A stretch of 64,000 nucleotides of DNA, taken from positions 2,976,499 through 3,040,498 of the forward strand of contig NZ_CP039456.1 of the NCBI RefSeq assembly GCF_006974145.1. The letters run 5' to 3'. Each line of letters opens with the position of its first letter. Within the stretch, counting starts at the first letter, position 1. Shown one piece after another: positions 1 to 64,000 of this stretch. The notes under the pieces were generated by a model. That model had not been told where the DNA came from. It searched no databases and saw nothing but the letters and a program-made list of their open reading frames with translations. The translations under genes and the position numbers were made by a program. The DNA comes from Changchengzhania lutea. Lineage in GTDB: Bacteria; Bacteroidota; Bacteroidia; Flavobacteriales; Flavobacteriaceae.

Positions 1-81
1 ACAGCCATACAGAATATAACCACCATAGCTTCTATATTATCTGTGCTGGTGTCCACTTATTTTTTAACTCGAAACCTATAA
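1..81 (+). CDS. Polysaccharide export protein, Wza-like (C-terminal end only)
   Basis: An open frame enters from the left edge and stops with TAA at 79-81, giving the last 26 residues. They form a hydrophobic segment (about IASILSVLVSTYF) followed by TRNL. Flavobacterial Wza-type outer-membrane export proteins often end in such a helix and commonly precede wzc, which starts 8 nt later. The assignment rests on this context and the tail alone; SLBB/Poly_export domains would lie outside the window. Confidence 0.55.
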   Translation, partial: TAIQNITTIASILSVLVSTYFLTRNL

Positions 82-89
82 TTTTAGAT

Positions 90-2555
90 ATGACTGAAGA
101 ATTTGATATGTCAGAGTCTAACAGCTCATCATTTGATATCAAAAAATTCCTATTTAGAGCGTTAAGCTATTGGAAGTTTTTTTTAATTCTTTTAGCGGTT
201 GGTTTCTTTATTGTATATCAACAAAACATACGGGAAGAGTTTTCATATCGGTTAGGAACTAAAATTTCAATTGAAGACGATAGTAATCCGCTGTTTACCT
301 CTAATGCGAGCTTGACATTTAACTGGGGTGGTGTTACCTCTAAGGTACAGACCATGATTGTGACCTTAAAATCAAGGTCGCATCATGAGAAGGTGGTAGA
401 TAGATTAGAGTTTTATAAGAGCTACTTAAAACAAGGCCGGTTTAGAATGCAGGATGTTTATAAGGCCGTGCCTTTCATTTTTAATCATGATTATAATGCG
501 CCACAACTTCTTAATACACCTGTTAAAATAACATTTTTAAGTTCAGATTCCTTTGAGTTGGAAACCCAATTTTTGAGTTCAGTAGTGTCTGCACAAAATT
601 ACTTAACAAAACAAATTTCGAGCATTGACGTACCAATTGGACTTTATAAAAAACAATATAAATTAGGGGATTCCATTTCACTTCCTTTTTTGAAAGGGGA
701 GGTCGTATTGCGAGAAAATCGTCAAGCTATTATAGGAAATCCATTTTTTATTCAATTTGGCAATTTTAATGCTATTGTTTCCAGTTACCAAGCACGAATG
801 GCTGTCGCCAATACTAGTAATTCGCCCATTATTGATATTTCACTCATTGATAAAAATACAGTTAAAATCGTTGACTATTTGAATGCTGCTGTAGCAGTTT
901 TGAGCGAAGATCAATTAAATAGAAAAAACCAATATGCCACAAATGCCATTGCTTTTATTGATAAGCAGATCGCTAGGGTAAAAGGAGAACTGTCTGATAA
1001 TGCGGAAGCATTGAATGATTACAGAAAGAAAAATAAGATATACAGTTTAGATGATCAGGGCACATTGCTAAATGAAAAGCTGACGAGATTTGACAATGAA
1101 AAAGAAGCCATTAACAGACAATTAAATTATTATTCTAGTCTGAAAAATTATTTACTTACAAGTAGCACGTTCACCGAAATACCGGCACCTTCTGTGGCAG
1201 GAATTGAGGACGGCAACATTTTAAGTAATGTCTCTAAAATAAACGATCTGTCTGTTCAGAAATCTAAATTGCAATACTCTGTACGAAGTGATGCCTCAGT
1301 GTTTAATGATTTAAACAGGCAAATTGAAGGTCTGAAGAACGTGCTTTTAGAAAACATCAGCTCGGTTACTAATGGATTACGAAGAGATTTAGAAGCGGTA
1401 AGTACGAATCTTAGAAAGGTAGAGTCTCAATTTTCAAAACTCCCAGAAGATCAGCAAAAACTGATCAGTATTACGCGCCAATATTCATTAAGTGAACAAA
1501 CTTACAATGTGTTTTTGGCAAAACGTGGCGAGGCTGAAATTATTAAAGCATCTAACGTTTCAGACATACTCGTTATAGATTCAGCTAAAAATACAGGTGC
1601 TATGGTCTTGGGCAGAAATCTTAATATACGCTATGTTTTTGCATTCTTTATTGCGCTATTGATTCCGTTACTTTTGGCCTTTATATTGACTTTTCTAGAT
1701 AATAACATTCATAGTCCAATGGATGTCGAAAAACTATCAACCATTCCTATGTTGGGTGTGATAAGTAAAAACACTCTAGATAATAACTTAGTGGTTCATA
1801 GAAAGCCAAAATCGGCGGTTGCCGAAGCTTTTCGTGCCATTCGCTCTAATTTGCAATATTTTTATAAAGTAAACACAAAGAATGGCGATGGTACAAAAAC
1901 TATAATGATTACCTCTTCTGTGAGTGGGGAAGGGAAAACATTCTGCTCTATCAACGTCGCTACTGTATTTGCTTTAAGCGGAAAAAAAACCATCTTGGTT
2001 GGACTGGATTTAAGAAAACCGAAAATTTTTGGAGATTTTAACATTCAGAACGATATAGGCGTTGTGAACTATTTAATAGGGCAAGAATCAATTGATAATA
2101 TTATCCAGGCTACAGACGTTGAACATTTAGATGTGATTACCTCTGGTCCTATCCCGCCAAACCCATCGGAATTGTTGATTAGTGAAAGGTTAAATGATCT
2201 TATTTCAGATTTGAAATCTAAGTACGAATATATCATATTAGATACACCTCCAATTGGGTTAGTGGCCGATGCGTTGGAATTACTGGATTACGTTGATGTA
2301 ACCCTGTATGTTATTAGACAGGATTTTACTAAAAAAGGCATGTTCAATCTGATTAACGAAAAATATAGAACAAAACAGATTAAAAATATTAGCCTCATTT
2401 ATAATGGTTATGATCAGCGAGCAAATTATGGTTATGGCTACGGTTATGGTTATGGCTACGGTTATGGTTATGGAAACTATGCCAACGGGTATCATGAGGA
2501 AGACAATAAAAAATTAACCTTGTGGATGAAAGTTAAGACATTCTTTATCAAATGA
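90..2555 (+). CDS. wzc: Wzc-type polysaccharide co-polymerase / BY-kinase (tyrosine autokinase)
   Basis: This inner-membrane protein controls chain length and export of surface polysaccharide by cycles of tyrosine autophosphorylation. The 821 residues show a first membrane helix near 30-47, a long periplasmic region with coiled-coil segments (about 270-470), a second helix near 515-537, and a cytoplasmic BY-kinase domain. The kinase has Walker A (SGEGKT, about 611-616), Walker A' (LDLRKP, about 638) and Walker B (ILDTPP, about 716). The C-terminus carries a tyrosine cluster made of Tyr-Gly repeats, the usual autophosphorylation tail. Fusion of both halves in one chain is the Gram-negative type. 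It lies 8 nt after the Wza-like end and upstream of an ABC-type exporter. Confidence 0.95.
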   Translation: MTEEFDMSESNSSSFDIKKFLFRALSYWKFFLILLAVGFFIVYQQNIREEFSYRLGTKISIEDDSNPLFTSNASLTFNWGGVTSKVQTMIVTLKSRSHHEKVVDRLEFYKSYLKQGRFRMQDVYKAVPFIFNHDYNAPQLLNTPVKITFLSSDSFELETQFLSSVVSAQNYLTKQISSIDVPIGLYKKQYKLGDSISLPFLKGEVVLRENRQAIIGNPFFIQFGNFNAIVSSYQARMAVANTSNSPIIDISLIDKNTVKIVDYLNAAVAVLSEDQLNRKNQYATNAIAFIDKQIARVKGELSDNAEALNDYRKKNKIYSLDDQGTLLNEKLTRFDNEKEAINRQLNYYSSLKNYLLTSSTFTEIPAPSVAGIEDGNILSNVSKINDLSVQKSKLQYSVRSDASVFNDLNRQIEGLKNVLLENISSVTNGLRRDLEAVSTNLRKVESQFSKLPEDQQKLISITRQYSLSEQTYNVFLAKRGEAEIIKASNVSDILVIDSAKNTGAMVLGRNLNIRYVFAFFIALLIPLLLAFILTFLDNNIHSPMDVEKLSTIPMLGVISKNTLDNNLVVHRKPKSAVAEAFRAIRSNLQYFYKVNTKNGDGTKTIMITSSVSGEGKTFCSINVATVFALSGKKTILVGLDLRKPKIFGDFNIQNDIGVVNYLIGQESIDNIIQATDVEHLDVITSGPIPPNPSELLISERLNDLISDLKSKYEYIILDTPPIGLVADALELLDYVDVTLYVIRQDFTKKGMFNLINEKYRTKQIKNISLIYNGYDQRANYGYGYGYGYGYGYGYGNYANGYHEEDNKKLTLWMKVKTFFIK
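2427..2473 (+). repeat. 18-bp tandem repeat encoding the Tyr-Gly tail of Wzc
   Basis: Two perfect copies of the 18-mer TATGGTTATGGCTACGGT are followed by a partial third (TATGGTTATGG). The unit encodes (Tyr-Gly)3. The tract is in frame and a multiple of three, so a change in copy number would alter the number of phosphorylatable tyrosines without breaking the frame. Confidence 0.85.
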
Positions 2556-2601
2556 AACTAGCTAGATTGATTTATCTGAAATTGATATTAATATAAGATA
2601 A

Positions 2602-3480
2602 TTGGATAAAAAACAACCACATGATAATTGGCTTTATACAATCACGCCAAAAAGCCAATTAATTAACTTAAACATCAAAGAAATTTGGCGCTATCGTGAT
2701 TTGCTCTTTTTATTTGTAAAACGGAATGTTATAACCGTTTATAAACAAACTATTTTAGGTCCGCTGTGGTATTTTATCCAGCCTCTTTTTACCTCTGTAA
2801 TATTCACCTTAATTTTTAACAATTTAGCAAATATACCCACAGGAAGTGGCATTCCTTCTTTTTTGTTCAATCTGGCGGGAATTACGACTTGGAATTATTT
2901 TAAAGAGTGCCTAACAGGAACAAGTGACACATTCGTACAGAATCAAGGAATATTTGGAAAGGTGTATTTCCCCAGAGTGATTGTACCATTATCTACGGTT
3001 GTAACCAATTTGGTAAAGTTTGGAATTCAGCTTTTAGTGTTTATAGGGTTTTATATCTACTTTGTTTTCTTTACAGATAGCGCTTATAACGTTACGCTTC
3101 AAAAAGCCATTATCCTATTACCCATATTAATTGTTTTAATGGGAATTTTCGGATTGGGTTTAGGTATGATAATTTCATCGATGACCACCAAATATCGAGA
3201 TTTAAAATTCCTCATAGCATTTGGGGTGCAATTGTTAATGTATGGCTCTGCAGTCATGTATCCTTTATCTTATTTTAAAGAAAAACTACCTCATATTTCT
3301 TGGGTAGTAGAATACAACCCTATGACAACTATGATAGAAACCTTTAGATATATGACTTTAGGTATTGGTGATTATTCCATGTCAAAAATAATGTATGCGA
3401 CACTTATTAGTATGGCCACGTTTTTAATAGGGCTTATTATATTTAACAAAACAGAGAAAAGCTTTATAGACACCATTTAA
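2602..3480 (+). CDS. wzm: Polysaccharide ABC exporter, permease subunit (Wzm-like)
   Basis: An ABC-2 type membrane protein of 292 residues with about six hydrophobic segments and the family's N-terminal amphipathic stretch (IWRYRDLLFLFVKR) before the first helix. It should form the channel that moves lipid-linked polysaccharide across the inner membrane, powered by the ATPase gene that follows with a 1-nt overlap (TAATG). The start is a TTG: a stop codon (TAA, 2599-2601) sits directly before it in frame and no in-frame ATG lies near the N-terminus. Family identity is clear; the exported glycan is unknown. Confidence 0.92.
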   Translation: MDKKQPHDNWLYTITPKSQLINLNIKEIWRYRDLLFLFVKRNVITVYKQTILGPLWYFIQPLFTSVIFTLIFNNLANIPTGSGIPSFLFNLAGITTWNYFKECLTGTSDTFVQNQGIFGKVYFPRVIVPLSTVVTNLVKFGIQLLVFIGFYIYFVFFTDSAYNVTLQKAIILLPILIVLMGIFGLGLGMIISSMTTKYRDLKFLIAFGVQLLMYGSAVMYPLSYFKEKLPHISWVVEYNPMTTMIETFRYMTLGIGDYSMSKIMYATLISMATFLIGLIIFNKTEKSFIDTI

Positions 3481-4760
3481 TGCAAAAAGATATTATTTTA
3501 AAAGCCGAAAACATTTCTAAACAGTACCGACTAGGTTTGGTGGGAACAGGCACTATCAGTCATGATTTTAATAGATGGTGGCATAGGATACGAGGGAAAG
3601 AGGATCCTTATTTAAAAATTGGTGAGGCTAATGATAGAAGTACTAAAGCAGATTCAGACTATGTTTGGGCGTTAAAAGATATTAATTTTGAGGTAGAACG
3701 TGGGGAGGTATTAGGGATTATAGGAAAAAATGGTGCAGGTAAATCGACGCTTTTAAAAATTCTATCTCGGGTTACTGCACCTACAACAGGGGTAATAAAA
3801 ACAAAAGGCAGAATCGCCTCATTATTAGAAGTAGGCACTGGATTTCACCCAGAAATGACTGGACGGGAAAACATCTATTTGAACGGCGCTATTTTGGGCA
3901 TGACCAAAAAGGAGATCAATTCAAAAATAGATGAAATCATCGAATTTTCTGGTTGCGAGCGTTATATTGATACCCCAGTAAAAAGATATTCGTCTGGTAT
4001 GACAGTACGGTTAGCCTTTGCTGTTGCAGCTTTTTTAGAACCTGATATTTTAGTGATAGATGAGGTTTTAGCAGTAGGTGATGCAGAATTTCAGAAAAAG
4101 GCGATTGGCAAAATGCAGGATATTAGCAGGGGAGAAGGAAGGACGGTTTTGTTTGTGAGCCATGATATGGATGCGATATCTATTTTAACGTCCAGACTTA
4201 TTGTTCTTAAAAATGGTATGATACATTTTAATGGACCATCTGATTTAGGAATAAAAGAGTATTTAAAAACAGGTTCAAACGATTCTAATTATTTATATAT
4301 AGGGGGCAGTAATGAAAAACCAAAAATCACAGAGATTTTCATAGATACAAGTCTTCCAAATAATGTTCATGAATTCGGAAAAAAAATAAATTTCATCTTT
4401 ACTGTTCAAATGCCTTTTAAAGTTGATAATTTAGCGTTATCCTTTCAAATACTTGATGATTCAGAAGTGCCAGTAACCCACTTATGGATAATAGATTCAG
4501 AGAAAAGCATAAACAGGGAAGCTGGTAAATATAAATTTAATTGTGAAATAAGATATCCAAAATTATATATGGGAAATTATTCATTACGAGTTTATTTGTC
4601 TGATTCTAAGCTAAAGCAACAATATGATTATTTAGAGTCGGTTTGTGATTTTAAAATTCAAATGATGAAAAATGTACGTCAAGATTATAAATGGAGTAAA
4701 GGAGCTTGTAAGTACATAGAAGACTCTAATTGGGAAGTTATTAAAGAAAAGGAGTTATGA
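3480..4760 (+). CDS. wzt: Polysaccharide ABC exporter, ATP-binding subunit with C-terminal substrate domain (Wzt-like)
   Basis: The N-terminal ATPase has the family's insertion before Walker A (GKNGAGKST, about 82), an SSGM signature (about 172), Walker B (ILVIDE, about 190) and a switch histidine (VSHD, about 226). Residues about 265-426 form an extra beta-rich domain like the Wzt C-terminal carbohydrate-binding domain, which in known systems recognises the finished chain end before export. Its presence suggests a terminally modified glycan; the methyltransferases downstream are possible sources of such a cap. It is coupled to wzm (1-nt overlap) and overlaps the next gene by 4 nt. Confidence 0.93.
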   Translation: MQKDIILKAENISKQYRLGLVGTGTISHDFNRWWHRIRGKEDPYLKIGEANDRSTKADSDYVWALKDINFEVERGEVLGIIGKNGAGKSTLLKILSRVTAPTTGVIKTKGRIASLLEVGTGFHPEMTGRENIYLNGAILGMTKKEINSKIDEIIEFSGCERYIDTPVKRYSSGMTVRLAFAVAAFLEPDILVIDEVLAVGDAEFQKKAIGKMQDISRGEGRTVLFVSHDMDAISILTSRLIVLKNGMIHFNGPSDLGIKEYLKTGSNDSNYLYIGGSNEKPKITEIFIDTSLPNNVHEFGKKINFIFTVQMPFKVDNLALSFQILDDSEVPVTHLWIIDSEKSINREAGKYKFNCEIRYPKLYMGNYSLRVYLSDSKLKQQYDYLESVCDFKIQMMKNVRQDYKWSKGACKYIEDSNWEVIKEKEL

Positions 4761-5518
4761 TAACAAAGATTAAAAGAAAGATTTATACTAGGTTCTTTAA
4801 GGAATTTCAAAATAAAGCAAACCCAAACCCTCCTATTAACTATTCAGATATTGAGAATGATGAAAAAAAAATAATTGATGAAGTTGCTCAATTTACATTA
4901 ACAAGTTATGAAAGGATAGTTAGTTTAATAAGATCAATAAAGCATGTAGAAACAAATAATATTAAAGGAGACATAGTTGAGTGCGGCGTGTGGAAGGGCG
5001 GTAGTATGATGGCAGCATTGAAGACTCTAAATGCTTTAAAAAGTTTTAACCGGAATATATATTTATACGACACTTTTGAAGGAATGAGCGAGCCTACAGA
5101 ATATGATAAGTCTTTTAAGGGAGAATCTGCCACAGATGCATATAAAACCAAAGATGAATATTGGAATAGGATAAAATGTTTTTCTACATTAAATGAAGTT
5201 CAAAAAAATATTTTTAGTATAGGATATCCTAAAGATAAAATCCATTTTGTTGAGGGAAAAGTAGAAGACACTATTCCTAATGTTAAGATCCCAGAAAAAA
5301 TAGCAATTCTAAGATTAGATACGGATTGGTATGAATCTACTTTACATGAATTAGAATATTTGTTTCCCAAGCTTGTAAAAGGTGGCATACTAATAATTGA
5401 TGATTATGGTCATTGGCAAGGCTGTAAAAAAGCGGTTGATGAGTATTTGGATAAGAATAAAATAGAAATGTTTTTACAAAGAATAGATTATACTTGTAGA
5501 ATGGGGGTAAAAATGTAG
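4757..5518 (+). CDS. TylF/MycF-like SAM-dependent methyltransferase
   Basis: The 253 residues match the TylF (macrocin O-methyltransferase) type. Visible hallmarks are the SAM-binding segment GDIVECGVWKGGS (about 71-83), an acidic LYDTFEGM segment, the metal-site region LRLDTDWYEST and the IDDYGHWQG segment near the end. TylF-family enzymes methylate sugar hydroxyls in a metal-dependent way, so a role in O-methylating the glycan, possibly as the end cap read by Wzt, is reasonable but inferred. It starts inside the wzt stop (ATGA). Confidence 0.85.
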   Translation: MITKIKRKIYTRFFKEFQNKANPNPPINYSDIENDEKKIIDEVAQFTLTSYERIVSLIRSIKHVETNNIKGDIVECGVWKGGSMMAALKTLNALKSFNRNIYLYDTFEGMSEPTEYDKSFKGESATDAYKTKDEYWNRIKCFSTLNEVQKNIFSIGYPKDKIHFVEGKVEDTIPNVKIPEKIAILRLDTDWYESTLHELEYLFPKLVKGGILIIDDYGHWQGCKKAVDEYLDKNKIEMFLQRIDYTCRMGVKM

Positions 5519-5520
5519 TC

Positions 5521-6222
5521 ATGGATAATTTCATTAATATTAATTTTAATAAAAAAAGTTTAGACACCTATTCAATTCGGAAAGCTATATTAAGAGCGCT
5601 AACAAAAAACCTTTCTAATTTGTCAGGCAATTTATTGGATATAGGGTGTGGAAAAATGCCTTATAAACAATATATATTAAAAAATAGTTCAGTAAAAAGA
5701 TATATAGGTTTAGACATAGAAAATGCTATAGAATATGATGCATATATAAAACCAGATTATACATGGGATGGGGTTACCATGCCTTTTGAAAACAATAGTT
5801 TTGATTGTGCATTGGGAACAGAGGTTTTGGAGCATTGTCCTGAGCCAGATATTATATTAAACGAAATTTTCAGAGTGTTAAAACCAAAAGGTGCTTTCTT
5901 TTTTACAGTTCCTTTTTTATGGAATTTACACGAAGTTCCAAATGACGAATACCGGTACACCCCTTTTTCGTTAGAACGCCATTTAAAAAATTCTGGATTC
6001 AAAAAAATTGATATAAGGGCAACAGGGGGGTGGCATGCTTCCATGGCTCAAATGATGGGGCTTTGGGTTAGAAGAAGTGATATGTCTGACATTAAAAGAC
6101 GTATTTTGTCAAGATGTATAAAACCCGTGATGCGCTTTTTAATTAAACATGATAAACCTGATACCGTTATTTTTAAAGAAGGACAAATGATAACTGGTTT
6201 GTATGGAATAGCTATAAAATGA
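5521..6222 (+). CDS. Class I SAM-dependent methyltransferase
   Basis: A Methyltransf_11-like protein of 233 residues. SAM motif I is LLDIGCGKMPYK (about 38-49), the acidic motif is YIGLDIEN, and the post-motif is CALGTEVLEHC followed by LKPKGAFFFTVPF. It lies 2 nt after the TylF-like gene and overlaps the next by 4 nt, so it is translated with the polysaccharide genes. The acceptor is probably a sugar or glycan intermediate, but the sequence does not show which. Confidence 0.85.
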   Translation: MDNFININFNKKSLDTYSIRKAILRALTKNLSNLSGNLLDIGCGKMPYKQYILKNSSVKRYIGLDIENAIEYDAYIKPDYTWDGVTMPFENNSFDCALGTEVLEHCPEPDIILNEIFRVLKPKGAFFFTVPFLWNLHEVPNDEYRYTPFSLERHLKNSGFKKIDIRATGGWHASMAQMMGLWVRRSDMSDIKRRILSRCIKPVMRFLIKHDKPDTVIFKEGQMITGLYGIAIK

Positions 6223-7346
6223 GTATAAAAAAATTGAATATAGCAATATTTTCACCTAGTAAAAACCCTTATTCTGAAACTTTTATTCAAGCACATAAAA
6301 ACTGCTTAAAAGGGAACGTTTTCTACTACTATGGAATTGGTTCGGGAATTAATCTAGAATCTGGACAAATTAGGATGTCTAGATTTAAAATTCTATTACT
6401 CAAAATTTATGCTAAACTAACTAAGAAACCTTCAGCTTTTATTTGGGCACAAAAATTATTGCACTCTTTAAAAATTAATAAGATAGATGTCATTCTTGTG
6501 GAGTATGGTGTGCATGCGCACCACCTAAGAAACATGTTAAAGGTTTCCGCTTTACCCATTGTAGTCCATTTTCACGGATATGATGCTAGCATCTATAAAG
6601 TAATTGAAGACTGTGAAAAATATAAGGAAGTATTTCAATTATCTACAACCATAATTGCTGTATCCAAAAAAATGGAAGATGCCTTATTGGAACTTGGGTG
6701 TCCTAAAAATAAATTAATATATAATGTTTATGGACCCCAACTTGAATTTGCTAAAATAAAGCCAAAATTTTTAAAAAAGCAATTCATAGCAGTTGGTAGA
6801 TTTACAGATAAAAAAGCACCATATTATGTTATTTTAGCTTTTAGAAAAGTATTGGAAGTTTATCCCAATGCAAAGTTGTTGTTTGCTGGAAGTGGTTATT
6901 TAAAAGAAACTTGTGAGAATTTGGTTAAATATTTTGACCTAACCAATAATATTCGTTTTATGGGTGTCATTTCCGCAAAACAGTATCGTTTTTTATTAGA
7001 AGAGTCACGGGCTTTTGTACAACACTCAATTACAGCTTCCAATGGCGATATGGAAGGTACGCCATTATCAATATTGGAAGCCAGCATTTCAGGTCTACCT
7101 ATAATTTCTACTCATCATGCGGGAATACCAGATGTTGTTTTTCATGGTAAAACAGGGCTTTTGTCAAAAGAACATGATATTGATACCATGAGTAAGCATA
7201 TGCTAATGCTGTTAAAGGATAAAAAATTGGCCAAAAAACTTGGTGCTAATGGAAAAAACCATATTAAAGAGCATGTGAGTTTAGAAAGGCATATTGAGGG
7301 GTTACAGAGAGTTTTGGAAATGGCTAGGAATAGTAAACAAGATTAA
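6219..7346 (+). CDS. Glycosyltransferase, GT4-like (GT-B fold)
   Basis: A retaining-type glycosyltransferase of 375 residues. The C-terminal half has the GT4 pattern: AVGRFTDKKAP (loop 1), LLFAGSGYLKE, and the nucleotide-sugar segment EGTPLSILEASISGLPI with STHHAGIPD after it. The N-terminal half contains VVHFHGYDAS, typical of acceptor domains. It overlaps the preceding methyltransferase by 4 nt. Donor and acceptor cannot be read from the sequence. Confidence 0.9.
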   Translation: MSIKKLNIAIFSPSKNPYSETFIQAHKNCLKGNVFYYYGIGSGINLESGQIRMSRFKILLLKIYAKLTKKPSAFIWAQKLLHSLKINKIDVILVEYGVHAHHLRNMLKVSALPIVVHFHGYDASIYKVIEDCEKYKEVFQLSTTIIAVSKKMEDALLELGCPKNKLIYNVYGPQLEFAKIKPKFLKKQFIAVGRFTDKKAPYYVILAFRKVLEVYPNAKLLFAGSGYLKETCENLVKYFDLTNNIRFMGVISAKQYRFLLEESRAFVQHSITASNGDMEGTPLSILEASISGLPIISTHHAGIPDVVFHGKTGLLSKEHDIDTMSKHMLMLLKDKKLAKKLGANGKNHIKEHVSLERHIEGLQRVLEMARNSKQD

Positions 7347-7347
7347 T

Positions 7348-8178
7348 ATGATGCTGCTTCATATTTTGATTACACGTTTTAACATAAAAGAATTAACTTG
7401 GCAAAAAAGTAAAAATGAGAAAGCCGTGGGCGACTTGGTGTGGCTTGAAAAAAGAATTGATTTATTTCTTAGGTTTTGTTTGCCGTCGGTACTTAATCAA
7501 ACTTCCAAAAACTTCTATTGGCTAATTTTTTTTGAAGAAGGCACTCAAAGGTACTTGGCAAAAGTTTTAGAGGAATTAAAAATGAATAGTTTTATAATTC
7601 CTATTTTTGTAAATGGGATGGATGGATTTAACACGGCCTTGCGTTCTAAAATTCATGAATTGATGCCCATAACGACTTCAAGACTCATAACAACCCGATT
7701 GGATAACGATGATGCCATACACAAAGATTTTATTGAAAATATCCAAAAAGCTTCAAATGAAAATATTGATAAAATGCTATTGGACTTCTCTAATGGCTTA
7801 TGTCTTTATATTGTGGGAACACCAAAACTAGCTGAGTATAAGTTTCCAAAAAACCAGTTTATATCACTTGTTGAGGAAATTAATAAAGAAGAACAGCCCA
7901 AGTTTGTTTTTAGTAATTATCACCACGATTTAGACAAAGCATACTCATTAAAAACTTTGCCCGAAAAAGCCCAGTGGCTTCAGATTGTTCATGAAGATAA
8001 TTTAATTAATACATTTAAAGGGGAGCTTACTTTTGAAAAATCTTTAGAGGGCTATCCCGATTTTAAAATCCATTTCCCTAGAAATTACAGTTTATTGGTT
8101 ATTGAACAAAAAGTAAAAAGAGGACTTCACAAATTACCAGGCTACTATTTTTTTAAAAATCTTTTTAATCCAAAATGA
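7348..8178 (+). CDS. Putative rhamnosyltransferase-like glycosyltransferase (PF11316 type)
   Basis: The protein resembles the 'putative rhamnosyl transferase' family: an N-terminal LITRFNI segment, WLEKRIDLFLRFCLPSVLNQ, and a DxD-like nucleotide-sugar site TTRLDNDDAIH (about 114-124). An open frame extends 18 codons further upstream into the preceding gene, but ATG at 7348, 1 nt after that gene's stop, matches where the conserved region begins; ATG 7351 is also possible. The family name is historical, so rhamnose as donor is only a guess. Confidence 0.8.
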   Translation: MMLLHILITRFNIKELTWQKSKNEKAVGDLVWLEKRIDLFLRFCLPSVLNQTSKNFYWLIFFEEGTQRYLAKVLEELKMNSFIIPIFVNGMDGFNTALRSKIHELMPITTSRLITTRLDNDDAIHKDFIENIQKASNENIDKMLLDFSNGLCLYIVGTPKLAEYKFPKNQFISLVEEINKEEQPKFVFSNYHHDLDKAYSLKTLPEKAQWLQIVHEDNLINTFKGELTFEKSLEGYPDFKIHFPRNYSLLVIEQKVKRGLHKLPGYYFFKNLFNPK

Positions 8179-9146
8179 CTACTCTAGTTTCCATTATTAT
8201 TCCAACATATAATAGAGCACATTTAATAAATGAAACTTTAGATAGTATAATGGCGCAAACTTATACCAATTGGGAGTGTATAGTTGTGGATGATGGTTCT
8301 ACCGACAATACCCCGGAAGTTATTGAGATATTTAAAAAGAAGGATAAAAGGTTTAAGTTTTATAGTAGGCCAAAAAATAGGAAAAAAGGAGCTAGTGCTT
8401 GTAGGAACTATGGTTTTGAATTAAGTAAGGGAGACTATATAAATTGGTTTGATGATGATGATATAATGCACCCTGATAAGCTTAAAATCCAAATGGAGGC
8501 CTTAAGTAGGAGTATCTTTAATTTTTCAGTTTGCCAGTCTTTAGTATTTGATAAATCTATTAAAAATATTATTGGCTTAAGACATGGCAGTATTTATTCA
8601 AATCAAACACTTAAAGATTATATTTCAAGAGCAGTTATTTGGATGACACCTTCTGCGTTATGGAAGAAATCCTTTTTAGAGACTTTTGATAAGTTGTTTG
8701 ATGAGAATTTACAAGCCGCCCAAGAATGGGAATTTCATTGTAGGGCTTTATTTTTTTCTCCAGGTTATCAAGTTTGTAATAAGCCTTTAATATACTTAAG
8801 AAAACATTCCGACAGTATTTCTTATAACAATGATGTTGAAAAAAGGGACTTAAATTACTATCTAGCTAGAGATAAAATATATTATTTTTTAAAGGAAAAG
8901 GGAGTTAGAAGTGATTTTTTATCTCTTTATTTTATTTCTTGTTATAAAAACGCTCTTAAAAAGAAACAATATAGTTTTGCTTTTTCAGAATTGTTAAGTA
9001 AAATAATTAATAACAAATACATATTAGTGACTTGTAAATTAAAATTAATGACTTCTTTTTTTATATATAGGGTCTTTAATAAAGGAGAATTCTTATTTAA
9101 AGGGAATTATTTAAAACAAAAAACTATTTTTAGTAACGATACGTAA
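8175..9146 (+). CDS. Glycosyltransferase family 2
   Basis: A GT-A fold inverting transferase of 323 residues. The N-terminus has IIIPTYNRAHLINETLDSI, the donor-binding VVDDGSTDNTPEV, and the metal-binding FDDDDIMHPD (about 93-102). Its ATG sits inside the stop codon region of the preceding gene (4-nt overlap). The C-terminal 100 residues are basic and lack clear membrane helices. The linkage it makes is not predictable. Confidence 0.9.
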   Translation: MTTLVSIIIPTYNRAHLINETLDSIMAQTYTNWECIVVDDGSTDNTPEVIEIFKKKDKRFKFYSRPKNRKKGASACRNYGFELSKGDYINWFDDDDIMHPDKLKIQMEALSRSIFNFSVCQSLVFDKSIKNIIGLRHGSIYSNQTLKDYISRAVIWMTPSALWKKSFLETFDKLFDENLQAAQEWEFHCRALFFSPGYQVCNKPLIYLRKHSDSISYNNDVEKRDLNYYLARDKIYYFLKEKGVRSDFLSLYFISCYKNALKKKQYSFAFSELLSKIINNKYILVTCKLKLMTSFFIYRVFNKGEFLFKGNYLKQKTIFSNDT

Positions 9147-9150
9147 AAAA

Positions 9151-9975
9151 ATGCTAGTTTCAGTTATAGTGCCAACTTACAATCAAGCAGAATATATTAA
9201 TGATGCTTTGCAATCTGTTTTAAACCAATCTTTTAAAAACTGGGAGTGTATCATAGTTGATGATGGTTCAACTGACAATACAGCTGAAATCGTAAAAAAC
9301 TGGCTAAGTAAAGATAATCGATTTAAATACTTGTATATAGAAAACAACGGGGTAAGCCATGCTAGAAACAAAGGTATAGAACAGGCTAAAGGTTGTTTTA
9401 TACTACCTCTAGATGCCGATGATTGCTTAGGTATAAATTATATGGAAAAATGTTTAACAAAAATAAGGAATCCTTCTGTTAAAATAGTATATGGTAAAGC
9501 GTCGTTTTTTGGTGGAAAAGAGGGAGAACTACTTTTAAGACCACCATCATTAGAAAACTTATTGAAATTTAATTGTATACATTGTTCAGGGCTTTTTAGA
9601 AAAAAGGATTGGGAAATAAATAAAGGATATGATGAAAACATGACATTTGGTTTTGAAGATTGGGAGTTTTGGATCAATATGTTAAAAAAAGGAGGTCATG
9701 CATGTTTAGCAGAAGAATGTACATTACATTATAGAATTAAATCAGTATCAAGAAGTACAAAGATTGTTTCGGATAACGATAAGAACAAACAAATGAGGAA
9801 TTATATATTTAAAAAGCATATAAAATTATATGGATATGATTATGCTTATGAAGCCTATATAGACAAGTTGAATTTAGAAAAAAAGTTAATCAACATACAA
9901 TCTTCATTATCATTAAAAGGATTAATAAATATATTGGTTATAAAAATCAAAGCTTATTTTTTTGGCAATACTTAA
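9151..9975 (+). CDS. Glycosyltransferase family 2
   Basis: A 274-residue GT2 enzyme related to its upstream neighbour: VIVPTYNQAEYINDAL, VDDGSTDNTAEI, and the DxD-equivalent PLDADDCLG. The region FGFEDWEFWINMLKKG matches the ED motif holding the catalytic base in GT2 enzymes. It lies 4 nt after the previous GT2; the pair probably adds neighbouring sugars in one repeat unit. Confidence 0.9.
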   Translation: MLVSVIVPTYNQAEYINDALQSVLNQSFKNWECIIVDDGSTDNTAEIVKNWLSKDNRFKYLYIENNGVSHARNKGIEQAKGCFILPLDADDCLGINYMEKCLTKIRNPSVKIVYGKASFFGGKEGELLLRPPSLENLLKFNCIHCSGLFRKKDWEINKGYDENMTFGFEDWEFWINMLKKGGHACLAEECTLHYRIKSVSRSTKIVSDNDKNKQMRNYIFKKHIKLYGYDYAYEAYIDKLNLEKKLINIQSSLSLKGLINILVIKIKAYFFGNT

Positions 9976-9991
9976 ATACAAAACAAATAAA

Positions 9992-10786
9992 ATGACCAAG
10001 TTTGTAGCACTTTATAGTGCATTAAAAACCAAATCTTTTAAGCAGGTCGTTCTGTTTATTGTAAATAAATTATTTCCATATAAAGAAGAATCCATTAAAA
10101 TAAGTGAAATTTATTTAAGTCATTTCAAAAACAAATGTGGCATTGAAATAGGTGGTCCTAGTAATATATTTTCAATTAAAATCCCACTATATTCAGTCGT
10201 TAAAACATTAGATGGCTGTAATTTTAGTAATAAAACTATATGGGAAGGAAATATTATTGAAGGCGACAATTACATTTATTTTAAGAATAAATCTGGTAAG
10301 CAGTACATTTGTGAAGCCAATAATTTGAGCATGATAAAAAATGAAAAATATGATTTTTTAATTGCAAGTCATTGTTTAGAGCATTGTGCAAATACACTTA
10401 AAACTATTGAAGAATGGCTTCGAGTTGTTAAAAAAGGAGGGGCTATTTTACTTATTTTACCGGACAAGAAATATACTTTTGATAATAAACGCCCTATAAC
10501 AACTTTTAAGCATTTAACTGAAGATTACAACAATAATATTGATGAAACAGATTTAAGTCATTTAACAGGGGTTTTGGAATTACACGATTTAAATTTAGAT
10601 AAAGCAGCGGGAACAAAAGAGGCGTTTAAAAAAAGATCTTTAGATAATTTTAATAATAGGTGTTTACATCATCATGTTTTTGATTTTAAATTACTTGAAG
10701 ATGTTTTTACTTATTTTAATATTAAAATCTTAGATTTAACTTTCAAAAAACCACATCATCAAATAATCCTAGGTGTAAAACAATGA
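9992..10786 (+). CDS. SAM-dependent methyltransferase-like protein
   Basis: The core resembles class I methyltransferases: CGIEIGGPS (about 44-52) as a degenerate glycine motif, then DFLIASHCLEHCANTLKTI and VVKKGGAILLILPDK. I chose ATG 9992 over a TTG 10 codons upstream, because the upstream stretch overlaps the previous gene and adds no conserved sequence. The glycine loop is unusual (IGGPS rather than GCGxG), so activity is likely but not certain. The gene overlaps the next by 4 nt. Confidence 0.75.
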   Translation: MTKFVALYSALKTKSFKQVVLFIVNKLFPYKEESIKISEIYLSHFKNKCGIEIGGPSNIFSIKIPLYSVVKTLDGCNFSNKTIWEGNIIEGDNYIYFKNKSGKQYICEANNLSMIKNEKYDFLIASHCLEHCANTLKTIEEWLRVVKKGGAILLILPDKKYTFDNKRPITTFKHLTEDYNNNIDETDLSHLTGVLELHDLNLDKAAGTKEAFKKRSLDNFNNRCLHHHVFDFKLLEDVFTYFNIKILDLTFKKPHHQIILGVKQ

Positions 10787-11637
10787 TTTCAATTGTTATC
10801 TGTTCTCGACAAAAAGATATTGATCAAAAATTAAAGGACAATATTAAGGCTTCTGTTGGGTGTGATTTTGAGTTAATCGTTATTAATAATTCAAATAGCA
10901 CTTACTCAATTTTTCAAGCCTATAATATTGGGTTGAAAAAAAGTAAAGGTGCGTATGTTTGTTTTTTACATGATGATATTTCTATACATACTTTGGGCTG
11001 GGGAACTATTATAAATAAGATTTTTAACAATAATAACGATATCGGCTTATTGGGAGTTGCTGGTGCAACTGCAAAGTCTAAAATGCCATCAGCATGGTGG
11101 CGTTGCCCTGAAAGCCACAAACGAATTAAAATCACTCAGCATTCAAAACATACATCCGTTGAAGATTATAATAGCGGGTTTGTGGATAGTTTGTTAGAAC
11201 AAGTTGTGGTTATTGATGGTGTTTTTATGGTATTGCGAAAAGATGCTCGCATTAGTTTTAGAAATGATATTGCGGGCTTTCATAATTACGATTTAAATAT
11301 TTCTTTTGAATATGTTAAACATAAATACAAAATTTTTGTAACTAATGAAATTAGTGTTGAGCATTTTTCGGCAGGTTCTTTAAATAAAGACTGGATTGAA
11401 TCAACGTATAGAATCCATAAACTTTATGCCGATGTTTTACCTTTATCCATACAGAATGAAGGTCTGGGTAAACATCTGGAAATAAATAACTCTAAAAGGT
11501 TCATAAAGGATTGTTTTAAATATAATTTAAATGAAATAGCTTTTTCAACTTGGACCAAACTGTTTTTAATTAATCCTGTATCAAAGTATCATATTAAGTT
11601 TTGGACTATTTTAATAAAAAAATTTTCATGGATGTAA
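10783..11637 (+). CDS. GT2-like glycosyltransferase (short, divergent)
   Basis: A GT-A type protein of 284 residues that begins ISIVICSRQKDID. It has a shortened donor region (ELIVINNSNSTYSIFQAYNIG) and a clear DxD-like metal site FLHDDISIH (about 64-72). This layout is that of small GT2 relatives annotated only as glycosyltransferase family proteins. It starts within the stop codon of the methyltransferase-like gene, so the two are probably translationally coupled. Confidence 0.78.
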   Translation: MISIVICSRQKDIDQKLKDNIKASVGCDFELIVINNSNSTYSIFQAYNIGLKKSKGAYVCFLHDDISIHTLGWGTIINKIFNNNNDIGLLGVAGATAKSKMPSAWWRCPESHKRIKITQHSKHTSVEDYNSGFVDSLLEQVVVIDGVFMVLRKDARISFRNDIAGFHNYDLNISFEYVKHKYKIFVTNEISVEHFSAGSLNKDWIESTYRIHKLYADVLPLSIQNEGLGKHLEINNSKRFIKDCFKYNLNEIAFSTWTKLFLINPVSKYHIKFWTILIKKFSWM

Positions 11638-12461
11638 GTATTATTTTTGTTAATTACAATACATCTCAGCTCACACAAAATGCTATAGAATCTGTCTATA
11701 AGAAGACTAAAAACATTGAATTTGAAATTATTGTGGTAGATAATAATTCAGTAGATAATTCAGTGTCCGAAATCAAAGCCATATTTCCTAAAGTCGTGAT
11801 TATTGAAAATAAAGAAAATATAGGTTTTGGTAGGGCGAATAATAAAGGTATAAAAGTAGCTAAGGGCAACTATTTATTTTTATTAAATACAGATACGTAT
11901 TTAATAAATAATGCAGTAAATATTTTGTTTGATTTTATGGTAAAAGAAGCAAGCCATGATATTGGAGTATGTGGTGCAATGCTGTATAAAGAAGACTTAA
12001 CAGCAAATGTTTATGCTGGAAATTTTCCTAGGTTTGAATTGTTTTTAAAAGGTTCTTTTTGGAGATATTTTTATTTAAATTCTAATTTTGACAATAAAAT
12101 GAGAAAACAACTCCCTGAAATACCTAGTACATTGTTAGAAGTCGATTATGTTTCAGGGGCAGGTTTTTTTGTAAAAAGGAACGTAATAGATGAAGTTGGG
12201 TTTTTTGATCCACGATTTTTTATGTATAGCGAAGATGTTGAACTTTCATATAGAATAAACCATATCGCAAAAAAAAAGTGTGTAATTGTTCCAGATGCAA
12301 AAATAGTGCATATAAGTCAGGGTTCTAGTAACCTAAAAAGTAACGGCAAAAAATTTCAAAAGCAAATTATAAATAGTAGAGGTGTTTTTTATAGAATAAC
12401 TAAAGGTAGGCTGGCAGAATGGATTTATATAATAACAAGTTATAAAAGGTTGTATTTTTAA
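11628..12461 (+). CDS. Glycosyltransferase family 2, WbbL/rhamnosyltransferase-like
   Basis: The sequence DVSIIFVNYNTSQLTQNAI, VVDNNSVDNS, NIGFGRANNKG and LLNTDTYL follows the pattern of WbbL-type GT2 enzymes that add deoxyhexoses. FFMYSEDVELSYR is the ED catalytic-base region. I take ATG 11628 as start: the frame is open 9 codons further to a TTG, but that stretch lies in the upstream gene and precedes the conserved first strand. It overlaps the upstream gene by 10 nt and wecB by 1 nt. Confidence 0.88.
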   Translation: MDVSIIFVNYNTSQLTQNAIESVYKKTKNIEFEIIVVDNNSVDNSVSEIKAIFPKVVIIENKENIGFGRANNKGIKVAKGNYLFLLNTDTYLINNAVNILFDFMVKEASHDIGVCGAMLYKEDLTANVYAGNFPRFELFLKGSFWRYFYLNSNFDNKMRKQLPEIPSTLLEVDYVSGAGFFVKRNVIDEVGFFDPRFFMYSEDVELSYRINHIAKKKCVIVPDAKIVHISQGSSNLKSNGKKFQKQIINSRGVFYRITKGRLAEWIYIITSYKRLYF

Positions 12462-13576
12462 TGAAACTACTTATCTGTTTTGGCACGCGACCAGAAGCTA
12501 TAAAAATGGCACCTATTTGTTTAGTGCTCAAAAAAGAGAACATACCATTTAAATTATGTGTAACTGCCCAGCATAGAGAAATGCTTGATCAGGTTCTAGG
12601 TTTTTTCGATTTAGCACCAGATTATGATCTTAACATTATGCAACCTAACCAAAGTTTGAATATGTTAAGTTCAAGAATATTATCTGAAATGGATAACATA
12701 TTTGAAAAAGAAAGTTTTGATTTGGTTTTGGTTCATGGCGATACTACAACATCATCTTTAGTTGCCTTGGCTGCCTTTCATAGAAATTGTAAGGTCGCTC
12801 ACGTAGAAGCTGGTTTAAGAACTTACAATAAACATTCCCCCTTTCCAGAAGAACTTAACAGGCAACTCACTGGGAGAATAGCTGATTTTCATTTTTCGCC
12901 AACAAAAACATCAAAGCAAAATCTTTTAAATGAGAATGTTCAAGAATCAAAAATTTTAATTACAGGAAATACCGTCATTGATGCATTGTTTATCACATTA
13001 AATAGAATTGATAATGGATATACGAATGCTTCAATAGAAAATTTAAAAAAGAGAATAGATTGTAGCAAAAAAAATATTTTAGTCACTGGACATAGAAGGG
13101 AAAGTTTTGGAATTGGATTTGAAAATTTATGCAACGCAATTTTAAAATTATCTCAAAATAAAGACATTGAAATTGTGTACCCAGTTCACCTAAACCCTAA
13201 AGTACAAAAAACAGTATATCACAGATTGTCTGGAATAAAAAATATTCATTTAATAGCACCTTTAGATTATCCCTCGTTTATTTGGTTGATGAGTAAATCC
13301 AATTTAATAATATCAGATTCAGGAGGTATTCAAGAAGAGGCTCCTTTGTTAAATATTCCAGTGTTGGTAACTAGAGAGACCACCGAACGTAATGAAGGAA
13401 TAAAATCGGGATGTTCAATTTTGGTTGGGACAAATACAACCAGAATTATTGAAGAGGCAAATAGAATATTGAATGCTGGGAATATAAAATATAAAATGAG
13501 TAATCCCTATGGGGATGGATTTGGGGCAGTAAAAATCGTGGATTTTATTCAAAATAATATTTTTGAAGATGCCTAA
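12461..13576 (+). CDS. wecB: UDP-N-acetylglucosamine 2-epimerase, non-hydrolysing
   Basis: This cytosolic enzyme interconverts UDP-GlcNAc and UDP-ManNAc. The 371 residues start with the family hallmark CFGTRPEAIKMAP, followed by TAQHREMLDQV, VHGDTTTS, HVEAGLRTYNKHSPFPEE, TGHRRESFG and SDSGGIQEEAP. Length is normal for WecB. It is distinct from the NeuC-type hydrolysing epimerase at 17555. No UDP-ManNAc dehydrogenase (wecC) is seen, so ManNAc itself, not ManNAcA, is the expected product in this locus unless wecC is elsewhere. Confidence 0.96.
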   Translation: MKLLICFGTRPEAIKMAPICLVLKKENIPFKLCVTAQHREMLDQVLGFFDLAPDYDLNIMQPNQSLNMLSSRILSEMDNIFEKESFDLVLVHGDTTTSSLVALAAFHRNCKVAHVEAGLRTYNKHSPFPEELNRQLTGRIADFHFSPTKTSKQNLLNENVQESKILITGNTVIDALFITLNRIDNGYTNASIENLKKRIDCSKKNILVTGHRRESFGIGFENLCNAILKLSQNKDIEIVYPVHLNPKVQKTVYHRLSGIKNIHLIAPLDYPSFIWLMSKSNLIISDSGGIQEEAPLLNIPVLVTRETTERNEGIKSGCSILVGTNTTRIIEEANRILNAGNIKYKMSNPYGDGFGAVKIVDFIQNNIFEDA

Positions 13577-14813
13577 ACATATTGTAATTGTTGTAGATTC
13601 TATTGATATTGATGATAGTAGCGGCTCTAAAGCTAATGTGGCTTTAATTAAGAGCTTAATTAAGTTGGGATATAAAGTTTCAGTTTACCATTATACCAGA
13701 AAACAGATTGAAATTGAAAAAGCTACTTGTCAGGTTATTAAAGAAAAGAACAATAATTTGCTGTATGTTTTAAGTCGTCTACAAAGAGTTTTTCAAAGAA
13801 CATTTAAAATAAATTTAGCTAAATATTTAGAGCCATTATTTGGATTTTCTTTTACGTTTTTTAATGATGTAAACAGTATTAAAGCTGAGCTGGAGAAGAT
13901 TGATATTTCAAAAGTAAATTTAATATTAACGCTAAGTAAAGCGGCAAGTTTTAGACCGCATTATGCTGTAAATAAATCACCAAAATTCCATGATAAATGG
14001 ATGGCATATATACATGATCCTTATCCATTTAGTTGTTACCCAAAGCCATATGATTGGAAAGAACCTGGATCTAAAATAAAAGAACAATTTTTTTTAGATA
14101 TTTCCAGTAATGCTAAATATTCTGCTTTTCCAAGTTTATTGCTTAAAGAATTTATGGGAGAGACTTTCAAGAATTTTAAAAAAACAGGAATTATTATTCC
14201 ACATCAAATTATTGATATTGATTTGAAAGGACATAAGGCGCAAAGTTATTTTGACAGCAATAAATTTAATGTTTTACATGCTGGTAGTTTACTTAAACAG
14301 CGTAATCCCGAAGGTTTGATTAAAGGATTTCAATTGTTTTTAGATAAAAATATAAAAGCTAAGGAGCACACAAAATTAATACTGTTAGGAAGTGCAGATT
14401 ATCATAAAAAAATGATAGAAAACTACTCTAAAAAATTACCGCAACTACATATTGATTTATCTCATATTTCATTTAAAGACGTTTATTGGCTCCAAAACCA
14501 TGTTTCAGTAAATGTTATATTAGAAGCAGATTCGGAGATTAGCCCGTTTTTACCAGGTAAATTTCCACATTGTGTATCTGCAAACAAGCCCATTTTTCAT
14601 TTAGGGCCAAAAAACAGTGAAACTTTTCGATTACTAGGAGGAAACTACTTGCACCATTCATCCATTGATGATGTTAATAACATAGCATATTGTATAGGGC
14701 AATTATATAATTTATGGTTGAAAAATGGAGATAAATTAGAATTAAATAGGCAAGACTTAGAATATTATATTTCAGCAGACTATTTAGAAAAAGTACTCTT
14801 AAAAGTAATTTAA
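13569..14813 (+). CDS. Glycosyltransferase, GT-B fold (GT4-like, divergent)
   Basis: The N-terminal half begins KHIVIVVDSIDIDDSSGSK and contains YIHDPYPFSCYPKPYDW. The C-terminal half has FNVLHAGSLLKQRNPEGLI and LILLGSADYHKKM, as in GT4 enzymes, then a weaker donor segment (ISPFLPGKFPHCVSANKPIF). I chose ATG 13569, two codons after a TTG; it overlaps wecB by 8 nt. The canonical Ex7E motif is not obvious, so family placement is less secure than for the other GT4 genes. Confidence 0.75.
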   Translation: MPKHIVIVVDSIDIDDSSGSKANVALIKSLIKLGYKVSVYHYTRKQIEIEKATCQVIKEKNNNLLYVLSRLQRVFQRTFKINLAKYLEPLFGFSFTFFNDVNSIKAELEKIDISKVNLILTLSKAASFRPHYAVNKSPKFHDKWMAYIHDPYPFSCYPKPYDWKEPGSKIKEQFFLDISSNAKYSAFPSLLLKEFMGETFKNFKKTGIIIPHQIIDIDLKGHKAQSYFDSNKFNVLHAGSLLKQRNPEGLIKGFQLFLDKNIKAKEHTKLILLGSADYHKKMIENYSKKLPQLHIDLSHISFKDVYWLQNHVSVNVILEADSEISPFLPGKFPHCVSANKPIFHLGPKNSETFRLLGGNYLHHSSIDDVNNIAYCIGQLYNLWLKNGDKLELNRQDLEYYISADYLEKVLLKVI

Positions 14814-14816
14814 TTC

Positions 14817-15728
14817 ATGAAAAAATTCTCTATAATTATTACTACAAAGGATAGAATTAAAGACTTGTCTTTAACCCTAAATAAAATAAAACACTTATTT
14901 GATAGGGTGGATGTGGAGTGTATTATTTGTGATGATGGATCAAACGATGGCACGTCTAAATATATTAATGAGCACTGGCCAAATATTTTATTAATACAGC
15001 ATCAAAAATCTATTGGATTAATAGCATGTAGAAATAAGTTGCTAAATTTAACTAAAGCAAAATATGCTATAACCTTAGATGATGATGCACATTTTATTAT
15101 TGAAAATCCTTTAGGAATAATAGAATCTTATTTTAATAGCAATTTACGGTGTGGTGCATTGGCATTTAGATTATATTGGGGTAAGCTACCACCAAAAAGT
15201 ACTGATTCTAATGATATTTCAGAACGCGTTAGAAGTTTTGTAGGTTGTGGTCATGTGTGGAATATGGTAGCTTGGAAATCCATTCCTAATTATCCCGAAT
15301 GGTTTGTGTTTTATGGAGAGGAAGAATTTGCATCATACCAGTTGTTTAAAAATAATTGGGAAATACATTACCTTCCTGCGGTTTTGGTTAACCATCGCGT
15401 GAATATAAAAGAACGTAAAAAGAATAAGGATTATAGAATACGTTTAAGACGATCTTTAAGGTCTGGCTGGTATCTTTATTTTTTATTCTATCCATATAAT
15501 ACCATTCCAAGACGATTTTTTTACACCTTATGGATTCAAATAAAAACTAAAGTGTTTAAAGGGGACTTCAAAGCCTTAATGGCAATTTTACAAGCATTGG
15601 CAGATGTAGTGATTAACTTCCCGCGCTTAAATAAAAATGCCAATAGATTATCAAAAAAAGAGTTTACTGAGTATTTAAAACTTGAAGAAACAAAGTTATA
15701 TTGGACTCCAAAAGATGAACTCGTTTAA
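14817..15728 (+). CDS. Glycosyltransferase family 2
   Basis: A 303-residue GT2 protein: FSIIITTKDRIKDLSLTL, ICDDGSNDGTSKY, the metal site ITLDDDAHF (about 81-89) and a late VFYGEEEFASYQL motif. Its last codons and stop (…Glu-Leu-Val-TAA) are supplied by the 160-bp inverted-repeat element that starts at 15717. Without the element, and with one copy of the flanking GAT, the frame would end …Asp-Leu-TAA. The insertion therefore only altered the last residues and should not harm function. Confidence 0.88.
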   Translation: MKKFSIIITTKDRIKDLSLTLNKIKHLFDRVDVECIICDDGSNDGTSKYINEHWPNILLIQHQKSIGLIACRNKLLNLTKAKYAITLDDDAHFIIENPLGIIESYFNSNLRCGALAFRLYWGKLPPKSTDSNDISERVRSFVGCGHVWNMVAWKSIPNYPEWFVFYGEEEFASYQLFKNNWEIHYLPAVLVNHRVNIKERKKNKDYRIRLRRSLRSGWYLYFLFYPYNTIPRRFFYTLWIQIKTKVFKGDFKALMAILQALADVVINFPRLNKNANRLSKKEFTEYLKLEETKLYWTPKDELV

Positions 15729-15876
15729 ACTTTTTGTTTTTAACCGAAAATGAGTTAAAATTTGTTTAGATAAGGCACTTTTTGCAAGGCATTACAGCGT
15801 TACGCATAAGAAAAGTAACGAAATATGGGCAAATTTCAGCCATTTTTTAGGAAATAGAAAAAGTTTAAACGAGTTC
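15717..15876. mobile_element. 160-bp MITE-like element with 19-bp inverted repeats (copy 1)
   Basis: The 19-bp arms GAACTCGTTTAAACTTTTT (15717-15735) and its exact reverse complement (15858-15876) bound a 122-bp interior without a plausible ORF. The element is flanked by the direct repeat GAT (15714-15716 and 15877-15879), consistent with a 3-bp target duplication. The interior, reverse-complemented, matches copy 3 (53725-53885) closely by eye, and copy 2 (35494-35653) more weakly. It begins inside the end of a GT2 gene and ends 30 nt before a methyltransferase start. There is no transposase, so it would move in trans or act as a structured RNA. Confidence 0.8.
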
Positions 15877-15906
15877 GATTTATAAATTTATGGGCACTAA
15901 GTAAAA

Positions 15907-16557
15907 TTGAATATAGATATCAATACATATAAGAATAGAGGTGGTTTTGCAAAAGCCATGTTGGATAAATATATCCCGCACGCACCAAATAAAACTGTTA
16001 GTGATATTGGTGCTGGATTTGGGCACATGCGTAAAGACATTGAAAACGTAAACGCTAAGTGGCAACCTTTCGATTTCATTAAAAAAATGGATGAAACCAT
16101 TATCTGGAATTTAAATAATCCTGCACCAACAACGGCTGATAAAGCAGGAATAGTTATACTTTTAGAAGTTTTAGAGCATCTTGATAATCCGCTTTTAGGC
16201 ATACAAAATATTTCAAATCATATAGAAAAAGGGGGCGTTTTAATTTTGAGTACCCCAAATCCGCAGTCTAGTAAAAATACATTAAGTTTGTTTTTAAGAG
16301 GGTCGCTTTACGCGTTTCAAAAAAAGCACATTAAAGAAAATCATGTTTTCACGCCATGGAAACATGTAGTTTGCGAATTTTTAAATCGAAGTGGTTTTGA
16401 GATTTTAGAATATGCTATTGTAGATATGCAATATAAAGATAAAAAAAGTACCTCTTTAAAAGATTGGTTTAAGTCTAAAATAGAAGCATACATAGAATAT
16501 AGAAATCCATTTGCAAAAGGGATGAGTTACGGTATAGTAGCAAGAAAGATAAAATAA
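15907..16557 (+). CDS. Class I SAM-dependent methyltransferase
   Basis: The core shows SAM motif I as VSDIGAGFGHMRKD (about 34-47), then IVILLEVLEHLDNPLLGI and IEKGGVLILSTPNPQ. These are typical of Methyltransf_23/11 enzymes, and residues between motifs suggest a small-molecule or sugar acceptor. The start appears to be TTG 15907; a stop codon lies three codons upstream in frame and the first in-frame ATG (15961) would remove the N-terminal strand. It overlaps neuB by 1 nt and lies just after the inserted 160-bp element. Confidence 0.82.
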   Translation: MNIDINTYKNRGGFAKAMLDKYIPHAPNKTVSDIGAGFGHMRKDIENVNAKWQPFDFIKKMDETIIWNLNNPAPTTADKAGIVILLEVLEHLDNPLLGIQNISNHIEKGGVLILSTPNPQSSKNTLSLFLRGSLYAFQKKHIKENHVFTPWKHVVCEFLNRSGFEILEYAIVDMQYKDKKSTSLKDWFKSKIEAYIEYRNPFAKGMSYGIVARKIK

Positions 16558-17558
16558 TGAGCATTAAACTAATAGCTGAAATTGCACAAGCACATGATGG
16601 AAGTATTGCTACTGCCCATAGTTATATTGATGCGCTCGCAACGACAGGTATTGATGTTATTAAATTCCAAACTCATATAGCCGAGGCTGAGAGCAGTATT
16701 TATGAACCTTTTAGAGTGAAATTCTCAAAACAAGATAAAACCCGTTTTGATTATTGGAAACGCATGGAGTTTACACTAGAGCAATGGATAGATTTAAAAC
16801 GACATTGTAATGATATGGGTTTAGAGTTTATGAGTTCTCCTTTTAGTAATATGGCGGTAGATTTGTTGGAGCAAGTAGGGGTGAAAACATATAAAATAGG
16901 CTCTGGAGAAGTGAATAATTTTTTGTTATTAGAAAAAATAGCTCAAACGGGTAAACCTATTATATTATCTTCAGGGATGAGCTCTTTTCAAGAATTGGAT
17001 AAAACGGTAGCATTCCTAAAATCTAAACAAGTAGCGTTTTCAATAATGCAATGTACCACATCATACCCTACAAAACCAGAGCAATATGGTATAAATGTCA
17101 TTCAAGAACTAAAATCAAGATATCATGTTCCGGTTGGATTTTCAGATCATTCTTCAAAAATTGAAACGGCTATCGCTGCTGTAGCTTTAGGTGCTGAGAT
17201 TTTGGAGTTTCATGCCGTTTTTAGTAGCAATGATTTCGGGCCAGATGTTACGTCATCACTTACTATTGAAGATGTTAAAACGCTTTCAGAGGCTGTTCGG
17301 AACATCGAAAAAGCCCAAATGCATCCAGTTGATAAATCCGATAATTCAAAATTTAGCGAACTTAAATCTATTTTTGAAAAATCTTTAGCCATAAACAAAG
17401 ACTTACAATCTGGACAGATTATCAAGTTTTCTGATTTAGAAGCAAAGAAACCAGCCAATAAGGGAATTCCTGCATCTAATTTCGAAGCTATTATTGGAAA
17501 ACAGATAATAAGAAATATGAAAAAGTGGGATTTTTTAACCATACACGATATCAAATGA
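16557..17558 (+). CDS. neuB: N-acetylneuraminate synthase family protein (NeuB-like nonulosonic acid synthase)
   Basis: Enzymes of this family condense phosphoenolpyruvate with ManNAc or a related 6-carbon sugar to give a 9-carbon nonulosonic acid. The TIM-barrel region has GIDVIKFQTH (about 31-40), YKIGSGE (about 112) and MQCTTSYPT (about 164). The two metal-binding histidines expected from NeuB structures are seen in GFSDHS (His198) and LEFHAVF (His219). A C-terminal SAF/antifreeze-like domain (about 275-333) closes the active site in homologues. The segment LEFHAVFSSNDFGPD differs from the more usual EKHFT form, so the exact substrate (ManNAc, or a legionaminic or pseudaminic precursor) is open. 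Confidence 0.9.
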   Translation: MSIKLIAEIAQAHDGSIATAHSYIDALATTGIDVIKFQTHIAEAESSIYEPFRVKFSKQDKTRFDYWKRMEFTLEQWIDLKRHCNDMGLEFMSSPFSNMAVDLLEQVGVKTYKIGSGEVNNFLLLEKIAQTGKPIILSSGMSSFQELDKTVAFLKSKQVAFSIMQCTTSYPTKPEQYGINVIQELKSRYHVPVGFSDHSSKIETAIAAVALGAEILEFHAVFSSNDFGPDVTSSLTIEDVKTLSEAVRNIEKAQMHPVDKSDNSKFSELKSIFEKSLAINKDLQSGQIIKFSDLEAKKPANKGIPASNFEAIIGKQIIRNMKKWDFLTIHDIK

Positions 17559-18715
17559 GTTTAAGAAGAATATGTGTTGTTATTACGGCAAGACCATCAT
17601 ACAGTCGAATAAAAACAGCTTTAACAGCAATAAAAAAGCATCCTAAATTAGAATTACAACTTGTTGTGGCTGGTTCTGCTTTGTTGGATAGATATGGTAA
17701 TGCGGTTGATTATATTGAAAATGACGGATTTAAAATAGACGCAAAAGTATTTATGGTTTTAGAGGGAGAAAACAAGACGTCGATGGCAAAAACTACAGGA
17801 TTGGGAGTAATGGAGTTAGCAAATACCTTTTATAATTTAAAACCAGATGCGGTAGTTACGATTGCAGACCGTTTTGAAACCCTGGCTACCTCAATTGCCG
17901 CTTCTTATCAAAATATCCCTCTAATTCATGTTCAAGGAGGAGAAGTTACGGGGAATATTGATGAAAAAGTCCGTCATGCAAATACAAAACTAGCTGATAT
18001 ACATTTAGTAGCTTCGGAAGATGCAAAAGCAAGAGTTATTAGAATGGGAGAGGATGCTGATTATGTTTTTAATACAGGTTGCCCTTCAATCGATATTGCG
18101 TATCAGGTTAGTAAATCTCCAGAATTGAATTTTAACCCTATAACAAAATATGGTGGTGTAGGACATACAATTAATTGGCAAGAAGGTTATATTGTCGTGA
18201 TGCAACACCCTGTTACTACAGAATATAATCAAGCAAAAGAAAATGTGTTAACGACGTTAAAAGTAGTTCATAACTTAGGAATTCCCACATTCTGGTTTTG
18301 GCCAAATGTTGATGCTGGTGCCGATGGTACTTCTAATGGAATTCGATCGTATCGAGAAATTCATAAACCCGAAAACATTCACTTTTTTAAAAATATGGTT
18401 CCCGAAGATTTTTTACGTTTACTCATAAATAGTAAGTGTTTAGTGGGTAATTCTAGCGTTGGAATTAGAGAGTGTGCTTATCTGGGAGTACCAGTTGTAA
18501 ACATAGGTACTCGGCAAAACGGAAGAGCAAGGGGGAATAATATGATAGATGTTTCTTATGTGTTGGATGAAATTAAATTAGCCATATTAAATAGAATTGA
18601 AGTTAAAGATGTTATATCTAATGATGCTATGTATGGCGATGGGAATTCAGGTGAGAAAATCGCTGATATTTTAGCAGAAGTTGAATTGCGTTTTCATAAA
18701 ACTATTGCTTATTAA
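17555..18715 (+). CDS. neuC: UDP-GlcNAc 2-epimerase (hydrolysing), NeuC/LegG-like
   Basis: This enzyme type converts UDP-GlcNAc (NeuC), or an NDP-bacillosamine derivative in LegG relatives, into the free manno sugar used by NeuB. Hallmarks are VVITARPSYSRIK at the N-terminus, TIADRFETLATSIAA, HVQGGEVTGNIDEKVRHA, VVMQHPVTTEY and GNSSVGIRECAYLGVPVVNIG. I use ATG 17555, which overlaps the neuB stop by 4 nt; an upstream GTG adds ten residues encoded within neuB. No legionaminic dehydratase or aminotransferase genes are near, which favours plain ManNAc. Confidence 0.9.
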   Translation: MSLRRICVVITARPSYSRIKTALTAIKKHPKLELQLVVAGSALLDRYGNAVDYIENDGFKIDAKVFMVLEGENKTSMAKTTGLGVMELANTFYNLKPDAVVTIADRFETLATSIAASYQNIPLIHVQGGEVTGNIDEKVRHANTKLADIHLVASEDAKARVIRMGEDADYVFNTGCPSIDIAYQVSKSPELNFNPITKYGGVGHTINWQEGYIVVMQHPVTTEYNQAKENVLTTLKVVHNLGIPTFWFWPNVDAGADGTSNGIRSYREIHKPENIHFFKNMVPEDFLRLLINSKCLVGNSSVGIRECAYLGVPVVNIGTRQNGRARGNNMIDVSYVLDEIKLAILNRIEVKDVISNDAMYGDGNSGEKIADILAEVELRFHKTIAY

Positions 18716-19413
18716 TGAGGATTTTAGGACTTATACCAGCAAGAGGAGGCTCTAAATCCATACCTAAAAAGAACATTAAAATCCTTAATGGTAAGCCTTT
18801 AATTCAATATACCATTGAAGCTGCTCAAGATTCGAAAAAATTAACTAATTTAATTTTAAGTTCGGATGACGAAGCTATAATTGAAGTTGCAAAAAAACTT
18901 AATTTGGAAGTGCCTTTTGTGAGACCAAAACATCTTGCGGAAGATAAATCGCCCACTCTTGGGGTAATTCAGCATGCTTTAAAATTTTACGCTGAACAAA
19001 ATATTTGTTTTGATGCAGTTTGCTTACTTCAAGTTACTAGTCCTTTTAAAACGGGTAAGTTTATAGATGAAGCTATAAAAAAGTTTAAAGAAAGTGATTG
19101 TGATGCTTTAGTTTCTGTTCAAAGAGTTCCAGATGACTATAACCCACATTGGACTTTTAAAAAAGACAAAAAAGGAAATTTAGAATTATTTACTGGTGAA
19201 AAAGAAATAGTTTCCAGACGTCAGGATTTACCAGAAGTGTATCATAGAGATGGACTAATCTATATTACAAAAACCAATGTTCTGTTAGAACAAAATTCTT
19301 TATACGGTTCCAAATTAGCTTATATAAAATCACCTTCGAATTATACCATAAATATTGATACTCTGGAAGATTGGAAAAAGGCAGAGGCTTTTTTAAACTT
19401 AAATAACATGTAG
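18715..19413 (+). CDS. neuA: CMP-nonulosonic acid cytidylyltransferase (NeuA-like)
   Basis: The enzyme activates the nonulosonic acid as its CMP sugar for transfer. The 232 residues contain the nucleotide-binding signature LIPARGGSKSIPKKN (about 6-20), LILSSDDEAII, LLQVTSPFKTGKFIDEAI and the late YHRDGLIYITK. There is no C-terminal hydrolase extension, so it is the single-domain form. It starts 1 nt inside the neuC stop and is followed after 1 nt by an amidotransferase, making neuB-neuC-neuA-asnB one unit. Confidence 0.92.
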   Translation: MRILGLIPARGGSKSIPKKNIKILNGKPLIQYTIEAAQDSKKLTNLILSSDDEAIIEVAKKLNLEVPFVRPKHLAEDKSPTLGVIQHALKFYAEQNICFDAVCLLQVTSPFKTGKFIDEAIKKFKESDCDALVSVQRVPDDYNPHWTFKKDKKGNLELFTGEKEIVSRRQDLPEVYHRDGLIYITKTNVLLEQNSLYGSKLAYIKSPSNYTINIDTLEDWKKAEAFLNLNNM

Positions 19414-19414
19414 A

Positions 19415-21121
19415 ATGTGTGGTATTGCAGGTCTTATTGGAACAGGAGATTATGAGTTTCAATTAAAAAGTATGCTAGAGCTTCAAGCTCACAGAGGTCC
19501 AGATTTTACAGGAACTTTCTTTGATAAAGGCTTTATTGCATTAGGACACAACAGACTTTCCATAATTGATTTATCCCAAAATGCTAATCAGCCTTTTAGA
19601 GATACTTCAGGCAGATATATAATGGTCTATAACGGTGAAATCTATAATTATTTAGAACTTAAAGAACATTTGAAGCACGACTACAATTTTAAAACCTCGT
19701 CTGATACTGAAGTATTATTGGGAGTTTTTATAAAGTATGGTAAAGATTGTTTAAAAATGCTTAATGGTATGTTTTCGTTTGCCATTTGGGATACGCTTAA
19801 AAAAGAATTATTTGCTGCAAGAGACCGTTTTGGTATCAAGCCATTTTATTATTATAAGAATAAAGATATATGTATTTTTTCTAGTGAAATCAAAGCGATT
19901 CATAATTCTGGAGTTAACAGAAAACCAAATGAAACGGCTTGGTCTAATTATTTTGCAAATGGAAGTTATGGTTTGCCAAATGAAACATTTTGGGAGGACA
20001 TCAATCAATTATCAGGAGGTCATTATTTAGAATTTTCTGATAATCAAGTAAAAATAACAAAGTGGTATGATTTTGTAGCTAATGTAAAACATCAAAACAA
20101 AATAAATGATTATAAAGAAGCTAAAGAGATTTATGAGGACTTACTGATAGATAGTATTAGTTTAAGGTTTCGTGCAGATGTTCCTGTTGGGTTTAACTTA
20201 AGTGGTGGTTTGGATAGTTCGGCGTTACTTACTATGGCAAATATTTCGCAAAAAGATATGTCGAAGATTGAGGCATTTACATTTTACACAGGAGATAAAA
20301 ATTATGATGAACTGCCATGGGTAGAACAAATTATTGCGCGTTATAAGAGTCCGTTAAATAAAGTTTTGCTATCTTCATGTGAAGTCCCTAGTTTATCTCG
20401 TTTTATATCGAATATGCAGGATGAACCTTTTGGAGGCATACCAACATTAGCGTATTCAAAATTATTTGCTTCTGCATCAAGAAAAGGCGTAAAAGTGCTT
20501 TTAGATGGACAAGGAATGGACGAACAATTAGCGGGTTACGATTATTATAGAAATAATTCTAATACTACAATTCAAGGCGTAAAAAAGAATCCGTTTAGAA
20601 AGCATATTTTGCATGCATCTTTCATGGGTAATATCTCAAAAAACGAATATCCTAAGCCTTTTGATTCAGCATTAAAAAATATTCAGTACAGAGATTTATT
20701 TTACACTAAAATACCCAGGACTTTACGTTTTAATGACCGGATTTCTATGGCACATTCAACAGAGTTAAGAGTACCATTCTTAGATTATAGATTAGTGGAA
20801 TTTGGTTTTTCGCTTCCTACTGAATTTAAAATAAAAAATAATCAGGGTAAGTGGCTTTTAAGGAATATAATAAACCGCTACGTTGATAGTCATGTTTCCT
20901 ATACACCAAAACGCCCTTTACAGACTCCCCAACGTGAATGGATGGGTACGGATTTAAAGGATTTTGTTCAAAATCATATAAATAATATTAAATCTGGTGC
21001 GCATAGATCGTGGTTTAATGAAAAGGAAATAGATTTGGAATGGAACAAGTTTTTAGCTGGTGATAATCAATCAAGTTTTCATATTTGGCAGTTGGTTAAC
21101 TTCTCTATGTTATCTACTTAA
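19415..21121 (+). CDS. asnB: Glutamine-dependent asparagine synthase-like amidotransferase
   Basis: The N-terminal glutamine amidotransferase domain starts MCGIAG with the nucleophile Cys2, and has HRGPD (about 26) and VYNGEIYNY. The ATP-pyrophosphatase domain has SGGLDSS (about 262-268) and DGQGMDE. Length (568) is typical of AsnB-type proteins. In surface-glycan loci, paralogues such as WbpS-type proteins are thought to amidate sugar carboxylates rather than make asparagine. Sitting directly after neuA, it may convert the carboxyl of the nonulosonic acid or a uronic acid to an amide; that role is inferred from position. Confidence 0.9.
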   Translation: MCGIAGLIGTGDYEFQLKSMLELQAHRGPDFTGTFFDKGFIALGHNRLSIIDLSQNANQPFRDTSGRYIMVYNGEIYNYLELKEHLKHDYNFKTSSDTEVLLGVFIKYGKDCLKMLNGMFSFAIWDTLKKELFAARDRFGIKPFYYYKNKDICIFSSEIKAIHNSGVNRKPNETAWSNYFANGSYGLPNETFWEDINQLSGGHYLEFSDNQVKITKWYDFVANVKHQNKINDYKEAKEIYEDLLIDSISLRFRADVPVGFNLSGGLDSSALLTMANISQKDMSKIEAFTFYTGDKNYDELPWVEQIIARYKSPLNKVLLSSCEVPSLSRFISNMQDEPFGGIPTLAYSKLFASASRKGVKVLLDGQGMDEQLAGYDYYRNNSNTTIQGVKKNPFRKHILHASFMGNISKNEYPKPFDSALKNIQYRDLFYTKIPRTLRFNDRISMAHSTELRVPFLDYRLVEFGFSLPTEFKIKNNQGKWLLRNIINRYVDSHVSYTPKRPLQTPQREWMGTDLKDFVQNHINNIKSGAHRSWFNEKEIDLEWNKFLAGDNQSSFHIWQLVNFSMLST

Positions 21122-21172
21122 TAACCCCATTTTTATCACTAAAATGGTATCTTTAACGTTTAACAATCAATC

Positions 21173-21180
21173 TAAATTTG
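21173..21180 (+). promoter_or_regulatory. Candidate internal promoter, TAnnTTTG -7 element
   Basis: TAAATTTG followed by C matches the Bacteroidota -7 consensus TAnnTTTG. It lies in the first real gap (56 nt) after the tightly packed neuBCA-asnB genes. If used, transcription would begin after the TTG at 21178, so translation of the next gene would then have to start downstream (TTG 21199). Confidence 0.45.
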
Positions 21181-22575
21181 CAAGACACAAAATCAAAATT
21201 GGCTTTAGTAATCACCGATGGTGTTGGTTTTAGAAATTTTATTTTAAGTGATTTTTTAAAATTTGCAACACAATCTTTTAAGGAGGTCGTTATTTTATCG
21301 TGTTTACCAAAAAAAATCTACAACGAACATACTAATTTAAGAGTAATCGAATTAGATGTTTTTGAAGAAATATTTAAAACATGGTTTTTTAGAAAAGCAA
21401 AGGAAATAGCACATCTTAAATTGCACGAGAAAGGAAATCTAGGTATTCAAGATAATTTAAAAACCAATGATTCAAAACTTAAAACCACTAGGGGTTATGC
21501 GACGCGTTTTATTTATAGATTAACAGCGCTTTTTCATTCAGAATCAGCGATACAAAAGTTTCAGAAACTTCAAAATTCGACTTTTAAAAGCCATAAAATA
21601 ACAAAAACATATCAGTCTATTTTAAAAGAAGAACAATTTAGTATGTTGTTTTTTACGCATCAAAGGCCGCCATATATCGCGCCATTGGTTTATGCGGCAC
21701 AACAACTTAAATTAAAAACGGCAGCCTTTATTTTTAGTTGGGATAATTTAGCTTCAAAAGGACGAATGGCTTCAAATTTTGATTATTATTTAGTGTGGAG
21801 CAATTTAATGAAACAAGATTTACTTCAATTTTACACATCAATTAAAGAGCATCAGGTTAAAGTTGTGGGTACGCCTCAATTTGTTCCTTATGTCATGGAA
21901 AAATATAAGATGTCTAAAAAAGAATTTTTAGATGTATTCAATTTAGACCCAAATTTAAAAACCATTTGTTTTAGTTGCGGTGACATTTCTACAAGTAAAA
22001 ACGATGAATTATATATTGAAGCCATTGCCGAAGCTATTCAAAATAAAATTATAGGACCTGTAAATTTTATTGTTAGAACCTCACCTGCTGAAGATCCAGT
22101 ACGCTTTGAATCTCTAGGATATTTTTTTCCATTTATTAAATGGCATTTCCCAAAGTGGAAACAAGTCCGTCCAAATCATCAAGAATCTTGGTCACAACGC
22201 ATACCCACACTAGAAGATGTTAAACAATTACGGGCTTTATTGGAATATTGTGATTTAAATATCAACATGCTTTCGACTATGAGTTTAGATTTTATGTTGT
22301 TTAATAAACCTGTAATTAACCCTGTTTTTGGTAATGCTAACAATGGTTTGTATAACGATCAGCGTTTTCTTGGATATGCCCATATTGAACATTTGGTAAA
22401 TAGTAAAGCATCAAAGGTGGTGAAGAGTAAAGCCGAATTTTTAAATGCTATTTCAGAATATTTAGTAGAGGATAACGGTGCGATAAATCGTGAAAAATTT
22501 ATAAAGCAACAAGTAGGAGTGGCCTTAGAACAAACAAATAAATTACTAGTAGATAGTATAAAGGCATGGGCATAA
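21178..22575 (+). CDS. Unclassified GT-B-like protein next to the nonulosonic acid genes
   Basis: I do not recognise a named family. The 465 residues begin with a Rossmann-like strand and loop (LALVITDGVGFRNFILSDF) and have no signal peptide or membrane helix. The second half looks like a nucleotide-sugar domain: LKTICFSCGDISTSKNDE, VNFIVRTSPAEDP, and LSTMSLDFMLFNKPVINPVF (about 364-383), which resembles donor-site segments of capsule transferases. The start is TTG (21178) or TTG (21199); no ATG precedes the conserved N-terminus. Its position makes it a candidate nonulosonyltransferase, which the locus otherwise lacks. Function is inferred from context only. Confidence 0.6.
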   Translation: MQDTKSKLALVITDGVGFRNFILSDFLKFATQSFKEVVILSCLPKKIYNEHTNLRVIELDVFEEIFKTWFFRKAKEIAHLKLHEKGNLGIQDNLKTNDSKLKTTRGYATRFIYRLTALFHSESAIQKFQKLQNSTFKSHKITKTYQSILKEEQFSMLFFTHQRPPYIAPLVYAAQQLKLKTAAFIFSWDNLASKGRMASNFDYYLVWSNLMKQDLLQFYTSIKEHQVKVVGTPQFVPYVMEKYKMSKKEFLDVFNLDPNLKTICFSCGDISTSKNDELYIEAIAEAIQNKIIGPVNFIVRTSPAEDPVRFESLGYFFPFIKWHFPKWKQVRPNHQESWSQRIPTLEDVKQLRALLEYCDLNINMLSTMSLDFMLFNKPVINPVFGNANNGLYNDQRFLGYAHIEHLVNSKASKVVKSKAEFLNAISEYLVEDNGAINREKFIKQQVGVALEQTNKLLVDSIKAWA

Positions 22576-23651
22576 ACCCCAAATACATCGCCATTATTTG
22601 CAACTACGAACTTCTTGAAGATCGCGTAGGGGGTATGGATCATTTTTTTTGGGCTTATAATAAAAAATGCACTGAACAGCATATTAAAGTGGATTGGTTT
22701 TTTCCTAATGTAGCGAGGCATGGCGATTATCATAAGTTTAATATCATGCCATCTAATAACATAAAGTTAGAAGATTATGTTATAAATTATCTGAAATCAA
22801 ACCGTCCAAAATATTCACATATCATTACCCATTTTGTCGAGTTATGCACATCTTTTTTTTTAGAAATCAAAACCTGTCAAAATGCTAAAGTTATAGTCGT
22901 AGATCATAACCCAAGACCGTTACATGGCTATTCTTTTAAAAAAAAATCAAAAAAAAGAATAAAAGGCATCTTATATTCAAAATATATTAATCAATTTATA
23001 GGGGTCTCAGAATATACAAGCAATGCTATTTTAAATGATTTTGGAGGTTTTTTAAAGCCCAAAACCCAAACTATTTATAATGGGGTTTTAATAGATGATA
23101 TCATCGCTAAAACTACCAAAAGAAGTAAAGGGAATCCAAAGTTTTTAGTGGTTTCCCACTTGCGGGAATCTAAAGGGATTCAAGATTTAATTAAAGCTGT
23201 TGATTTTTTGGCAGATGATTTGAAATCGGACCTAAAAATTGATGTATATGGTAATGGCCCGTTTAAAAGGGAATTATTGACACTGGTGACGTTTTATAAT
23301 TTAGAATCTGTTTTTAACTTTAAAGGCAATCAATCCAATTTAAATGCCTTGTATCAAAATTATGATTATTTAATTCAACCCACGCATATGGAATGTTTTA
23401 GTTTATCAATTTTAGAAAGTCTTGCTGCTAATATTCCTGTAATAACGACGCCTGTTGGAGGTAATACTGAAGTTGTGACCCATAACAAAAATGGATTTAT
23501 ATTTGATGCTAAGAATATAAAAAAACTATCTCTTTTATTGAAGATTATCATCAAGGGAGAACAAAGTATAAAAGGAAATACCAGAACTTTAATTGAAACC
23601 AGATTTACAATTGATAGTATGGTTAAAAATCATTTAAATCTTTTGAACTAA
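22566..23651 (+). CDS. Glycosyltransferase, GT4-like
   Basis: A 361-residue GT-B enzyme. The N-terminus has GGMDHFFWAYNKKC and VVDHNPRPLHGYS. The donor half has FLVVSHLRESKGIQDLIKAV, DVYGNGPFKREL and ECFSLSILESLAANIPVITTPVGG (about 276), with the usual Ex7E spacing. It overlaps the preceding unclassified protein by 10 nt, so the two are probably co-translated. Confidence 0.9.
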   Translation: MGINPKYIAIICNYELLEDRVGGMDHFFWAYNKKCTEQHIKVDWFFPNVARHGDYHKFNIMPSNNIKLEDYVINYLKSNRPKYSHIITHFVELCTSFFLEIKTCQNAKVIVVDHNPRPLHGYSFKKKSKKRIKGILYSKYINQFIGVSEYTSNAILNDFGGFLKPKTQTIYNGVLIDDIIAKTTKRSKGNPKFLVVSHLRESKGIQDLIKAVDFLADDLKSDLKIDVYGNGPFKRELLTLVTFYNLESVFNFKGNQSNLNALYQNYDYLIQPTHMECFSLSILESLAANIPVITTPVGGNTEVVTHNKNGFIFDAKNIKKLSLLLKIIIKGEQSIKGNTRTLIETRFTIDSMVKNHLNLLN

Positions 23652-23703
23652 TGAAATGCCAGCATTAAATTTTATTCAATTATTTACTCATAATTATAGG
23701 CAT

Positions 23704-23711
23704 TACATTTG
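23704..23711 (+). promoter_or_regulatory. Candidate internal promoter, TAnnTTTG -7 element
   Basis: TACATTTG matches the Bacteroidota -7 element and lies 29 nt before the ATG of the next glycosyltransferase, inside an 88-nt gap that is unusual in this packed locus. The sequence upstream has no strong -33 TTG box at ideal spacing, so this is moderate evidence only. Confidence 0.45.
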
Positions 23712-23739
23712 ACTTTTAAAAATAAATGGATACGAACAA

Positions 23740-24885
23740 ATGAAAATTGCATTTTTAACCCCAGAATATCCACACCCTAAAACAGGGAATGCAGGAGGTA
23801 TTGGTACAAGTATTTTAAATTTATCCAAAGCATTGTCTAATTTAGGACATGAAATAAGTATTCTTATTTATGGACAGGATGAAGACGACTATTTTACTGA
23901 GGAAAATATATGTTTTTACAAAATAAAAAATATAAAAGTAAAGGGTTTGTCTCTCATCCTTACCCAAAAAAAAGTAGAACGATTAATTAATTCATTATAT
24001 GAATCTGGAAAAATTGACATTGTAGAAGCCCCTGATTGGACGGGTTTTACAGCTTTTGTTAATCCCAAATGTCCATTAGTTGTTAAAGAACATGGCAGTG
24101 ACACCTATTTTTGTTATTTAGACCATAGAAAAGTAAAGTATAAAAACAAATTTTTAGAAAAACGGGCATTAAAGAAAGCAAATGGCATTATAAGTGTAAG
24201 TAACTTCACAGGCAAATTGACCAATGAATTAATGGGATTAAATAAAAGTTTTACGGCTATTCCAAATAGCATTAATGCTTCTTTATTCAAACCAAAAGAA
24301 AGGGATGGCAAAACGTTAACTATACTTTATTTTGGAACATTAATCCGTAAAAAAGGACTTTTTGAATTACCAGAAATATTCAATTTAGTAAATAAATCCA
24401 ACACAGAGGTTAAATTACTTCTTGTTGGAAAAGATAGCATGGATATCCAAACAGGTTCATCGTCAACTTGGGAACTAATGAAACCACTTTTTAATGAATC
24501 ATCTATAAAAAAAGTCGATTATCTGGGCACAGTTGCACATTTTAAAATCCAAAATTTAATTAACGATGCTACAGTTTGTGTTTTTCCAACCTTTGCGGAA
24601 GCCCTGCCAATTTCTTGGTTAGAGGCTATGGCTATGGAAAAGGCTATTGTTGCATCTAATATTGGATGGGCAAACGAAATGATTGCCAATAAAAAAGAAG
24701 GTTTTTTAGTGCATCCCACAAATCATAAGCAATTTGCTGAACGTATTTTAGAGTTGTTAAACGATTCTAAAAAACAAGAACTATTTGGTAAAGCAGCAAG
24801 AGAGAAAGTTAAAAAACATTTTAGCCATAATCTAATTGCAAAATGCTCAGTTAAATTTTATAAAAAAGTAATAGAATCTTGCTGA
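23740..24885 (+). CDS. Glycosyltransferase, GT4-like
   Basis: The 381 residues show FLTPEYPHPKTGNAGGIGTSI at the N-terminus, a glycine-rich loop typical of GT4/GT5-like enzymes. VVKEHGSDTYFC marks the acceptor side. The donor domain has ILYFGTLIRKKGLFELPEIF, LLLVGKDS and PTFAEALPISWLEAMAMEKAIV (about 285). It overlaps the next gene by 7 nt. A promoter-like TACATTTG precedes it. Confidence 0.9.
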   Translation: MKIAFLTPEYPHPKTGNAGGIGTSILNLSKALSNLGHEISILIYGQDEDDYFTEENICFYKIKNIKVKGLSLILTQKKVERLINSLYESGKIDIVEAPDWTGFTAFVNPKCPLVVKEHGSDTYFCYLDHRKVKYKNKFLEKRALKKANGIISVSNFTGKLTNELMGLNKSFTAIPNSINASLFKPKERDGKTLTILYFGTLIRKKGLFELPEIFNLVNKSNTEVKLLLVGKDSMDIQTGSSSTWELMKPLFNESSIKKVDYLGTVAHFKIQNLINDATVCVFPTFAEALPISWLEAMAMEKAIVASNIGWANEMIANKKEGFLVHPTNHKQFAERILELLNDSKKQELFGKAAREKVKKHFSHNLIAKCSVKFYKKVIESC

Positions 24886-26417
24886 AATTAAAAGAATATA
24901 TTGCACCAAACGGCAACGTTTTATTATATAACGGTTTGCCAGATTTTAAACGTCTTGCTAAATTAGCACAGGAAGAAGGCGATATTTGGCATAGCAGCTT
25001 AGACCAAGGTTATAAGAATGCATTTCCAGAAATTATATATCAAACAGTCGTGTTTTTTTGGTATGCTAAAGATTTCGACAATTTAAACCACTGCGTAAGT
25101 TGGCGAATTAGTCCAAACGCACTTGTTATACGAAAACATGTTTGGGAAACTTTTGGTGGCTTTGATAGTGATTATGAAAATTTAGAGATGGCTGCCTTGG
25201 ATTTTGGTTTTAATATACTTCGGTATCAAGCTGCTATTCCTTTATATATAAATGGATTATTCGAAAATATAGAAAAAGAAATAAAGGTATCAACTAATGA
25301 TATTTACACATTTTACGCCAAGAATTTTAAGCGTTCACATAGTGTTTATATGCTATTTCGTCGTGGGATTTGGAAAATAAAAGAAATCAAGGCGTATAGT
25401 TTCGCAAGAAAAAAATTTGAGTTTAAAGATAAGACTAAGGTTCTTAAACCACGTAAATTACATGACATAGAAGGAAGGCCCAATGTAAGTTATATTATTC
25501 CAACCATGATGCGTCAGCAGTTTACTTTAAGTCTTTTAAACGATTTAGAGACTCAAACGTATAAGCCTTTTGAAGTGATTGTAATTGATGCTACACCAGA
25601 AGCAGCCCGCAATACATCTCTTTATAATGCAAATAATTATTCTTTCAATGTGGTTTTTAAATGGCAAACTACAAAAGGAAGCTGTAAAGCAAGAAACGAA
25701 GCGATAGATTTATGTACTGGAGATTATATTGTTTTTGGTGACGACGATATTAGAATTCAACCTGAATTTATTGAAAATCATATCAGATTATTACAAACCT
25801 ACAATGCAGATGCTTGTAATGGTTTAGATATTAGAGCAGATAATCAACAGCAGGATTTGGATGATTTAGATGAAAAGTTAACTATTTTAGGAGATGCCCG
25901 TTGGAAGGTTGGAGCAGCCCACTCATTTAGTAATGCTAATTCATGTGTATCCAGACGTATACTAAATCTTATAATTGGAAATGATATAAATTATGATGGC
26001 GGATATGGTGAAGACAGCGACTTTGGTTTATCTATAGTCAAATTAGGTGTAACCGTTTTACATAATCCGTTTTCAGTTAATTTACATTTAAAGCCACCAG
26101 TAGGAGGTTATCGTTTGTGGAACCTACAAGCTGGTTTAAAAGGCAAAAAAAGAAAAATGCAACCTTGGGAATTAGATAAACCCGTTAAGCACATTATTCC
26201 AAAACCGAGCCCTACCATTATGTACCTATTGTTTAAACATTTTGATAATGCTCAGCGCAGGGAGTATAAAATTAAATACTTTGTATTTTATTTTACAAAA
26301 GCTAAATTGATAGATATACCTTTAAAAATTTTAAAGCTTCCTGTTAAGATTTTACAGTTTAATAAGTCAGTGTTTTATGCCAAAAAATTGATTGTTTTAG
26401 GGAAAAGAACTAAATGA
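24879..26417 (+). CDS. Two-domain GT2-like protein
   Basis: The 512 residues form two parts. The first (about 1-160) looks like the back half of a GT2 domain, with WRISPNALVIRKHVWETFGG and YENLEMAALDFGFN but no front donor-binding strand. The second (about 200-440) is a full GT2 domain: VSYIIPTMMRQQFTLSLL, VIVIDATPEAARN, KARNEAIDLCTGDYI and the metal site FGDDDIRIQ (about 287), with GYGEDSDFGLSI later. The start is TTG 24879, overlapping the previous gene. The N-terminal half may be a structural or second catalytic module left from a fusion. Confidence 0.8.
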   Translation: MLKLKEYIAPNGNVLLYNGLPDFKRLAKLAQEEGDIWHSSLDQGYKNAFPEIIYQTVVFFWYAKDFDNLNHCVSWRISPNALVIRKHVWETFGGFDSDYENLEMAALDFGFNILRYQAAIPLYINGLFENIEKEIKVSTNDIYTFYAKNFKRSHSVYMLFRRGIWKIKEIKAYSFARKKFEFKDKTKVLKPRKLHDIEGRPNVSYIIPTMMRQQFTLSLLNDLETQTYKPFEVIVIDATPEAARNTSLYNANNYSFNVVFKWQTTKGSCKARNEAIDLCTGDYIVFGDDDIRIQPEFIENHIRLLQTYNADACNGLDIRADNQQQDLDDLDEKLTILGDARWKVGAAHSFSNANSCVSRRILNLIIGNDINYDGGYGEDSDFGLSIVKLGVTVLHNPFSVNLHLKPPVGGYRLWNLQAGLKGKKRKMQPWELDKPVKHIIPKPSPTIMYLLFKHFDNAQRREYKIKYFVFYFTKAKLIDIPLKILKLPVKILQFNKSVFYAKKLIVLGKRTK

Positions 26418-27412
26418 TTATGAATTTTTCATTGATTGTATGTACTTACATGAGAGCAGAGCCATTGTTAAGCCTACTCAGGTCTGTAAATGAACAAACC
26501 CTATATCCCAACGAAATTATAATCGTTGACGGATCAACAAACAATGACACGCAAATTATTTTAAACGAAAATAGTTTTAAAAATCTAAATTATTTTAAGG
26601 TTGAAGATGCACAAAGAGGTCTGACCAAACAACGCAATTTTGGGATTGAACAGGTTTCAGAAAACTCCGGGATTATCTGTTTTTTAGATGACGATGTCAT
26701 TTTAGGACCTGCATATTTTGAACAATTAATGGCCACGTATGTAAATTACCCTGATGCCATTGCGGTAGGAGGTTATATCACCAATGAAGTGACATGGCAA
26801 TTAGCAGATGATAAAAAAGACCCTTCAAAATTTTATTATGATGGTTGGATGCGAAAGGAATCTTTTCGATTTAAAATAAGACAATTTTTTGGTCTACAAC
26901 CCGATACTAACCCTGGTTTTTTGCCAACGTTTTCGCACGGGCGATCTATTGGATACTTGCCACCATCAAATAATATATATCCAGTGGAGTTTTTTATGGG
27001 TGGTGTGTCTTCTTATAAAAAAGAGGTGTTCAGCGGCATCAAGTTTTCTACTTATTTTGAAGGCTATGGCCTGTATGAAGATTTAGAGTTTTGTTTACGG
27101 GTATCCCGCTTGGGAAAGTTATATTTAAACACGGCTGCAAGATTGGAGCACCATCATGAAGCAGCGGGGCGTCCAGATAATTTTGTGCATGGTAAAATGA
27201 TAGTACGCAACAGTTGGTATGTTTGGAAAGTTAAATATCCAGATCCCACCTTTAAAGCGACGCTAAAATTTCACTTGACGGTATGGTTGCTCATGATAGT
27301 TCGATTTTCCAATAGTTTTTATGGAAACAATAAAAAGGAAGCACTCACTGAAACTTTTGGTAGATTTACAGGATGGCTGTCCTTATTTTACAATAAACCC
27401 AACATGCAATGA
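26414..27412 (+). CDS. Glycosyltransferase family 2
   Basis: A 332-residue GT2 enzyme: FSLIVCTYMRAEPLLSLL, IIIVDGSTNNDTQ, GLTKQRNFGIEQ, the metal site CFLDDDVILG (about 92-101), and YGLYEDLEFCLRV as the ED motif. The C-terminus has a weak hydrophobic stretch near 290-305. It starts within the stop of the two-domain GT2 gene (ATGA) and its own stop overlaps the next start in the same way. Confidence 0.9.
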   Translation: MIMNFSLIVCTYMRAEPLLSLLRSVNEQTLYPNEIIIVDGSTNNDTQIILNENSFKNLNYFKVEDAQRGLTKQRNFGIEQVSENSGIICFLDDDVILGPAYFEQLMATYVNYPDAIAVGGYITNEVTWQLADDKKDPSKFYYDGWMRKESFRFKIRQFFGLQPDTNPGFLPTFSHGRSIGYLPPSNNIYPVEFFMGGVSSYKKEVFSGIKFSTYFEGYGLYEDLEFCLRVSRLGKLYLNTAARLEHHHEAAGRPDNFVHGKMIVRNSWYVWKVKYPDPTFKATLKFHLTVWLLMIVRFSNSFYGNNKKEALTETFGRFTGWLSLFYNKPNMQ

Positions 27413-28353
27413 CCAAGTTAGAGTTTCTGAAAAAACACCTAATGAATCCCTTGACAGAAAAGCAGGGTGTGACTATTGGTGATGAGAATGTGATTTTTGA
27501 TGATGGCACTAGGTTCAAATCAATAAATAGTGTACCAATCATTATTGACGAATCCAGAAGTATTTTTAAAGTAGATGATATATTAAAAAGGAGACCTACA
27601 GCTCAAAATTTAAATTATAGAAAACGCAGTTTAAAAAATGATATTAGAAAAAAGGTATTGCCCGGTTTGTCAAAAGACTTTAATCAGATCAAAAGATATA
27701 AAGCATTGGCAAACAGATCTGGGATTAAAAGCGTTTTGGTCATTGGAGCTGGAGATAAAGTCGGTTTTTATAATGACATGTTTAAAAACGCATTGGTTAT
27801 CACTTCTGATGTCCATTTGCAATTTCATCCAGATGTCGTTTTTGATGCACACCAAATCCCATTTATAGATGGAAGCTTTGATTTAATAATTGCTTCACAG
27901 GTATTGGAGCACACCTTTAAACCATGGGAAGTGGCAAATGAGCTTGAGCGCGTGGTTAGTAGGTCTGGGTATTTGCTGGTTGAGACCCCTTTCAATTTTC
28001 CTTATCACAGTCCACCCTATGACTTCTTTAGGTTTACATTTACCGGTCTAAGAAGTTTATTTCCAAATTGCGAATTGGAAACATTTGAAGCTTCTGAAGG
28101 CAGTGCCAGTGCTGTGGCCACCTATAATGCCCAGTTTTTAATCGATTTATTTTCCAATCGCTATTTAAGAATGCTCATGGTATTCCTTACAAGATATTTA
28201 TTTGGGTGGATGAAATATCTCGATAAATTAAAGAGCAATACATCATATTTAAGCTTATTTTCACCTATGGGATTTAGTATGGTATTCAAGAAGGATGACG
28301 TGAAACGCTCCAATATGGAGTTGCTGGATGACTATTATAAGCTGAAATCGTGA
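27409..28353 (+). CDS. Class I SAM-dependent methyltransferase
   Basis: After an N-terminal extension of about 95 residues, a methyltransferase core appears: SVLVIGAGDKVGFYND (about 104-119), VVFDAHQIPFIDGSFDLII, SQVLEHTFKPWE and SRSGYLLVETPFNF. The first 30 residues (LMNPLTEKQGVTIG…) resemble a small Trm112-like or zinc-ribbon-type lead, but no cysteine pairs are present. It is translationally coupled to the GT2 before it. The target is probably a glycan unit. Confidence 0.83.
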   Translation: MTKLEFLKKHLMNPLTEKQGVTIGDENVIFDDGTRFKSINSVPIIIDESRSIFKVDDILKRRPTAQNLNYRKRSLKNDIRKKVLPGLSKDFNQIKRYKALANRSGIKSVLVIGAGDKVGFYNDMFKNALVITSDVHLQFHPDVVFDAHQIPFIDGSFDLIIASQVLEHTFKPWEVANELERVVSRSGYLLVETPFNFPYHSPPYDFFRFTFTGLRSLFPNCELETFEASEGSASAVATYNAQFLIDLFSNRYLRMLMVFLTRYLFGWMKYLDKLKSNTSYLSLFSPMGFSMVFKKDDVKRSNMELLDDYYKLKS

Positions 28354-28354
28354 T

Positions 28355-29476
28355 ATGAGGTTTGCCGTAATTACACATGTAGAACATAAGATTGTAAGCG
28401 GTAAAATTTACGCTTATGCGCCCTATGTACGTGAAATGAATCTCTGGTTCAAACATGTTGATGAGGTGGACATAGTCGCACCAACTAGTCAAGGCACACC
28501 ATCGGATATTGAGATAGCCTATCAGCATGACCAGATTCACTTTGAAACGATTCCATCCATAACATTCACAAGCATAAAGACATCGGTTTTGTCTGTATTT
28601 AAGTTACCGTCAATCCTCTCTGCCATCTTTACGATGTGCCAGAAAGCAGATCATATCCATTTACGTTGTCCTGGGAATATTGGACTGTTAGGATGTTTGG
28701 TCCAGATTTTATTTCCCAAGAAAACCAAAACCGCGAAGTATGCAGGAAATTGGGACCCTCGTGCAAAACAACCATTTACGTATAAGCTCCAAAAATGGAT
28801 TTTGAGCAATAGTGTTTTAACCAAAAACATGCAGGTGCTTGTGTATGGTACATGGGAAAATCAATCAAAAAATATTAAACCTTTTTTTACGGCATCTTAT
28901 TCGAATTCAGAAAGAGAGCGTTATCAAGAGAAACAATATAATTATAAACTGTACTTTATTTTTACGGGCGGCATAGTAAAAGGAAAACGCCCATTATTGG
29001 CTATTCAGATTATAGAAACATTAAATAAAAAAGGATATCAGGCGACCTTAGATATGTATGGTGAAGGAGAATTGCTGTCAGAATTAACAAGTTATATTTC
29101 TGATAATCAACTGCAGCACGTGGTGAGTCTAAAGGGTAATTGCAGTAAAGCTGTCATTAAAAACGCTCTAAAGTCTGCTCACTTTTTAATGTTACCATCG
29201 AAATCTGAAGGATGGCCCAAAGCAGTGGCAGAAGCCATGTTTTTTGGTGTCATTCCCATTGCGACCAACATATCCTGTGTTCCTAATATGTTAGATTTTG
29301 GGCAACGAGGAATTTTAATTGAACCCAATAGATCGCAGGCCGTAAAGGAAATTATTGCTCATCTAAATGAAGAAGAACGCTTAAAACAAATGAGCAAGGC
29401 GGCGCTTAATTGGTCTCAAAATTATACTTTAGATGTGTTTGAAAAAGAAATTTCTAAATTATTGATTTCTGGATGA
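28355..29476 (+). CDS. Glycosyltransferase, GT4-like
   Basis: The 373 residues have the GT4 donor domain YFIFTGGIVKGKRPLLAIQI, LDMYGEGELLSEL, VSLKGNCSK and MLPSKSEGWPKAVAEAMFFG (about 284) with a normal Ex7E arrangement. The N-terminal half contains HLRCPGNIGLLG and AKYAGNWDPRAKQP. It begins 1 nt after the methyltransferase stop and overlaps the next GT by 4 nt. Confidence 0.9.
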   Translation: MRFAVITHVEHKIVSGKIYAYAPYVREMNLWFKHVDEVDIVAPTSQGTPSDIEIAYQHDQIHFETIPSITFTSIKTSVLSVFKLPSILSAIFTMCQKADHIHLRCPGNIGLLGCLVQILFPKKTKTAKYAGNWDPRAKQPFTYKLQKWILSNSVLTKNMQVLVYGTWENQSKNIKPFFTASYSNSERERYQEKQYNYKLYFIFTGGIVKGKRPLLAIQIIETLNKKGYQATLDMYGEGELLSELTSYISDNQLQHVVSLKGNCSKAVIKNALKSAHFLMLPSKSEGWPKAVAEAMFFGVIPIATNISCVPNMLDFGQRGILIEPNRSQAVKEIIAHLNEEERLKQMSKAALNWSQNYTLDVFEKEISKLLISG

Positions 29477-30558
29477 GGGTTTTACAATTAATTGATTCAT
29501 TGGATGCAGGGGGCGCAGAGCGCGTGGCGGTTAACATGGCCAATGCCTTGAGTTATAAAATTGATTCTTCTTATTTATGTGCTACTAGAAAGGAAGGCTT
29601 ATTAAAATCAAGCTTGAGTACAAAGGTGAGTTATCTTTTTTTGAACAAAACGAAGACCATTGATTTTAAGGCCATTATTAGATTAAATGGTTTTATTAAA
29701 AAGCATGATATTGAAATTATTCATGCACACTCCACCTCTTTTTTTTTAGCTGCTGTGATGAAATTTTTCAACTCAAAACTTAAGATTATTTGGCACGACC
29801 ATTATGGCCATAGTGAACACCTTGATAAAAGAAAATTTTTAATATTGCGTTTGTGTTCAGGCTATTTTTTACATATAATAAGTGTGAACAGGATTTTGGC
29901 AGATTGGGCTAAAAAACATTTAAAGACTAAAGGCGTTACCTATTTGCCAAATTTTGCTATACGTGATACCTCTAAACCCAAGACGACATTAAAGGGTAAA
30001 GATGGAAAGCGCATTCTTCATTTGGCTAACTTACGACCACAAAAAGACCATTTGAACTTGCTACATGCCTTTTCAAAAGTTAGAAAAAATCATCCAGATT
30101 GGAGTTTACATGGTGTGGGTAAAGATTTTGATGATGCCTATTCAGAAGATGTTAAAAACCTTATTAAAACGCTAGATTTAGATAATCATGTTTTTTTATA
30201 CGGAAGCAGATTGGATATCACACATATTATCAATCAATCTGATATTGGAGTATTATCATCAAAGTCAGAAGGATTGCCTATAGCATTACTGGAATACGGT
30301 TTGGCAGGCTTACCAACAATCGCTACAAATGTCGGTAATTGCAAGGAGGTCATTTCAAATGATAGTGAAGGTCTGCTGATAAATCCCGAAAATGAAGAGG
30401 CTCTAAGTATAGCATTAAAAACGTACATTACGGATGTTAGTGGTAGGGTCAAGTCGGGACAGCATTTAAAACGCAAGGTAGAGACCAGCTTTTCAGAAGA
30501 ACAAATCATTAATAAACTTTTAAAAATATACAGTAAAGCCACAAATGGAACTGTCTAA
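29473..30558 (+). CDS. Glycosyltransferase, GT4-like
   Basis: This protein starts RVLQLIDSLDAGGAERVAVNMA, the classic GT4 N-terminal loop with a double glycine. The donor half has RILHLANLRPQKDHLNLLHA, VFLYGSRLDIT, and LSSKSEGLPIALLEYGLAGLPT (about 257). It overlaps the polymerase gene by 14 nt, so glycosyltransferase and polymerase are made together. Confidence 0.91.
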   Translation: MRVLQLIDSLDAGGAERVAVNMANALSYKIDSSYLCATRKEGLLKSSLSTKVSYLFLNKTKTIDFKAIIRLNGFIKKHDIEIIHAHSTSFFLAAVMKFFNSKLKIIWHDHYGHSEHLDKRKFLILRLCSGYFLHIISVNRILADWAKKHLKTKGVTYLPNFAIRDTSKPKTTLKGKDGKRILHLANLRPQKDHLNLLHAFSKVRKNHPDWSLHGVGKDFDDAYSEDVKNLIKTLDLDNHVFLYGSRLDITHIINQSDIGVLSSKSEGLPIALLEYGLAGLPTIATNVGNCKEVISNDSEGLLINPENEEALSIALKTYITDVSGRVKSGQHLKRKVETSFSEEQIINKLLKIYSKATNGTV

Positions 30559-31903
30559 TTACCATAAACTTTTAATTTTTCATGTGTTTTTAGGAGCAGC
30601 TATTTTTGTGTTTAGACCACTTGCTACGCTGTATTTCTTTATAATAACCATATTCTTTAGTTACAAGATTTTGATGGTCTCTAAAAAAAACAAGTCATTC
30701 TATGTCTTATTGGCTTGTGCCTACATAGTAGGAATTGAAGTATTCCTCAGAATGAACAATGGCACCTTTTTCTATGAGGCAATTAAATATTTAGTAATAA
30801 TTTTCATTTTAATGGATATGTTTAGCTCCAGTTTTAATTCAGGGGCACTGGTATATGTCATTTATATATGCTTATTAATACCGGGTATATTTGTGGCCTT
30901 TACCAATATGGGTTTTGATACTGATATAAGAAAGGCGGTAGCCTTTAATTTGAGTGGGCCAGTATGTCTGGGCATTTCGGCTATATTTTGTTACAGGCGA
31001 AAAGTAAGTTTTAAACAACTTAAAATGGTTTTGACAACCTTTGTACTACCGCTAGTGAGCACCATGGTGTATTTATTTTTATATACTCCCGATTTACAGT
31101 CTGCCATTACTGGAACAGAATCTAATTTTGCGGCATCAGGAGGCTTTGGTCCAAACCAAGTCGCAACCGTTTTAGGGATTGGTATGTTTGCACTGGCAGC
31201 TCGTTTTTTTATGTCCAGAGGAAACATACTATTGAAATATTTAGATTTGCTGTTATTGGGGCTAATGGGGTTTAGAGCCATTGTAACCTTTAGTAGAGGT
31301 GGCGTATTTACAGCGTTGATTATGATAGTAGTATTTATTGCAATTTACTACTTCAAAGTAAATACAAAATCAAGGCGGACTGTGTTAAGGTCAATATTTG
31401 TTTTTTTAGGGATAGCATTGTTTACATGGATGATTAGTTCCATTCAAACATCAGGATTTATTGATAAGCGTTATGCGAACCAAGATGCAGCGGGACGGGA
31501 TAAACAAGATTTGACTACGGGACGCACCGATTTAGTTACTTTTGAAATTAATGAATTCGTTAATCATCCTTTTTTAGGAATCGGGGTGGGTAAGGTGAAG
31601 GAAGTTCGTTTATATGAAACAGGTATTTTGGCAGCATCCCATAACGAAATTAGTCGTATTGTCGCAGAACACGGTTTATTGGGCATATTTGCTTTCTTGA
31701 TTTTGTTATTTACACCATTAATTTTGCGAACTAAGGATCGATCAAACTTATTTTTTTATTCGTTTTATCTGTTTTGGTTGCTTACTATAAACCATTCTGC
31801 AATGAGAATAGCTGCTCCAGCATTTCTGTATGGTTTGTGCCTATTAAATATAACATATGAAAAAAATCCTGTACATAGGAAACCAGTTATCACAAAAAGG
31901 TAA
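30545..31903 (+). CDS. O-antigen polymerase/ligase-like membrane protein (Wzy/WaaL type)
   Basis: A 452-residue integral membrane protein with about 10-12 hydrophobic helices. The large periplasmic loop near 310-360 contains RDKQDLTTGRTDL and ISRIVAEHGLLGIFAFLIL, typical of the Wzy_C (PF04932) family. Such proteins polymerise lipid-linked repeat units or ligate glycans to an acceptor in the periplasm. The sequence does not separate the two roles. It is the only polymerase candidate in the locus, and no Wzx flippase accompanies it. Confidence 0.85.
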   Translation: MELSNYHKLLIFHVFLGAAIFVFRPLATLYFFIITIFFSYKILMVSKKNKSFYVLLACAYIVGIEVFLRMNNGTFFYEAIKYLVIIFILMDMFSSSFNSGALVYVIYICLLIPGIFVAFTNMGFDTDIRKAVAFNLSGPVCLGISAIFCYRRKVSFKQLKMVLTTFVLPLVSTMVYLFLYTPDLQSAITGTESNFAASGGFGPNQVATVLGIGMFALAARFFMSRGNILLKYLDLLLLGLMGFRAIVTFSRGGVFTALIMIVVFIAIYYFKVNTKSRRTVLRSIFVFLGIALFTWMISSIQTSGFIDKRYANQDAAGRDKQDLTTGRTDLVTFEINEFVNHPFLGIGVGKVKEVRLYETGILAASHNEISRIVAEHGLLGIFAFLILLFTPLILRTKDRSNLFFYSFYLFWLLTINHSAMRIAAPAFLYGLCLLNITYEKNPVHRKPVITKR

Positions 31904-32867
31904 AACCGCTACCGCTATTGATACGCTTGGGGATTTGTTAATTGCTGAAGGATTTGTGGTCAAGAGAGCTTCCAACAAAAAAAACAGGGTTTTAAGATTA
32001 CTGGATATGTTGTTTAGTGTTTTAAAATTCTCGAATAAAACCGATTTGGTTTTAATAGATACCTACAGTACTCATAATTTTTATTATGCTTATTTCGTGA
32101 GTCAATTGTGCAGGGTATTACGTTTGAAATATATTCCTATTCTTCATGGGGGTGATTTACCACAGAGAATAAAAAAAAGCCCTAAATTAAGTAGGGCTAT
32201 ATTTAGTCATGCGCATATTATTGTGGCACCTTCATTATATACAAAATCAAGATTTGAAGCCTTAGGTTATAACAATTTGATTTGTATTCCAAACGCTATT
32301 GAAATTAAAGATTATGAATATCGAAAACGGATTATAGATACACCCAAATTACTTTGGGTGCGTACATTTGCCAAAATATATAATCCGTTATTAGCCATAA
32401 AAATTTTAAAAGATTTAAAAGATAAAGGACTAAACGCACAATTATGTATGGTGGGTCCCGAAAAAGATGAAACTTTAGAAGATGCTAAAGCATTGGCAAA
32501 ATCATTAGATCTCGACATTAATTTTACGGGCAAATTATCAAAACACGAATGGATAAAGTTATCAAAATATTACAATATATTTATAAATACCACAAATGTT
32601 GATAACATGCCCGTTAGCGTTATTGAGGCCATGGCACTTGGTCTTCCTATTGTTTCTACAAATGTTGGAGGATTGCCTTATTTGATTGAAAACGACAAAG
32701 ATGGTATCCTGGTAAATGCCGAAGCAATTGATGAATTTCTAAAGGCGATAGATGATTTAATGAATAATCCTGAAAAAGTGAAAAGAATTAGCATTAATGC
32801 CAGGGCTAAGGCCGAAAGTTTTCAATGGAATACCATTAAACACCTATGGTTTGAGATCTTACGCTGA
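31857..32867 (+). CDS. Glycosyltransferase, GT4-like
   Basis: A 336-residue GT-B enzyme that starts 47 nt before the polymerase stop. ILYIGNQLSQKGKTATAIDTL opens the acceptor half; HGGDLPQRIKKSPKLS follows. The donor half has LLWVRTFAKIYNPLLAIKIL, MVGPEKDETL, INFTGKLSKHEW and NMPVSVIEAMALGLPIVSTN (about 252). The frame and hallmark N-terminus support the ATG at 31857 despite the long overlap. Confidence 0.9.
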   Translation: MKKILYIGNQLSQKGKTATAIDTLGDLLIAEGFVVKRASNKKNRVLRLLDMLFSVLKFSNKTDLVLIDTYSTHNFYYAYFVSQLCRVLRLKYIPILHGGDLPQRIKKSPKLSRAIFSHAHIIVAPSLYTKSRFEALGYNNLICIPNAIEIKDYEYRKRIIDTPKLLWVRTFAKIYNPLLAIKILKDLKDKGLNAQLCMVGPEKDETLEDAKALAKSLDLDINFTGKLSKHEWIKLSKYYNIFINTTNVDNMPVSVIEAMALGLPIVSTNVGGLPYLIENDKDGILVNAEAIDEFLKAIDDLMNNPEKVKRISINARAKAESFQWNTIKHLWFEILR

Positions 32868-32926
32868 ATCATCGTCAAATTAAATTAACTTATTATCTTT
32901 ACTGGTATCCAAATTACTCATCTCTC

Positions 32927-34318
32927 ATGTCTAATTCGAGTATCCATTTTAATATTTCTGAACGCAAAATTTTACTCAGGATAATAGATATTCTATCTAT
33001 ACTGTTCGTGTTATACTTTGTAAGTAACACGTTCAATTTTGATTATTTTACCATAACCAAAGAGAATTGGAGATGGGTTTTTGTTCTAATAATATATATA
33101 AGCATATTCGGAACTATTTTTGAACTTTACGATTTGCAAAAATCCAGTAAAATAGATAAAACATATGCCAACATAGTACTTGCTGTTTCTGTTACTGTGC
33201 TATTTTATTTTTTAACACCGTATTTTACACCGCTATTACCAGATAATCGTTTACAAATATTATACTTTTATTTTTCTATAATGTTTGCATTGTTTGGTTG
33301 GCGGTCCGCATATATCACATTTATTGTGTCCCCACGATTTTTTAAAAAAGTGCTTATAGTTGGAGAAACGTCTAATATCGATGTCATTTTGGAGGCTTTC
33401 AAAGAATCTGATCCTAATTATAAAATTGTTGGTTTTATAAATTGTGAAATCGAAAACCAAGGGCGTCTTCAATTTGAAGCTATTAAGGAGTATAAACCTA
33501 GTGAGATTTATAAAGTTATTGCCGACGAACATATCTCTGAAATAATAGTAGCCAGTTATAATTCTGATATCATTACACCAAAAATAAATGGTATGCTTAT
33601 TAAATTATTAGAAGAAGGTTTTCCCATTAAGGAATATACACAAGTGTTTGAGGACATGACACAACGTGTCCCTATACAATTTATTGGAAAGGATTTTTAC
33701 AAGTATTTTCCATTTAGCCGAAACAATAAAAATAAACTGTATCAATTCTTTCATCGCTTACTGGATATTGCTATTTCTATTATAGGTATTATCTCTGGTA
33801 TCGTTGTATTGCCTTTATTTTTTTTAGGTAATGTTATAGGAAATAGAGGGGATTTATTATATTTTCAGGATAGAATTGGAAAGAACGGAAAAGTTTTTAA
33901 GATGATTAAGTACCGTACAATGATCAAAAATGCGGAATCTTCTGGAGTAGTGTGGGCAAAGAAAAATGATAACAGAATAACCCCTTTCGGAAAATTTTTA
34001 AGACATTCAAGACTCGATGAAATACCACAATTCATAAATATCTTGATAGGAGATATGAGCATCATTGGCCCACGGCCAGAGCGCCCTCATTTTGTTAAAC
34101 AGTTGTCGCAATTGCTGCCATTTTATGAAACGCGACATATTATCAAACCTGGTCTAACGGGTTGGGCTCAGGTTAAAACACGTTACGGCTCATCTGTGGA
34201 TGACAGCTTGTTAAAATTACAGTATGATTTGTATTACATAAAATACCGCAGTTTCTTTTTGGATGCTAATATTATTATAAAAACATTAAGCACTATAATT
34301 TTCTATAGGGGTCAATAA
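32927..34318 (+). CDS. Polyprenyl glycosylphosphotransferase (WbaP/WcaJ-like initiating transferase)
   Basis: This membrane enzyme transfers a sugar-1-phosphate from a nucleotide sugar to undecaprenyl phosphate, starting assembly of each glycan. The N-terminus has about four helices and a CoA-binding-like region (KVLIVGETSNIDVI). The C-terminal catalytic domain shows LPLFFLGNVIGNRGDLLYFQ, KMIKYRTMIKNAE, SRLDEIPQFINILIGDMSII and GPRPERPHFV, then KPGLTGWAQVK. As the last plus-strand gene it closes the locus; its stop overlaps the convergent Lnb-like gene by 7 nt. A TATCTTTA sequence in the 59-nt upstream gap is one base off the promoter consensus. Confidence 0.93.
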   Translation: MSNSSIHFNISERKILLRIIDILSILFVLYFVSNTFNFDYFTITKENWRWVFVLIIYISIFGTIFELYDLQKSSKIDKTYANIVLAVSVTVLFYFLTPYFTPLLPDNRLQILYFYFSIMFALFGWRSAYITFIVSPRFFKKVLIVGETSNIDVILEAFKESDPNYKIVGFINCEIENQGRLQFEAIKEYKPSEIYKVIADEHISEIIVASYNSDIITPKINGMLIKLLEEGFPIKEYTQVFEDMTQRVPIQFIGKDFYKYFPFSRNNKNKLYQFFHRLLDIAISIIGIISGIVVLPLFFLGNVIGNRGDLLYFQDRIGKNGKVFKMIKYRTMIKNAESSGVVWAKKNDNRITPFGKFLRHSRLDEIPQFINILIGDMSIIGPRPERPHFVKQLSQLLPFYETRHIIKPGLTGWAQVKTRYGSSVDDSLLKLQYDLYYIKYRSFFLDANIIIKTLSTIIFYRGQ

Positions 34319-35490
34319 GTTTTTTTAAAATGTTTGATTAGAAATAGGTAACGCAAGAATAAAGCTATAAGTAATGGCATTAACCCTATAGCAAATACCT
34401 GTACCCCTATTATCCAATGCAATGTTAACAGACATAATAAAATAACAAGAAACTTTACATAATTTATAAACCAAGCTTTAGCCTGTTTTTTATACACTTG
34501 ACCTACCATCAAAATATTTAATGCGCAGGCCCATAGCAGATTATAATTCTGGTGCGTGGCAGTATGATCGGTAGCAAACCACAATAATAATATAATCACA
34601 CCAACTATACCTGTTATAGCGAATAGTGTCACATCTAACCAAATTTGTCTTGTGTTATTCTTGTTATCTTTATACGTCAACCATATAATAATGGCGCCTA
34701 TTATACCCAATATAAATAGCGGACTTGTTAAAAAGTTTGATGGCTTAGCGATTTCTTTTTGCGTGAATAAAATTTTTGTGTCTTTCACCAGAGCCTTATT
34801 GTTTATTTGAGCTGAGTCAAAGAATGTATAGATATTCTCGGGTAAAAACATGTGTTGTTCTGGTGTGGCTGCTCGATCAATTACAGATCCCAAAGCTAAA
34901 TCGATGCCAAAACTTCCCCATGAATTTTTGTTGAGATTATTTTGAATTAATGTTCTAAAGGTTTCAGGCTTATAATCTTTTGGTAGATTGAATGTAAGGT
35001 CGCCATCTATCGCTTTATTAGTAACATCCTTTATTTTAGTCGCGCAATTGTCATAAAAAAAGTCATATAAATAGGCTCTGTTTTCAGGTTTGTAGTTGTT
35101 AATTAGAAAATTATACAAGCTCTGCTTTTCATCCTGTGTAAGATTTAGAACTTGTTCTGTGATGCTTCTGTTATAGTAAACATAGGATTGGTAAAATTGA
35201 TTAAATTCTGTTCTGTCAATCAAATAGTTAAGCTTGCCTTGGGCAAATTTTAAATAGAAGTTTGGTGTATCAAAATCGTATTTGCCGTATCCATAAGTCA
35301 CGTCAATCCTGTTTGAACGATCCTTAATTCTATAGGCATTATGGCCAAAGGCATCGTTTAATGAGACACCTGGCTCAATAGTTAGGACACTTATTTCGGC
35401 ATCATTCGAAAGTATTTGACCTTGTGCATATATTGAAATTGAAACAAATAGGAATACAAAGTAGAATAATGATTGTCGCATAAAGGCCAT
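34312..35490 (-). CDS. DUF4105 / Lnb-like envelope protein
   Basis: The chain begins with a signal peptide (MRQSLFYFVFLFVSISIYAQ), followed by a periplasmic DUF4105 domain with LNDAFGHNAYRI and DFFYDNCATKIKD, holding the conserved His and Cys, and then about five membrane helices in the last 130 residues. DUF4105 is now linked to Lnb, a Bacteroidota lipoprotein N-acyltransferase; I rely on memory for that link. The frame stays open upstream to 35655, but that part is encoded by an inserted 160-bp element, so I use ATG 35490 (35481 also fits). It lies downstream of porQ and was probably co-transcribed. Confidence 0.8.
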   Translation of the reverse strand: MAFMRQSLFYFVFLFVSISIYAQGQILSNDAEISVLTIEPGVSLNDAFGHNAYRIKDRSNRIDVTYGYGKYDFDTPNFYLKFAQGKLNYLIDRTEFNQFYQSYVYYNRSITEQVLNLTQDEKQSLYNFLINNYKPENRAYLYDFFYDNCATKIKDVTNKAIDGDLTFNLPKDYKPETFRTLIQNNLNKNSWGSFGIDLALGSVIDRAATPEQHMFLPENIYTFFDSAQINNKALVKDTKILFTQKEIAKPSNFLTSPLFILGIIGAIIIWLTYKDNKNNTRQIWLDVTLFAITGIVGVIILLLWFATDHTATHQNYNLLWACALNILMVGQVYKKQAKAWFINYVKFLVILLCLLTLHWIIGVQVFAIGLMPLLIALFLRYLFLIKHFKKTY

Positions 35491-35493
35491 ATT

Positions 35494-35653
35494 GAACTCG
35501 TTTAAACTTTTTGGATTGAGGCGAAAATTAGCCATTTTGTAACCAGTTGAAGGCTTTTTTGAGTTGCATAGCATCGCTACGGAACGAAAAAAAAACAAAA
35601 AAAGAGTGCAAAAGGACAGTTTTTTAGCTAATTTAAAAAGTTTAAATGAGTTC
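35494..35653. mobile_element. 160-bp MITE-like element with 19-bp inverted repeats (copy 2)
   Basis: Arms GAACTCGTTTAAACTTTTT (35494-35512) and AAAAAGTTTAAATGAGTTC (35635-35653) pair with one mismatch. The flanks are a direct ATT (35491-35493 and 35654-35656). The interior shares only islands with copies 1 and 3, for example a GTAGCGATGCTATGC block on the minus strand that is GTAGCCATGCTATGC in copy 3. It lies between the porQ stop and the Lnb-like start. Excision with one ATT would leave stop and start 1 nt apart. Confidence 0.78.
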
Positions 35654-35654
35654 A

Positions 35655-36752
35655 TTATCTAAAGATACTAAAATTGAGTTTCAATGAAAATACATTGGAA
35701 TACAAAGCAATGCTTTGATCGCCTATATCTGTAAAGGCGTAATCTATTTGAATCCCGTTATATTTGAAGCCAACGCCAAAACTAGGTTGAAAACTTAACT
35801 GCTCGGAGTTATCAAATTGTCTTTCATTTTGAAAATTACCAACCCCAGCTCTTAAATAGACCATATCAATATAACCAAATTCTAAACCCAAGGCGGGATT
35901 AATACTTGCAAAAGAAGATGAGATGACATCGTTATTTTCTTCAAAGCGGACATTTACATTGGCGGCGGCCAGTAAGGTATAATCATAGTGGAAGGTCATT
36001 AATTTAGACACTCCAATTTGTAATTTAGGTATCGTAATTTCTGTAGTTTCTGGTAATTCTTGGTTTTGACCTTCAACAGCATCTTGAATGGTCTTAAATT
36101 CATCTTCATTAATACTCCAAGAATTGTAGGTGGTTGTAATATCACGTGCCATAACGCCAAACTTCCAATCGTTATCAGTTTCAAATTGAATGCCTACATC
36201 TAAACCAAAACCCCAAGAAGAAGCAAAATTGCCAATAATTCTTCGAATCACTTTAGCATTCACTCCATAATTCAGACCTTGAATTGGCAATTTTCTGGCA
36301 TAGGAAAAGGTGAGACCATAATCGGCGGTTGAAAAAAGACTGATCCGGTCATAGTTTATATTGCCCTGTTCATCAATAAGCTGCGTAGTATTTAGAATAT
36401 CATCCACAGCAAACCTAATAAGAGACAGACCTACCGCACTTCTATCGTCCAATGGCATGGCAAAAGCGGCATAATCATAATTGGCAATATTGGCAAAGTA
36501 ACTGGAATGCATTAAAGCGAGCTGATTATCTTCAAGATTGGTCAGTCCTGCGGGATTCCAATATCCAGAATTAACGTCGGCCGAATGCGAAGTCACCGCG
36601 CTACTCATCCCCAGTGCAGCAGCGTCTACACCAATATTCATAAACTCATTAGAATACTTTCTAACCGTTTGTGAAAATAATGAGACCGATAAAACACAAA
36701 ATAATGTGGTTATGTAAGGTTTCAATCGCAATTTTTTTACAAATATGCACAT
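35655..36752 (-). CDS. porQ: PorV/PorQ family outer-membrane protein
   Basis: A 365-residue beta-barrel-like protein with an N-terminal signal region ending near SLFSQT and the family opening YSNEFMNIGVDAAALGMSSA, then WNPAGLTNL (about 66-74). PorV and PorQ take part in type IX secretion; PorV shuttles cargo to the sortase and PorQ's part is less clear. The RAGVGNFQNERQ and FGVGFKYNGIQIDYAF segments near the end are typical FadL-like strands. Within the PorV/PorQ family the Q assignment is my best judgement. A T9SS cargo protein at 46794 fits its presence. Confidence 0.82.
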   Translation of the reverse strand: MCIFVKKLRLKPYITTLFCVLSVSLFSQTVRKYSNEFMNIGVDAAALGMSSAVTSHSADVNSGYWNPAGLTNLEDNQLALMHSSYFANIANYDYAAFAMPLDDRSAVGLSLIRFAVDDILNTTQLIDEQGNINYDRISLFSTADYGLTFSYARKLPIQGLNYGVNAKVIRRIIGNFASSWGFGLDVGIQFETDNDWKFGVMARDITTTYNSWSINEDEFKTIQDAVEGQNQELPETTEITIPKLQIGVSKLMTFHYDYTLLAAANVNVRFEENNDVISSSFASINPALGLEFGYIDMVYLRAGVGNFQNERQFDNSEQLSFQPSFGVGFKYNGIQIDYAFTDIGDQSIALYSNVFSLKLNFSIFR

Positions 36753-36852
36753 AATTTATAACCTATAAACTTGAAATTATAATAGATATTGTTTGATGAT
36801 TGTTTTAGACGCCATTTGTTTATTATTTTTACAAAAATTTAATTCAATCTAC

Positions 36853-36942
36853 ATGAAACATCTATAACTAAAACTTGATACCCAAGTTAAATGATTAAAT
36901 GGATGTCGCATGTGACCAATAAAAAACAATAAATATAAACAC
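36853..36942 (+). promoter_or_regulatory. Conserved 5' leader of pssA, shared with proC
   Basis: The leader holds a mini-ORF ATG-AAA-CAT-CTA-TAA (Met-Lys-His-Leu, 36853-36867), a small hairpin AACTTG/CAAGTT, then TGATTAA, GCATGTGACC and an A-rich ACAATAAATATAAACAC run into the pssA ATG. The same blocks, in the same order, precede proC (55497-55644). Either the two genes share a regulatory RNA or a small repeat that inserts at ACATGAAA. No known riboswitch consensus was recognised. Confidence 0.5.
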
Positions 36943-37674
36943 ATGAAAAAATATATTCCGAATGCGCTAACACTTCTTAATCTATTCAGTGGTTGTATTG
37001 CCGTCATTTTAGCAGTAAATAACAATTTCGTTTTAGCGGCGTTATTTGTTTTCTTAGGAATCTTTTTTGATTTCTTTGATGGCTTTGCCGCCAGAAAACT
37101 GAATGTTCAAAGCGAATTGGGATTGCAGTTGGACTCCTTGGCAGATATGGTTACCAGTGGTTTGGTGCCGGGGATTGTCATGTTTAAACTACTTCAGTTA
37201 ACAGATCCAAATTGGAGTAGTGGTTCAGAGTCTGCTTACGAATTTTCAAATTTAGGAATTCTGCCGTTATTGGGATTGTGTATAACGCTGGCCTCGGCAT
37301 ACCGTCTGGCTAAGTTTAATTTAGACGAAGAACAAAAAACATATTTTAAAGGTCTCCCCACGCCTGCCAATGCCTTATTGATTATGTCATTGCCGCTTAT
37401 TATGGAATTTCAGAATAACGATATCATCAATGCCATCATTTTAAATAAATGGTTTTTAATAGGAGTCACGCTTTTAAGCTGTTATATACTTAATTCTAAT
37501 ATTAAGTTATTCGCTTTAAAGTTCAAAGATTATAGTTTTAGAGCTAATATGACTCGCTATATCTTTTTAGTTTTGTGCTTAGTATTATTAATCGTATTGC
37601 ATTATGCAGCAATTCCTATAATCATCATATTATATGTAGTGATGTCGGTTTTGGACAGGGTTAATATTAAATAA
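36943..37674 (+). CDS. pssA: CDP-diacylglycerol-serine O-phosphatidyltransferase (CDP-alcohol phosphatidyltransferase)
   Basis: The inner-membrane enzyme should make phosphatidylserine from CDP-diacylglycerol and serine, the first step to phosphatidylethanolamine. The CDP-alcohol signature DxxDGxxAR…G…D…D is seen as DFFDGFAAR, SELG and LDSLADMVT (about 45-75). The N-terminus reads YIPNALTLLNLFSGCIAVI, typical of the PssA type-II subclass. About seven hydrophobic helices fill 243 residues. It has an unusual leader shared with proC. Confidence 0.9.
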   Translation: MKKYIPNALTLLNLFSGCIAVILAVNNNFVLAALFVFLGIFFDFFDGFAARKLNVQSELGLQLDSLADMVTSGLVPGIVMFKLLQLTDPNWSSGSESAYEFSNLGILPLLGLCITLASAYRLAKFNLDEEQKTYFKGLPTPANALLIMSLPLIMEFQNNDIINAIILNKWFLIGVTLLSCYILNSNIKLFALKFKDYSFRANMTRYIFLVLCLVLLIVLHYAAIPIIIILYVVMSVLDRVNIK

Positions 37675-37690
37675 TTAAATAAGATAATAC

Positions 37691-38560
37691 ATGGCATCAG
37701 GGTTTTTTGCGTTATTCGACGACATAGCAGTTTTAATGGATGACGTTGTTGTCCTGAGTAAAATAAGCACAAAAAAAACGGCTGGTATTTTAGGTGATGA
37801 TTTAGCTGTGAATGCAGAAAAAGCAACTGGCTTTGTGGCTTCAAGGGAAATACCTGTTCTATGGGCAATTACAAAGGGTTCTGCAAAAAACAAATTAATT
37901 ATACTGCCCATTGCCTTCTTGTTAAGTGCATTTGCACCATGGGCCATTACTTTAGCTTTAATTTTAGGTGGTATTTATTTAGCATTTGAAGGTGTTGAAA
38001 AAATTTATGAATATGTTGTTCCACATCATCATGAAGTTGAACATTTAAGTACAGAGCCTATATCTAAGGAAAAGGTTTTAAGCTTGGAAAAGAAGAAAAT
38101 TAAATCGGCCATATTTACAGATTTTATTCTTTCGGTAGAAATAGTAATCATCGCTTTAGGTACGGTATTGGATCAGCCCATTTTAACTCAGATATTGGTA
38201 GTGACCGTTGTGTCCATAATTGCTACCATCGGTGTGTATGGTATTGTGGCACTTATAGTAAGAATGGATGATTTAGGATACAGATTGGTGCAGTTGAATG
38301 ATAAGGAGCGCAGTGTTTCTAATGCTATTGGTAATTTTTTGGTGAATGCCTTGCCTTGGGTAATCAGAAGTTTATCTGTAATCGGGACCATCGCCTTGAT
38401 TTTGGTAGCTGGTGGTATTTTTTCTCATAATATAGAATTCCTTCATCACTTTTTAGAAGGGATTCCTAGTTTCCTAAAAGATGCTATTATCGGATTGGCA
38501 GTAGGTTTCGCTGCTCTACTATTGGTGAAACTCTTTAAATCTATTTTTTCAAAGAAATAA
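37691..38560 (+). CDS. DUF808 family membrane protein (YedI-like)
   Basis: The 289 residues start with the family hallmark MASGFFALFDDIAVLMDD, followed by LGDDLAVNAEKATGF and REIPVLWAITKGS. About six hydrophobic helices follow. DUF808/YedI proteins are widespread inner-membrane proteins without established function. The gene follows pssA by 16 nt and is likely co-transcribed. Confidence 0.9.
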   Translation: MASGFFALFDDIAVLMDDVVVLSKISTKKTAGILGDDLAVNAEKATGFVASREIPVLWAITKGSAKNKLIILPIAFLLSAFAPWAITLALILGGIYLAFEGVEKIYEYVVPHHHEVEHLSTEPISKEKVLSLEKKKIKSAIFTDFILSVEIVIIALGTVLDQPILTQILVVTVVSIIATIGVYGIVALIVRMDDLGYRLVQLNDKERSVSNAIGNFLVNALPWVIRSLSVIGTIALILVAGGIFSHNIEFLHHFLEGIPSFLKDAIIGLAVGFAALLLVKLFKSIFSKK

Positions 38561-38615
38561 GTCGCTAATTTATAGTGAATCCAATTTTTTTTGAGCAGTT
38601 AAAGGTCTATAAGTT

Positions 38616-38792
38616 TTACTCGTCTAAATTAGAATCTTTATTTTTAGGGAGGCGTTTAGCTTTTTTTAAACTTTCATTTAATATCCATTCTATTTGACCA
38701 TTGGTACTACGGAATTCATCCGAAGCCCATTTTTCTATAGATTTCATTACATCTTCATTTATACGTAAAGCAAATGCTTTTTTCTTCGCCAT
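38616..38792 (-). CDS. Small Arc-type ribbon-helix-helix protein
   Basis: A 58-residue ORF reading MAKKKAFALRINEDVMKSI, then EKWASDEFRSTNGQIEWILN and a basic tail. The strand (FALRIN) followed by two helices and the S-x-N-G-Q-I-E pattern match the Arc/MetJ-like ribbon-helix-helix fold, often found in dimeric DNA-binding proteins. It follows the SPFH gene by 46 nt on the same strand, so it is probably co-transcribed and could regulate that gene or bind DNA elsewhere. Confidence 0.8.
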   Translation of the reverse strand: MAKKKAFALRINEDVMKSIEKWASDEFRSTNGQIEWILNESLKKAKRLPKNKDSNLDE

Positions 38793-38838
38793 TATTTTAA
38801 AGTAACAAACTGTTTACAGTAAAAAGTAATTTTAACAA

Positions 38839-39702
38839 TTAATGATTTAATGTGCCTGCATTTACTACGGGCGCCGCATCTTTATCGCTACAAAGTATTA
38901 CTAGAAGATTGCTGACCATAGCTGCTTTGCGTTCTTCGTCTAAATCAATAATATCTTTTTTATCCAATTCATCAAGTGCCATTTCAACCATGCTTACGGC
39001 ACCTTCAACAATTTTGTGTCTAGCAGCAACAATAGCAGTAGCCTGTTGGCGTTTTAACATGGCGTTTGCAATTTCCTGTGCGTAAGCTAAATAACCTATT
39101 CTAGCTTCAAGAACTTCAATACCAGCAGTATCCAATCGTTCCTGAATTTCTTTTTCCAGGGCTTCACTTACTTCATTTATACTGGAACGTAAAGTAATAT
39201 CTTCCGTAAGGCCTTCATCGGCAAAATTATCATAAGGATACATGCTAGCAAGTTTTCTAACGGCGGCATCAGTTTGCACACGCACAAAATTTTCGTAATT
39301 GTCAACCTCAAACGCTGCTTTATAGGTGTCTCTTACGCGCCATACTAAAATGGTACTGATCATAATGGGATTGCCCATTTTGTCATTAACCTTTAAACGT
39401 TCACTATCAAAATTACTTGCCCGTAATGAAATTTTCTTCTTGGAATAAAAAGGCAAGATCCAAAACAAGCCATTCTTTTTAACCGTGCCAATGTATTTTC
39501 CAAAGAGTAACAATACTCTAGAATTATTAGGTTGCACCATAATAAACCCGGGTAATATAAAAAATACAACTAGTAATAAAAACAAAGTGTATGTCACGGA
39601 TTCGGTAAAAAAAATAAGCAATATACCAGAGATGATGATACTTAAAATGATGAACAACATAAGGTATCCGTTTAGTGGGACTATTATTTTCTCGTCTTTC
39701 AT
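38839..39702 (-). CDS. SPFH domain / band 7 membrane-associated protein
   Basis: The 287 residues start with two adjacent hydrophobic helices (about 12-50) and then an SPFH domain: RVLLLFGKYIGTVKKNGLFW, SLRASNFDSERLKVNDKMGN, DAAVRKLASMYPYD and LEARIGYLAYAQEIANAML. SPFH proteins oligomerise on membranes and are tied to membrane organisation or protease control. The gene heads a two-gene unit with the small ribbon-helix-helix ORF. A region with repeated TTTTTTGGAA half-sites lies upstream. Confidence 0.88.
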   Translation of the reverse strand: MKDEKIIVPLNGYLMLFIILSIIISGILLIFFTESVTYTLFLLLVVFFILPGFIMVQPNNSRVLLLFGKYIGTVKKNGLFWILPFYSKKKISLRASNFDSERLKVNDKMGNPIMISTILVWRVRDTYKAAFEVDNYENFVRVQTDAAVRKLASMYPYDNFADEGLTEDITLRSSINEVSEALEKEIQERLDTAGIEVLEARIGYLAYAQEIANAMLKRQQATAIVAARHKIVEGAVSMVEMALDELDKKDIIDLDEERKAAMVSNLLVILCSDKDAAPVVNAGTLNH

Positions 39703-39768
39703 AATTAGTAATGTTATTTAAAATGATATCATATTGATATTATAAAGATATGAAATAATTATATAGCG

Positions 39769-39823
39769 TTCCAAAAAAATGTCATTATTTTTTGGAATGA
39801 ATAAAATTTTGTGTTTTTTGGAA
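39769..39823. promoter_or_regulatory. Inverted repeat and third half-site upstream of the SPFH gene
   Basis: TTCCAAAAAA (39769-39778) and TTTTTTGGAA (39788-39797) form a perfect 10-bp inverted repeat with a 9-nt spacer, and TTTTTTGGAA recurs at 39814-39823. The site lies 67-121 nt upstream of the SPFH start. It could be an operator, for instance for the adjacent ribbon-helix-helix protein, or a small hairpin. Confidence 0.4.
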
Positions 39824-39946
39824 TTGTTGTTTTGGGTTATAGTGCAGAAGGAAAGCTAAATGAAACACAGTAGAAGGTAATTACAATACTGAGTTCTATA
39901 ATTAGTCATTTTGTCTTGATGTAGTTATGTTCTCCTGAAAAGTTTG

Positions 39947-39974
39947 AAAACCATGGTAGCATACCATAGGTTTT
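39947..39974 (-). terminator. Possible terminator hairpin after lptB
   Basis: AAAACCATGGTA and TACCATAGGTTTT pair with one bulge around a short loop. On the minus strand the stem is followed by only four U, on the plus strand by six. It lies 64 nt beyond the lptB stop; evidence is modest. Confidence 0.35.
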
Positions 39975-40037
39975 TTAGAGTGATAATGAGTATAAGGCTA
40001 GTATTTTAAGTCTTTTTCAGAAAGAATGAAAAAGTGC

Positions 40038-40778
40038 CTACTCTCGAATCTTCTTTTTCCGAAGTTCAAAGTTTTGACCTAAATACACCTTTCGTACCAT
40101 CTCATCATTGGCCAGTTCTTCAGGTTTCCCAGCTTTTAGAATACTGCCTTCAAACATTAAATAGGTTCTATCTGTAATGGCCAAGGTTTCCTGTACGTTG
40201 TGATCGGTAATTAAAATACCAATATTCTTTTTGGTGAGTTGCGCTACAATACGCTGAATATCCTCTACGGCAACAGGGTCGACACCAGCAAAAGGTTCAT
40301 CTAATAAAATAAAACTTGGATCTGTAGCTAAAGCACGGGCAATTTCTGTACGTCGGCGCTCCCCACCAGATAATAAATCGCCTCTACTTTTTCTAATATG
40401 ACCTAAACCAAATTCTTCAATAAGCGATTCCATTTTGTCCTGTTGCTCTTTCTTGCTAAGCTTGGTCAATTGTAATACGCTTAAAATATTATCTTCAATA
40501 CTTAATTTTCGAAACACCGAAGCTTCTTGAGCCAAATAACCAATACCGTTCTGGGCACGCTTATACATGGGGTACTTTGTAATGTCTTGATTGTCCAAAT
40601 AAATAGAGCCCCCGTTGGGTTTAATTAAACCAACAATCATATAAAATGATGTTGTTTTCCCCGCACCATTAGGTCCCAAAAGTCCCACAATTTCCCCTTG
40701 TTTTACTTCAAGGGAAACATCTTTTACCACTTTTCGTCCGCTATAGGACTTCATCAAATTTTCGGCTCTTAAAATCAT
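40038..40778 (-). CDS. lptB: LPS export ABC transporter ATP-binding protein LptB
   Basis: The 246-residue ATPase of the LptB2FG complex drives extraction of lipopolysaccharide from the inner membrane. Walker A is [16 protein letters not shown] (about 34-49), the signature is [16 protein letters not shown], Walker B is [13 protein letters not shown], and the switch is ITDHN. The family hallmark [14 protein letters not shown] is present. It is last in the minus-strand unit kpsF-tatC-ahpD-like-lptB; together with the KpsF/KdsD isomerase it links this unit to LPS. Confidence 0.95.
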
Positions 40779-40800
40779 ATTGCAATAACGTAATATTTAT

Positions 40801-41148
40801 TTAATTATTGGCTTCTAAAGCATCCCAAAACTCATAGGCGCGACGTAAATGAGGAATAACAATAGTACCGCCAACTAGGGTGGCAATACTTAAAGCTTCA
40901 ACAACTTCTTCTTTATTTAAACCCAATTTATAGCTGGTTTCCATATGGTATTTAATACAGTCATCGCAACGTAACACGGCCGATGCCACTAATCCGAGCA
41001 GCTCTTTTGTTTTGACATCTAAGGCACCTTCCGCGAAAGCGTTGGTATCTAAATTAAAGATGCGTTTGATAACTTTATTGTTATCTGCCAAAATTTTATC
41101 ATTCATTTTAGAACGATAGTCGTTAAACTCATTAACAATATCAGACAT
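40801..41148 (-). CDS. Carboxymuconolactone decarboxylase family protein (AhpD-like)
   Basis: A 115-residue protein with the CxxCxxxH redox motif CDDCIKYH (about 79-86) and the following SYKLGLNKEEVVEALSIATL helix. AhpD-like proteins are small alpha-helical disulfide reductases. It overlaps tatC by 8 nt and is followed by lptB after 22 nt. A physiological substrate is not evident. Confidence 0.88.
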   Translation of the reverse strand: MSDIVNEFNDYRSKMNDKILADNNKVIKRIFNLDTNAFAEGALDVKTKELLGLVASAVLRCDDCIKYHMETSYKLGLNKEEVVEALSIATLVGGTIVIPHLRRAYEFWDALEANN

Positions 41149-41965
41149 GTTGTTTTTCTTTTATTTTCTGATTTCTAACTACAACTTTTGAAATATAAAT
41201 ACTCACTTGATATAATATCAAAATGGGGATGGCTACAATAACTTGACTTGCAATATCTGGAGGCGTTATAATTGCCGAAAGAATTAATACAATGACCAAA
41301 GCATATTTTCGATAGGTCTTTAAGAATTCTGGTGTTACTAAGCCTATTTTAGTTAAAAAATAGACGATGATGGGTAATTCAAAAATTAATCCTGATGCTA
41401 AAGCGGAAGACCGAACCAAAGCGATATATGAACTGATATCAATTTGATTATCTACAACTTTTGAAATACTATAATTCGCTAAAAAATTAAGAGATAAAGG
41501 CGTTACAATATAGTATCCAAATAATACACCAATAAAAAACAACAAGGATGAAATTATGATAAAACCACGAGAATGTCTGCGCTCGTTTGAATGCAGCCCT
41601 GGGCTAATAAATTTCCAGAGTTGGTATATAATGTATGGAAATGCTATGATGAAGCCTGCTAAAATAGCAGTCCATATATCTGCCGAAAACTGTCCGGCCA
41701 TCGTACGGTTTTGGATAATCATAGGCATTTCTTCAGCACAAAATGTGGTATTGACACCTATAAAATTTGCTACACTACATAAAAAATGATAGGTTGGGAA
41801 ATTCATTTCCAATGGAGCAAAAATAATAGCATCAAAAATAAACCTGCTAAAAATAAAAGCAAATGTTGCTACAATAACTACAGCCAAACAAATCCGAATT
41901 AAATGCCATCTTAAATCTTCAAGATGATCTAAAAAAGACATCTCATTTATATCTTTTGTCGCCAT
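41141..41965 (-). CDS. tatC: Sec-independent protein translocase TatC
   Basis: TatC is the receptor for twin-arginine signal peptides in the inner membrane. The N-terminus MSFLDHLEDLRWHLIRICLA contains the conserved HLEELR-like motif. A cytoplasmic loop QLWKFISPGLHSNERRHSRG and about six membrane helices follow. It has an insertion with two cysteines in the first periplasmic loop (about 64-80), common in Bacteroidota TatC. Its start overlaps the kpsF stop by 1 nt. Confidence 0.93.
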   Translation of the reverse strand: MATKDINEMSFLDHLEDLRWHLIRICLAVVIVATFAFIFSRFIFDAIIFAPLEMNFPTYHFLCSVANFIGVNTTFCAEEMPMIIQNRTMAGQFSADIWTAILAGFIIAFPYIIYQLWKFISPGLHSNERRHSRGFIIISSLLFFIGVLFGYYIVTPLSLNFLANYSISKVVDNQIDISSYIALVRSSALASGLIFELPIIVYFLTKIGLVTPEFLKTYRKYALVIVLILSAIITPPDIASQVIVAIPILILYQVSIYISKVVVRNQKIKEKQHV

Positions 41966-42930
41966 TATATAATCCCTTCTTTTATTAAATCATGAATATG
42001 AACAACCCCAGCATATTTACCATTTTCTTCAACCAAAAGCTGCGAAATATCGTTGATTTCCATAAGCTCCATAGCATCCACAGCCATAGCCTCATTTTGA
42101 ATGCGCTTTGGGTTGGCACTCATAATATCCTTTGCGGTTAATTTGGAAAAATCATCCACTTTGGTAAGCATTCTACGTAAATCGCCATCCGTAATGATGC
42201 CTACAATGTCTCCGTTTTCAACAACTGCGGTGACTCCGAGCATCTTTTCTGTAATCTCTATAATCACATTTTTAATACTGGTACTACCATTTACTTGAGG
42301 TTTTTCATTAACCGATGAAATATTATGAACACGTAAATATAATTTTTTCCCTAAGGCACCTCCTGGATGGTATTTAGCAAAATCTTTGCTTGAAAAACCA
42401 CGTAACTCTAATAGGCATACCGCTAGGGCATCGCCTAATACTAATTGTGCAGTGGTACTTGTTGTGGGGGCCAGATTATTGGGGCAGGCTTCTTTTTCAA
42501 CATAAGCATTCAAAATATAATCTGCGTGTTGCCCCAAAAATGATTCTGTATTACCAGTAATGGCTATAATTTTATTTTTTGCACTTTTAATAAGCGGTAC
42601 CAAGACTTTTATTTCGGGTGTATTACCACTTTTTGAAATACAGATTACTACATCGTCTTCAAGAATAAGACCTAAGTCACCGTGAATGGCATCTGCAGCA
42701 TGCATAAATATAGCGGGTGTGCCTGTAGAATTTAAAGTAGCAACAATTTTGTTGGCAATTATGGCACTTTTACCAATACCCGTGATAATGACGCGTCCTT
42801 TAGAATGGTATATAAGCTCTACAGCCTCAGCGAAATGGTGATTAACTAAGCTAGATAAATTAAAAATGGCTTTACTTTCCAATTCAATGGTTTGTTTGGC
42901 AACATTAATAATGGAATCTTTACTATTCAA
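41965..42930 (-). CDS. kdsD: D-arabinose 5-phosphate isomerase, KpsF/KdsD/GutQ type
   Basis: It converts ribulose 5-phosphate to arabinose 5-phosphate, the first step to Kdo for LPS. The N-terminal SIS domain has GRVIITGIGKSAIIANKIVA and CISKSGNTPEI. Two CBS domains follow in the last 120 residues (VVENGDIVGIITDGDLRR and LLVEENGKYAGVVHIHDLI). Length (321) is normal. It opens the four-gene minus-strand unit and is divergent from recQ across a 194-nt gap. Confidence 0.92.
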   Translation of the reverse strand: MNSKDSIINVAKQTIELESKAIFNLSSLVNHHFAEAVELIYHSKGRVIITGIGKSAIIANKIVATLNSTGTPAIFMHAADAIHGDLGLILEDDVVICISKSGNTPEIKVLVPLIKSAKNKIIAITGNTESFLGQHADYILNAYVEKEACPNNLAPTTSTTAQLVLGDALAVCLLELRGFSSKDFAKYHPGGALGKKLYLRVHNISSVNEKPQVNGSTSIKNVIIEITEKMLGVTAVVENGDIVGIITDGDLRRMLTKVDDFSKLTAKDIMSANPKRIQNEAMAVDAMELMEINDISQLLVEENGKYAGVVHIHDLIKEGII

Positions 42931-43124
42931 AATTTATCATTTTTTTTAGTTGATGCTTTTAAAGATTTTATTACCTTTAAACTTAATCAAAATTACAATT
43001 CAAAAATTCGTTACAAAACTAACGAAAAAAATATGAGGGTTCTCTAAATACTGCGCTAAATTAATCAGTATCAATTCAAATATTTAGTGCGTATTAAATA
43101 AGTAAATTAATTTTTAAATAATTC

Positions 43125-45329
43125 ATGTTAACAGCAAAAAGTGACCTGCATGCTTCGCTAAAAAAATATTTTGGATTTAGTAAATTCAAAGGACTTCAAA
43201 AACCCGTTATTGAAAGCCTGGTAGCACGTAATAATACATTTGTTATTATGCCAACGGGCGGTGGAAAATCGCTTTGCTATCAATTGCCAGCATTAATGCA
43301 AGAAGGCACGGCCATAGTAGTCTCGCCTCTAATAGCTTTAATGAAAAACCAAGTGGATGCGATTCGTGGTATTTCAAAAGAAGAAGGCGTGGCACACGTT
43401 TTAAATTCTTCACTTAATAAAACAGAGGTTAAACAGGTTAAAGAAGATATTACCAATGGTGTGACCAAGCTACTTTATGTAGCACCAGAATCATTAACAA
43501 AAGAAGAGAATGTTGAATTTTTGCGCTCTGTAAAAGTGTCTTTTCTAGCCATTGATGAGGCCCATTGCATTAGCGAATGGGGTCATGATTTTAGACCAGA
43601 GTATCGAAATTTGCGGCATATTATTGGCAGGATTGGAGATGATATTCCTATCATAGCACTTACGGCAACGGCGACTCCTAAAGTACAGGAAGACATTATT
43701 AAGAACTTGGGTATTCATGGGGCTACAACATTTAAAGCCTCTTTTAATAGACCCAACTTATATTATGAAGTTCGTCCAAAAACAAAAGATGTTGATGCAG
43801 ACATCATTCGATTTGTAAAACAAAACGAAGGAAAATCAGGCATTATTTATTGTTTAAGTAGAAAACGTGTAGAAGAACTGGCGCAAGTACTCCAAGTTAA
43901 CGGTATTAAGGCCGTACCTTATCATGCTGGTTTAGATGCCAAAACACGATCGAGTCATCAAGATAAATTCTTAATGGAGGATGTCGATGTGGTGGTGGCT
44001 ACCATCGCCTTTGGTATGGGCATTGATAAGCCCGATGTGCGCTTTGTTATTCATCATGATATTCCTAAAAGTATAGAAAGTTATTATCAGGAAACTGGTA
44101 GGGCAGGACGTGATGGTGGTGAAGGGCATTGTTTAGCATTTTATGCCTATAAAGACATTGAGAAGCTTGAAAAATTTATGTCTGGCAAACCCGTTGCAGA
44201 ACAAGAAATAGGGCATGCTCTATTACAAGAAGTAGTGGCATTTGCAGAAACGTCTATCTCTAGACGTAAATTTATTTTACATTATTTTGGAGAAGCATTT
44301 GATAATGAAACAGGTGAAGGCGGGGAGATGGACGATAACATTAGGCATCCGAAGAAACAAAACGAGGCCAAAGAGAATGTTAAATCGCTTTTAGAAATCA
44401 TACAGAATACTCATGAAAAATATAAGTCTAAAGACCTTGTAAATGTTATAATCGGTAAAGAAAATGCCTTAATCAATTCTCATAAAACAAATGAGCAACC
44501 CTTTTTTGGAAACGGAAAACACGAGGATAACAAATATTGGATGGCACTGTTGCGGCAAGTCCTAGTAGCTGGCTATCTTAAAAAAGATATTGAAACTTAC
44601 GGTGTTATAAAGCTTACCGATTCTGGAAAAGCATTTATTGAAAAACCAGTGTCTTTTATGATGACGGAAGATCATCTATTTGATGGTGCACAAGAAGATG
44701 GCTCAATCATTACCGCAGAGAAAGGTAGTGGTGCGGTGGCAGATGAGATGCTAATGGGCATGTTAAAAGATCTGAGAAAAAAGAATGCCAAAAAATTAGG
44801 CGTACCTCCATTTGTTATTTTTCAAGATCCCTCTTTAGAGGACATGGCACTTAAATATCCTATTAATGTTTCCGAGTTAGCCCATGTGCATGGTGTTGGA
44901 GAAGGAAAGGCTAAAAAGTACGGAAAGGATTTTGCGGCATTGATTTCTAAATATGTAGATGAAAATGACATCACCAGACCCGACGATTTAGTAGTGAAAT
45001 CAACAGGGAGCAATTCGGCAAATAAGCTATATATCATTCAAAATATAGATCGAAAATTGCCCCTTGACGATATAGCATCTTCCAAAAGAATGAAGATGCC
45101 AGATTTAATTAAGGAGATGGAAATGATTGTCTATTCAGGCACCAAACTCAATATAGATTATTGGATTCAGGATATTTTAGATGAAGATCAGCAAGAAGAA
45201 ATCCATGAGTATTTTATGGAATCCCAAACGGATAACATTGATACCGCTATTGATGAATTTGATGGCGATTACGATGATGAAGAACTCAGACTCTATCGTA
45301 TCAAATTCATCAGTGAGGTTGCTAATTAA
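43125..45329 (+). CDS. recQ: ATP-dependent DNA helicase RecQ
   Basis: RecQ unwinds recombination and stalled-fork intermediates. Motif I is [16 protein letters not shown] (about 42-57), motif II is [18 protein letters not shown] (about 143-160), motif III is LTATATPKV, and motif VI is [10 protein letters not shown]. After the helicase core come an RQC-type winged-helix region and an HRDC domain (about 560-640, [17 protein letters not shown]). The zinc-cysteine cluster usual between them is not visible, as in many flavobacterial RecQ proteins. Length 734 is normal for this subgroup. Confidence 0.93.
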
Positions 45330-45350
45330 ATTTAAACACATCTTAAAAAT

Positions 45351-45456
45351 TTGGGCGTTACCATCCCGATAACTATCGGGATGGTCGGGCTTTCGGCAGT
45401 CGCTTTTTTTGAGAAAAACAAAAAAAGAGCTCCAACAAAGCCTCAATCCCTAACAC
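45351..45456. repeat. Interspersed repeat after recQ with palindromic core
   Basis: TTGGGCGTTACC is followed by the perfect palindrome CATCCCGATA/TATCGGGATG (45362-45383), GGTCGGGCTTTCGGCAGTCGC, and CAATCCCTAACAC at the end. From memory this GGGCGTTACC…GGTCGGGCT…CAATCCCTAAC layout is a common flavobacterial interspersed repeat. It fills much of the 360-nt recQ-PPIase gap (45330-45689). The rest of the gap, apart from the promoter at 45644, shows nothing I can name; a 64-codon frame across it is not a gene. Confidence 0.65.
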
Positions 45457-45643
45457 AACCTTTCTGCCAAGGCACAGCATTACACCCTATTAGGGCTTAT
45501 CAAATAATATCGTCTACAAAAAAACAACTAGTCATTTTAAAGTGACTTCCATTCTGTTAAAAACCAGTGACTTCGTTACAAATCGTAAATGTAAATTTTA
45601 AAATTTCTAGCGCTTAAGCCATTACTGTTTTAACTTACTTTTA

Positions 45644-45651
45644 TATCTTTG
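45644..45651 (+). promoter_or_regulatory. Promoter -7 element of the cyclophilin-FKBP gene
   Basis: TATCTTTG followed by C is a perfect TAnnTTTG box, 38 nt before the ATG at 45690. The gene stands alone after a long gap, so a promoter is required here. Confidence 0.65.
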
Positions 45652-45689
45652 CACTCCCAAAAGCACACGGGATTTAAAAAAACAAAACA

Positions 45690-46622
45690 ATGCAAGACGG
45701 TATATACGCAAAATTTAATACAACAAAAGGAGCCATTTTAGTAGCCTTAGAATATAAAAAAACACCAGGAACAGTTGGTAACTTTGTTGCTTTGGCAGAA
45801 GGTAATTTAGAGAATTCGGTAAAGCCTCAAGGCACACCATATTATGATGGTTTAAAATTCCACAGAGTCATTCCAGATTTTATGGTTCAAGGTGGTTGCC
45901 CACAAGGTTCTGGCTCTGGAAATCCAGGGTACCAATTTGATGATGAATTTCATCCTAATTTAAAACACGACGCACCAGGTATACTATCTATGGCTAATGC
46001 AGGCCCTGGAACTAATGGAAGTCAGTTTTTTATCACGCATATTGAAACACCTTGGTTAGATAACAAGCACACTGTTTTTGGAAAAGTCATAGAAGGACAG
46101 GATGTCGTTGATGCTATCCAGCAAGGTGACAATATTGAAAGCATTGATATTATTCGTCAAGGCGTTGATGCTGAAAAGTATAATGCTGTAGAAGCCTTTA
46201 GAACCTTTGAAGGTTCAAGAGAACAAAAATTAGCTGAATCTAAACAAGCTGCAGAAGTAGAATTAGAGAAATTGGCATCAGGTTTTAAAAAAACAGATAG
46301 CGGATTGCGTTATCAAATTCTTCAAAAAGGAAATGGTACAGATGCACAAGCTGGAAAAACGGTGTCTGTTCACTATAAAGGGCAATTGTCAGACGGAACT
46401 GTTTTTGATTCATCTTATAAGCGTAACGAACCTATTGATTTTCAGTTAGGCTCAGGTCAAGTTATTTCTGGTTGGGATGAAGGCATTCAATTATTAAAAG
46501 TAGGTGATAAAGCACGTTTTGTCATTCCAAGCCATTTAGGTTACGGTAGCAGAGGTGCTGGTGGTGTGATTCCTCCAGACGCTACTTTGATATTTGATGT
46601 AGAACTTGTCAATGTAGATTAA
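45690..46622 (+). CDS. Peptidyl-prolyl isomerase with cyclophilin and FKBP domains
   Basis: Two unrelated prolyl isomerase folds are joined. Residues about 1-160 are a cyclophilin ([47 protein letters not shown]). A charged linker (about 165-205, with [17 protein letters not shown]) leads to an FKBP domain ([52 protein letters not shown]). There is no signal peptide, so it should act in the cytosol on folding clients. Dual immunophilins of this order have been described from Flavobacterium relatives. It has its own promoter and terminator. Confidence 0.95.
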
Positions 46623-46644
46623 ATTTTCATAAAATAAATTTATT

Positions 46645-46673
46645 AAGCACCTGTCAGTCAGGTGCTTTTTTGT
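46645..46673 (+). terminator. Rho-independent terminator of the cyclophilin-FKBP gene
   Basis: AAGCACCTG (46645-46653) and CAGGTGCTT (46659-46667) form a perfect 9-bp stem with a 5-nt loop, followed by TTTTGTTTTT. It begins 23 nt after the stop codon. Confidence 0.88.
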
Positions 46674-46793
46674 TTTTATAGTATAGTGGATTTTTTATTT
46701 GTAGTGCCATTTGTAGTATTTATTTAGTTAATCATCTTAATTTTTTGTCATAAACTGGTTTTAGAATTAGATTTATGCTCTAAATCGGAATCC

Positions 46794-48431
46794 ATGAATT
46801 ATAAAACGACGCTATCCATATTAGTAACCTTACTATCGCTATTCGCATATTCACAAGATTGGAAAGTATATCCCTATACGCCTAGCACGACGCCTGCAAG
46901 TGAAATTGCATTCCCAGTTGATGAAGGACGCCATACAGCAGATCCTGTTGAGTGGTGGTATACATCCGGCTCATTTACGGGTGATACCTCTGGAAACGTA
47001 TACAGTTTTATGCTCACGTATTTCTATTATCCGCAAAGTGGTTTTGACGGCTTTAGGATTTTGAATGTAACGGATGAGGCTACTGGGGAGTTTTTTCAGG
47101 ACACGCAACCGGTTAATTATACATTGCTGTCAGAAACAAATGTAAATATTCAAACGGAATCATCTTTTTTCTTACCCGTTGTCGAGTCATGGAAAAACAA
47201 AATGAATGCAGGAAATCCAATCGCTTTTGAATATGAGCTATTTGCATCCAGCTCAGCGATAACCTTAGATGTCGAGTTGGTAACAACCAAGCGACCGCTA
47301 ATTGTGGGTGGTGATGGGTTTTTTGATCAAGGACTAGATAATTATACATACTATTATTCCCAAACGGGTAACGCTTTAACAGGGGATTTTACATTAAATG
47401 GAACTACAGAGACCGTTAGCGGGAATGCGTGGATTGATAGACAGTATGGCGATTTTAATCCGTTTACAGGCGAAGATTATGAATGGTTTAGTATTCAGTT
47501 AAGCAATGGAACCGATTTAAATTTTTGGAATGTTTTTAATGCAGCCAGACAAATTCCTAACAATTCTAATTATGTCATGTTATCTGCCTACGTAGATGAA
47601 AATGAAAGTACGCAATATGTTACCAGTGACTTTGAAATAGAACGATTAGAGTATTTTACAACAACTGATGATGCTAAAAGTTACTCAAAAAAATGGCGAT
47701 TAACGTCGGCATCTAAAAATTTAGATTTGGTTATTACGGCGAATCATACCACAACCGAAGTCGATATCAGTTTGATAGCATTTCGCTTTTTTGAAGGTTC
47801 AGTTTCTGTTTCTGGTACAGATAATGGCGTTGCAGTTACTGGTGTTGGTTTTGCGGAATTATTGCATGATTATTTTGATCCAGATGTTAGTATGTCATCA
47901 CCTTCGGGAGGTACATATAATCCAACATCACCAATTACATGGACCCTTAATAATCCAGATGAAGGAAGACCAGTAACATACGATTTGGAATACAGTATTG
48001 ACAATCAAGCCACTTTTACACCAATTGCTACGGGATTAACGGTAACATCCTACACATGGGATGGCAGCGGATTAACTACTGGCGACGACGTTTGGTTTAA
48101 AGTTAAAGCCTACTCTGTTGATAATACCTTAAACTCTGAAGTTATAAGTACGTCGGCGTCTTCTGCAACTTTTTCAAGCCAAGACTTAAGCAAAAACTTA
48201 TTACGGTTCTATCCCAATCCAGTTCAGGATAACATGTATATTACATTTTCAGAGGTAATAAATTCAGGGACTTACGATATTATTAATTTGAATGGGAAAT
48301 CCATATTTTCTCAAGACTTTGCCAGTACAAAAAATTTGGAAATTAATACGAGTTCATTTGCATCTGGTCTTTATTTTCTAAGCGTCCGTTCTAATAATAC
48401 CCAAGAGCTCATAAAATTTATTAAACAATAG
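46794..48431 (+). CDS. Secreted CrtC/AttH-like lipocalin-domain protein with T9SS sorting domain
   Basis: The N-terminus is a signal peptide (MNYKTTLSILVTLLSLFAYS). Residues about 30-365 resemble the CrtC/AttH 'predicted secreted hydrolase' family: VDEGRHTADPVEWWYTSG with the EWWY motif, LNGTTETVSGNAWIDRQYGD and DYEWFSIQLSNGTDLNFW. A short Ig-like segment (about 365-460) follows, then a type A T9SS C-terminal domain: LLRFYPNPVQDNMYITF, IINLNGKSIFSQDF, ASGLYFLSV. It should be exported by Sec, then across the outer membrane by T9SS. Substrate is unknown; CrtC itself acts on carotenoids. Confidence 0.85.
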   Translation: MNYKTTLSILVTLLSLFAYSQDWKVYPYTPSTTPASEIAFPVDEGRHTADPVEWWYTSGSFTGDTSGNVYSFMLTYFYYPQSGFDGFRILNVTDEATGEFFQDTQPVNYTLLSETNVNIQTESSFFLPVVESWKNKMNAGNPIAFEYELFASSSAITLDVELVTTKRPLIVGGDGFFDQGLDNYTYYYSQTGNALTGDFTLNGTTETVSGNAWIDRQYGDFNPFTGEDYEWFSIQLSNGTDLNFWNVFNAARQIPNNSNYVMLSAYVDENESTQYVTSDFEIERLEYFTTTDDAKSYSKKWRLTSASKNLDLVITANHTTTEVDISLIAFRFFEGSVSVSGTDNGVAVTGVGFAELLHDYFDPDVSMSSPSGGTYNPTSPITWTLNNPDEGRPVTYDLEYSIDNQATFTPIATGLTVTSYTWDGSGLTTGDDVWFKVKAYSVDNTLNSEVISTSASSATFSSQDLSKNLLRFYPNPVQDNMYITFSEVINSGTYDIINLNGKSIFSQDFASTKNLEINTSSFASGLYFLSVRSNNTQELIKFIKQ

Positions 48432-48481
48432 GAGTGCGTTTTTTTGAGTTAATTTGTATAAGTAGATCGTAATTGCAAAAT

Positions 48482-48964
48482 ATGATAAGGTTAGTAACTA
48501 TTAAAGATGCACCACAATTATTAAATATCTACAACTATTATGTTTTAAATACCATTTTGACATTCGATATAGAACCCTTGTCCTTATCGGCTTTTAAAGT
48601 TAAGATGACTGACATTTTATCCCATTATCCCTTTATCGTATTTGAAGAAGACCATGATATTTTAGGGTATGCCTATGGTAGTAAATGGCGGCCAAAACCT
48701 GCGTACAAGAAAACGGTAGAAACTACGGTTTATGTTAAACATGGTCTTCATGGGAAACAGATTGGAACAAAACTTTACGCAAAATTGCTGGAATTATTGG
48801 AGCAAGAACAATATCACAGTGCACTTGGTGCTTTAACGCTGCCTAACGATGCTAGTGTAAACCTTCATGAAAAATTCGGTTTTAAAAAAGTAGCCCACTT
48901 TAAAGAAGTTGGTTATAAGTTTGATATATGGTTAGATGTTGGTTTTTGGCAATTACAATTCTAA
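48482..48964 (+). CDS. GNAT family N-acetyltransferase
   Basis: A 160-residue GNAT protein similar to the phosphinothricin/methionine-sulfoximine acetyltransferase type. Visible features are YNYYVLNTILTFDIEPLS, GYAYGSKWRPKPAYKKTVET, the acetyl-CoA loop HGLHGKQIGTKL (about 98) and NLHEKFGFKKVAHFKEVGYK. I use ATG 48482, three codons after a TTG. It is convergent with the thioredoxin-fold gene, overlapping it by 4 nt. The true acceptor amine is unknown. Confidence 0.87.
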   Translation: MIRLVTIKDAPQLLNIYNYYVLNTILTFDIEPLSLSAFKVKMTDILSHYPFIVFEEDHDILGYAYGSKWRPKPAYKKTVETTVYVKHGLHGKQIGTKLYAKLLELLEQEQYHSALGALTLPNDASVNLHEKFGFKKVAHFKEVGYKFDIWLDVGFWQLQF

Positions 48965-49518
48965 TTTTTCCATTTGATATTGCAACCTATACTTGGTTTC
49001 TGCGGGTTTAAATTTTCTTTTTCATCAATTAAACAATCAACAGCATGTCTAATGTCTTTACCAGTAACAGGAATGCCATTTCCAGGTCTTGAATCGTCAA
49101 GTTGACCACGATAGACCAATTTTAAATCCGAATCGAAAACATATAAATCAGGCGTGCACGCCGCATCGTAGGCTTTTGCTACACTTTGGTCTTCATCATA
49201 CAAATAGGGGAAGGGGTAATGTTCTGCTTTAGCGTGAATGGTCATTAATTCTGGACCATCTTGCGGATAATTTATAGCATCATTACTTGAAATGGCAATA
49301 AAGCCAATACCTTTTTTCGAATAATCATGCGCTAATTTTACTAGTTCACTATTCACATGAATTACAAAAGGGCAGTGGTTGCAAATAAACATAATCACCG
49401 TGCCTTTATCTCCTTTACCGTTTTTTAGTGATAATTCATTATTACTAATGGTATCTATCAAGCTGAAGGATGGAGCGGTATTTCCCAATGGTAGCATATT
49501 TGATGGAGTACGAGCCAT
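48961..49518 (-). CDS. Thioredoxin-fold AhpC/TSA-like protein
   Basis: The 185 residues have a thioredoxin fold with the motif CNHCPFVIHV (a CxxC), FIAISSNDAINYPQDGPE, YLYDEDQSVAKAYDAACTPD and a cis-proline region TPDLYVFD. It matches cytosolic redoxin-family proteins common in Bacteroidota. No signal peptide is present. I use ATG 49518 (MARTPSNM); the frame extends six codons further to a TTG, without support. Confidence 0.85.
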   Translation of the reverse strand: MARTPSNMLPLGNTAPSFSLIDTISNNELSLKNGKGDKGTVIMFICNHCPFVIHVNSELVKLAHDYSKKGIGFIAISSNDAINYPQDGPELMTIHAKAEHYPFPYLYDEDQSVAKAYDAACTPDLYVFDSDLKLVYRGQLDDSRPGNGIPVTGKDIRHAVDCLIDEKENLNPQKPSIGCNIKWKN

Positions 49519-49631
49519 AATTTTATTTTTATTCAAAGTACGTTATAATTTGTATTTTTAAAAAATGAAATGTTTAAAAAATGGCTTTTTTATATAAGAT
49601 TATTTTACATGACATTTTCAATAACATTTTA

Positions 49632-49849
49632 TAATTAACGTGAACTCAATATAAACTTAAACAGATGAGTAGTATTTATGTTATTGATAGACAGGGTTTT
49701 GTCATATCGACTGAGCGAAGCATGAGCGACGAGATATCACAGAAGGATGAGATTCCTCCTCGTACCTCGGTCGGAATGACATAGTTTCTTTATTAAAATG
49801 CTTAAATCCCTAATTATCAATGAATAATATATCGAACTCACGTTAATTA
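49632..49849. repeat. 218-bp repeat region bounded by a 12-bp inverted repeat
   Basis: TAATTAACGTGA (49632-49643) and TCACGTTAATTA (49838-49849) are exact inverted copies. Just inside both lies GAACTC in direct orientation. The rest of the 342-nt gap between the thioredoxin-fold gene and the CsaA-like gene is AT-rich with no ORF. Sequences of the form TCGAACTCACGTTAA recur in flavobacterial genomes in my memory, so this is probably an interspersed repeat; it ends 11 nt before the next ATG. Confidence 0.55.
49701..49782. repeat. Interspersed repeat GTCATATCGAC…GTCGGAATGACAT
   Basis: The ends GTCATATCGAC and GTCGGAATGAC are imperfect inverted copies, with GACGAGATATCACAGAAGGA and TGAGATTCCTCCTCGTACCT between them. 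This is a much repeated intergenic motif of Flavobacteriaceae as I remember it. It is nested in the 49632-49849 region. Confidence 0.6.
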
Positions 49850-49860
49850 AATTCCATGAG

Positions 49861-50196
49861 ATGACCGATACCATTACTTTTGACGATTTTACGAAGGTTG
49901 ATCTGCGCGTAGGAACGATAATAGAAGTCTTAGATTTTCCTAAAGCGCGAAACCCATCCTACCAGCTTACTATTGATTTTGGAGCATTAGGTATTAAAAA
50001 ATCCTCAGCTCAAATAACATCGCTGTACAAAAAGGAGGACTTATTGCATAGACAAATTGTGGCGGTTGTAAATTTTCCCAAAAAACAGATTGCCAATTTT
50101 ATGAGTGAATGTTTGGTAGTAGGCGCTGTAAACAAAAAAGATGTGATGCTTTTAAAGCCTGAAGAACCGGTTAAAAATGGCAGTTCGGTTAATTAG
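49861..50196 (+). CDS. csaA: tRNA-binding domain protein, CsaA-like
   Basis: A 111-residue OB-fold protein: FDDFTKVDLRVGTIIEVLDF, NPSYQLTIDFGALGIKKSSA, and VVNFPKKQIANFMSECLVVG. This is the stand-alone EMAP/Arc1p-like tRNA-binding fold also found in MetRS; CsaA is described as a chaperone-like, tRNA-binding protein. It ends 16 nt before a bidirectional terminator shared with the PUR gene. Confidence 0.9.
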   Translation: MTDTITFDDFTKVDLRVGTIIEVLDFPKARNPSYQLTIDFGALGIKKSSAQITSLYKKEDLLHRQIVAVVNFPKKQIANFMSECLVVGAVNKKDVMLLKPEEPVKNGSSVN

Positions 50197-50212
50197 CATT
50201 TTCACTAAATTA

Positions 50213-50238
50213 AAAAAACCGCTAACTAGCGGTTTTTT
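50213..50238. terminator. Bidirectional terminator between csaA and the PUR gene
   Basis: AAAAAACCGCT (50213-50223) and AGCGGTTTTTT (50228-50238) form an 11-bp perfect palindrome with loop AACT. It gives a U-tract on both strands and lies between two convergent genes. Confidence 0.88.
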
Positions 50239-50252
50239 ATAATGTATTAATA

Positions 50253-50636
50253 CTAAATATCGTCGAAATCGATATCTGTGAAACTCTCTGGAGTTTTTAA
50301 TTCATCTTCAGTAACTTTAGGTGTATCATCGTATTCTTTTTTGAAATCTTTTTGATGACGCTCACTAATTACTTCATCACCTTTTTCATTAATAATGTAA
50401 TCGGTCATTTCGGCTAAGATTTCTTTAAATTCAGAAAAGTCTTCTTTGTAAATGTAAATTTTATGTTTTTTATAATGAAACGATCCGTCGTCGTTTGTAA
50501 ACTTTTTACTCTCAGTAATGGTAAGATAATAATCTTCTGCTTTTGTTGCTCTTACATCAAAGAAATATGTACGCCTACCTGCACGCAATACTTTTGAAAA
50601 TATCTCCTCTTTCTCCATCATATCATTATTGTTCAT
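50253..50636 (-). CDS. PUR family nucleic-acid-binding protein (DUF3276)
   Basis: A 127-residue protein with EIFSKVLRAGRRTYFFDVRA, KAEDYYLTITESKK and HKIYIYKEDFSEFKEILAEM, the single PUR-repeat pattern of the Bacteroidota/spirochaete proteins related to Pur-alpha. Such proteins bind single-stranded DNA or RNA. The C-terminal 40 residues are acidic (ESFTDIDFDDI). The bidirectional terminator lies just beyond its stop. Confidence 0.9.
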   Translation of the reverse strand: MNNNDMMEKEEIFSKVLRAGRRTYFFDVRATKAEDYYLTITESKKFTNDDGSFHYKKHKIYIYKEDFSEFKEILAEMTDYIINEKGDEVISERHQKDFKKEYDDTPKVTEDELKTPESFTDIDFDDI

Positions 50637-50793
50637 AGTTGTGGTGTAATTTATTTTGTTAAGGTTATCTGTACCAAAAATCTAAAAAAAACACTTACAA
50701 AGCAACAATTTGAGAAGTTTCTTTTGTTAATATTGAATTTTATTTTAAAGTATGCGTATTTTAATAAAAGAATTACAACTGAAGAAATATAGA

Positions 50794-52551
50794 TTATGAG
50801 CTACTCGAAGGGGTTTCGCTAGATTGTTTTAAATACAAATGTTGGTAGTAGCCATCCTCATTAATAAGGGATTCATGCGTGCCTTTCTGCACAATTTTAC
50901 CATTATCTAAAACAATGATTTTATCAGCATTTTTAGCTGAAGAGACTCTATGGCCCACTATTATAGTGGTTTTTCCCTTGGTGAGTTTATTTAATTTTTT
51001 TAGTATTTTCTCTTCGGTTTCTGTATCCACTGCTGATAAGCAATCATCAAACAATAAAATTTTTGGTGCTTTTATAATGGCTCTAGCTATAGATACACGT
51101 TGTTTCTGCCCACCAGAAAGCGTAATACCGCGTTCACCTAAAACGGTATCGTAACCCTTATTGAAATCTATAATATTTTTATGAACTTGAGCATTTTTTG
51201 CCGCTTCAATTACTTCAGCATCTGTGGCGTCTTCCTTACCAAACTTGATATTATTTTTAATACTGTCTGAAAACAGAAATGCATCCTGTGGCACATAGCC
51301 AATGCTATTACGTAAATCGGTTAAATTGTGGTCTTGAATTGGTAAATTGTTTATTACAATATGACCTTCATCAATATCATAAAGGCGACCTATTAAATCT
51401 AAAATAGTGGATTTTCCAGAGCCAGTCTTTCCTAAAATAGCTAATGTTTCACCTTCCTTAATACTAAAACTTATACCATTTAAAGCAGTGATATTAGTAT
51501 CGTCATAAGTAAATTTTACATTTTCAAAACGAATATCACCAGTAATGTCTGTGTGGGTTTGTGCCGTATTTTTTATTTCTGGTTCAAGTTTTAGAAATTC
51601 ATTTATACGCTTCTGTGAGGCTTCGGCTTGCTGCACAATGGAAGTCACCCAGCCTACCGTGGCTACTGGCCATGTTAACATATTTACGTAAATTACAAAT
51701 TCGGCAATTGTTCCTAAACTTTCAATCTCACCGTTAATATATTGCATCCCGCCTATGTAAATAACCAATAAATTACTCACACCAATTACTAAAATCATCA
51801 TTGGAAAAAACCAGGCTTGCACTTTTACTAAACTGATTTGCTTTGCCTTACTAGTAGCGGAGAGTGTATCAAAATTTTTGGACGTAAGTGGCTCTATACC
51901 GTAGGCTTTAATAACCGAGATACCGCTAAAAGACTCTTGTGTATAAGTGGATAGTTTAGATAAGTATTCTTGTACAACGGTACTTCGCTTATGTATTTCC
52001 TTACTTAATTTATAGATGGCAAGTGAAAGAATGGGTAGTGGGACTATGGTGTAAACTGTCAATAGGGGCGCTTCCCTAAACATGTATATTAATGCAATAA
52101 CAAAAAGCGTGACGGTATTAATACTGTACATAATGGCGGGACCAGCATACATGCGCACCCGACCAACATCTTCGCTTATTCTGTTCATTAAATCGCCAGT
52201 TCTGTTCTTTTTATAAAAATTTAAAGACAGTTTTTGATATTGTTCATACACCTCGTTTTTTAAATCGAATTCAATATAGCGCGACACGTTGATGATGGTC
52301 TGGCGCATAAAAAATGTTAATATTCCGGCAATAATGGCGGCCCCAATAATGTAGAAAATAATTTCGGCAAGTTCGCCTTTAATATTTCCGCCAGGGCCGT
52401 TTTTATATTTTTCAACTACTACAAAAATTTCCTTGACATAGCGTGGTGTAAATAATAGAAATATTCTAGCTACAATGGTAATAATGATACCAATAACAAG
52501 GTGTGCTTTATATTTTAGAAAGTATTTATTTAGATGTTTAAGTTCCTTCAT
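50794..52551 (-). CDS. ABC exporter, fused membrane and ATPase domains (MsbA/multidrug type)
   Basis: A half-transporter of 585 residues: six membrane helices (about 18-310), then an ATPase with Walker A GKTGSGKST (about 372), the signature TLSGGQKQR and Walker B ILLFDDCLSAVD. The residue after the Walker B aspartate is Asp, not the usual catalytic Glu. That is typical of the degenerate-site partner in heterodimeric exporters such as BmrC/TM287. No partner gene is adjacent; the exporter at 56599 has a normal Glu. The substrate is unknown. A TAnnTTTG promoter lies 45 nt upstream. Confidence 0.9.
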   Translation of the reverse strand: MKELKHLNKYFLKYKAHLVIGIIITIVARIFLLFTPRYVKEIFVVVEKYKNGPGGNIKGELAEIIFYIIGAAIIAGILTFFMRQTIINVSRYIEFDLKNEVYEQYQKLSLNFYKKNRTGDLMNRISEDVGRVRMYAGPAIMYSINTVTLFVIALIYMFREAPLLTVYTIVPLPILSLAIYKLSKEIHKRSTVVQEYLSKLSTYTQESFSGISVIKAYGIEPLTSKNFDTLSATSKAKQISLVKVQAWFFPMMILVIGVSNLLVIYIGGMQYINGEIESLGTIAEFVIYVNMLTWPVATVGWVTSIVQQAEASQKRINEFLKLEPEIKNTAQTHTDITGDIRFENVKFTYDDTNITALNGISFSIKEGETLAILGKTGSGKSTILDLIGRLYDIDEGHIVINNLPIQDHNLTDLRNSIGYVPQDAFLFSDSIKNNIKFGKEDATDAEVIEAAKNAQVHKNIIDFNKGYDTVLGERGITLSGGQKQRVSIARAIIKAPKILLFDDCLSAVDTETEEKILKKLNKLTKGKTTIIVGHRVSSAKNADKIIVLDNGKIVQKGTHESLINEDGYYQHLYLKQSSETPSSSS

Positions 52552-52595
52552 ATCTCGATAATAATCATTGAGGCTTTATGCGGTATTAAAGAACG

Positions 52596-52603
52596 CAAAG
52601 ATA
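52596..52603 (-). promoter_or_regulatory. Promoter -7 element of the ABC exporter gene (minus strand)
   Basis: On the minus strand TATCTTTG plus C is a perfect TAnnTTTG box, 45 nt before the ATG at 52551. It lies in the divergent gap shared with nusB. Confidence 0.6.
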
Positions 52604-52714
52604 CAGGTTTAAAACAATAATCGGCATTTTCAACATTTCCATCACTGTTAAATATAGCCTAAATTATAGATAAAATATTCTGCTTTTAATGGAAGGTATT
52701 TTTTAAAATAGTAT

Positions 52715-52722
52715 TATTTTTG
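52715..52722 (+). promoter_or_regulatory. Promoter -7 element of nusB
   Basis: TATTTTTG plus C matches TAnnTTTG and lies 52 nt before the nusB ATG (52775), in the divergent gap with the ABC exporter gene. Confidence 0.6.
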
Positions 52723-52774
52723 CGGCTCAAAAGCAATAACGATTATTCGTTTTTAAACTAAGTTCCTTGTAATT

Positions 52775-53719
52775 ATGCTAAACAGAAGACATATACGTGT
52801 AAAAGTCATGCAAACCATATATGCCTATAAAGGCAGTGAAAGCGATGATTTTAGTAAAGATCAAAAATTCCTACTGTTCAGTATAGATAACATGTACAAC
52901 CTGTACCTTCTGTTGGTGTCGCTCTTGAGTGAAGTTCAAAAAAGAGCCGAAGCCGATTTACAAAAAAAACAAAAGAAACATTTAGCAACCTCTGAAGATA
53001 AAGATCCAAACAGGAAATTTGTTAATAATGAGTTGTTATTACTGTTAAAAGAAAACCTTCCACTTAAAGATCATTTAGAAGCACATAAAATCACCAATTG
53101 GGATTTAGATGCTGAATATGTTGATATCATTTTTAAAGCCATCACTTCAAGCGAATTGTATAAAGACTATATGCAGACCAGAGTTTCAGGGTTTAGGGAA
53201 GACAAAGATTTTATTGTAGATATTTTTAAGGAAATTATAGCGCCCAATGAAAAGCTTTACGAGTATATGGAAGATAAAAACCTAACTTGGTTAGACGACC
53301 TTCCTACAGTAAATACAACTATCTTGAAGTTGTTGCGTAAAGTGAAACCAAGTTCATCAGAAAATCATTTTATACCGAAGCTTTATAAAGACGCGGAAGA
53401 TAAACAGTTTGCAATAGACTTATTTAAAAAAACACTTCTGAATCAAACGACATTAAATAGTGAGATTGCGCTTAAAACCCAAAACTGGGATTCAGATCGT
53501 ATTGCCGATGTGGATTTTGCTTTACTGCAAATGGCTATTTGCGAATTGAAAAATTTCCCGTCTATACCAGTTAAAGTCACCATGAACGAATACTTAGAGA
53601 TCGCCAAAGAATATTCAACCCCTAAAAGCAGCATTTTCATAAATGGTATTTTAGATAAGTTGGTTAAGGAATATCAGGAAAGTGGTGATTTGAAAAAAGT
53701 GGGTCGTGGCTTGCTTTAA
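52775..53719 (+). CDS. nusB: Transcription antitermination factor NusB, long form
   Basis: The 314 residues begin LNRRHIRVKVMQTIYAYKGS, as NusB does. The NusB core is completed in the C-terminal 110 residues (DRIADVDFALLQMAICELK, VKVTMNEYLEIAKEYSTPKS, FINGILDKLVKEY). About 150 residues lie between these parts, so the protein is twice the usual 140-residue length; this long form is normal in Bacteroidota. NusB with NusE binds boxA RNA and supports rRNA transcription. A 160-bp repeat element is inserted 5 nt after its stop. Confidence 0.92.
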   Translation: MLNRRHIRVKVMQTIYAYKGSESDDFSKDQKFLLFSIDNMYNLYLLLVSLLSEVQKRAEADLQKKQKKHLATSEDKDPNRKFVNNELLLLLKENLPLKDHLEAHKITNWDLDAEYVDIIFKAITSSELYKDYMQTRVSGFREDKDFIVDIFKEIIAPNEKLYEYMEDKNLTWLDDLPTVNTTILKLLRKVKPSSSENHFIPKLYKDAEDKQFAIDLFKKTLLNQTTLNSEIALKTQNWDSDRIADVDFALLQMAICELKNFPSIPVKVTMNEYLEIAKEYSTPKSSIFINGILDKLVKEYQESGDLKKVGRGLL

Positions 53720-53724
53720 TTTTT

Positions 53725-53885
53725 GAACTCATCTTGGTTTTTTTCTATTTCCTAAAAAGCGGCTGTAATTTGCCCATATTTCGTTACTTTTATTATGTGT
53801 AGCCATGCTATGCTTTTCAAAAAGTGCCTCATCTGGACAAATTTCATCTCATTTTCGGTTAAAAACAAAAAACCAAGATGAGTTC
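53725..53885. mobile_element. 161-bp MITE-like element with 19-bp inverted repeats (copy 3)
   Basis: Arms GAACTCATCTTGGTTTTTT (53725-53743) and its exact reverse complement (53867-53885) are flanked by a direct TTT (53722-53724 and 53886-53888). The arm sequence after GAACTC differs from copies 1 and 2, but self-complementarity is kept. The interior is nearly the reverse complement of the copy 1 interior (shared CTATTTCCTAAAAA, TTTGCCCATATTTCGTTAC, CAAAAAGTGCC, CTCATTTTCGGTTAAAAAC). It starts 5 nt after the nusB stop. Confidence 0.8.
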
Positions 53886-53964
53886 TTTATTAAGAGTTAA
53901 GTAAAAAGTTTTTAATCGATTAAATAATTCTTACTTTTATCCCCAAATTATAAAATTACATATT

Positions 53965-54459
53965 GTGAAAAAATTAATATTAGCATTAAGTGCACTGTGT
54001 TTAGTGGCATTTACCTCCTGTAAGGAGGACGCATCAAAAAAGATTGATGAAAATAATGTAGCTGAAGCTGCTGAAAGGGACGCAAGTTCTTCTGAGTTTC
54101 CAATTATAACGTTTGACAAACAGGTTCATGATTTTGGCGAAATTGAAGCCAAGACTCCAGTTGAAACGGTATTTAAATATACCAACACTGGTGATGCACC
54201 TTTAGTTATTACAGATATTAAAAGTTCATGTGGTTGTACGGTACCACAAGATTGGAGTAGAGAGCCTTTAGCCGCTGGAGAATCTGGACAATTTACTGTT
54301 AAGTTTAATGGAAGTGGTGCTAACAAAGTATCTAAAAGCATTACGGTTACAGCAAATACAGAAAAAGGAACAGAAGTAGTAAAAATTACGGCATTCGTAA
54401 AGGCAGACCCTAATGCGAAAGCAAAAGGAATTAGTGCTGCTGCAAACCCTGTACAATAA
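53965..54459 (+). CDS. DUF1573 domain lipoprotein
   Basis: The 164-residue protein has a lipoprotein signal (KKLILALSALCLVAFTSC, with Cys19 as the lipid site) and a DUF1573 domain: HDFGEIEAKTPVETVFKYTN, VITDIKSSCGCTVPQDW, AGESGQFTVKFN. The Ig-like domain has the conserved CGCT motif. Function of the family is unknown. The start is GTG 53965; it is followed by yajC after 8 nt, the usual pairing in this group. TACTTTTA upstream is one base off the -7 consensus. Confidence 0.88.
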   Translation: MKKLILALSALCLVAFTSCKEDASKKIDENNVAEAAERDASSSEFPIITFDKQVHDFGEIEAKTPVETVFKYTNTGDAPLVITDIKSSCGCTVPQDWSREPLAAGESGQFTVKFNGSGANKVSKSITVTANTEKGTEVVKITAFVKADPNAKAKGISAAANPVQ

Positions 54460-54467
54460 ATTATATA

Positions 54468-54767
54468 ATGGGAGAAGGAGGAATAGGTCAGTTTTTACCG
54501 TTTGTTTTAATGTTTGTTATTGTGTATTTCTTTATGATTGCACCACAAATGAAGCGCGCTAAAAAAGAGAAGAAGTTTGCTGCAGAATTAAAACGAGGCG
54601 ATAAGGTGATTACCAAAAGTGGTTTACACGGTAAAATTTTAGAGCTGAATGATAAAGACGGTAGTTGCATTATTGAAACGATGTCTGGTAAAGTTAAGTT
54701 TGAACGCTCAGCCATATCAATGGAAATGAGTACTAAACTCAATGCACCAGCCGTAGTAAAAAAGTAA
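54468..54767 (+). CDS. yajC: Preprotein translocase subunit YajC
   Basis: A 99-residue protein with one N-terminal membrane helix (FLPFVLMFVIVYFFMI), then the family motif APQMKRAKKEKKF and GDKVITKSGLHGKI. YajC associates with SecDF at the inner membrane. It is the second gene of the DUF1573-yajC unit and is followed by a clear terminator. Confidence 0.95.
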   Translation: MGEGGIGQFLPFVLMFVIVYFFMIAPQMKRAKKEKKFAAELKRGDKVITKSGLHGKILELNDKDGSCIIETMSGKVKFERSAISMEMSTKLNAPAVVKK

Positions 54768-54784
54768 ATAAAATCTATATTTAA

Positions 54785-54818
54785 TAAAAAGAGCTTCCTT
54801 TAAGGAGGCTCTTTTTTT
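54785..54818 (+). terminator. Rho-independent terminator after yajC
   Basis: AAAAAGAGCTTCCTT and AAGGAGGCTCTTTTTTT form a 15-bp stem with one mismatch, followed by a T-tract. It begins 18 nt after the stop. Confidence 0.85.
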
Positions 54819-55258
54819 GCTTTAATAGCTTGAAGGATCACGTATTATAATTATCTTAACCATTAGCATTTGCTATCGGCGGTCTGTTTTTGTACATTTG
54901 CGCCATGGAAAAGAGAAATCATGAAAGACGGAATTGCAGAATATTTAACTTCAACTATCTGGTTTTTAGAAATCAGTCAGACAAATTTATTCCTCCAGCG
55001 AATTAATTTGAACTTCAAGAGCAGCTAAAGTTCGCTCTATTATCGGTAGTGATTAAAAAGAAGTGCTTTATTAAGATTTGCCATTTTTTTTTAAAATCTA
55101 CGATTAACATTTTCACACTTACAGTCTTAAGTAAAGAATCTCATTAGCATGCAGCAATAATAGAAATAAAACTATTAACACTTGTTCTAAGCTATCGCAA
55201 ATTGATAAGGATAGGATTTACAAATAAACAATTGTCAACTATTACAAACATCAAACAA
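54819..55258 (+). other. Intergenic region after yajC with a promoter and no recognisable gene
   Basis: A perfect TACATTTG-C box (54893-54900) is followed at 54905 by a 33-codon ORF (MEKRNHERRN…) and at 54921 by an overlapping 35-codon ORF (MKDGIAEYLT…). Neither resembles a protein I know. From about 55030 to 55258 the DNA is AT-rich without an ORF. The promoter followed by short broken frames suggests a decayed gene or a small RNA. Confidence 0.4.
54893..54900 (+). promoter_or_regulatory. Candidate promoter -7 element without an obvious gene
   Basis: TACATTTG plus C matches the TAnnTTTG consensus exactly. It lies 75 nt after the yajC terminator, so it would start a separate transcript. Confidence 0.5.
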
Positions 55259-55450
55259 ATGAAAATTATATATATTAAAAGAAAAACAACCCAAGAAAAA
55301 AGACATAGTGTTGCTATGGGTGAATTAACTACAAAAGTGACCTATATTAAAAAGTATTTATTGGGTTTACCGCTTAAAACGATACATAAATACAGAGAAA
55401 CATATTACGGTGAAGTAAAAGACTGTAATGATTGTATGTTGTTCGTTTAG
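55259..55450 (+). CDS. Small hypothetical protein, 63 residues
   Basis: The ORF reads MKIIYIKRKTTQEKRHSVAM, then a basic middle (KVTYIKKYLLGLPLKTIHKY) and ends KDCNDCMLFV with a CxxC pair. It has no signal peptide or membrane helix. ATG 55259 gives a strand-like N-terminus; the frame extends 19 codons further upstream without support. I do not recognise it. Composition and the compact, charged sequence make a real small protein plausible. Confidence 0.45.
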   Translation: MKIIYIKRKTTQEKRHSVAMGELTTKVTYIKKYLLGLPLKTIHKYRETYYGEVKDCNDCMLFV

Positions 55451-55496
55451 AGTATTTTTAAAGCCACTATTAAGTTACCTAGAAACAGAATAACAC

Positions 55497-55644
55497 ATGA
55501 AACATCCATAACTAATCCCGATAGCTATCGGATAAGAAACAATAAGTATAGATACATGAAACGAGCATGCTAAAAGCTTTATCACCCAAGGGAATGATTA
55601 ATAGCGAACAGCATGTGACCTGTGAAAACAATAGATATAAACAC
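55497..55644 (+). promoter_or_regulatory. Conserved 5' leader of proC with two mini-ORFs, shared with pssA
   Basis: Two tiny ORFs, Met-Lys-His-Pro-stop (55497-55511) and Met-Lys-Arg-Ala-Cys-stop (55556-55573), each follow an ACATGAAA start like that of proC itself. Between them is a near-palindrome ATCCCGATAG/CTATCGGAT. The second half repeats the blocks of the pssA leader: ATCACCCAAGG, TGATTAA, GCATGTGACC and AACAATAGATATAAACAC. Part of the unit is duplicated here compared with pssA (three ACATGAAA sites instead of two). Confidence 0.5.
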
Positions 55645-56451
55645 ATGAAAGTACTCGTAATTGGAGCTGGTAATATGGGGCTCACCTATGCCGAAGGCAT
55701 GTCTAAATCTAAACTTCTTAAGAAGGAGAATATTATGGTTTTAGATACCTCTGAAGAAAAACTTCAAGAGCTTAATAAAATAGCGCATTTTGATACTTTT
55801 GAAAAACTGGATGATTGTGTTCCTGAAGCAGATATTATTTTTGTTGCAGTCAAACCGTACCATGCGGAAGGTGTATTTGCAGCTCTTAAGCCGCTTGTCC
55901 AATCGCAGCAAATTATTGTATCCATAATGGCTGGGGTTACCATTGAATCCATTCAAGAACTAACAGACCTGGAGAAAATAGTTAGAGCCATGCCAAATTT
56001 ACCGGCAAAAATTGGAAAAGGATTAACATCCTTTGTTATTTCTTCAGAAGTGTCCAGAATTGAAATGCTAACTATAGAAAGTCTATTGGATACCACAGGG
56101 AAATCAATTCAGGTTTCAAGCGAAAAATTAATTGATGCTTCCACGGGAATTTCAGGGAGTGGCCCAGCATATGTTTTTTATTTTATGCAAAGTATGATGG
56201 AAGCTGCATTAAAAATGGGCTTTTCAAAAAAGGATTCAACCGTTTTAGTAAGTCAGACTTTTTTAGGTGCCATTGAACTATTTAATCAATCCAACTTATC
56301 ACCAAATTCGTGGATGAAAAAAGTAGCATCAAAGGGTGGAACAACACGTGCAGCATTAGATTCTATGGAAGATAATAACGTAAACGAATTAATAAAAGAT
56401 GCCGCTTTTGCTGCGTTTAACAGAGCAGTAGAATTAGGTAAAGAACACTAA
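55645..56451 (+). CDS. proC: Pyrroline-5-carboxylate reductase
   Basis: ProC reduces pyrroline-5-carboxylate to proline with NAD(P)H. The N-terminus KVLVIGAGNMGLTYAEGM is the dinucleotide-binding loop. Later hallmarks are IIFVAVKPYHAEGV, VRAMPNLPAKIGKG, the signature GISGSGPAYVFYFMQSMMEA (about 170-189) and SKGGTTRAALDSME. Length (268) is normal. I use ATG 55645; the frame runs 26 codons further upstream through the conserved leader, which is not coding. It stands alone. Confidence 0.95.
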   Translation: MKVLVIGAGNMGLTYAEGMSKSKLLKKENIMVLDTSEEKLQELNKIAHFDTFEKLDDCVPEADIIFVAVKPYHAEGVFAALKPLVQSQQIIVSIMAGVTIESIQELTDLEKIVRAMPNLPAKIGKGLTSFVISSEVSRIEMLTIESLLDTTGKSIQVSSEKLIDASTGISGSGPAYVFYFMQSMMEAALKMGFSKKDSTVLVSQTFLGAIELFNQSNLSPNSWMKKVASKGGTTRAALDSMEDNNVNELIKDAAFAAFNRAVELGKEH

Positions 56452-56598
56452 GTTTATTATAAGAAATTACAGTTCTTACATATTTATCGTTTAATCCAAG
56501 CCCTTGAAGTATGAGTGGTTTTTTAATTTACACGGTTACCACATATTCAGGCTTATAATGAGTATTTTTACAACTTATTTTATAGAATAATAATTTAG

Positions 56599-58365
56599 AT
56601 GCAACACCTTAAAGGCTCTCCAAAAGATAAAACAAAATCAAAAGTAACCATGGCGCAAGCCTTTAAAACCATTATTTGGCCACGCCGAAATCTGGTTTTT
56701 ATTGGCTTAATTCTTATCGTCATTAGAAGTTTGTCCGGTTTAATTCTACCCTGGCAGAGTAAAGTATTACTGGATGAGGTCGTGCCAAGTAAAGATGTGT
56801 CACTATTATATAATTTGATAGTTATTGTCCTAATCGCTATTTTAGTGCAAGCCGTGACCTCCTTTCTTTTAACACGTATCTTAAGCGTGCAGGCACAATA
56901 CCTCATTAGCGAATTACGGGCACAAGTGCAGAAAAAAGTACTGTCCCTGCCCATCAGTTTTTTTGATAATACCAAATCTGGTGCCTTGGTATCTCGTATT
57001 ATGAATGATGTTGAAGGTGTGCGAAATTTAATTGGGACGGGTTTAGTGCAACTCGTAGGCGGCACATTTACAGCTATTGTTTCTTTGGTGATTTTGATAA
57101 AAATAAATCCATGGATGACCCTTTTTGTATTCATTCCACTATCTATATTTGGGTACATAGCCTTAAGAGCCTTCAAATACATTCGACCTATTTTTAGAAA
57201 TCGAGGTAAAATAAACGCCGAAGTCACCGGGCGATTAACAGAAACATTAGCGGGTGTTCGCGTCATAAAAGCCTTTAATGCTGAAGCGCAAGAAAACGTC
57301 GTGTTTGAAAAGGGTGTTGACAAATTATTTCAAAATGTTAAAAAAAGCCTGACGGCCACAGCTTTAATGACCAGTTCATCAACCTTTTTAATAGGTGTTG
57401 CTACCACAGGTATTATGGGTATTGGCGGGTATTATATGATGCAAGGTGAAATGACGACTGGAGATTTTTTGTTCTTCACTTTAATCCTCGGGTTTATGAT
57501 TGCACCCATTGTTCAAATGAGTAATATAGGGAGTCAATTAACCGATGCCTTGGCGGGTTTGGATAGAACTGAAGAGCTTATGAATATGACAGCTGAGGAG
57601 GACGATTTGGAAAGAAGTATCCAGCTCAACACCATTCAAGGGGATATTGCCTTTGAGGATGTATCGTTCTCATATGAAGCAGGTAAAGAAGTCCTTCATA
57701 ATATAAATTTTAAGGCACCAGCAGGATCTGTTACAGCTTTAGTGGGTAGCTCGGGGTCAGGAAAATCTACTATAGCAGGCTTATCTGCTACATTTTTAAA
57801 TCCAAAATCTGGTAAGGTGACCATTGATAATCAAGATTTATCCAAAGTTAATTTGAGCAGTTATCGCAAGTTTTTGGGCGTGGTGTTGCAAGATGAATTT
57901 TTATTTGAAGGCACTATAAGAGAAAACATCATGTTTCCGAGACCAAATGCATCAGAAAGCGATTTGCAGAATGCTGTTAAAGCGGCATACGTTAACGAGT
58001 TTACAGACCGTTTTGATGATGGTTTGGAAACGTTAATAGGCGAACGCGGGGTAAAACTTTCTGGCGGACAACGTCAACGATTGGCCATTGCAAGAGCCAT
58101 ATTAGCAAATCCTAAAATAATTATTTTGGATGAAGCGACCTCAAATTTAGATACAGAGAGTGAAGCATTGATTCAGAAAAGTTTATCTGAACTTATAAAA
58201 AACAGAACCACTATTGTCATAGCGCACCGGTTAAGTACAATTAGACGCGCAGATCAAATCCTTGTGATTGAAGCTGGACACATTATGGAACGTGGTACGC
58301 ACGACGAATTAATCGCCACTCAAGGCAGGTATTATGATTTATATACTTATCAAGCTAAAATTTAA
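56599..58365 (+). CDS. ABC exporter, fused membrane and ATPase domains
   Basis: A 588-residue half-transporter: six helices (about 35-320), ATPase with Walker A GSSGSGKST (about 390), VVLQDEFLFEGTIRENIMFP at the Q-loop, KLSGGQRQRLAIARA and Walker B IIILDEATSNLD with the catalytic Glu intact. It should work as a homodimer exporting lipids, peptides or drugs; the substrate is not evident. A DinB-family gene follows after 8 nt. Confidence 0.92.
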   Translation: MQHLKGSPKDKTKSKVTMAQAFKTIIWPRRNLVFIGLILIVIRSLSGLILPWQSKVLLDEVVPSKDVSLLYNLIVIVLIAILVQAVTSFLLTRILSVQAQYLISELRAQVQKKVLSLPISFFDNTKSGALVSRIMNDVEGVRNLIGTGLVQLVGGTFTAIVSLVILIKINPWMTLFVFIPLSIFGYIALRAFKYIRPIFRNRGKINAEVTGRLTETLAGVRVIKAFNAEAQENVVFEKGVDKLFQNVKKSLTATALMTSSSTFLIGVATTGIMGIGGYYMMQGEMTTGDFLFFTLILGFMIAPIVQMSNIGSQLTDALAGLDRTEELMNMTAEEDDLERSIQLNTIQGDIAFEDVSFSYEAGKEVLHNINFKAPAGSVTALVGSSGSGKSTIAGLSATFLNPKSGKVTIDNQDLSKVNLSSYRKFLGVVLQDEFLFEGTIRENIMFPRPNASESDLQNAVKAAYVNEFTDRFDDGLETLIGERGVKLSGGQRQRLAIARAILANPKIIILDEATSNLDTESEALIQKSLSELIKNRTTIVIAHRLSTIRRADQILVIEAGHIMERGTHDELIATQGRYYDLYTYQAKI

Positions 58366-58373
58366 TTCATCCT

Positions 58374-58895
58374 ATGAAAACTAAAGATTTGTCATTCACT
58401 GAATATAATGCATACTATAGTCAATACCTCAATATGCTTTCGGGTAATTTAGATTTGATAGGTGGTTATAATCAGGGCTTATCACAGATTATAGAATTTT
58501 TTAAAACAATTCCAGAAGGCAAATTGACTTATAGCTATGCAGCTGGAAAATGGACCATAAAAGAAGTGTTTCAGCACATAATAGATACTGAACGTGTATT
58601 TATGTATCGATGTTTTCGAATAGCAAGACGTGATATAACAGCTCTGGCAGGGTTCGAGCAGGATGACTATATAGCACCTTCTAAAGCGAATAAAAAATCT
58701 TTAGAACAATTGCTTGAAGAATACCGAACAGTAAGGGAAAGTAGTATCGTGTTTTTAAAGAGCCTTTCTGAAGTGGATTTAGAGTATTTAGGAAACGCCA
58801 ATGGAACATCGCTTTCCGCTCGGGCAGCAGCTTTTATACTCTTAGGGCATGAAAAGCATCATGTGGAAATTATTCAAAATAGGTATTTAGCGTAA
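58374..58895 (+). CDS. DinB family protein
   Basis: The 173 residues form a four-helix DinB-like domain: YSYAAGKWTIKEVFQHIIDT, ERVFMYRCFRIARRD, and LLGHEKHHVEIIQNRYL. Three histidines in the usual places (His about 68, 161 and 165) would bind a metal. DinB proteins in Firmicutes include bacillithiol-dependent transferases; function here is unknown. It is probably co-transcribed with the ABC exporter. Confidence 0.88.
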   Translation: MKTKDLSFTEYNAYYSQYLNMLSGNLDLIGGYNQGLSQIIEFFKTIPEGKLTYSYAAGKWTIKEVFQHIIDTERVFMYRCFRIARRDITALAGFEQDDYIAPSKANKKSLEQLLEEYRTVRESSIVFLKSLSEVDLEYLGNANGTSLSARAAAFILLGHEKHHVEIIQNRYLA

Positions 58896-58942
58896 TCTAT
58901 TTATAGAACCCTGTAAAATTAACTCCGAGTTATACGTTGTGA

Positions 58943-58985
58943 CGTTCGGCGGTATTAGCCCGATAGGGCTAGATACTGCTGAATG
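58943..58985 (+). other. Strong RNA hairpin downstream of the DinB gene
   Basis: CGTTCGGCGGTATTAGCCC and GGGCTAGATACTGCTGAATG pair around a GATA loop, giving a stem of about 19 pairs with one bulged G. Three pairs are G-U on the plus strand and would be A-C mismatches on the minus strand. That favours a plus-strand RNA structure. No U-tract follows, so it is not a standard terminator. Confidence 0.5.
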
Positions 58986-59118
58986 AATTTGGTTATGGTT
59001 CCGTTACGGTATAGTGTGCGAGTTTCATTCTACTCTCACTATAAATTAAACAGAAAGACTTGGATCTCTAATTAGGAATTTTAGAAGTAATGAACTAGAG
59101 TAACTGTTACCACATGTT

Positions 59119-59869
59119 TTATTTGTCATCAGGAAATTCACCAACCAATTTACCATTCTCGTTAAAAAATTGAAGTTTAGCAATATCTGTAGAATCAATA
59201 AATATTTTTACTCTTTCTTTTCCCAATCTATCTCTCATTGACAGTTGAGGAATTTCATTCTCACTGCCAAGAAATAATCTTTCAGAACCTAATTCACGAG
59301 ACTTTTTCAGTGCATTTATTTTCATTAATTATTTCTTTTTTCCTTTTATCCGAGATGCTATCATATTTAAATTCATGTATTAAATCTAAGTTTTTTCCAA
59401 AACTGCCATTTCCTTTTCTATCATAAAAAGTTATACCGGATTTTACAAGATCGTGAATATTTTCTTTATGCTCTAAATTTATTACTTGATTGTCATTATA
59501 TCTGTCAAAAGATAAATGACCAACACCGTATTTTCTTCCATCCGGAAATTCACCACTATTAAAGACAAGCCCACCTATTTCATCACCTTTTTCATTGAAG
59601 AAAATCATTCCTGCCATATGCTGTCTTTCAATCATATTTACAGGATATTCTTTTCCGTTTATTCTTGGTGCAGCAATACGTTGTTTATTGGAAATTGCCA
59701 TAACAGTTGTACCGTCTTCATTTACAATATTTATTCTTTCAGCAGTTAATACTTCAAATTTGGTATTTGTTTTTTGGGTAAAACTCATTAAAAGAAATGA
59801 AAATAATATAGCCCAACAAAAAATATTGCTTACAATTAATAATCGAATTTGATTTTTAGATAAGTTCAT
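59119..59869 (-). pseudogene. Frameshifted gene for a membrane-anchored hypothetical protein
   Basis: Two overlapping frames (59294-59869 and 59119-59325) look like one protein split by a 1-nt insertion. The first starts with a helix (LLIVSNIFCWAILFSFLLM), has repeated beta-hairpin motifs (MIFFNEKGDEIGGLVFNSGE, GITFYDRKGNGSFGKNL), and ends out of frame. The second continues with INALKKSRELGSERLFLG and ends LQFFNENGKLVGEFPDD, the same hairpin motif. Removing one A in the AAAA run near 59316 joins them as …IINEINALKKS…. The family is unknown to me; sequencing error or programmed shifting are alternatives. Confidence 0.7.
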
Positions 59870-60231
59870 TTTAATAAATTATTTATTGGTTAATATATTA
59901 AAGACGAATTAATTAAATGTCTGTTGCAATTCTCTTTAAATGTGTTGCGGTTTGTATATGGTTTGCTCCGTTCGTGTGTTACGTTGGATAGGTATTAATT
60001 AATAAAAGAAATAACCTAAATGGAAATCTTATGGATTTTTCTATTACCGATTAACATTCTTTATTATTGGTACGAAGAAACCATTCACTGAAATTGTCTT
60101 GTATATCTTTCACTTGAGAATACAACTAATACAACTTAATGTTACAACCAAAAGCACTTTGTAAGCTCCGAGCTTGTAATATTATTGTAATAGATAATTT
60201 GTTTTTTTTATAATTTATATTTAGGTCGCCG
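59870..60231. other. Intergenic region between two minus-strand genes
   Basis: This 362-nt AT-rich stretch contains no supported gene. The only open frame of note is a 23-codon hydrophobic one on the plus strand (60020-60091, MEILWIFLLPINILYYW…), too short to call. A TTGTATATGGTTTGCTCCG segment near 59955 looks like repeat remnants often seen in accessory flavobacterial DNA, but I cannot confirm it. Confidence 0.4.
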
Positions 60232-61335
60232 TCACAATGTTATGAGTTTAGTTATCGTATCTGATCCTATTCCCCTTAGTCTTGAAGTATGTTGTTTATA
60301 TAGCAACTCACTATTCTTTTTGATACGGTAGGTTTCGATACTCATCCATTTTTCTTTTTCAGTCATATAGTCTTCATTAAAAAGTAGCTTTGACAAATCC
60401 CTTATAACTTTATAGTTTGAAAAACCGTGGGCATTCTCTTTCTCTTCTGTAGCATTGTTGATGAATTTGCCTATAATTTGAATTGTGGTTTTATCAGATT
60501 TTACCAATTCAACTAGTTTTGCCCTGTATTCTAGATCTGTTTGTTGAAGTAAAGGGAATTCAACATAATCGGAAAAATGTTGCCCTTCATGTGTTAGGTA
60601 GCTAACCTTGAAATTTTCTGTATCCTTATCATAGGCTTTATCTACTGCATAAAGAGCTTTCCTCTTTGCCCAACCACTTGCATAACTTCTTCCGAAAGTT
60701 GTATAATGGGACCATCCTGTTGAAATAAAATCATGCATTAGGTGTACAGTTACATTAACTGAGTCGTCAATCAGTTCAATATGGTATTTTTTGACGTGCT
60801 CTTTTTTCCAAAGAAATAAATCATAGAGATGTCCTGTTTTGCCAAATGCATTTGAGTAATAACCTCTTTCATTCAAAAAATCGTTAGAGTATTTGTATAA
60901 ATCATGTTGAATAGAACCTAGAGGAATTTTCTCAAATTTATATTTGTTCTCATACAAATAGTTAGCCATGGTTTTGATGAATAATGAGTCAGCCTTTTCC
61001 ACGGTTAAACTATCTAGCATTACAGTCTTCCAATAGTTATGAAACTTGTCCACAATCTCAATAATTATTGAATCTTTTGTTTTATAATCATAGGTGTCAG
61101 ATTTGTTAATAAAACGTGCATAATACTTATCTTTTAACCTCAAATCTTTTTCATTGAGAGTTTTTTCATTAATTGTATCTAATATATTAAATACATTAAC
61201 CAGTTCCCCTCTTAAAGCAAGTGGGTATATCTTTTCAAAGTTAGGATTGCTTGAATCAGTAGTGCTTTCTGAATTCTTCTTTGTCATGCAGGAAATAAGA
61301 AATAAAAGTAAAAATGCTACATATATTAATTTCAT
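60232..61335 (-). CDS. Hypothetical lipoprotein with HExxH motif
   Basis: The 367 residues have a lipoprotein signal (LIYVAFLLLFLISC, lipid site Cys16). The rest is mostly helical and charged. Residues 249-253 read HEGQH, in LTHEGQHFSDY, a good fit to the zincin motif HExxH; Glu269 or Glu275 could be the third ligand. SGWAKRKALYAVDKAY and EYRAKLVELVKS flank it. I know no named family, so a surface or periplasmic zinc peptidase is only an inference. It stands alone, downstream of an AraC-type gene on the same strand. Confidence 0.7.
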   Translation of the reverse strand: MKLIYVAFLLLFLISCMTKKNSESTTDSSNPNFEKIYPLALRGELVNVFNILDTINEKTLNEKDLRLKDKYYARFINKSDTYDYKTKDSIIIEIVDKFHNYWKTVMLDSLTVEKADSLFIKTMANYLYENKYKFEKIPLGSIQHDLYKYSNDFLNERGYYSNAFGKTGHLYDLFLWKKEHVKKYHIELIDDSVNVTVHLMHDFISTGWSHYTTFGRSYASGWAKRKALYAVDKAYDKDTENFKVSYLTHEGQHFSDYVEFPLLQQTDLEYRAKLVELVKSDKTTIQIIGKFINNATEEKENAHGFSNYKVIRDLSKLLFNEDYMTEKEKWMSIETYRIKKNSELLYKQHTSRLRGIGSDTITKLITL

Positions 61336-61396
61336 GGAATGAATATTTTAGAGACTTTAAAAATACTCTTAGCATTTCAAATAAACTTGTATCAGA

Positions 61397-62173
61397 TTAA
61401 CCCAAAAACAAGTCTTTTAAGGATTTAGGTGAGATTTTAAATGCAGAACGAAATGAATTTGAAAAATGAGATTGATCATAAAACCCTGCTTCTAATGCAA
61501 TATCAGTAAGGCGTTTATTAGAATGTAACATCAAGCTGGCATTTTTGAGTCTTACCATTCTTATATAATCACCTAATGTGATTCCACTTATTTTCTTAAA
61601 CTTTCTTGCAAGATAGTTTGGATGTAAAGCAACTGAGCTTGCAATTTCACTCAAAGTCAATGAATCACAATATTCTTCTTTTACCTTGCTAATCACTTGA
61701 TTGTACCAATTTGGAATTTTTGTTAATAGTTGAGTGTTATACCTATCAGCTAATGTCTCAGTAATTAGACAGTCCAATTCATTATCTGAATAATTATTAA
61801 ATGTTTTAATTAAAATTTGTAGAAATTCAAAATAAGCAAAGTTGATATTTTTATTATTGAATAGCTGCAATACATTATTATTAGAAATGGTGATTACTTC
61901 AATATTGAAGCAAAATCCAACATTATTTATAAATGTGTTTTCATGTTCATATTCTTTAGGCCGTAAAATAATTGTTCCAGGATCTATAATACTTTTAGAG
62001 AAGTTATTGTTTTCTATATATGCAGCTCCAAGATTTACTGAGTAATATGGATTAGCATGGTTATGTTTTGGAATTTTTTCTCCAATATTATGATGCGAAA
62101 TAGAAACGTGATAATTCTTGAGTGTGCGCTCAAATTTGATAGATCCAAAATATTTTGTAGGAGGTAAATTCAT
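61397..62173 (-). CDS. AraC family transcriptional regulator
   Basis: The 258 residues start with a cupin-like sensor region (IPKHNHANPYYSVNLGAAY) and end with two helix-turn-helix units: LTLSEIASSVALHPNYLARK, FKKISGITLGDYIRMVRLK and RLTDIALEAGFYDQSHFSNS, then FRSAFKISPKSLK. The DNA-binding domain spans about 160-258. The neighbouring lipoprotein gene lies 61 nt downstream on the same strand and could be a target. The ligand is unknown. Confidence 0.92.
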   Translation of the reverse strand: MNLPPTKYFGSIKFERTLKNYHVSISHHNIGEKIPKHNHANPYYSVNLGAAYIENNNFSKSIIDPGTIILRPKEYEHENTFINNVGFCFNIEVITISNNNVLQLFNNKNINFAYFEFLQILIKTFNNYSDNELDCLITETLADRYNTQLLTKIPNWYNQVISKVKEEYCDSLTLSEIASSVALHPNYLARKFKKISGITLGDYIRMVRLKNASLMLHSNKRLTDIALEAGFYDQSHFSNSFRSAFKISPKSLKDLFLG

Positions 62174-62438
62174 ATCGCTTCAAAATGTGTGGTATTACAC
62201 AGATAAAGCTCCGTTTCAAAGAACGTTATCGGGTGTTAAACGAAATTATCATTTTTTTCTGATAAAATAAAAAAACGATCGGTATCAGAATAATTTTCTT
62301 ATGTCAACTAGAGAGGATAATAATCTAAGTATTTATCAGAGTAATTTTCCACGTTAATACCAAATTAAAAAATTGGCGGTGTTTTTAAAGGTAACGAACT
62401 TTTGATTTATAACGATTTCCTTATTGATTAAATAAAAT

Positions 62439-63479
62439 TTATGAATTTTTTTCCCTTCTCAATATTTTCACAATACGATTAATGACGATTTGTGATAAAT
62501 TCCAATGGTATCCATTAAAATCAGTTGTATTCATAAATTGAACCACAACCATGTCTTGATCTTTGTGGTATTCAGCAAGACATTGATAACCAGGAATCAG
62601 ACCTCCGTGTTCATACTCGTAAATGGAAGAATAGATTTCCTGTTCATCTCCGTTAAAAACAGAACCATCATTTAATGCACGCAAAAATATCCCAACATCT
62701 TGTGCTGTCGCTATCATTGAGCCATAATTATTTGCTTTTAAATCGGCTTCATATCCAACGTAATAGCCACTCATCACATCGTCTATATTCACTTCATTAA
62801 GCGAACTGAACGTATGGTTAAGCTCCAGTGGTATTAAAATCTCCTTCTTGATAAATTGGTGATGGCTATAACCCACTATTTTGTCAATGAGTCTGGAAAG
62901 CAACAAATAATTGGTGTTGCAATATTCATAGTCTTCACCAGGTTCGAAGTTAGCCGGCAAATCAAGTGCGTATTCAAGGACATCCTTATCACCTTCCTGT
63001 GGATTATCCCAAAAACCAGGATGGTTGGTAAAAATAGGAAGGCCACTGCGGTGTTGCGCCATCAACCTTAAAGTGATTTTATCTGCATATTCAATTCTGC
63101 CCATAAGCTCCGGGAAGTAATCAGCGAGCGTTTTATCTAAAGACAAACGTTTATCATTGACTAATTTTGCTATAGAAACAGCGACATATAACTTGTTGAT
63201 ACTCCCAATTTTGAATAAGGCGTGTGGGTCGGCAGGTATTTTGTTTTCTCGGTCTTTCCAGCCAGCTGCATAAAATGCTGGTGGTTTGCCTGCTTCGTCT
63301 ACATAAACAATCATGCCATCAAACCCATGACCAATGGCTTCATTTACTTGTTCTTGAACCGTATCGGGTAATGGTAATATCCAAGCCTTAACCAATATCC
63401 ACGGGACGAAGAACAACGAGGATATACTCGCCATAATAAATACTATTCTTAGTATTCGTTTTGTTTGTTTTTTTATCAT
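62439..63479 (-). CDS. Serine beta-lactamase-like hydrolase (class C / penicillin-binding type)
   Basis: A membrane-anchored protein of 346 residues with an uncleaved-looking N-terminal helix (about 9-35). The active-site motifs are SINK (Ser93-Lys96, SxxK), YCN (Tyr186-Asn188, YxN) and HGG (His291, in place of KTG), the set used by family S12 esterases and D-aminopeptidases. Resistance is unlikely to be its role; an esterase or peptidase at the envelope is more likely. It has no co-oriented close partner. Confidence 0.88.
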   Translation of the reverse strand: MIKKQTKRILRIVFIMASISSLFFVPWILVKAWILPLPDTVQEQVNEAIGHGFDGMIVYVDEAGKPPAFYAAGWKDRENKIPADPHALFKIGSINKLYVAVSIAKLVNDKRLSLDKTLADYFPELMGRIEYADKITLRLMAQHRSGLPIFTNHPGFWDNPQEGDKDVLEYALDLPANFEPGEDYEYCNTNYLLLSRLIDKIVGYSHHQFIKKEILIPLELNHTFSSLNEVNIDDVMSGYYVGYEADLKANNYGSMIATAQDVGIFLRALNDGSVFNGDEQEIYSSIYEYEHGGLIPGYQCLAEYHKDQDMVVVQFMNTTDFNGYHWNLSQIVINRIVKILRREKNS

Positions 63480-63580
63480 ACTGTCATATTTTTTTAGGAC
63501 GGTGCACTTTTAAATTGCTCATAACTATAAGGATATGAAATCGTTTTAATATTTTATCACTAAAATTAAACGACTTAAGT

Positions 63581-64000
63581 TTATTTTTTATCAACAGACG
63601 ATTTATTGTAGATTACAGGCATTTGTCCTTTCCACTTCTTCCATAAATCATCATCGCTTATTAAATTAGCCATAAAGTGCCCAACATTAATACGACTGAT
63701 TTTACCTGCATTAAAAATAGCGCTTTTGGTAGGCGAAGGGTGTATTTCGTAATCGGTAACTTCATTTTCATTTGTTAGCCCATCTGGTCTAACAGCAGTC
63801 CATTCTATACATTCATTGTTCTGTCCGATTTTAGTTCGTAAATAATCTGCTGCTGTTTCGTTATCTACATGTGGCGGTAAAAGTAAACGAAGAAGGGCAA
63901 TAACACATTTTTGTGCAAATGATATCGGTTCATTTAAGTCACGATTGCGATTACCTGTAGTATTCATCAAAACAAATCGTACAGCTTGCTCTGGTTTATT
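63581..64000 (-). CDS. NAD(P)-binding protein, C-terminal part (cut by the window edge)
   Basis: The frame is open to the right edge; the visible 139 residues include FVLMNTTGNRNRD, IEWTAVRPDGLTNENEVTDY and ISRINVGHFMANLISDDDLW. These fit the second half of the atypical short-chain dehydrogenase / NmrA-like NAD(P)-binding family (WxxVRPxxL, then I-x-R-x-x-V-x-x-F). The N-terminal GxxGxxG loop would lie beyond the window, so the ATG at 63967 is internal, not a start. Confidence 0.75.
   Translation of the reverse strand, partial: NKPEQAVRFVLMNTTGNRNRDLNEPISFAQKCVIALLRLLLPPHVDNETAADYLRTKIGQNNECIEWTAVRPDGLTNENEVTDYEIHPSPTKSAIFNAGKISRINVGHFMANLISDDDLWKKWKGQMPVIYNKSSVDKK

Follow-up and report, generated by a model that had tools for sequence, protein, structure and literature searches.

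Within a 64-kb window of the Changchengzhania lutea genome (the whole stretch of 64,000 nucleotides that we analysed, numbered from its first letter), three copies of a short inverted-repeat element each lie at a stop codon, raising the question of whether such elements are mobile sequences, RNAs kept for their fold, or both. A sequence-only reading of the window had described lengths of 160, 160 and 161 bp, GAACTC/GAGTTC ends and exact 3-bp flanks (GAT, ATT and TTT), all of which we recovered as described, and had offered two explanations: a non-autonomous transposable element with a preference for 3' gene ends, or a selected terminator-like RNA.

Copy 1 (15717..15876, sense strand plus) belongs to lineage A, has the GTTTAAAC end type and is bordered by the target duplication GAT (left 15714..15716, right 15877-15879). 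It is co-directional with the genes on either side, a Glycos_transf_2 gene (14817..15728, plus strand) and a Methyltransf_23 gene (15958..16557, plus strand), and it sits inside the last codons of the former, for which it provides the stop codon (GAT GAA CTC GTT TAA). Copy 2 (35494..35653, sense strand plus), a member of lineage B bordered by ATT (35491..35493 and 35654-35656), makes up the entire gap between the TAA of one minus-strand gene (35655..36641; a weak PorV match, under the Pfam cut-off) and the probable ATG (35490-35488) of the next, a Lnb_N, 5TMH_Lnb gene (34312..35490, minus strand) whose mechanical open reading frame extends to 35655, through the element; both genes run opposite to the copy. 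Copy 3 (53725..53885, sense strand minus), again of lineage A, is bordered by TTT (53722..53724 and 53886-53888), begins 5 nt past a TAA and carries an ATCTTGG variant in each arm. It lies between a NusB family gene (52808..53719, plus strand) and a DUF1573 gene (53965..54459, plus strand) that run the opposite way, so that copy 1 is the only one of the three to be co-directional with its neighbours. The terminal repeat is perfect over 19 bp in copies 1 and 3, and in copy 2 the first mismatch follows after 6 bp. Copies 1 and 3, both placed in lineage A by alignment, have a common interior in opposite orientation, as had been noticed from the window; copy 2 is 68% identical to copy 1 and represents a related but distinct lineage.

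The genome, a single contig of 4.13 Mb in which the window occupies 2976499-3040498, holds many more such elements. Searches with copy 1 and copy 2 returned 48 matches each, in overlapping lists in which some entries are the two strands of one place, and the spaced pattern GAACTC-N(140-160)-GAGTTC occurs at 22 places, as compared to 2 for a reversed control; of the 22, the one at 968702 falls outside the family. From the loci found by similarity and by end pattern, with most truncated copies left out, we catalogued 46 two-ended copies, mostly 159-162 bp long with extremes of 114 and 174 bp. Alignment divides them into lineage A (23 copies, including window copies 1 and 3), lineage B (12, including window copy 2) and lineage C (11).

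Flanking 3-mers, empty sites and a transposase with matching ends, the comparisons that the sequence-only reading had suggested, all speak for a mobile, non-autonomous element. Firstly, a 3-bp flanking match is present at 116 of 182 distinct sites (46 in this genome and 136 in others), as compared to 21.3 expected when the flanks of different copies are paired; an earlier 139-copy set held some duplicates, and the count was redone on the distinct sites. A 4-bp match occurs at only 4 of the 182 (4.2 expected), so the size of the duplication is fixed at 3 bp. The C. lutea genome by itself has the duplication in 33 of its 46 copies, with 5-6 expected from flanks of different copies, and the commonest target triplets in the 139-copy set were ATT, AAT, TAT and ATA. 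Copy 2 has an exact match over its 160 bp at G000:C1:4058086 in the same genome, a copy with different flanks and a different duplication. Secondly, at the one locus covered by our empty-site comparison, a gene pair that holds a copy in the genome G419 is also found in two congeners, G019 and G270, where the gap between the matched parts measures 31 and 36 bp as compared to 197 bp in G419, and the joined flanks align across the site.

Thirdly, five longer elements of the C. lutea genome, 913-929 bp in length, carry the 19-bp ends of the MITEs, and four of these encode an intact transposase (92-100% identity to the query). The fifth, at 3906769, is broken by stops and has the ATCTTGAC end type; a more distant broken relative lies at 2034540-2035353. 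The transposase, that of the 928-bp partner element, scores 119.8 bits against NF033580 (transpos_IS5_3; cut-off 110) and exceeds the Pfam cut-offs of DUF4096, DDE_Tnp_1, DDE_Tnp_4 and DDE_Tnp_1_2, and a search for related solved structures found none. A 3-bp flanking match accompanies three of the five longer elements; some IS5 subgroups make duplications of 2-4 bp. The short elements are thus like IS5-family insertion sequences (NF033580; DUF4096 with DDE_Tnp_1) in their 19-bp ends and unlike them in having no room for a transposase: 150 of the 182 distinct-site copies are 159-161 bp long, at most 53 codons. Given target duplications of 3 bp, an empty site, and longer IS5-family elements whose 19-bp ends they share, the elements are a MITE family, and this mobile part of the account is secure.

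Movement in trans, by IS5-family transposases that recognise the common 19-bp ends, is the most likely means of spread, judging from the sequences of the two kinds of element; the MITEs, non-autonomous relatives of the ~913-929 bp elements, duplicate 3 A+T-rich bp on insertion. Beyond the ends, the body of lineage A resembles the insertion sequence in one short stretch only, 18-19 bases of the 3' arm that are like the left end of the insertion sequence at a level barely above shuffled controls. Transposase relatives at E<=1e-40 are found in 11 of 299 family genomes, this one included, several of them with similar ends about 900 bp apart. At E<=1e-15, none was found in 9 of the 11 MITE-bearing genomes searched. 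These nine include G419, a single contig where one copy shares 93-97% identity with most of the others; it has no pair of ends about 900 bp apart, and it holds five solo ends without a transposase. At the left end of one insertion sequence (L071, ~530-590), an inverted repeat GGGTTGC/GCAACCC precedes the start of the transposase and might shield the transposase from outside transcripts; the transposase ends near the right terminal repeat. A more distant family genome (L104 in G274) has a 44%-identical transposase within an element of ~900 bp whose ends differ (AAACCTGTYTAAACTTTT), and related elements with other end sequences therefore exist.

The ends of the MITEs come in several types, GTTTAAAC, ATCTTGAC and ATTTAGAC among them, with GAACTC or GAAGTG at the tips, and many copies have one variant at both ends. 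Ends and interiors are mixed: lineage A occurs with GTTTAAAC or ATCTTGAC ends (the latter in most C. lutea copies of this lineage), lineage B with GTTTAAAC or ATC-type ends, and a B-like set in G419 with ATTTAGAC ends. The 19-bp arms are identical in 49 of 139 copies, in nine versions, and terminal variants are often arm-matched; AATC, CCC and ATCTTGG ends appear in single copies and are matched on both arms. Short derivatives of ~30-113 bp, in which the two ends survive but the middle is largely or wholly missing, look like products of a deletion between the arms of the hairpin; they occur both in C. lutea (L077, G000:C1:2234884-2234933; L080, from 3943065; L084, from 1689975) and in G419 (C1, 52287-52399, 1159610-1159695 and 1315358-1315431). 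At one place in C. lutea a lineage A copy (G000:C1:2436166-2436339), with a 14-bp insert in its 5' arm, lies about 25 bp from a lineage B copy (2436364-2436523).

The search of this and related genomes that had been suggested from the window thus gave 46 copies at home, and it extended lineage A (E<=1e-6) to 45 of 397 genomes and 35 of 237 genera of the family, C. lutea included; copy numbers in the many-genome searches are lower bounds, because few candidates were scored per genome (2 in the lineage A family search, 14 in another). An interior 23-mer was present in at least 113 stretches of a named genome collection, and the host genera among the matches listed include Flavivirga, Aquimarina, Lacinutrix, Algibacter, Wocania, Tenacibaculum, Maribacter, Dokdonia, Polaribacter, Hyunsoonleella and Aestuariivivens. 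Among the 80 collection loci listed, 15 were dropped for not having both ends within 4 mismatches, leaving 65 two-ended copies, of which 41 are exactly 160 bp long and 11 are 159 or 161 bp. We also dropped 6 of 34 loci from relatives and 17 flank duplicates, and took as near full-length 28 of 31 matches in G419, 25 of 37 in G095 and 7 of 12 in G006. The 31 lineage A matches of G419:C1 include many that are near-identical. Plasmid and phage collections contained no match to the element.

All three window copies fold over their full length, the sense strand reaching -48 to -50 kcal/mol, with z between -6.0 and -7.4 relative to 100 dinucleotide shuffles. Covariation was observed directly in lineage A: among 72 non-redundant copies, changes on both sides of a pair affect 14 of the 33 interior pairs, in 133 cells as compared to 40.1 when 3' halves are exchanged between copies, and 9 of the 16 terminal pairs, in 49 cells as compared to 9.8; with the partner shifted by 1-3 columns, the interior count is never above 33 cells. 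Interior covariation is weak in lineage B (3 cells vs 2.5) and in lineage C (8 vs 2.2, with slid controls reaching 7). The strand with the central GCATAGC-ATC-GCTACGG has a more stable fold than its complement in 142 of 147 lineage A copies, which by their common ancestry are not 147 independent results, as well as in 11 of 12 lineage B copies, 10 of 11 lineage C copies and all six B-like copies of G419. Composition accounts for about half or more of the strand gap in folding energy of the window copies, the shuffles of the two strands differing too.

The interior of lineage A further shows a preference in how its pairs change. Counted on a tree in the full register, interior changes away from Watson-Crick pairing comprise 128 to G-U and 75 to A-C (p=2.4e-4), while in the terminal repeat the counts were 49:43, with no G-U bias; the pair set given by alifold yields 97:55 inside and 44:36 at the ends. 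The register keeps every column pair and was derived from the G-U-permitting structure of the 72 non-redundant copies, which was used in place of the poor structure that alifold returned for 139 lineage A copies including outliers. With G-U forbidden, alifold gave no interior pairs, and the nine pairs common to both strands are all terminal. In 18 mostly mismatched columns of the register, ten changes from Watson-Crick led to A-C and none to G-U, and these conserved mismatched columns stay so, often as purine against purine. Strand-biased damage, in the form of cytosine deamination, was considered as a source of the G-U pairs and is argued against by unpaired columns, where C>T and G>A occur at similar rates per base. 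From these sequence comparisons, the sense-strand hairpin of lineage A appears to be under selection.

Lineage A elements are also oriented with respect to genes. In tandem gaps, 71 run with transcription and 23 against it (p=7e-7), a bias present in short as well as long gaps. The split is 11:5 in C. lutea, 24:9 in the named records, 14:2 in G419, 9:5 in G095, 2:0 in G006 and 11:2 in other relatives. In divergent gaps the element lies closer to the co-directional gene in 27 of 38 cases (p=0.014); in convergent gaps it lies closer to the left gene in 8 of 16. By contrast, lineages B (3:4) and C (1:6) show no such bias, and the six B-like copies of G419 comprise three in the same direction, none in the opposite direction and three outside clear tandem gaps. 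Coding sequence is evenly divided between the strands. Replication direction, taken from third-position GC skew, was rejected as the source of the bias, with orientations divided 15:13 in G419, which has a clear skew, and 9:14 in C. lutea, which has a noisy one.

We consider it probable that these elements are IS5-type MITEs in which the lineage A hairpin has been kept as a transcribed, sense-strand RNA within mRNA. According to this reading, IS5-family transposases would move the MITEs in trans through the common 19-bp ends; the MITEs themselves are spread over many genera of a single family, which the named records identify as Flavobacteriaceae. Lineage A would retain its 160-nt body as a single long foldback in which G-U pairs keep one strand able to fold; this strand lies mostly in the sense direction of neighbouring genes and would be transcribed within mRNA leaders and operon spacers. 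There the hairpin may act on the mRNA, through its processing or stability, or may simply be in the orientation that operons tolerate. Because of the G-U excess and the orientation with transcription, and by analogy with the ERIC and Correia repeats, we infer that the transcribed hairpin matters. A further-reaching version, in which lineage A is a family-wide mobile mRNA module whose fold is selected, whose copies are inserted or retained along transcription and whose presence alters the mRNAs that it joins, is tentative and stands somewhat short of an even chance. In its boldest form, insertion itself would be oriented by the transcription of the target; the youngest copies are indeed as strongly biased as older ones.

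The strongest competitor, which we regard as unlikely although deserving of serious attention, is an ordinary MITE without an RNA role, in which templated copying or selection by the transposase matches the arms and the strand and orientation biases stem from ancestry, composition or insertion. Quasi-palindrome correction is hairpin-templated copying that keeps arms alike, and the AATC, CCC and ATCTTGG variants, matched on both arms in single copies, are what such an account predicts. It is likewise consistent with the lack of orientation bias in lineages B and C, with the compositional part of the strand asymmetry and with the age profile of the bias: grouped by closeness of relatives, youngest first, lineage A copies divide 26:7, 25:5 and 11:7, the youngest being as biased as the others, as an insertion bias predicts. 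However, homogenisation of the arms would not prefer G-U over A-C (128:75), and it would also repair the conserved mismatched columns, yet these persist. Moreover, in divergent gaps orientation goes with whichever gene is nearest (27 of 38), and it does not follow replication.

An improbable variant holds that the insertion complex places lineage A along the transcription of its target, in which case orientation would be silent on RNA function. A bias already visible among the youngest copies (26:7), and one that short and long gaps share, is what this would produce, but the target logo (139 copies; T-rich and A-rich flanks) is symmetric, so the target sequence itself gives no direction, and early selection after insertion would look alike. 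Oriented insertion also leaves the G-U excess unexplained, and we know of no precedent for it in the IS5 family.

Of 158 distinct lineage A sites, 2 lie inside genes and 8 are unclassed edge cases; the remaining 148 fall in 94 tandem, 38 divergent and 16 convergent gaps (64/26/11%). Intergenic bases are distributed among the same classes as 58/26/16% and 61/26/13% in the two genomes sampled (20 stretches of 10 kb per genome; coding ~90%), shares close to those of the sites; lineage A thus avoids genes without seeking gene ends. Within tandem gaps the mean relative position is 0.39 (0 being the stop; p=0.001), and 13 of the 94 sites lie within 5 nt of a stop, as compared to 4.6 expected; 5 of the 94 lie within 5 nt of a start, with start codons approximate because genes were called by a simple codon-usage script. 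For all lineages in the C. lutea genome, the suggested tabulation against stop codons covered 37 tandem or convergent sites, of which 6 are no more than 5 nt from a stop. The proposed preference for 3' gene ends is thus largely not borne out, placement following intergenic space with a residual lean towards stops. That all three window copies lie at or within 5 nt of a stop holds for the window, with the qualification that copy 1 supplies its own, but the pattern is much weaker genome-wide, and its perfect score in the window is mostly a sampling effect, a matter of luck.

An intrinsic terminator module selected at 3' gene ends, although in keeping with the long hairpin, the three window copies at stop codons and the mild excess near stops (13 of 94 vs 4.6), is very unlikely. 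A terminator-like site (a G+C-rich stem followed by a T run) was found nowhere within the three copies; the sole match in the three stretches scanned, at 35369-35386, lies outside copy 2. Nor is there a convergent excess (16 of 148 sites, as compared to 13-16% of intergenic bases), and 38 of the 148 sites lie between divergent genes. Of the terminator-like, selected RNA that had been proposed, the terminator finds no support and a selected RNA in a wider sense is supported for lineage A, by its covariation, its orientation and its excess of G-U. A non-mobile RNA gene family passed on by vertical descent, which the near-constant length of 160 bp and the interior conserved across genera might suggest, is refuted by the 3-bp duplications and the empty site; since identical copies also occupy unrelated sites, the ends are those of an insertion sequence and no Rfam family reached gathering score in the window, it is scarcely credible. 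A known Rfam RNA was also rejected: the 64-kb window gave 0 matches at gathering score, and four loci gave one match (E 0.98), under its gathering score and outside the element.

Several known repeats invite comparison. Our elements are like the Correia/NEMIS elements of Neisseria, which target TA, in being small MITEs, and unlike them in length, host and 3-bp duplication. As presented in the relevant passages of two sources, the terminal repeats of those elements are transcribed and cut by RNase III (PMC10969869; PMC2229807). The ERIC elements of enterobacteria, in the description given in passages of PMC2229807, are intergenic, non-autonomous palindromes of 127 bp that are co-transcribed and have an orientation-dependent effect on mRNA; the likeness lies in an intergenic, palindromic element and, for lineage A, may extend to an effect that depends on orientation, and ERIC is set apart, by description, in length, host and sequence. 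Passages of the same source describe YPAL/RU-2 of Yersinia as intergenic palindromes of ~168 bp with filled and empty sites, duplications of 3 to 26 bp and internal inverted repeats, which are not A+T-rich and may influence upstream mRNA (PMC2229807). The elements described here, by contrast, have terminal repeats, a 3-bp duplication and an A+T-rich sequence, and fall outside the YPAL definition. Pneumococcal BOX, RUP and SPRITE are, as characterised in part of PMC3049150, folded small intergenic repeats over-represented between convergent genes, whereas lineage A has no convergent excess and is oriented with transcription. IS-derived MITEs are on record within Bacteroidota, from one strain of Cardinium (IS982-derived; PMC9769881) and from Porphyromonas gingivalis (PMC4596501); the former belongs with another IS family.

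Accordingly, we do not file the elements as members of the ERIC, Correia or pneumococcal repeats. Text searches of the literature, with ISfinder and most subscription journals outside their scope, found no paper on such an element in Flavobacteriaceae and none containing any of three of its oligonucleotides, in agreement with the sequence-only reading, which knew of no described family with this pattern; an earlier description of the family may exist.

If the probable reading is true, one mobile sequence would have put the same structured RNA into the leaders and operon spacers of many flavobacteria. The natural insertions, similar to one another and numbering in the dozens (one closed genome alone has 31 matches), bear on whether MITE hairpins are passengers or regulators, and the same insertions bear on whether transposition senses the direction of transcription.
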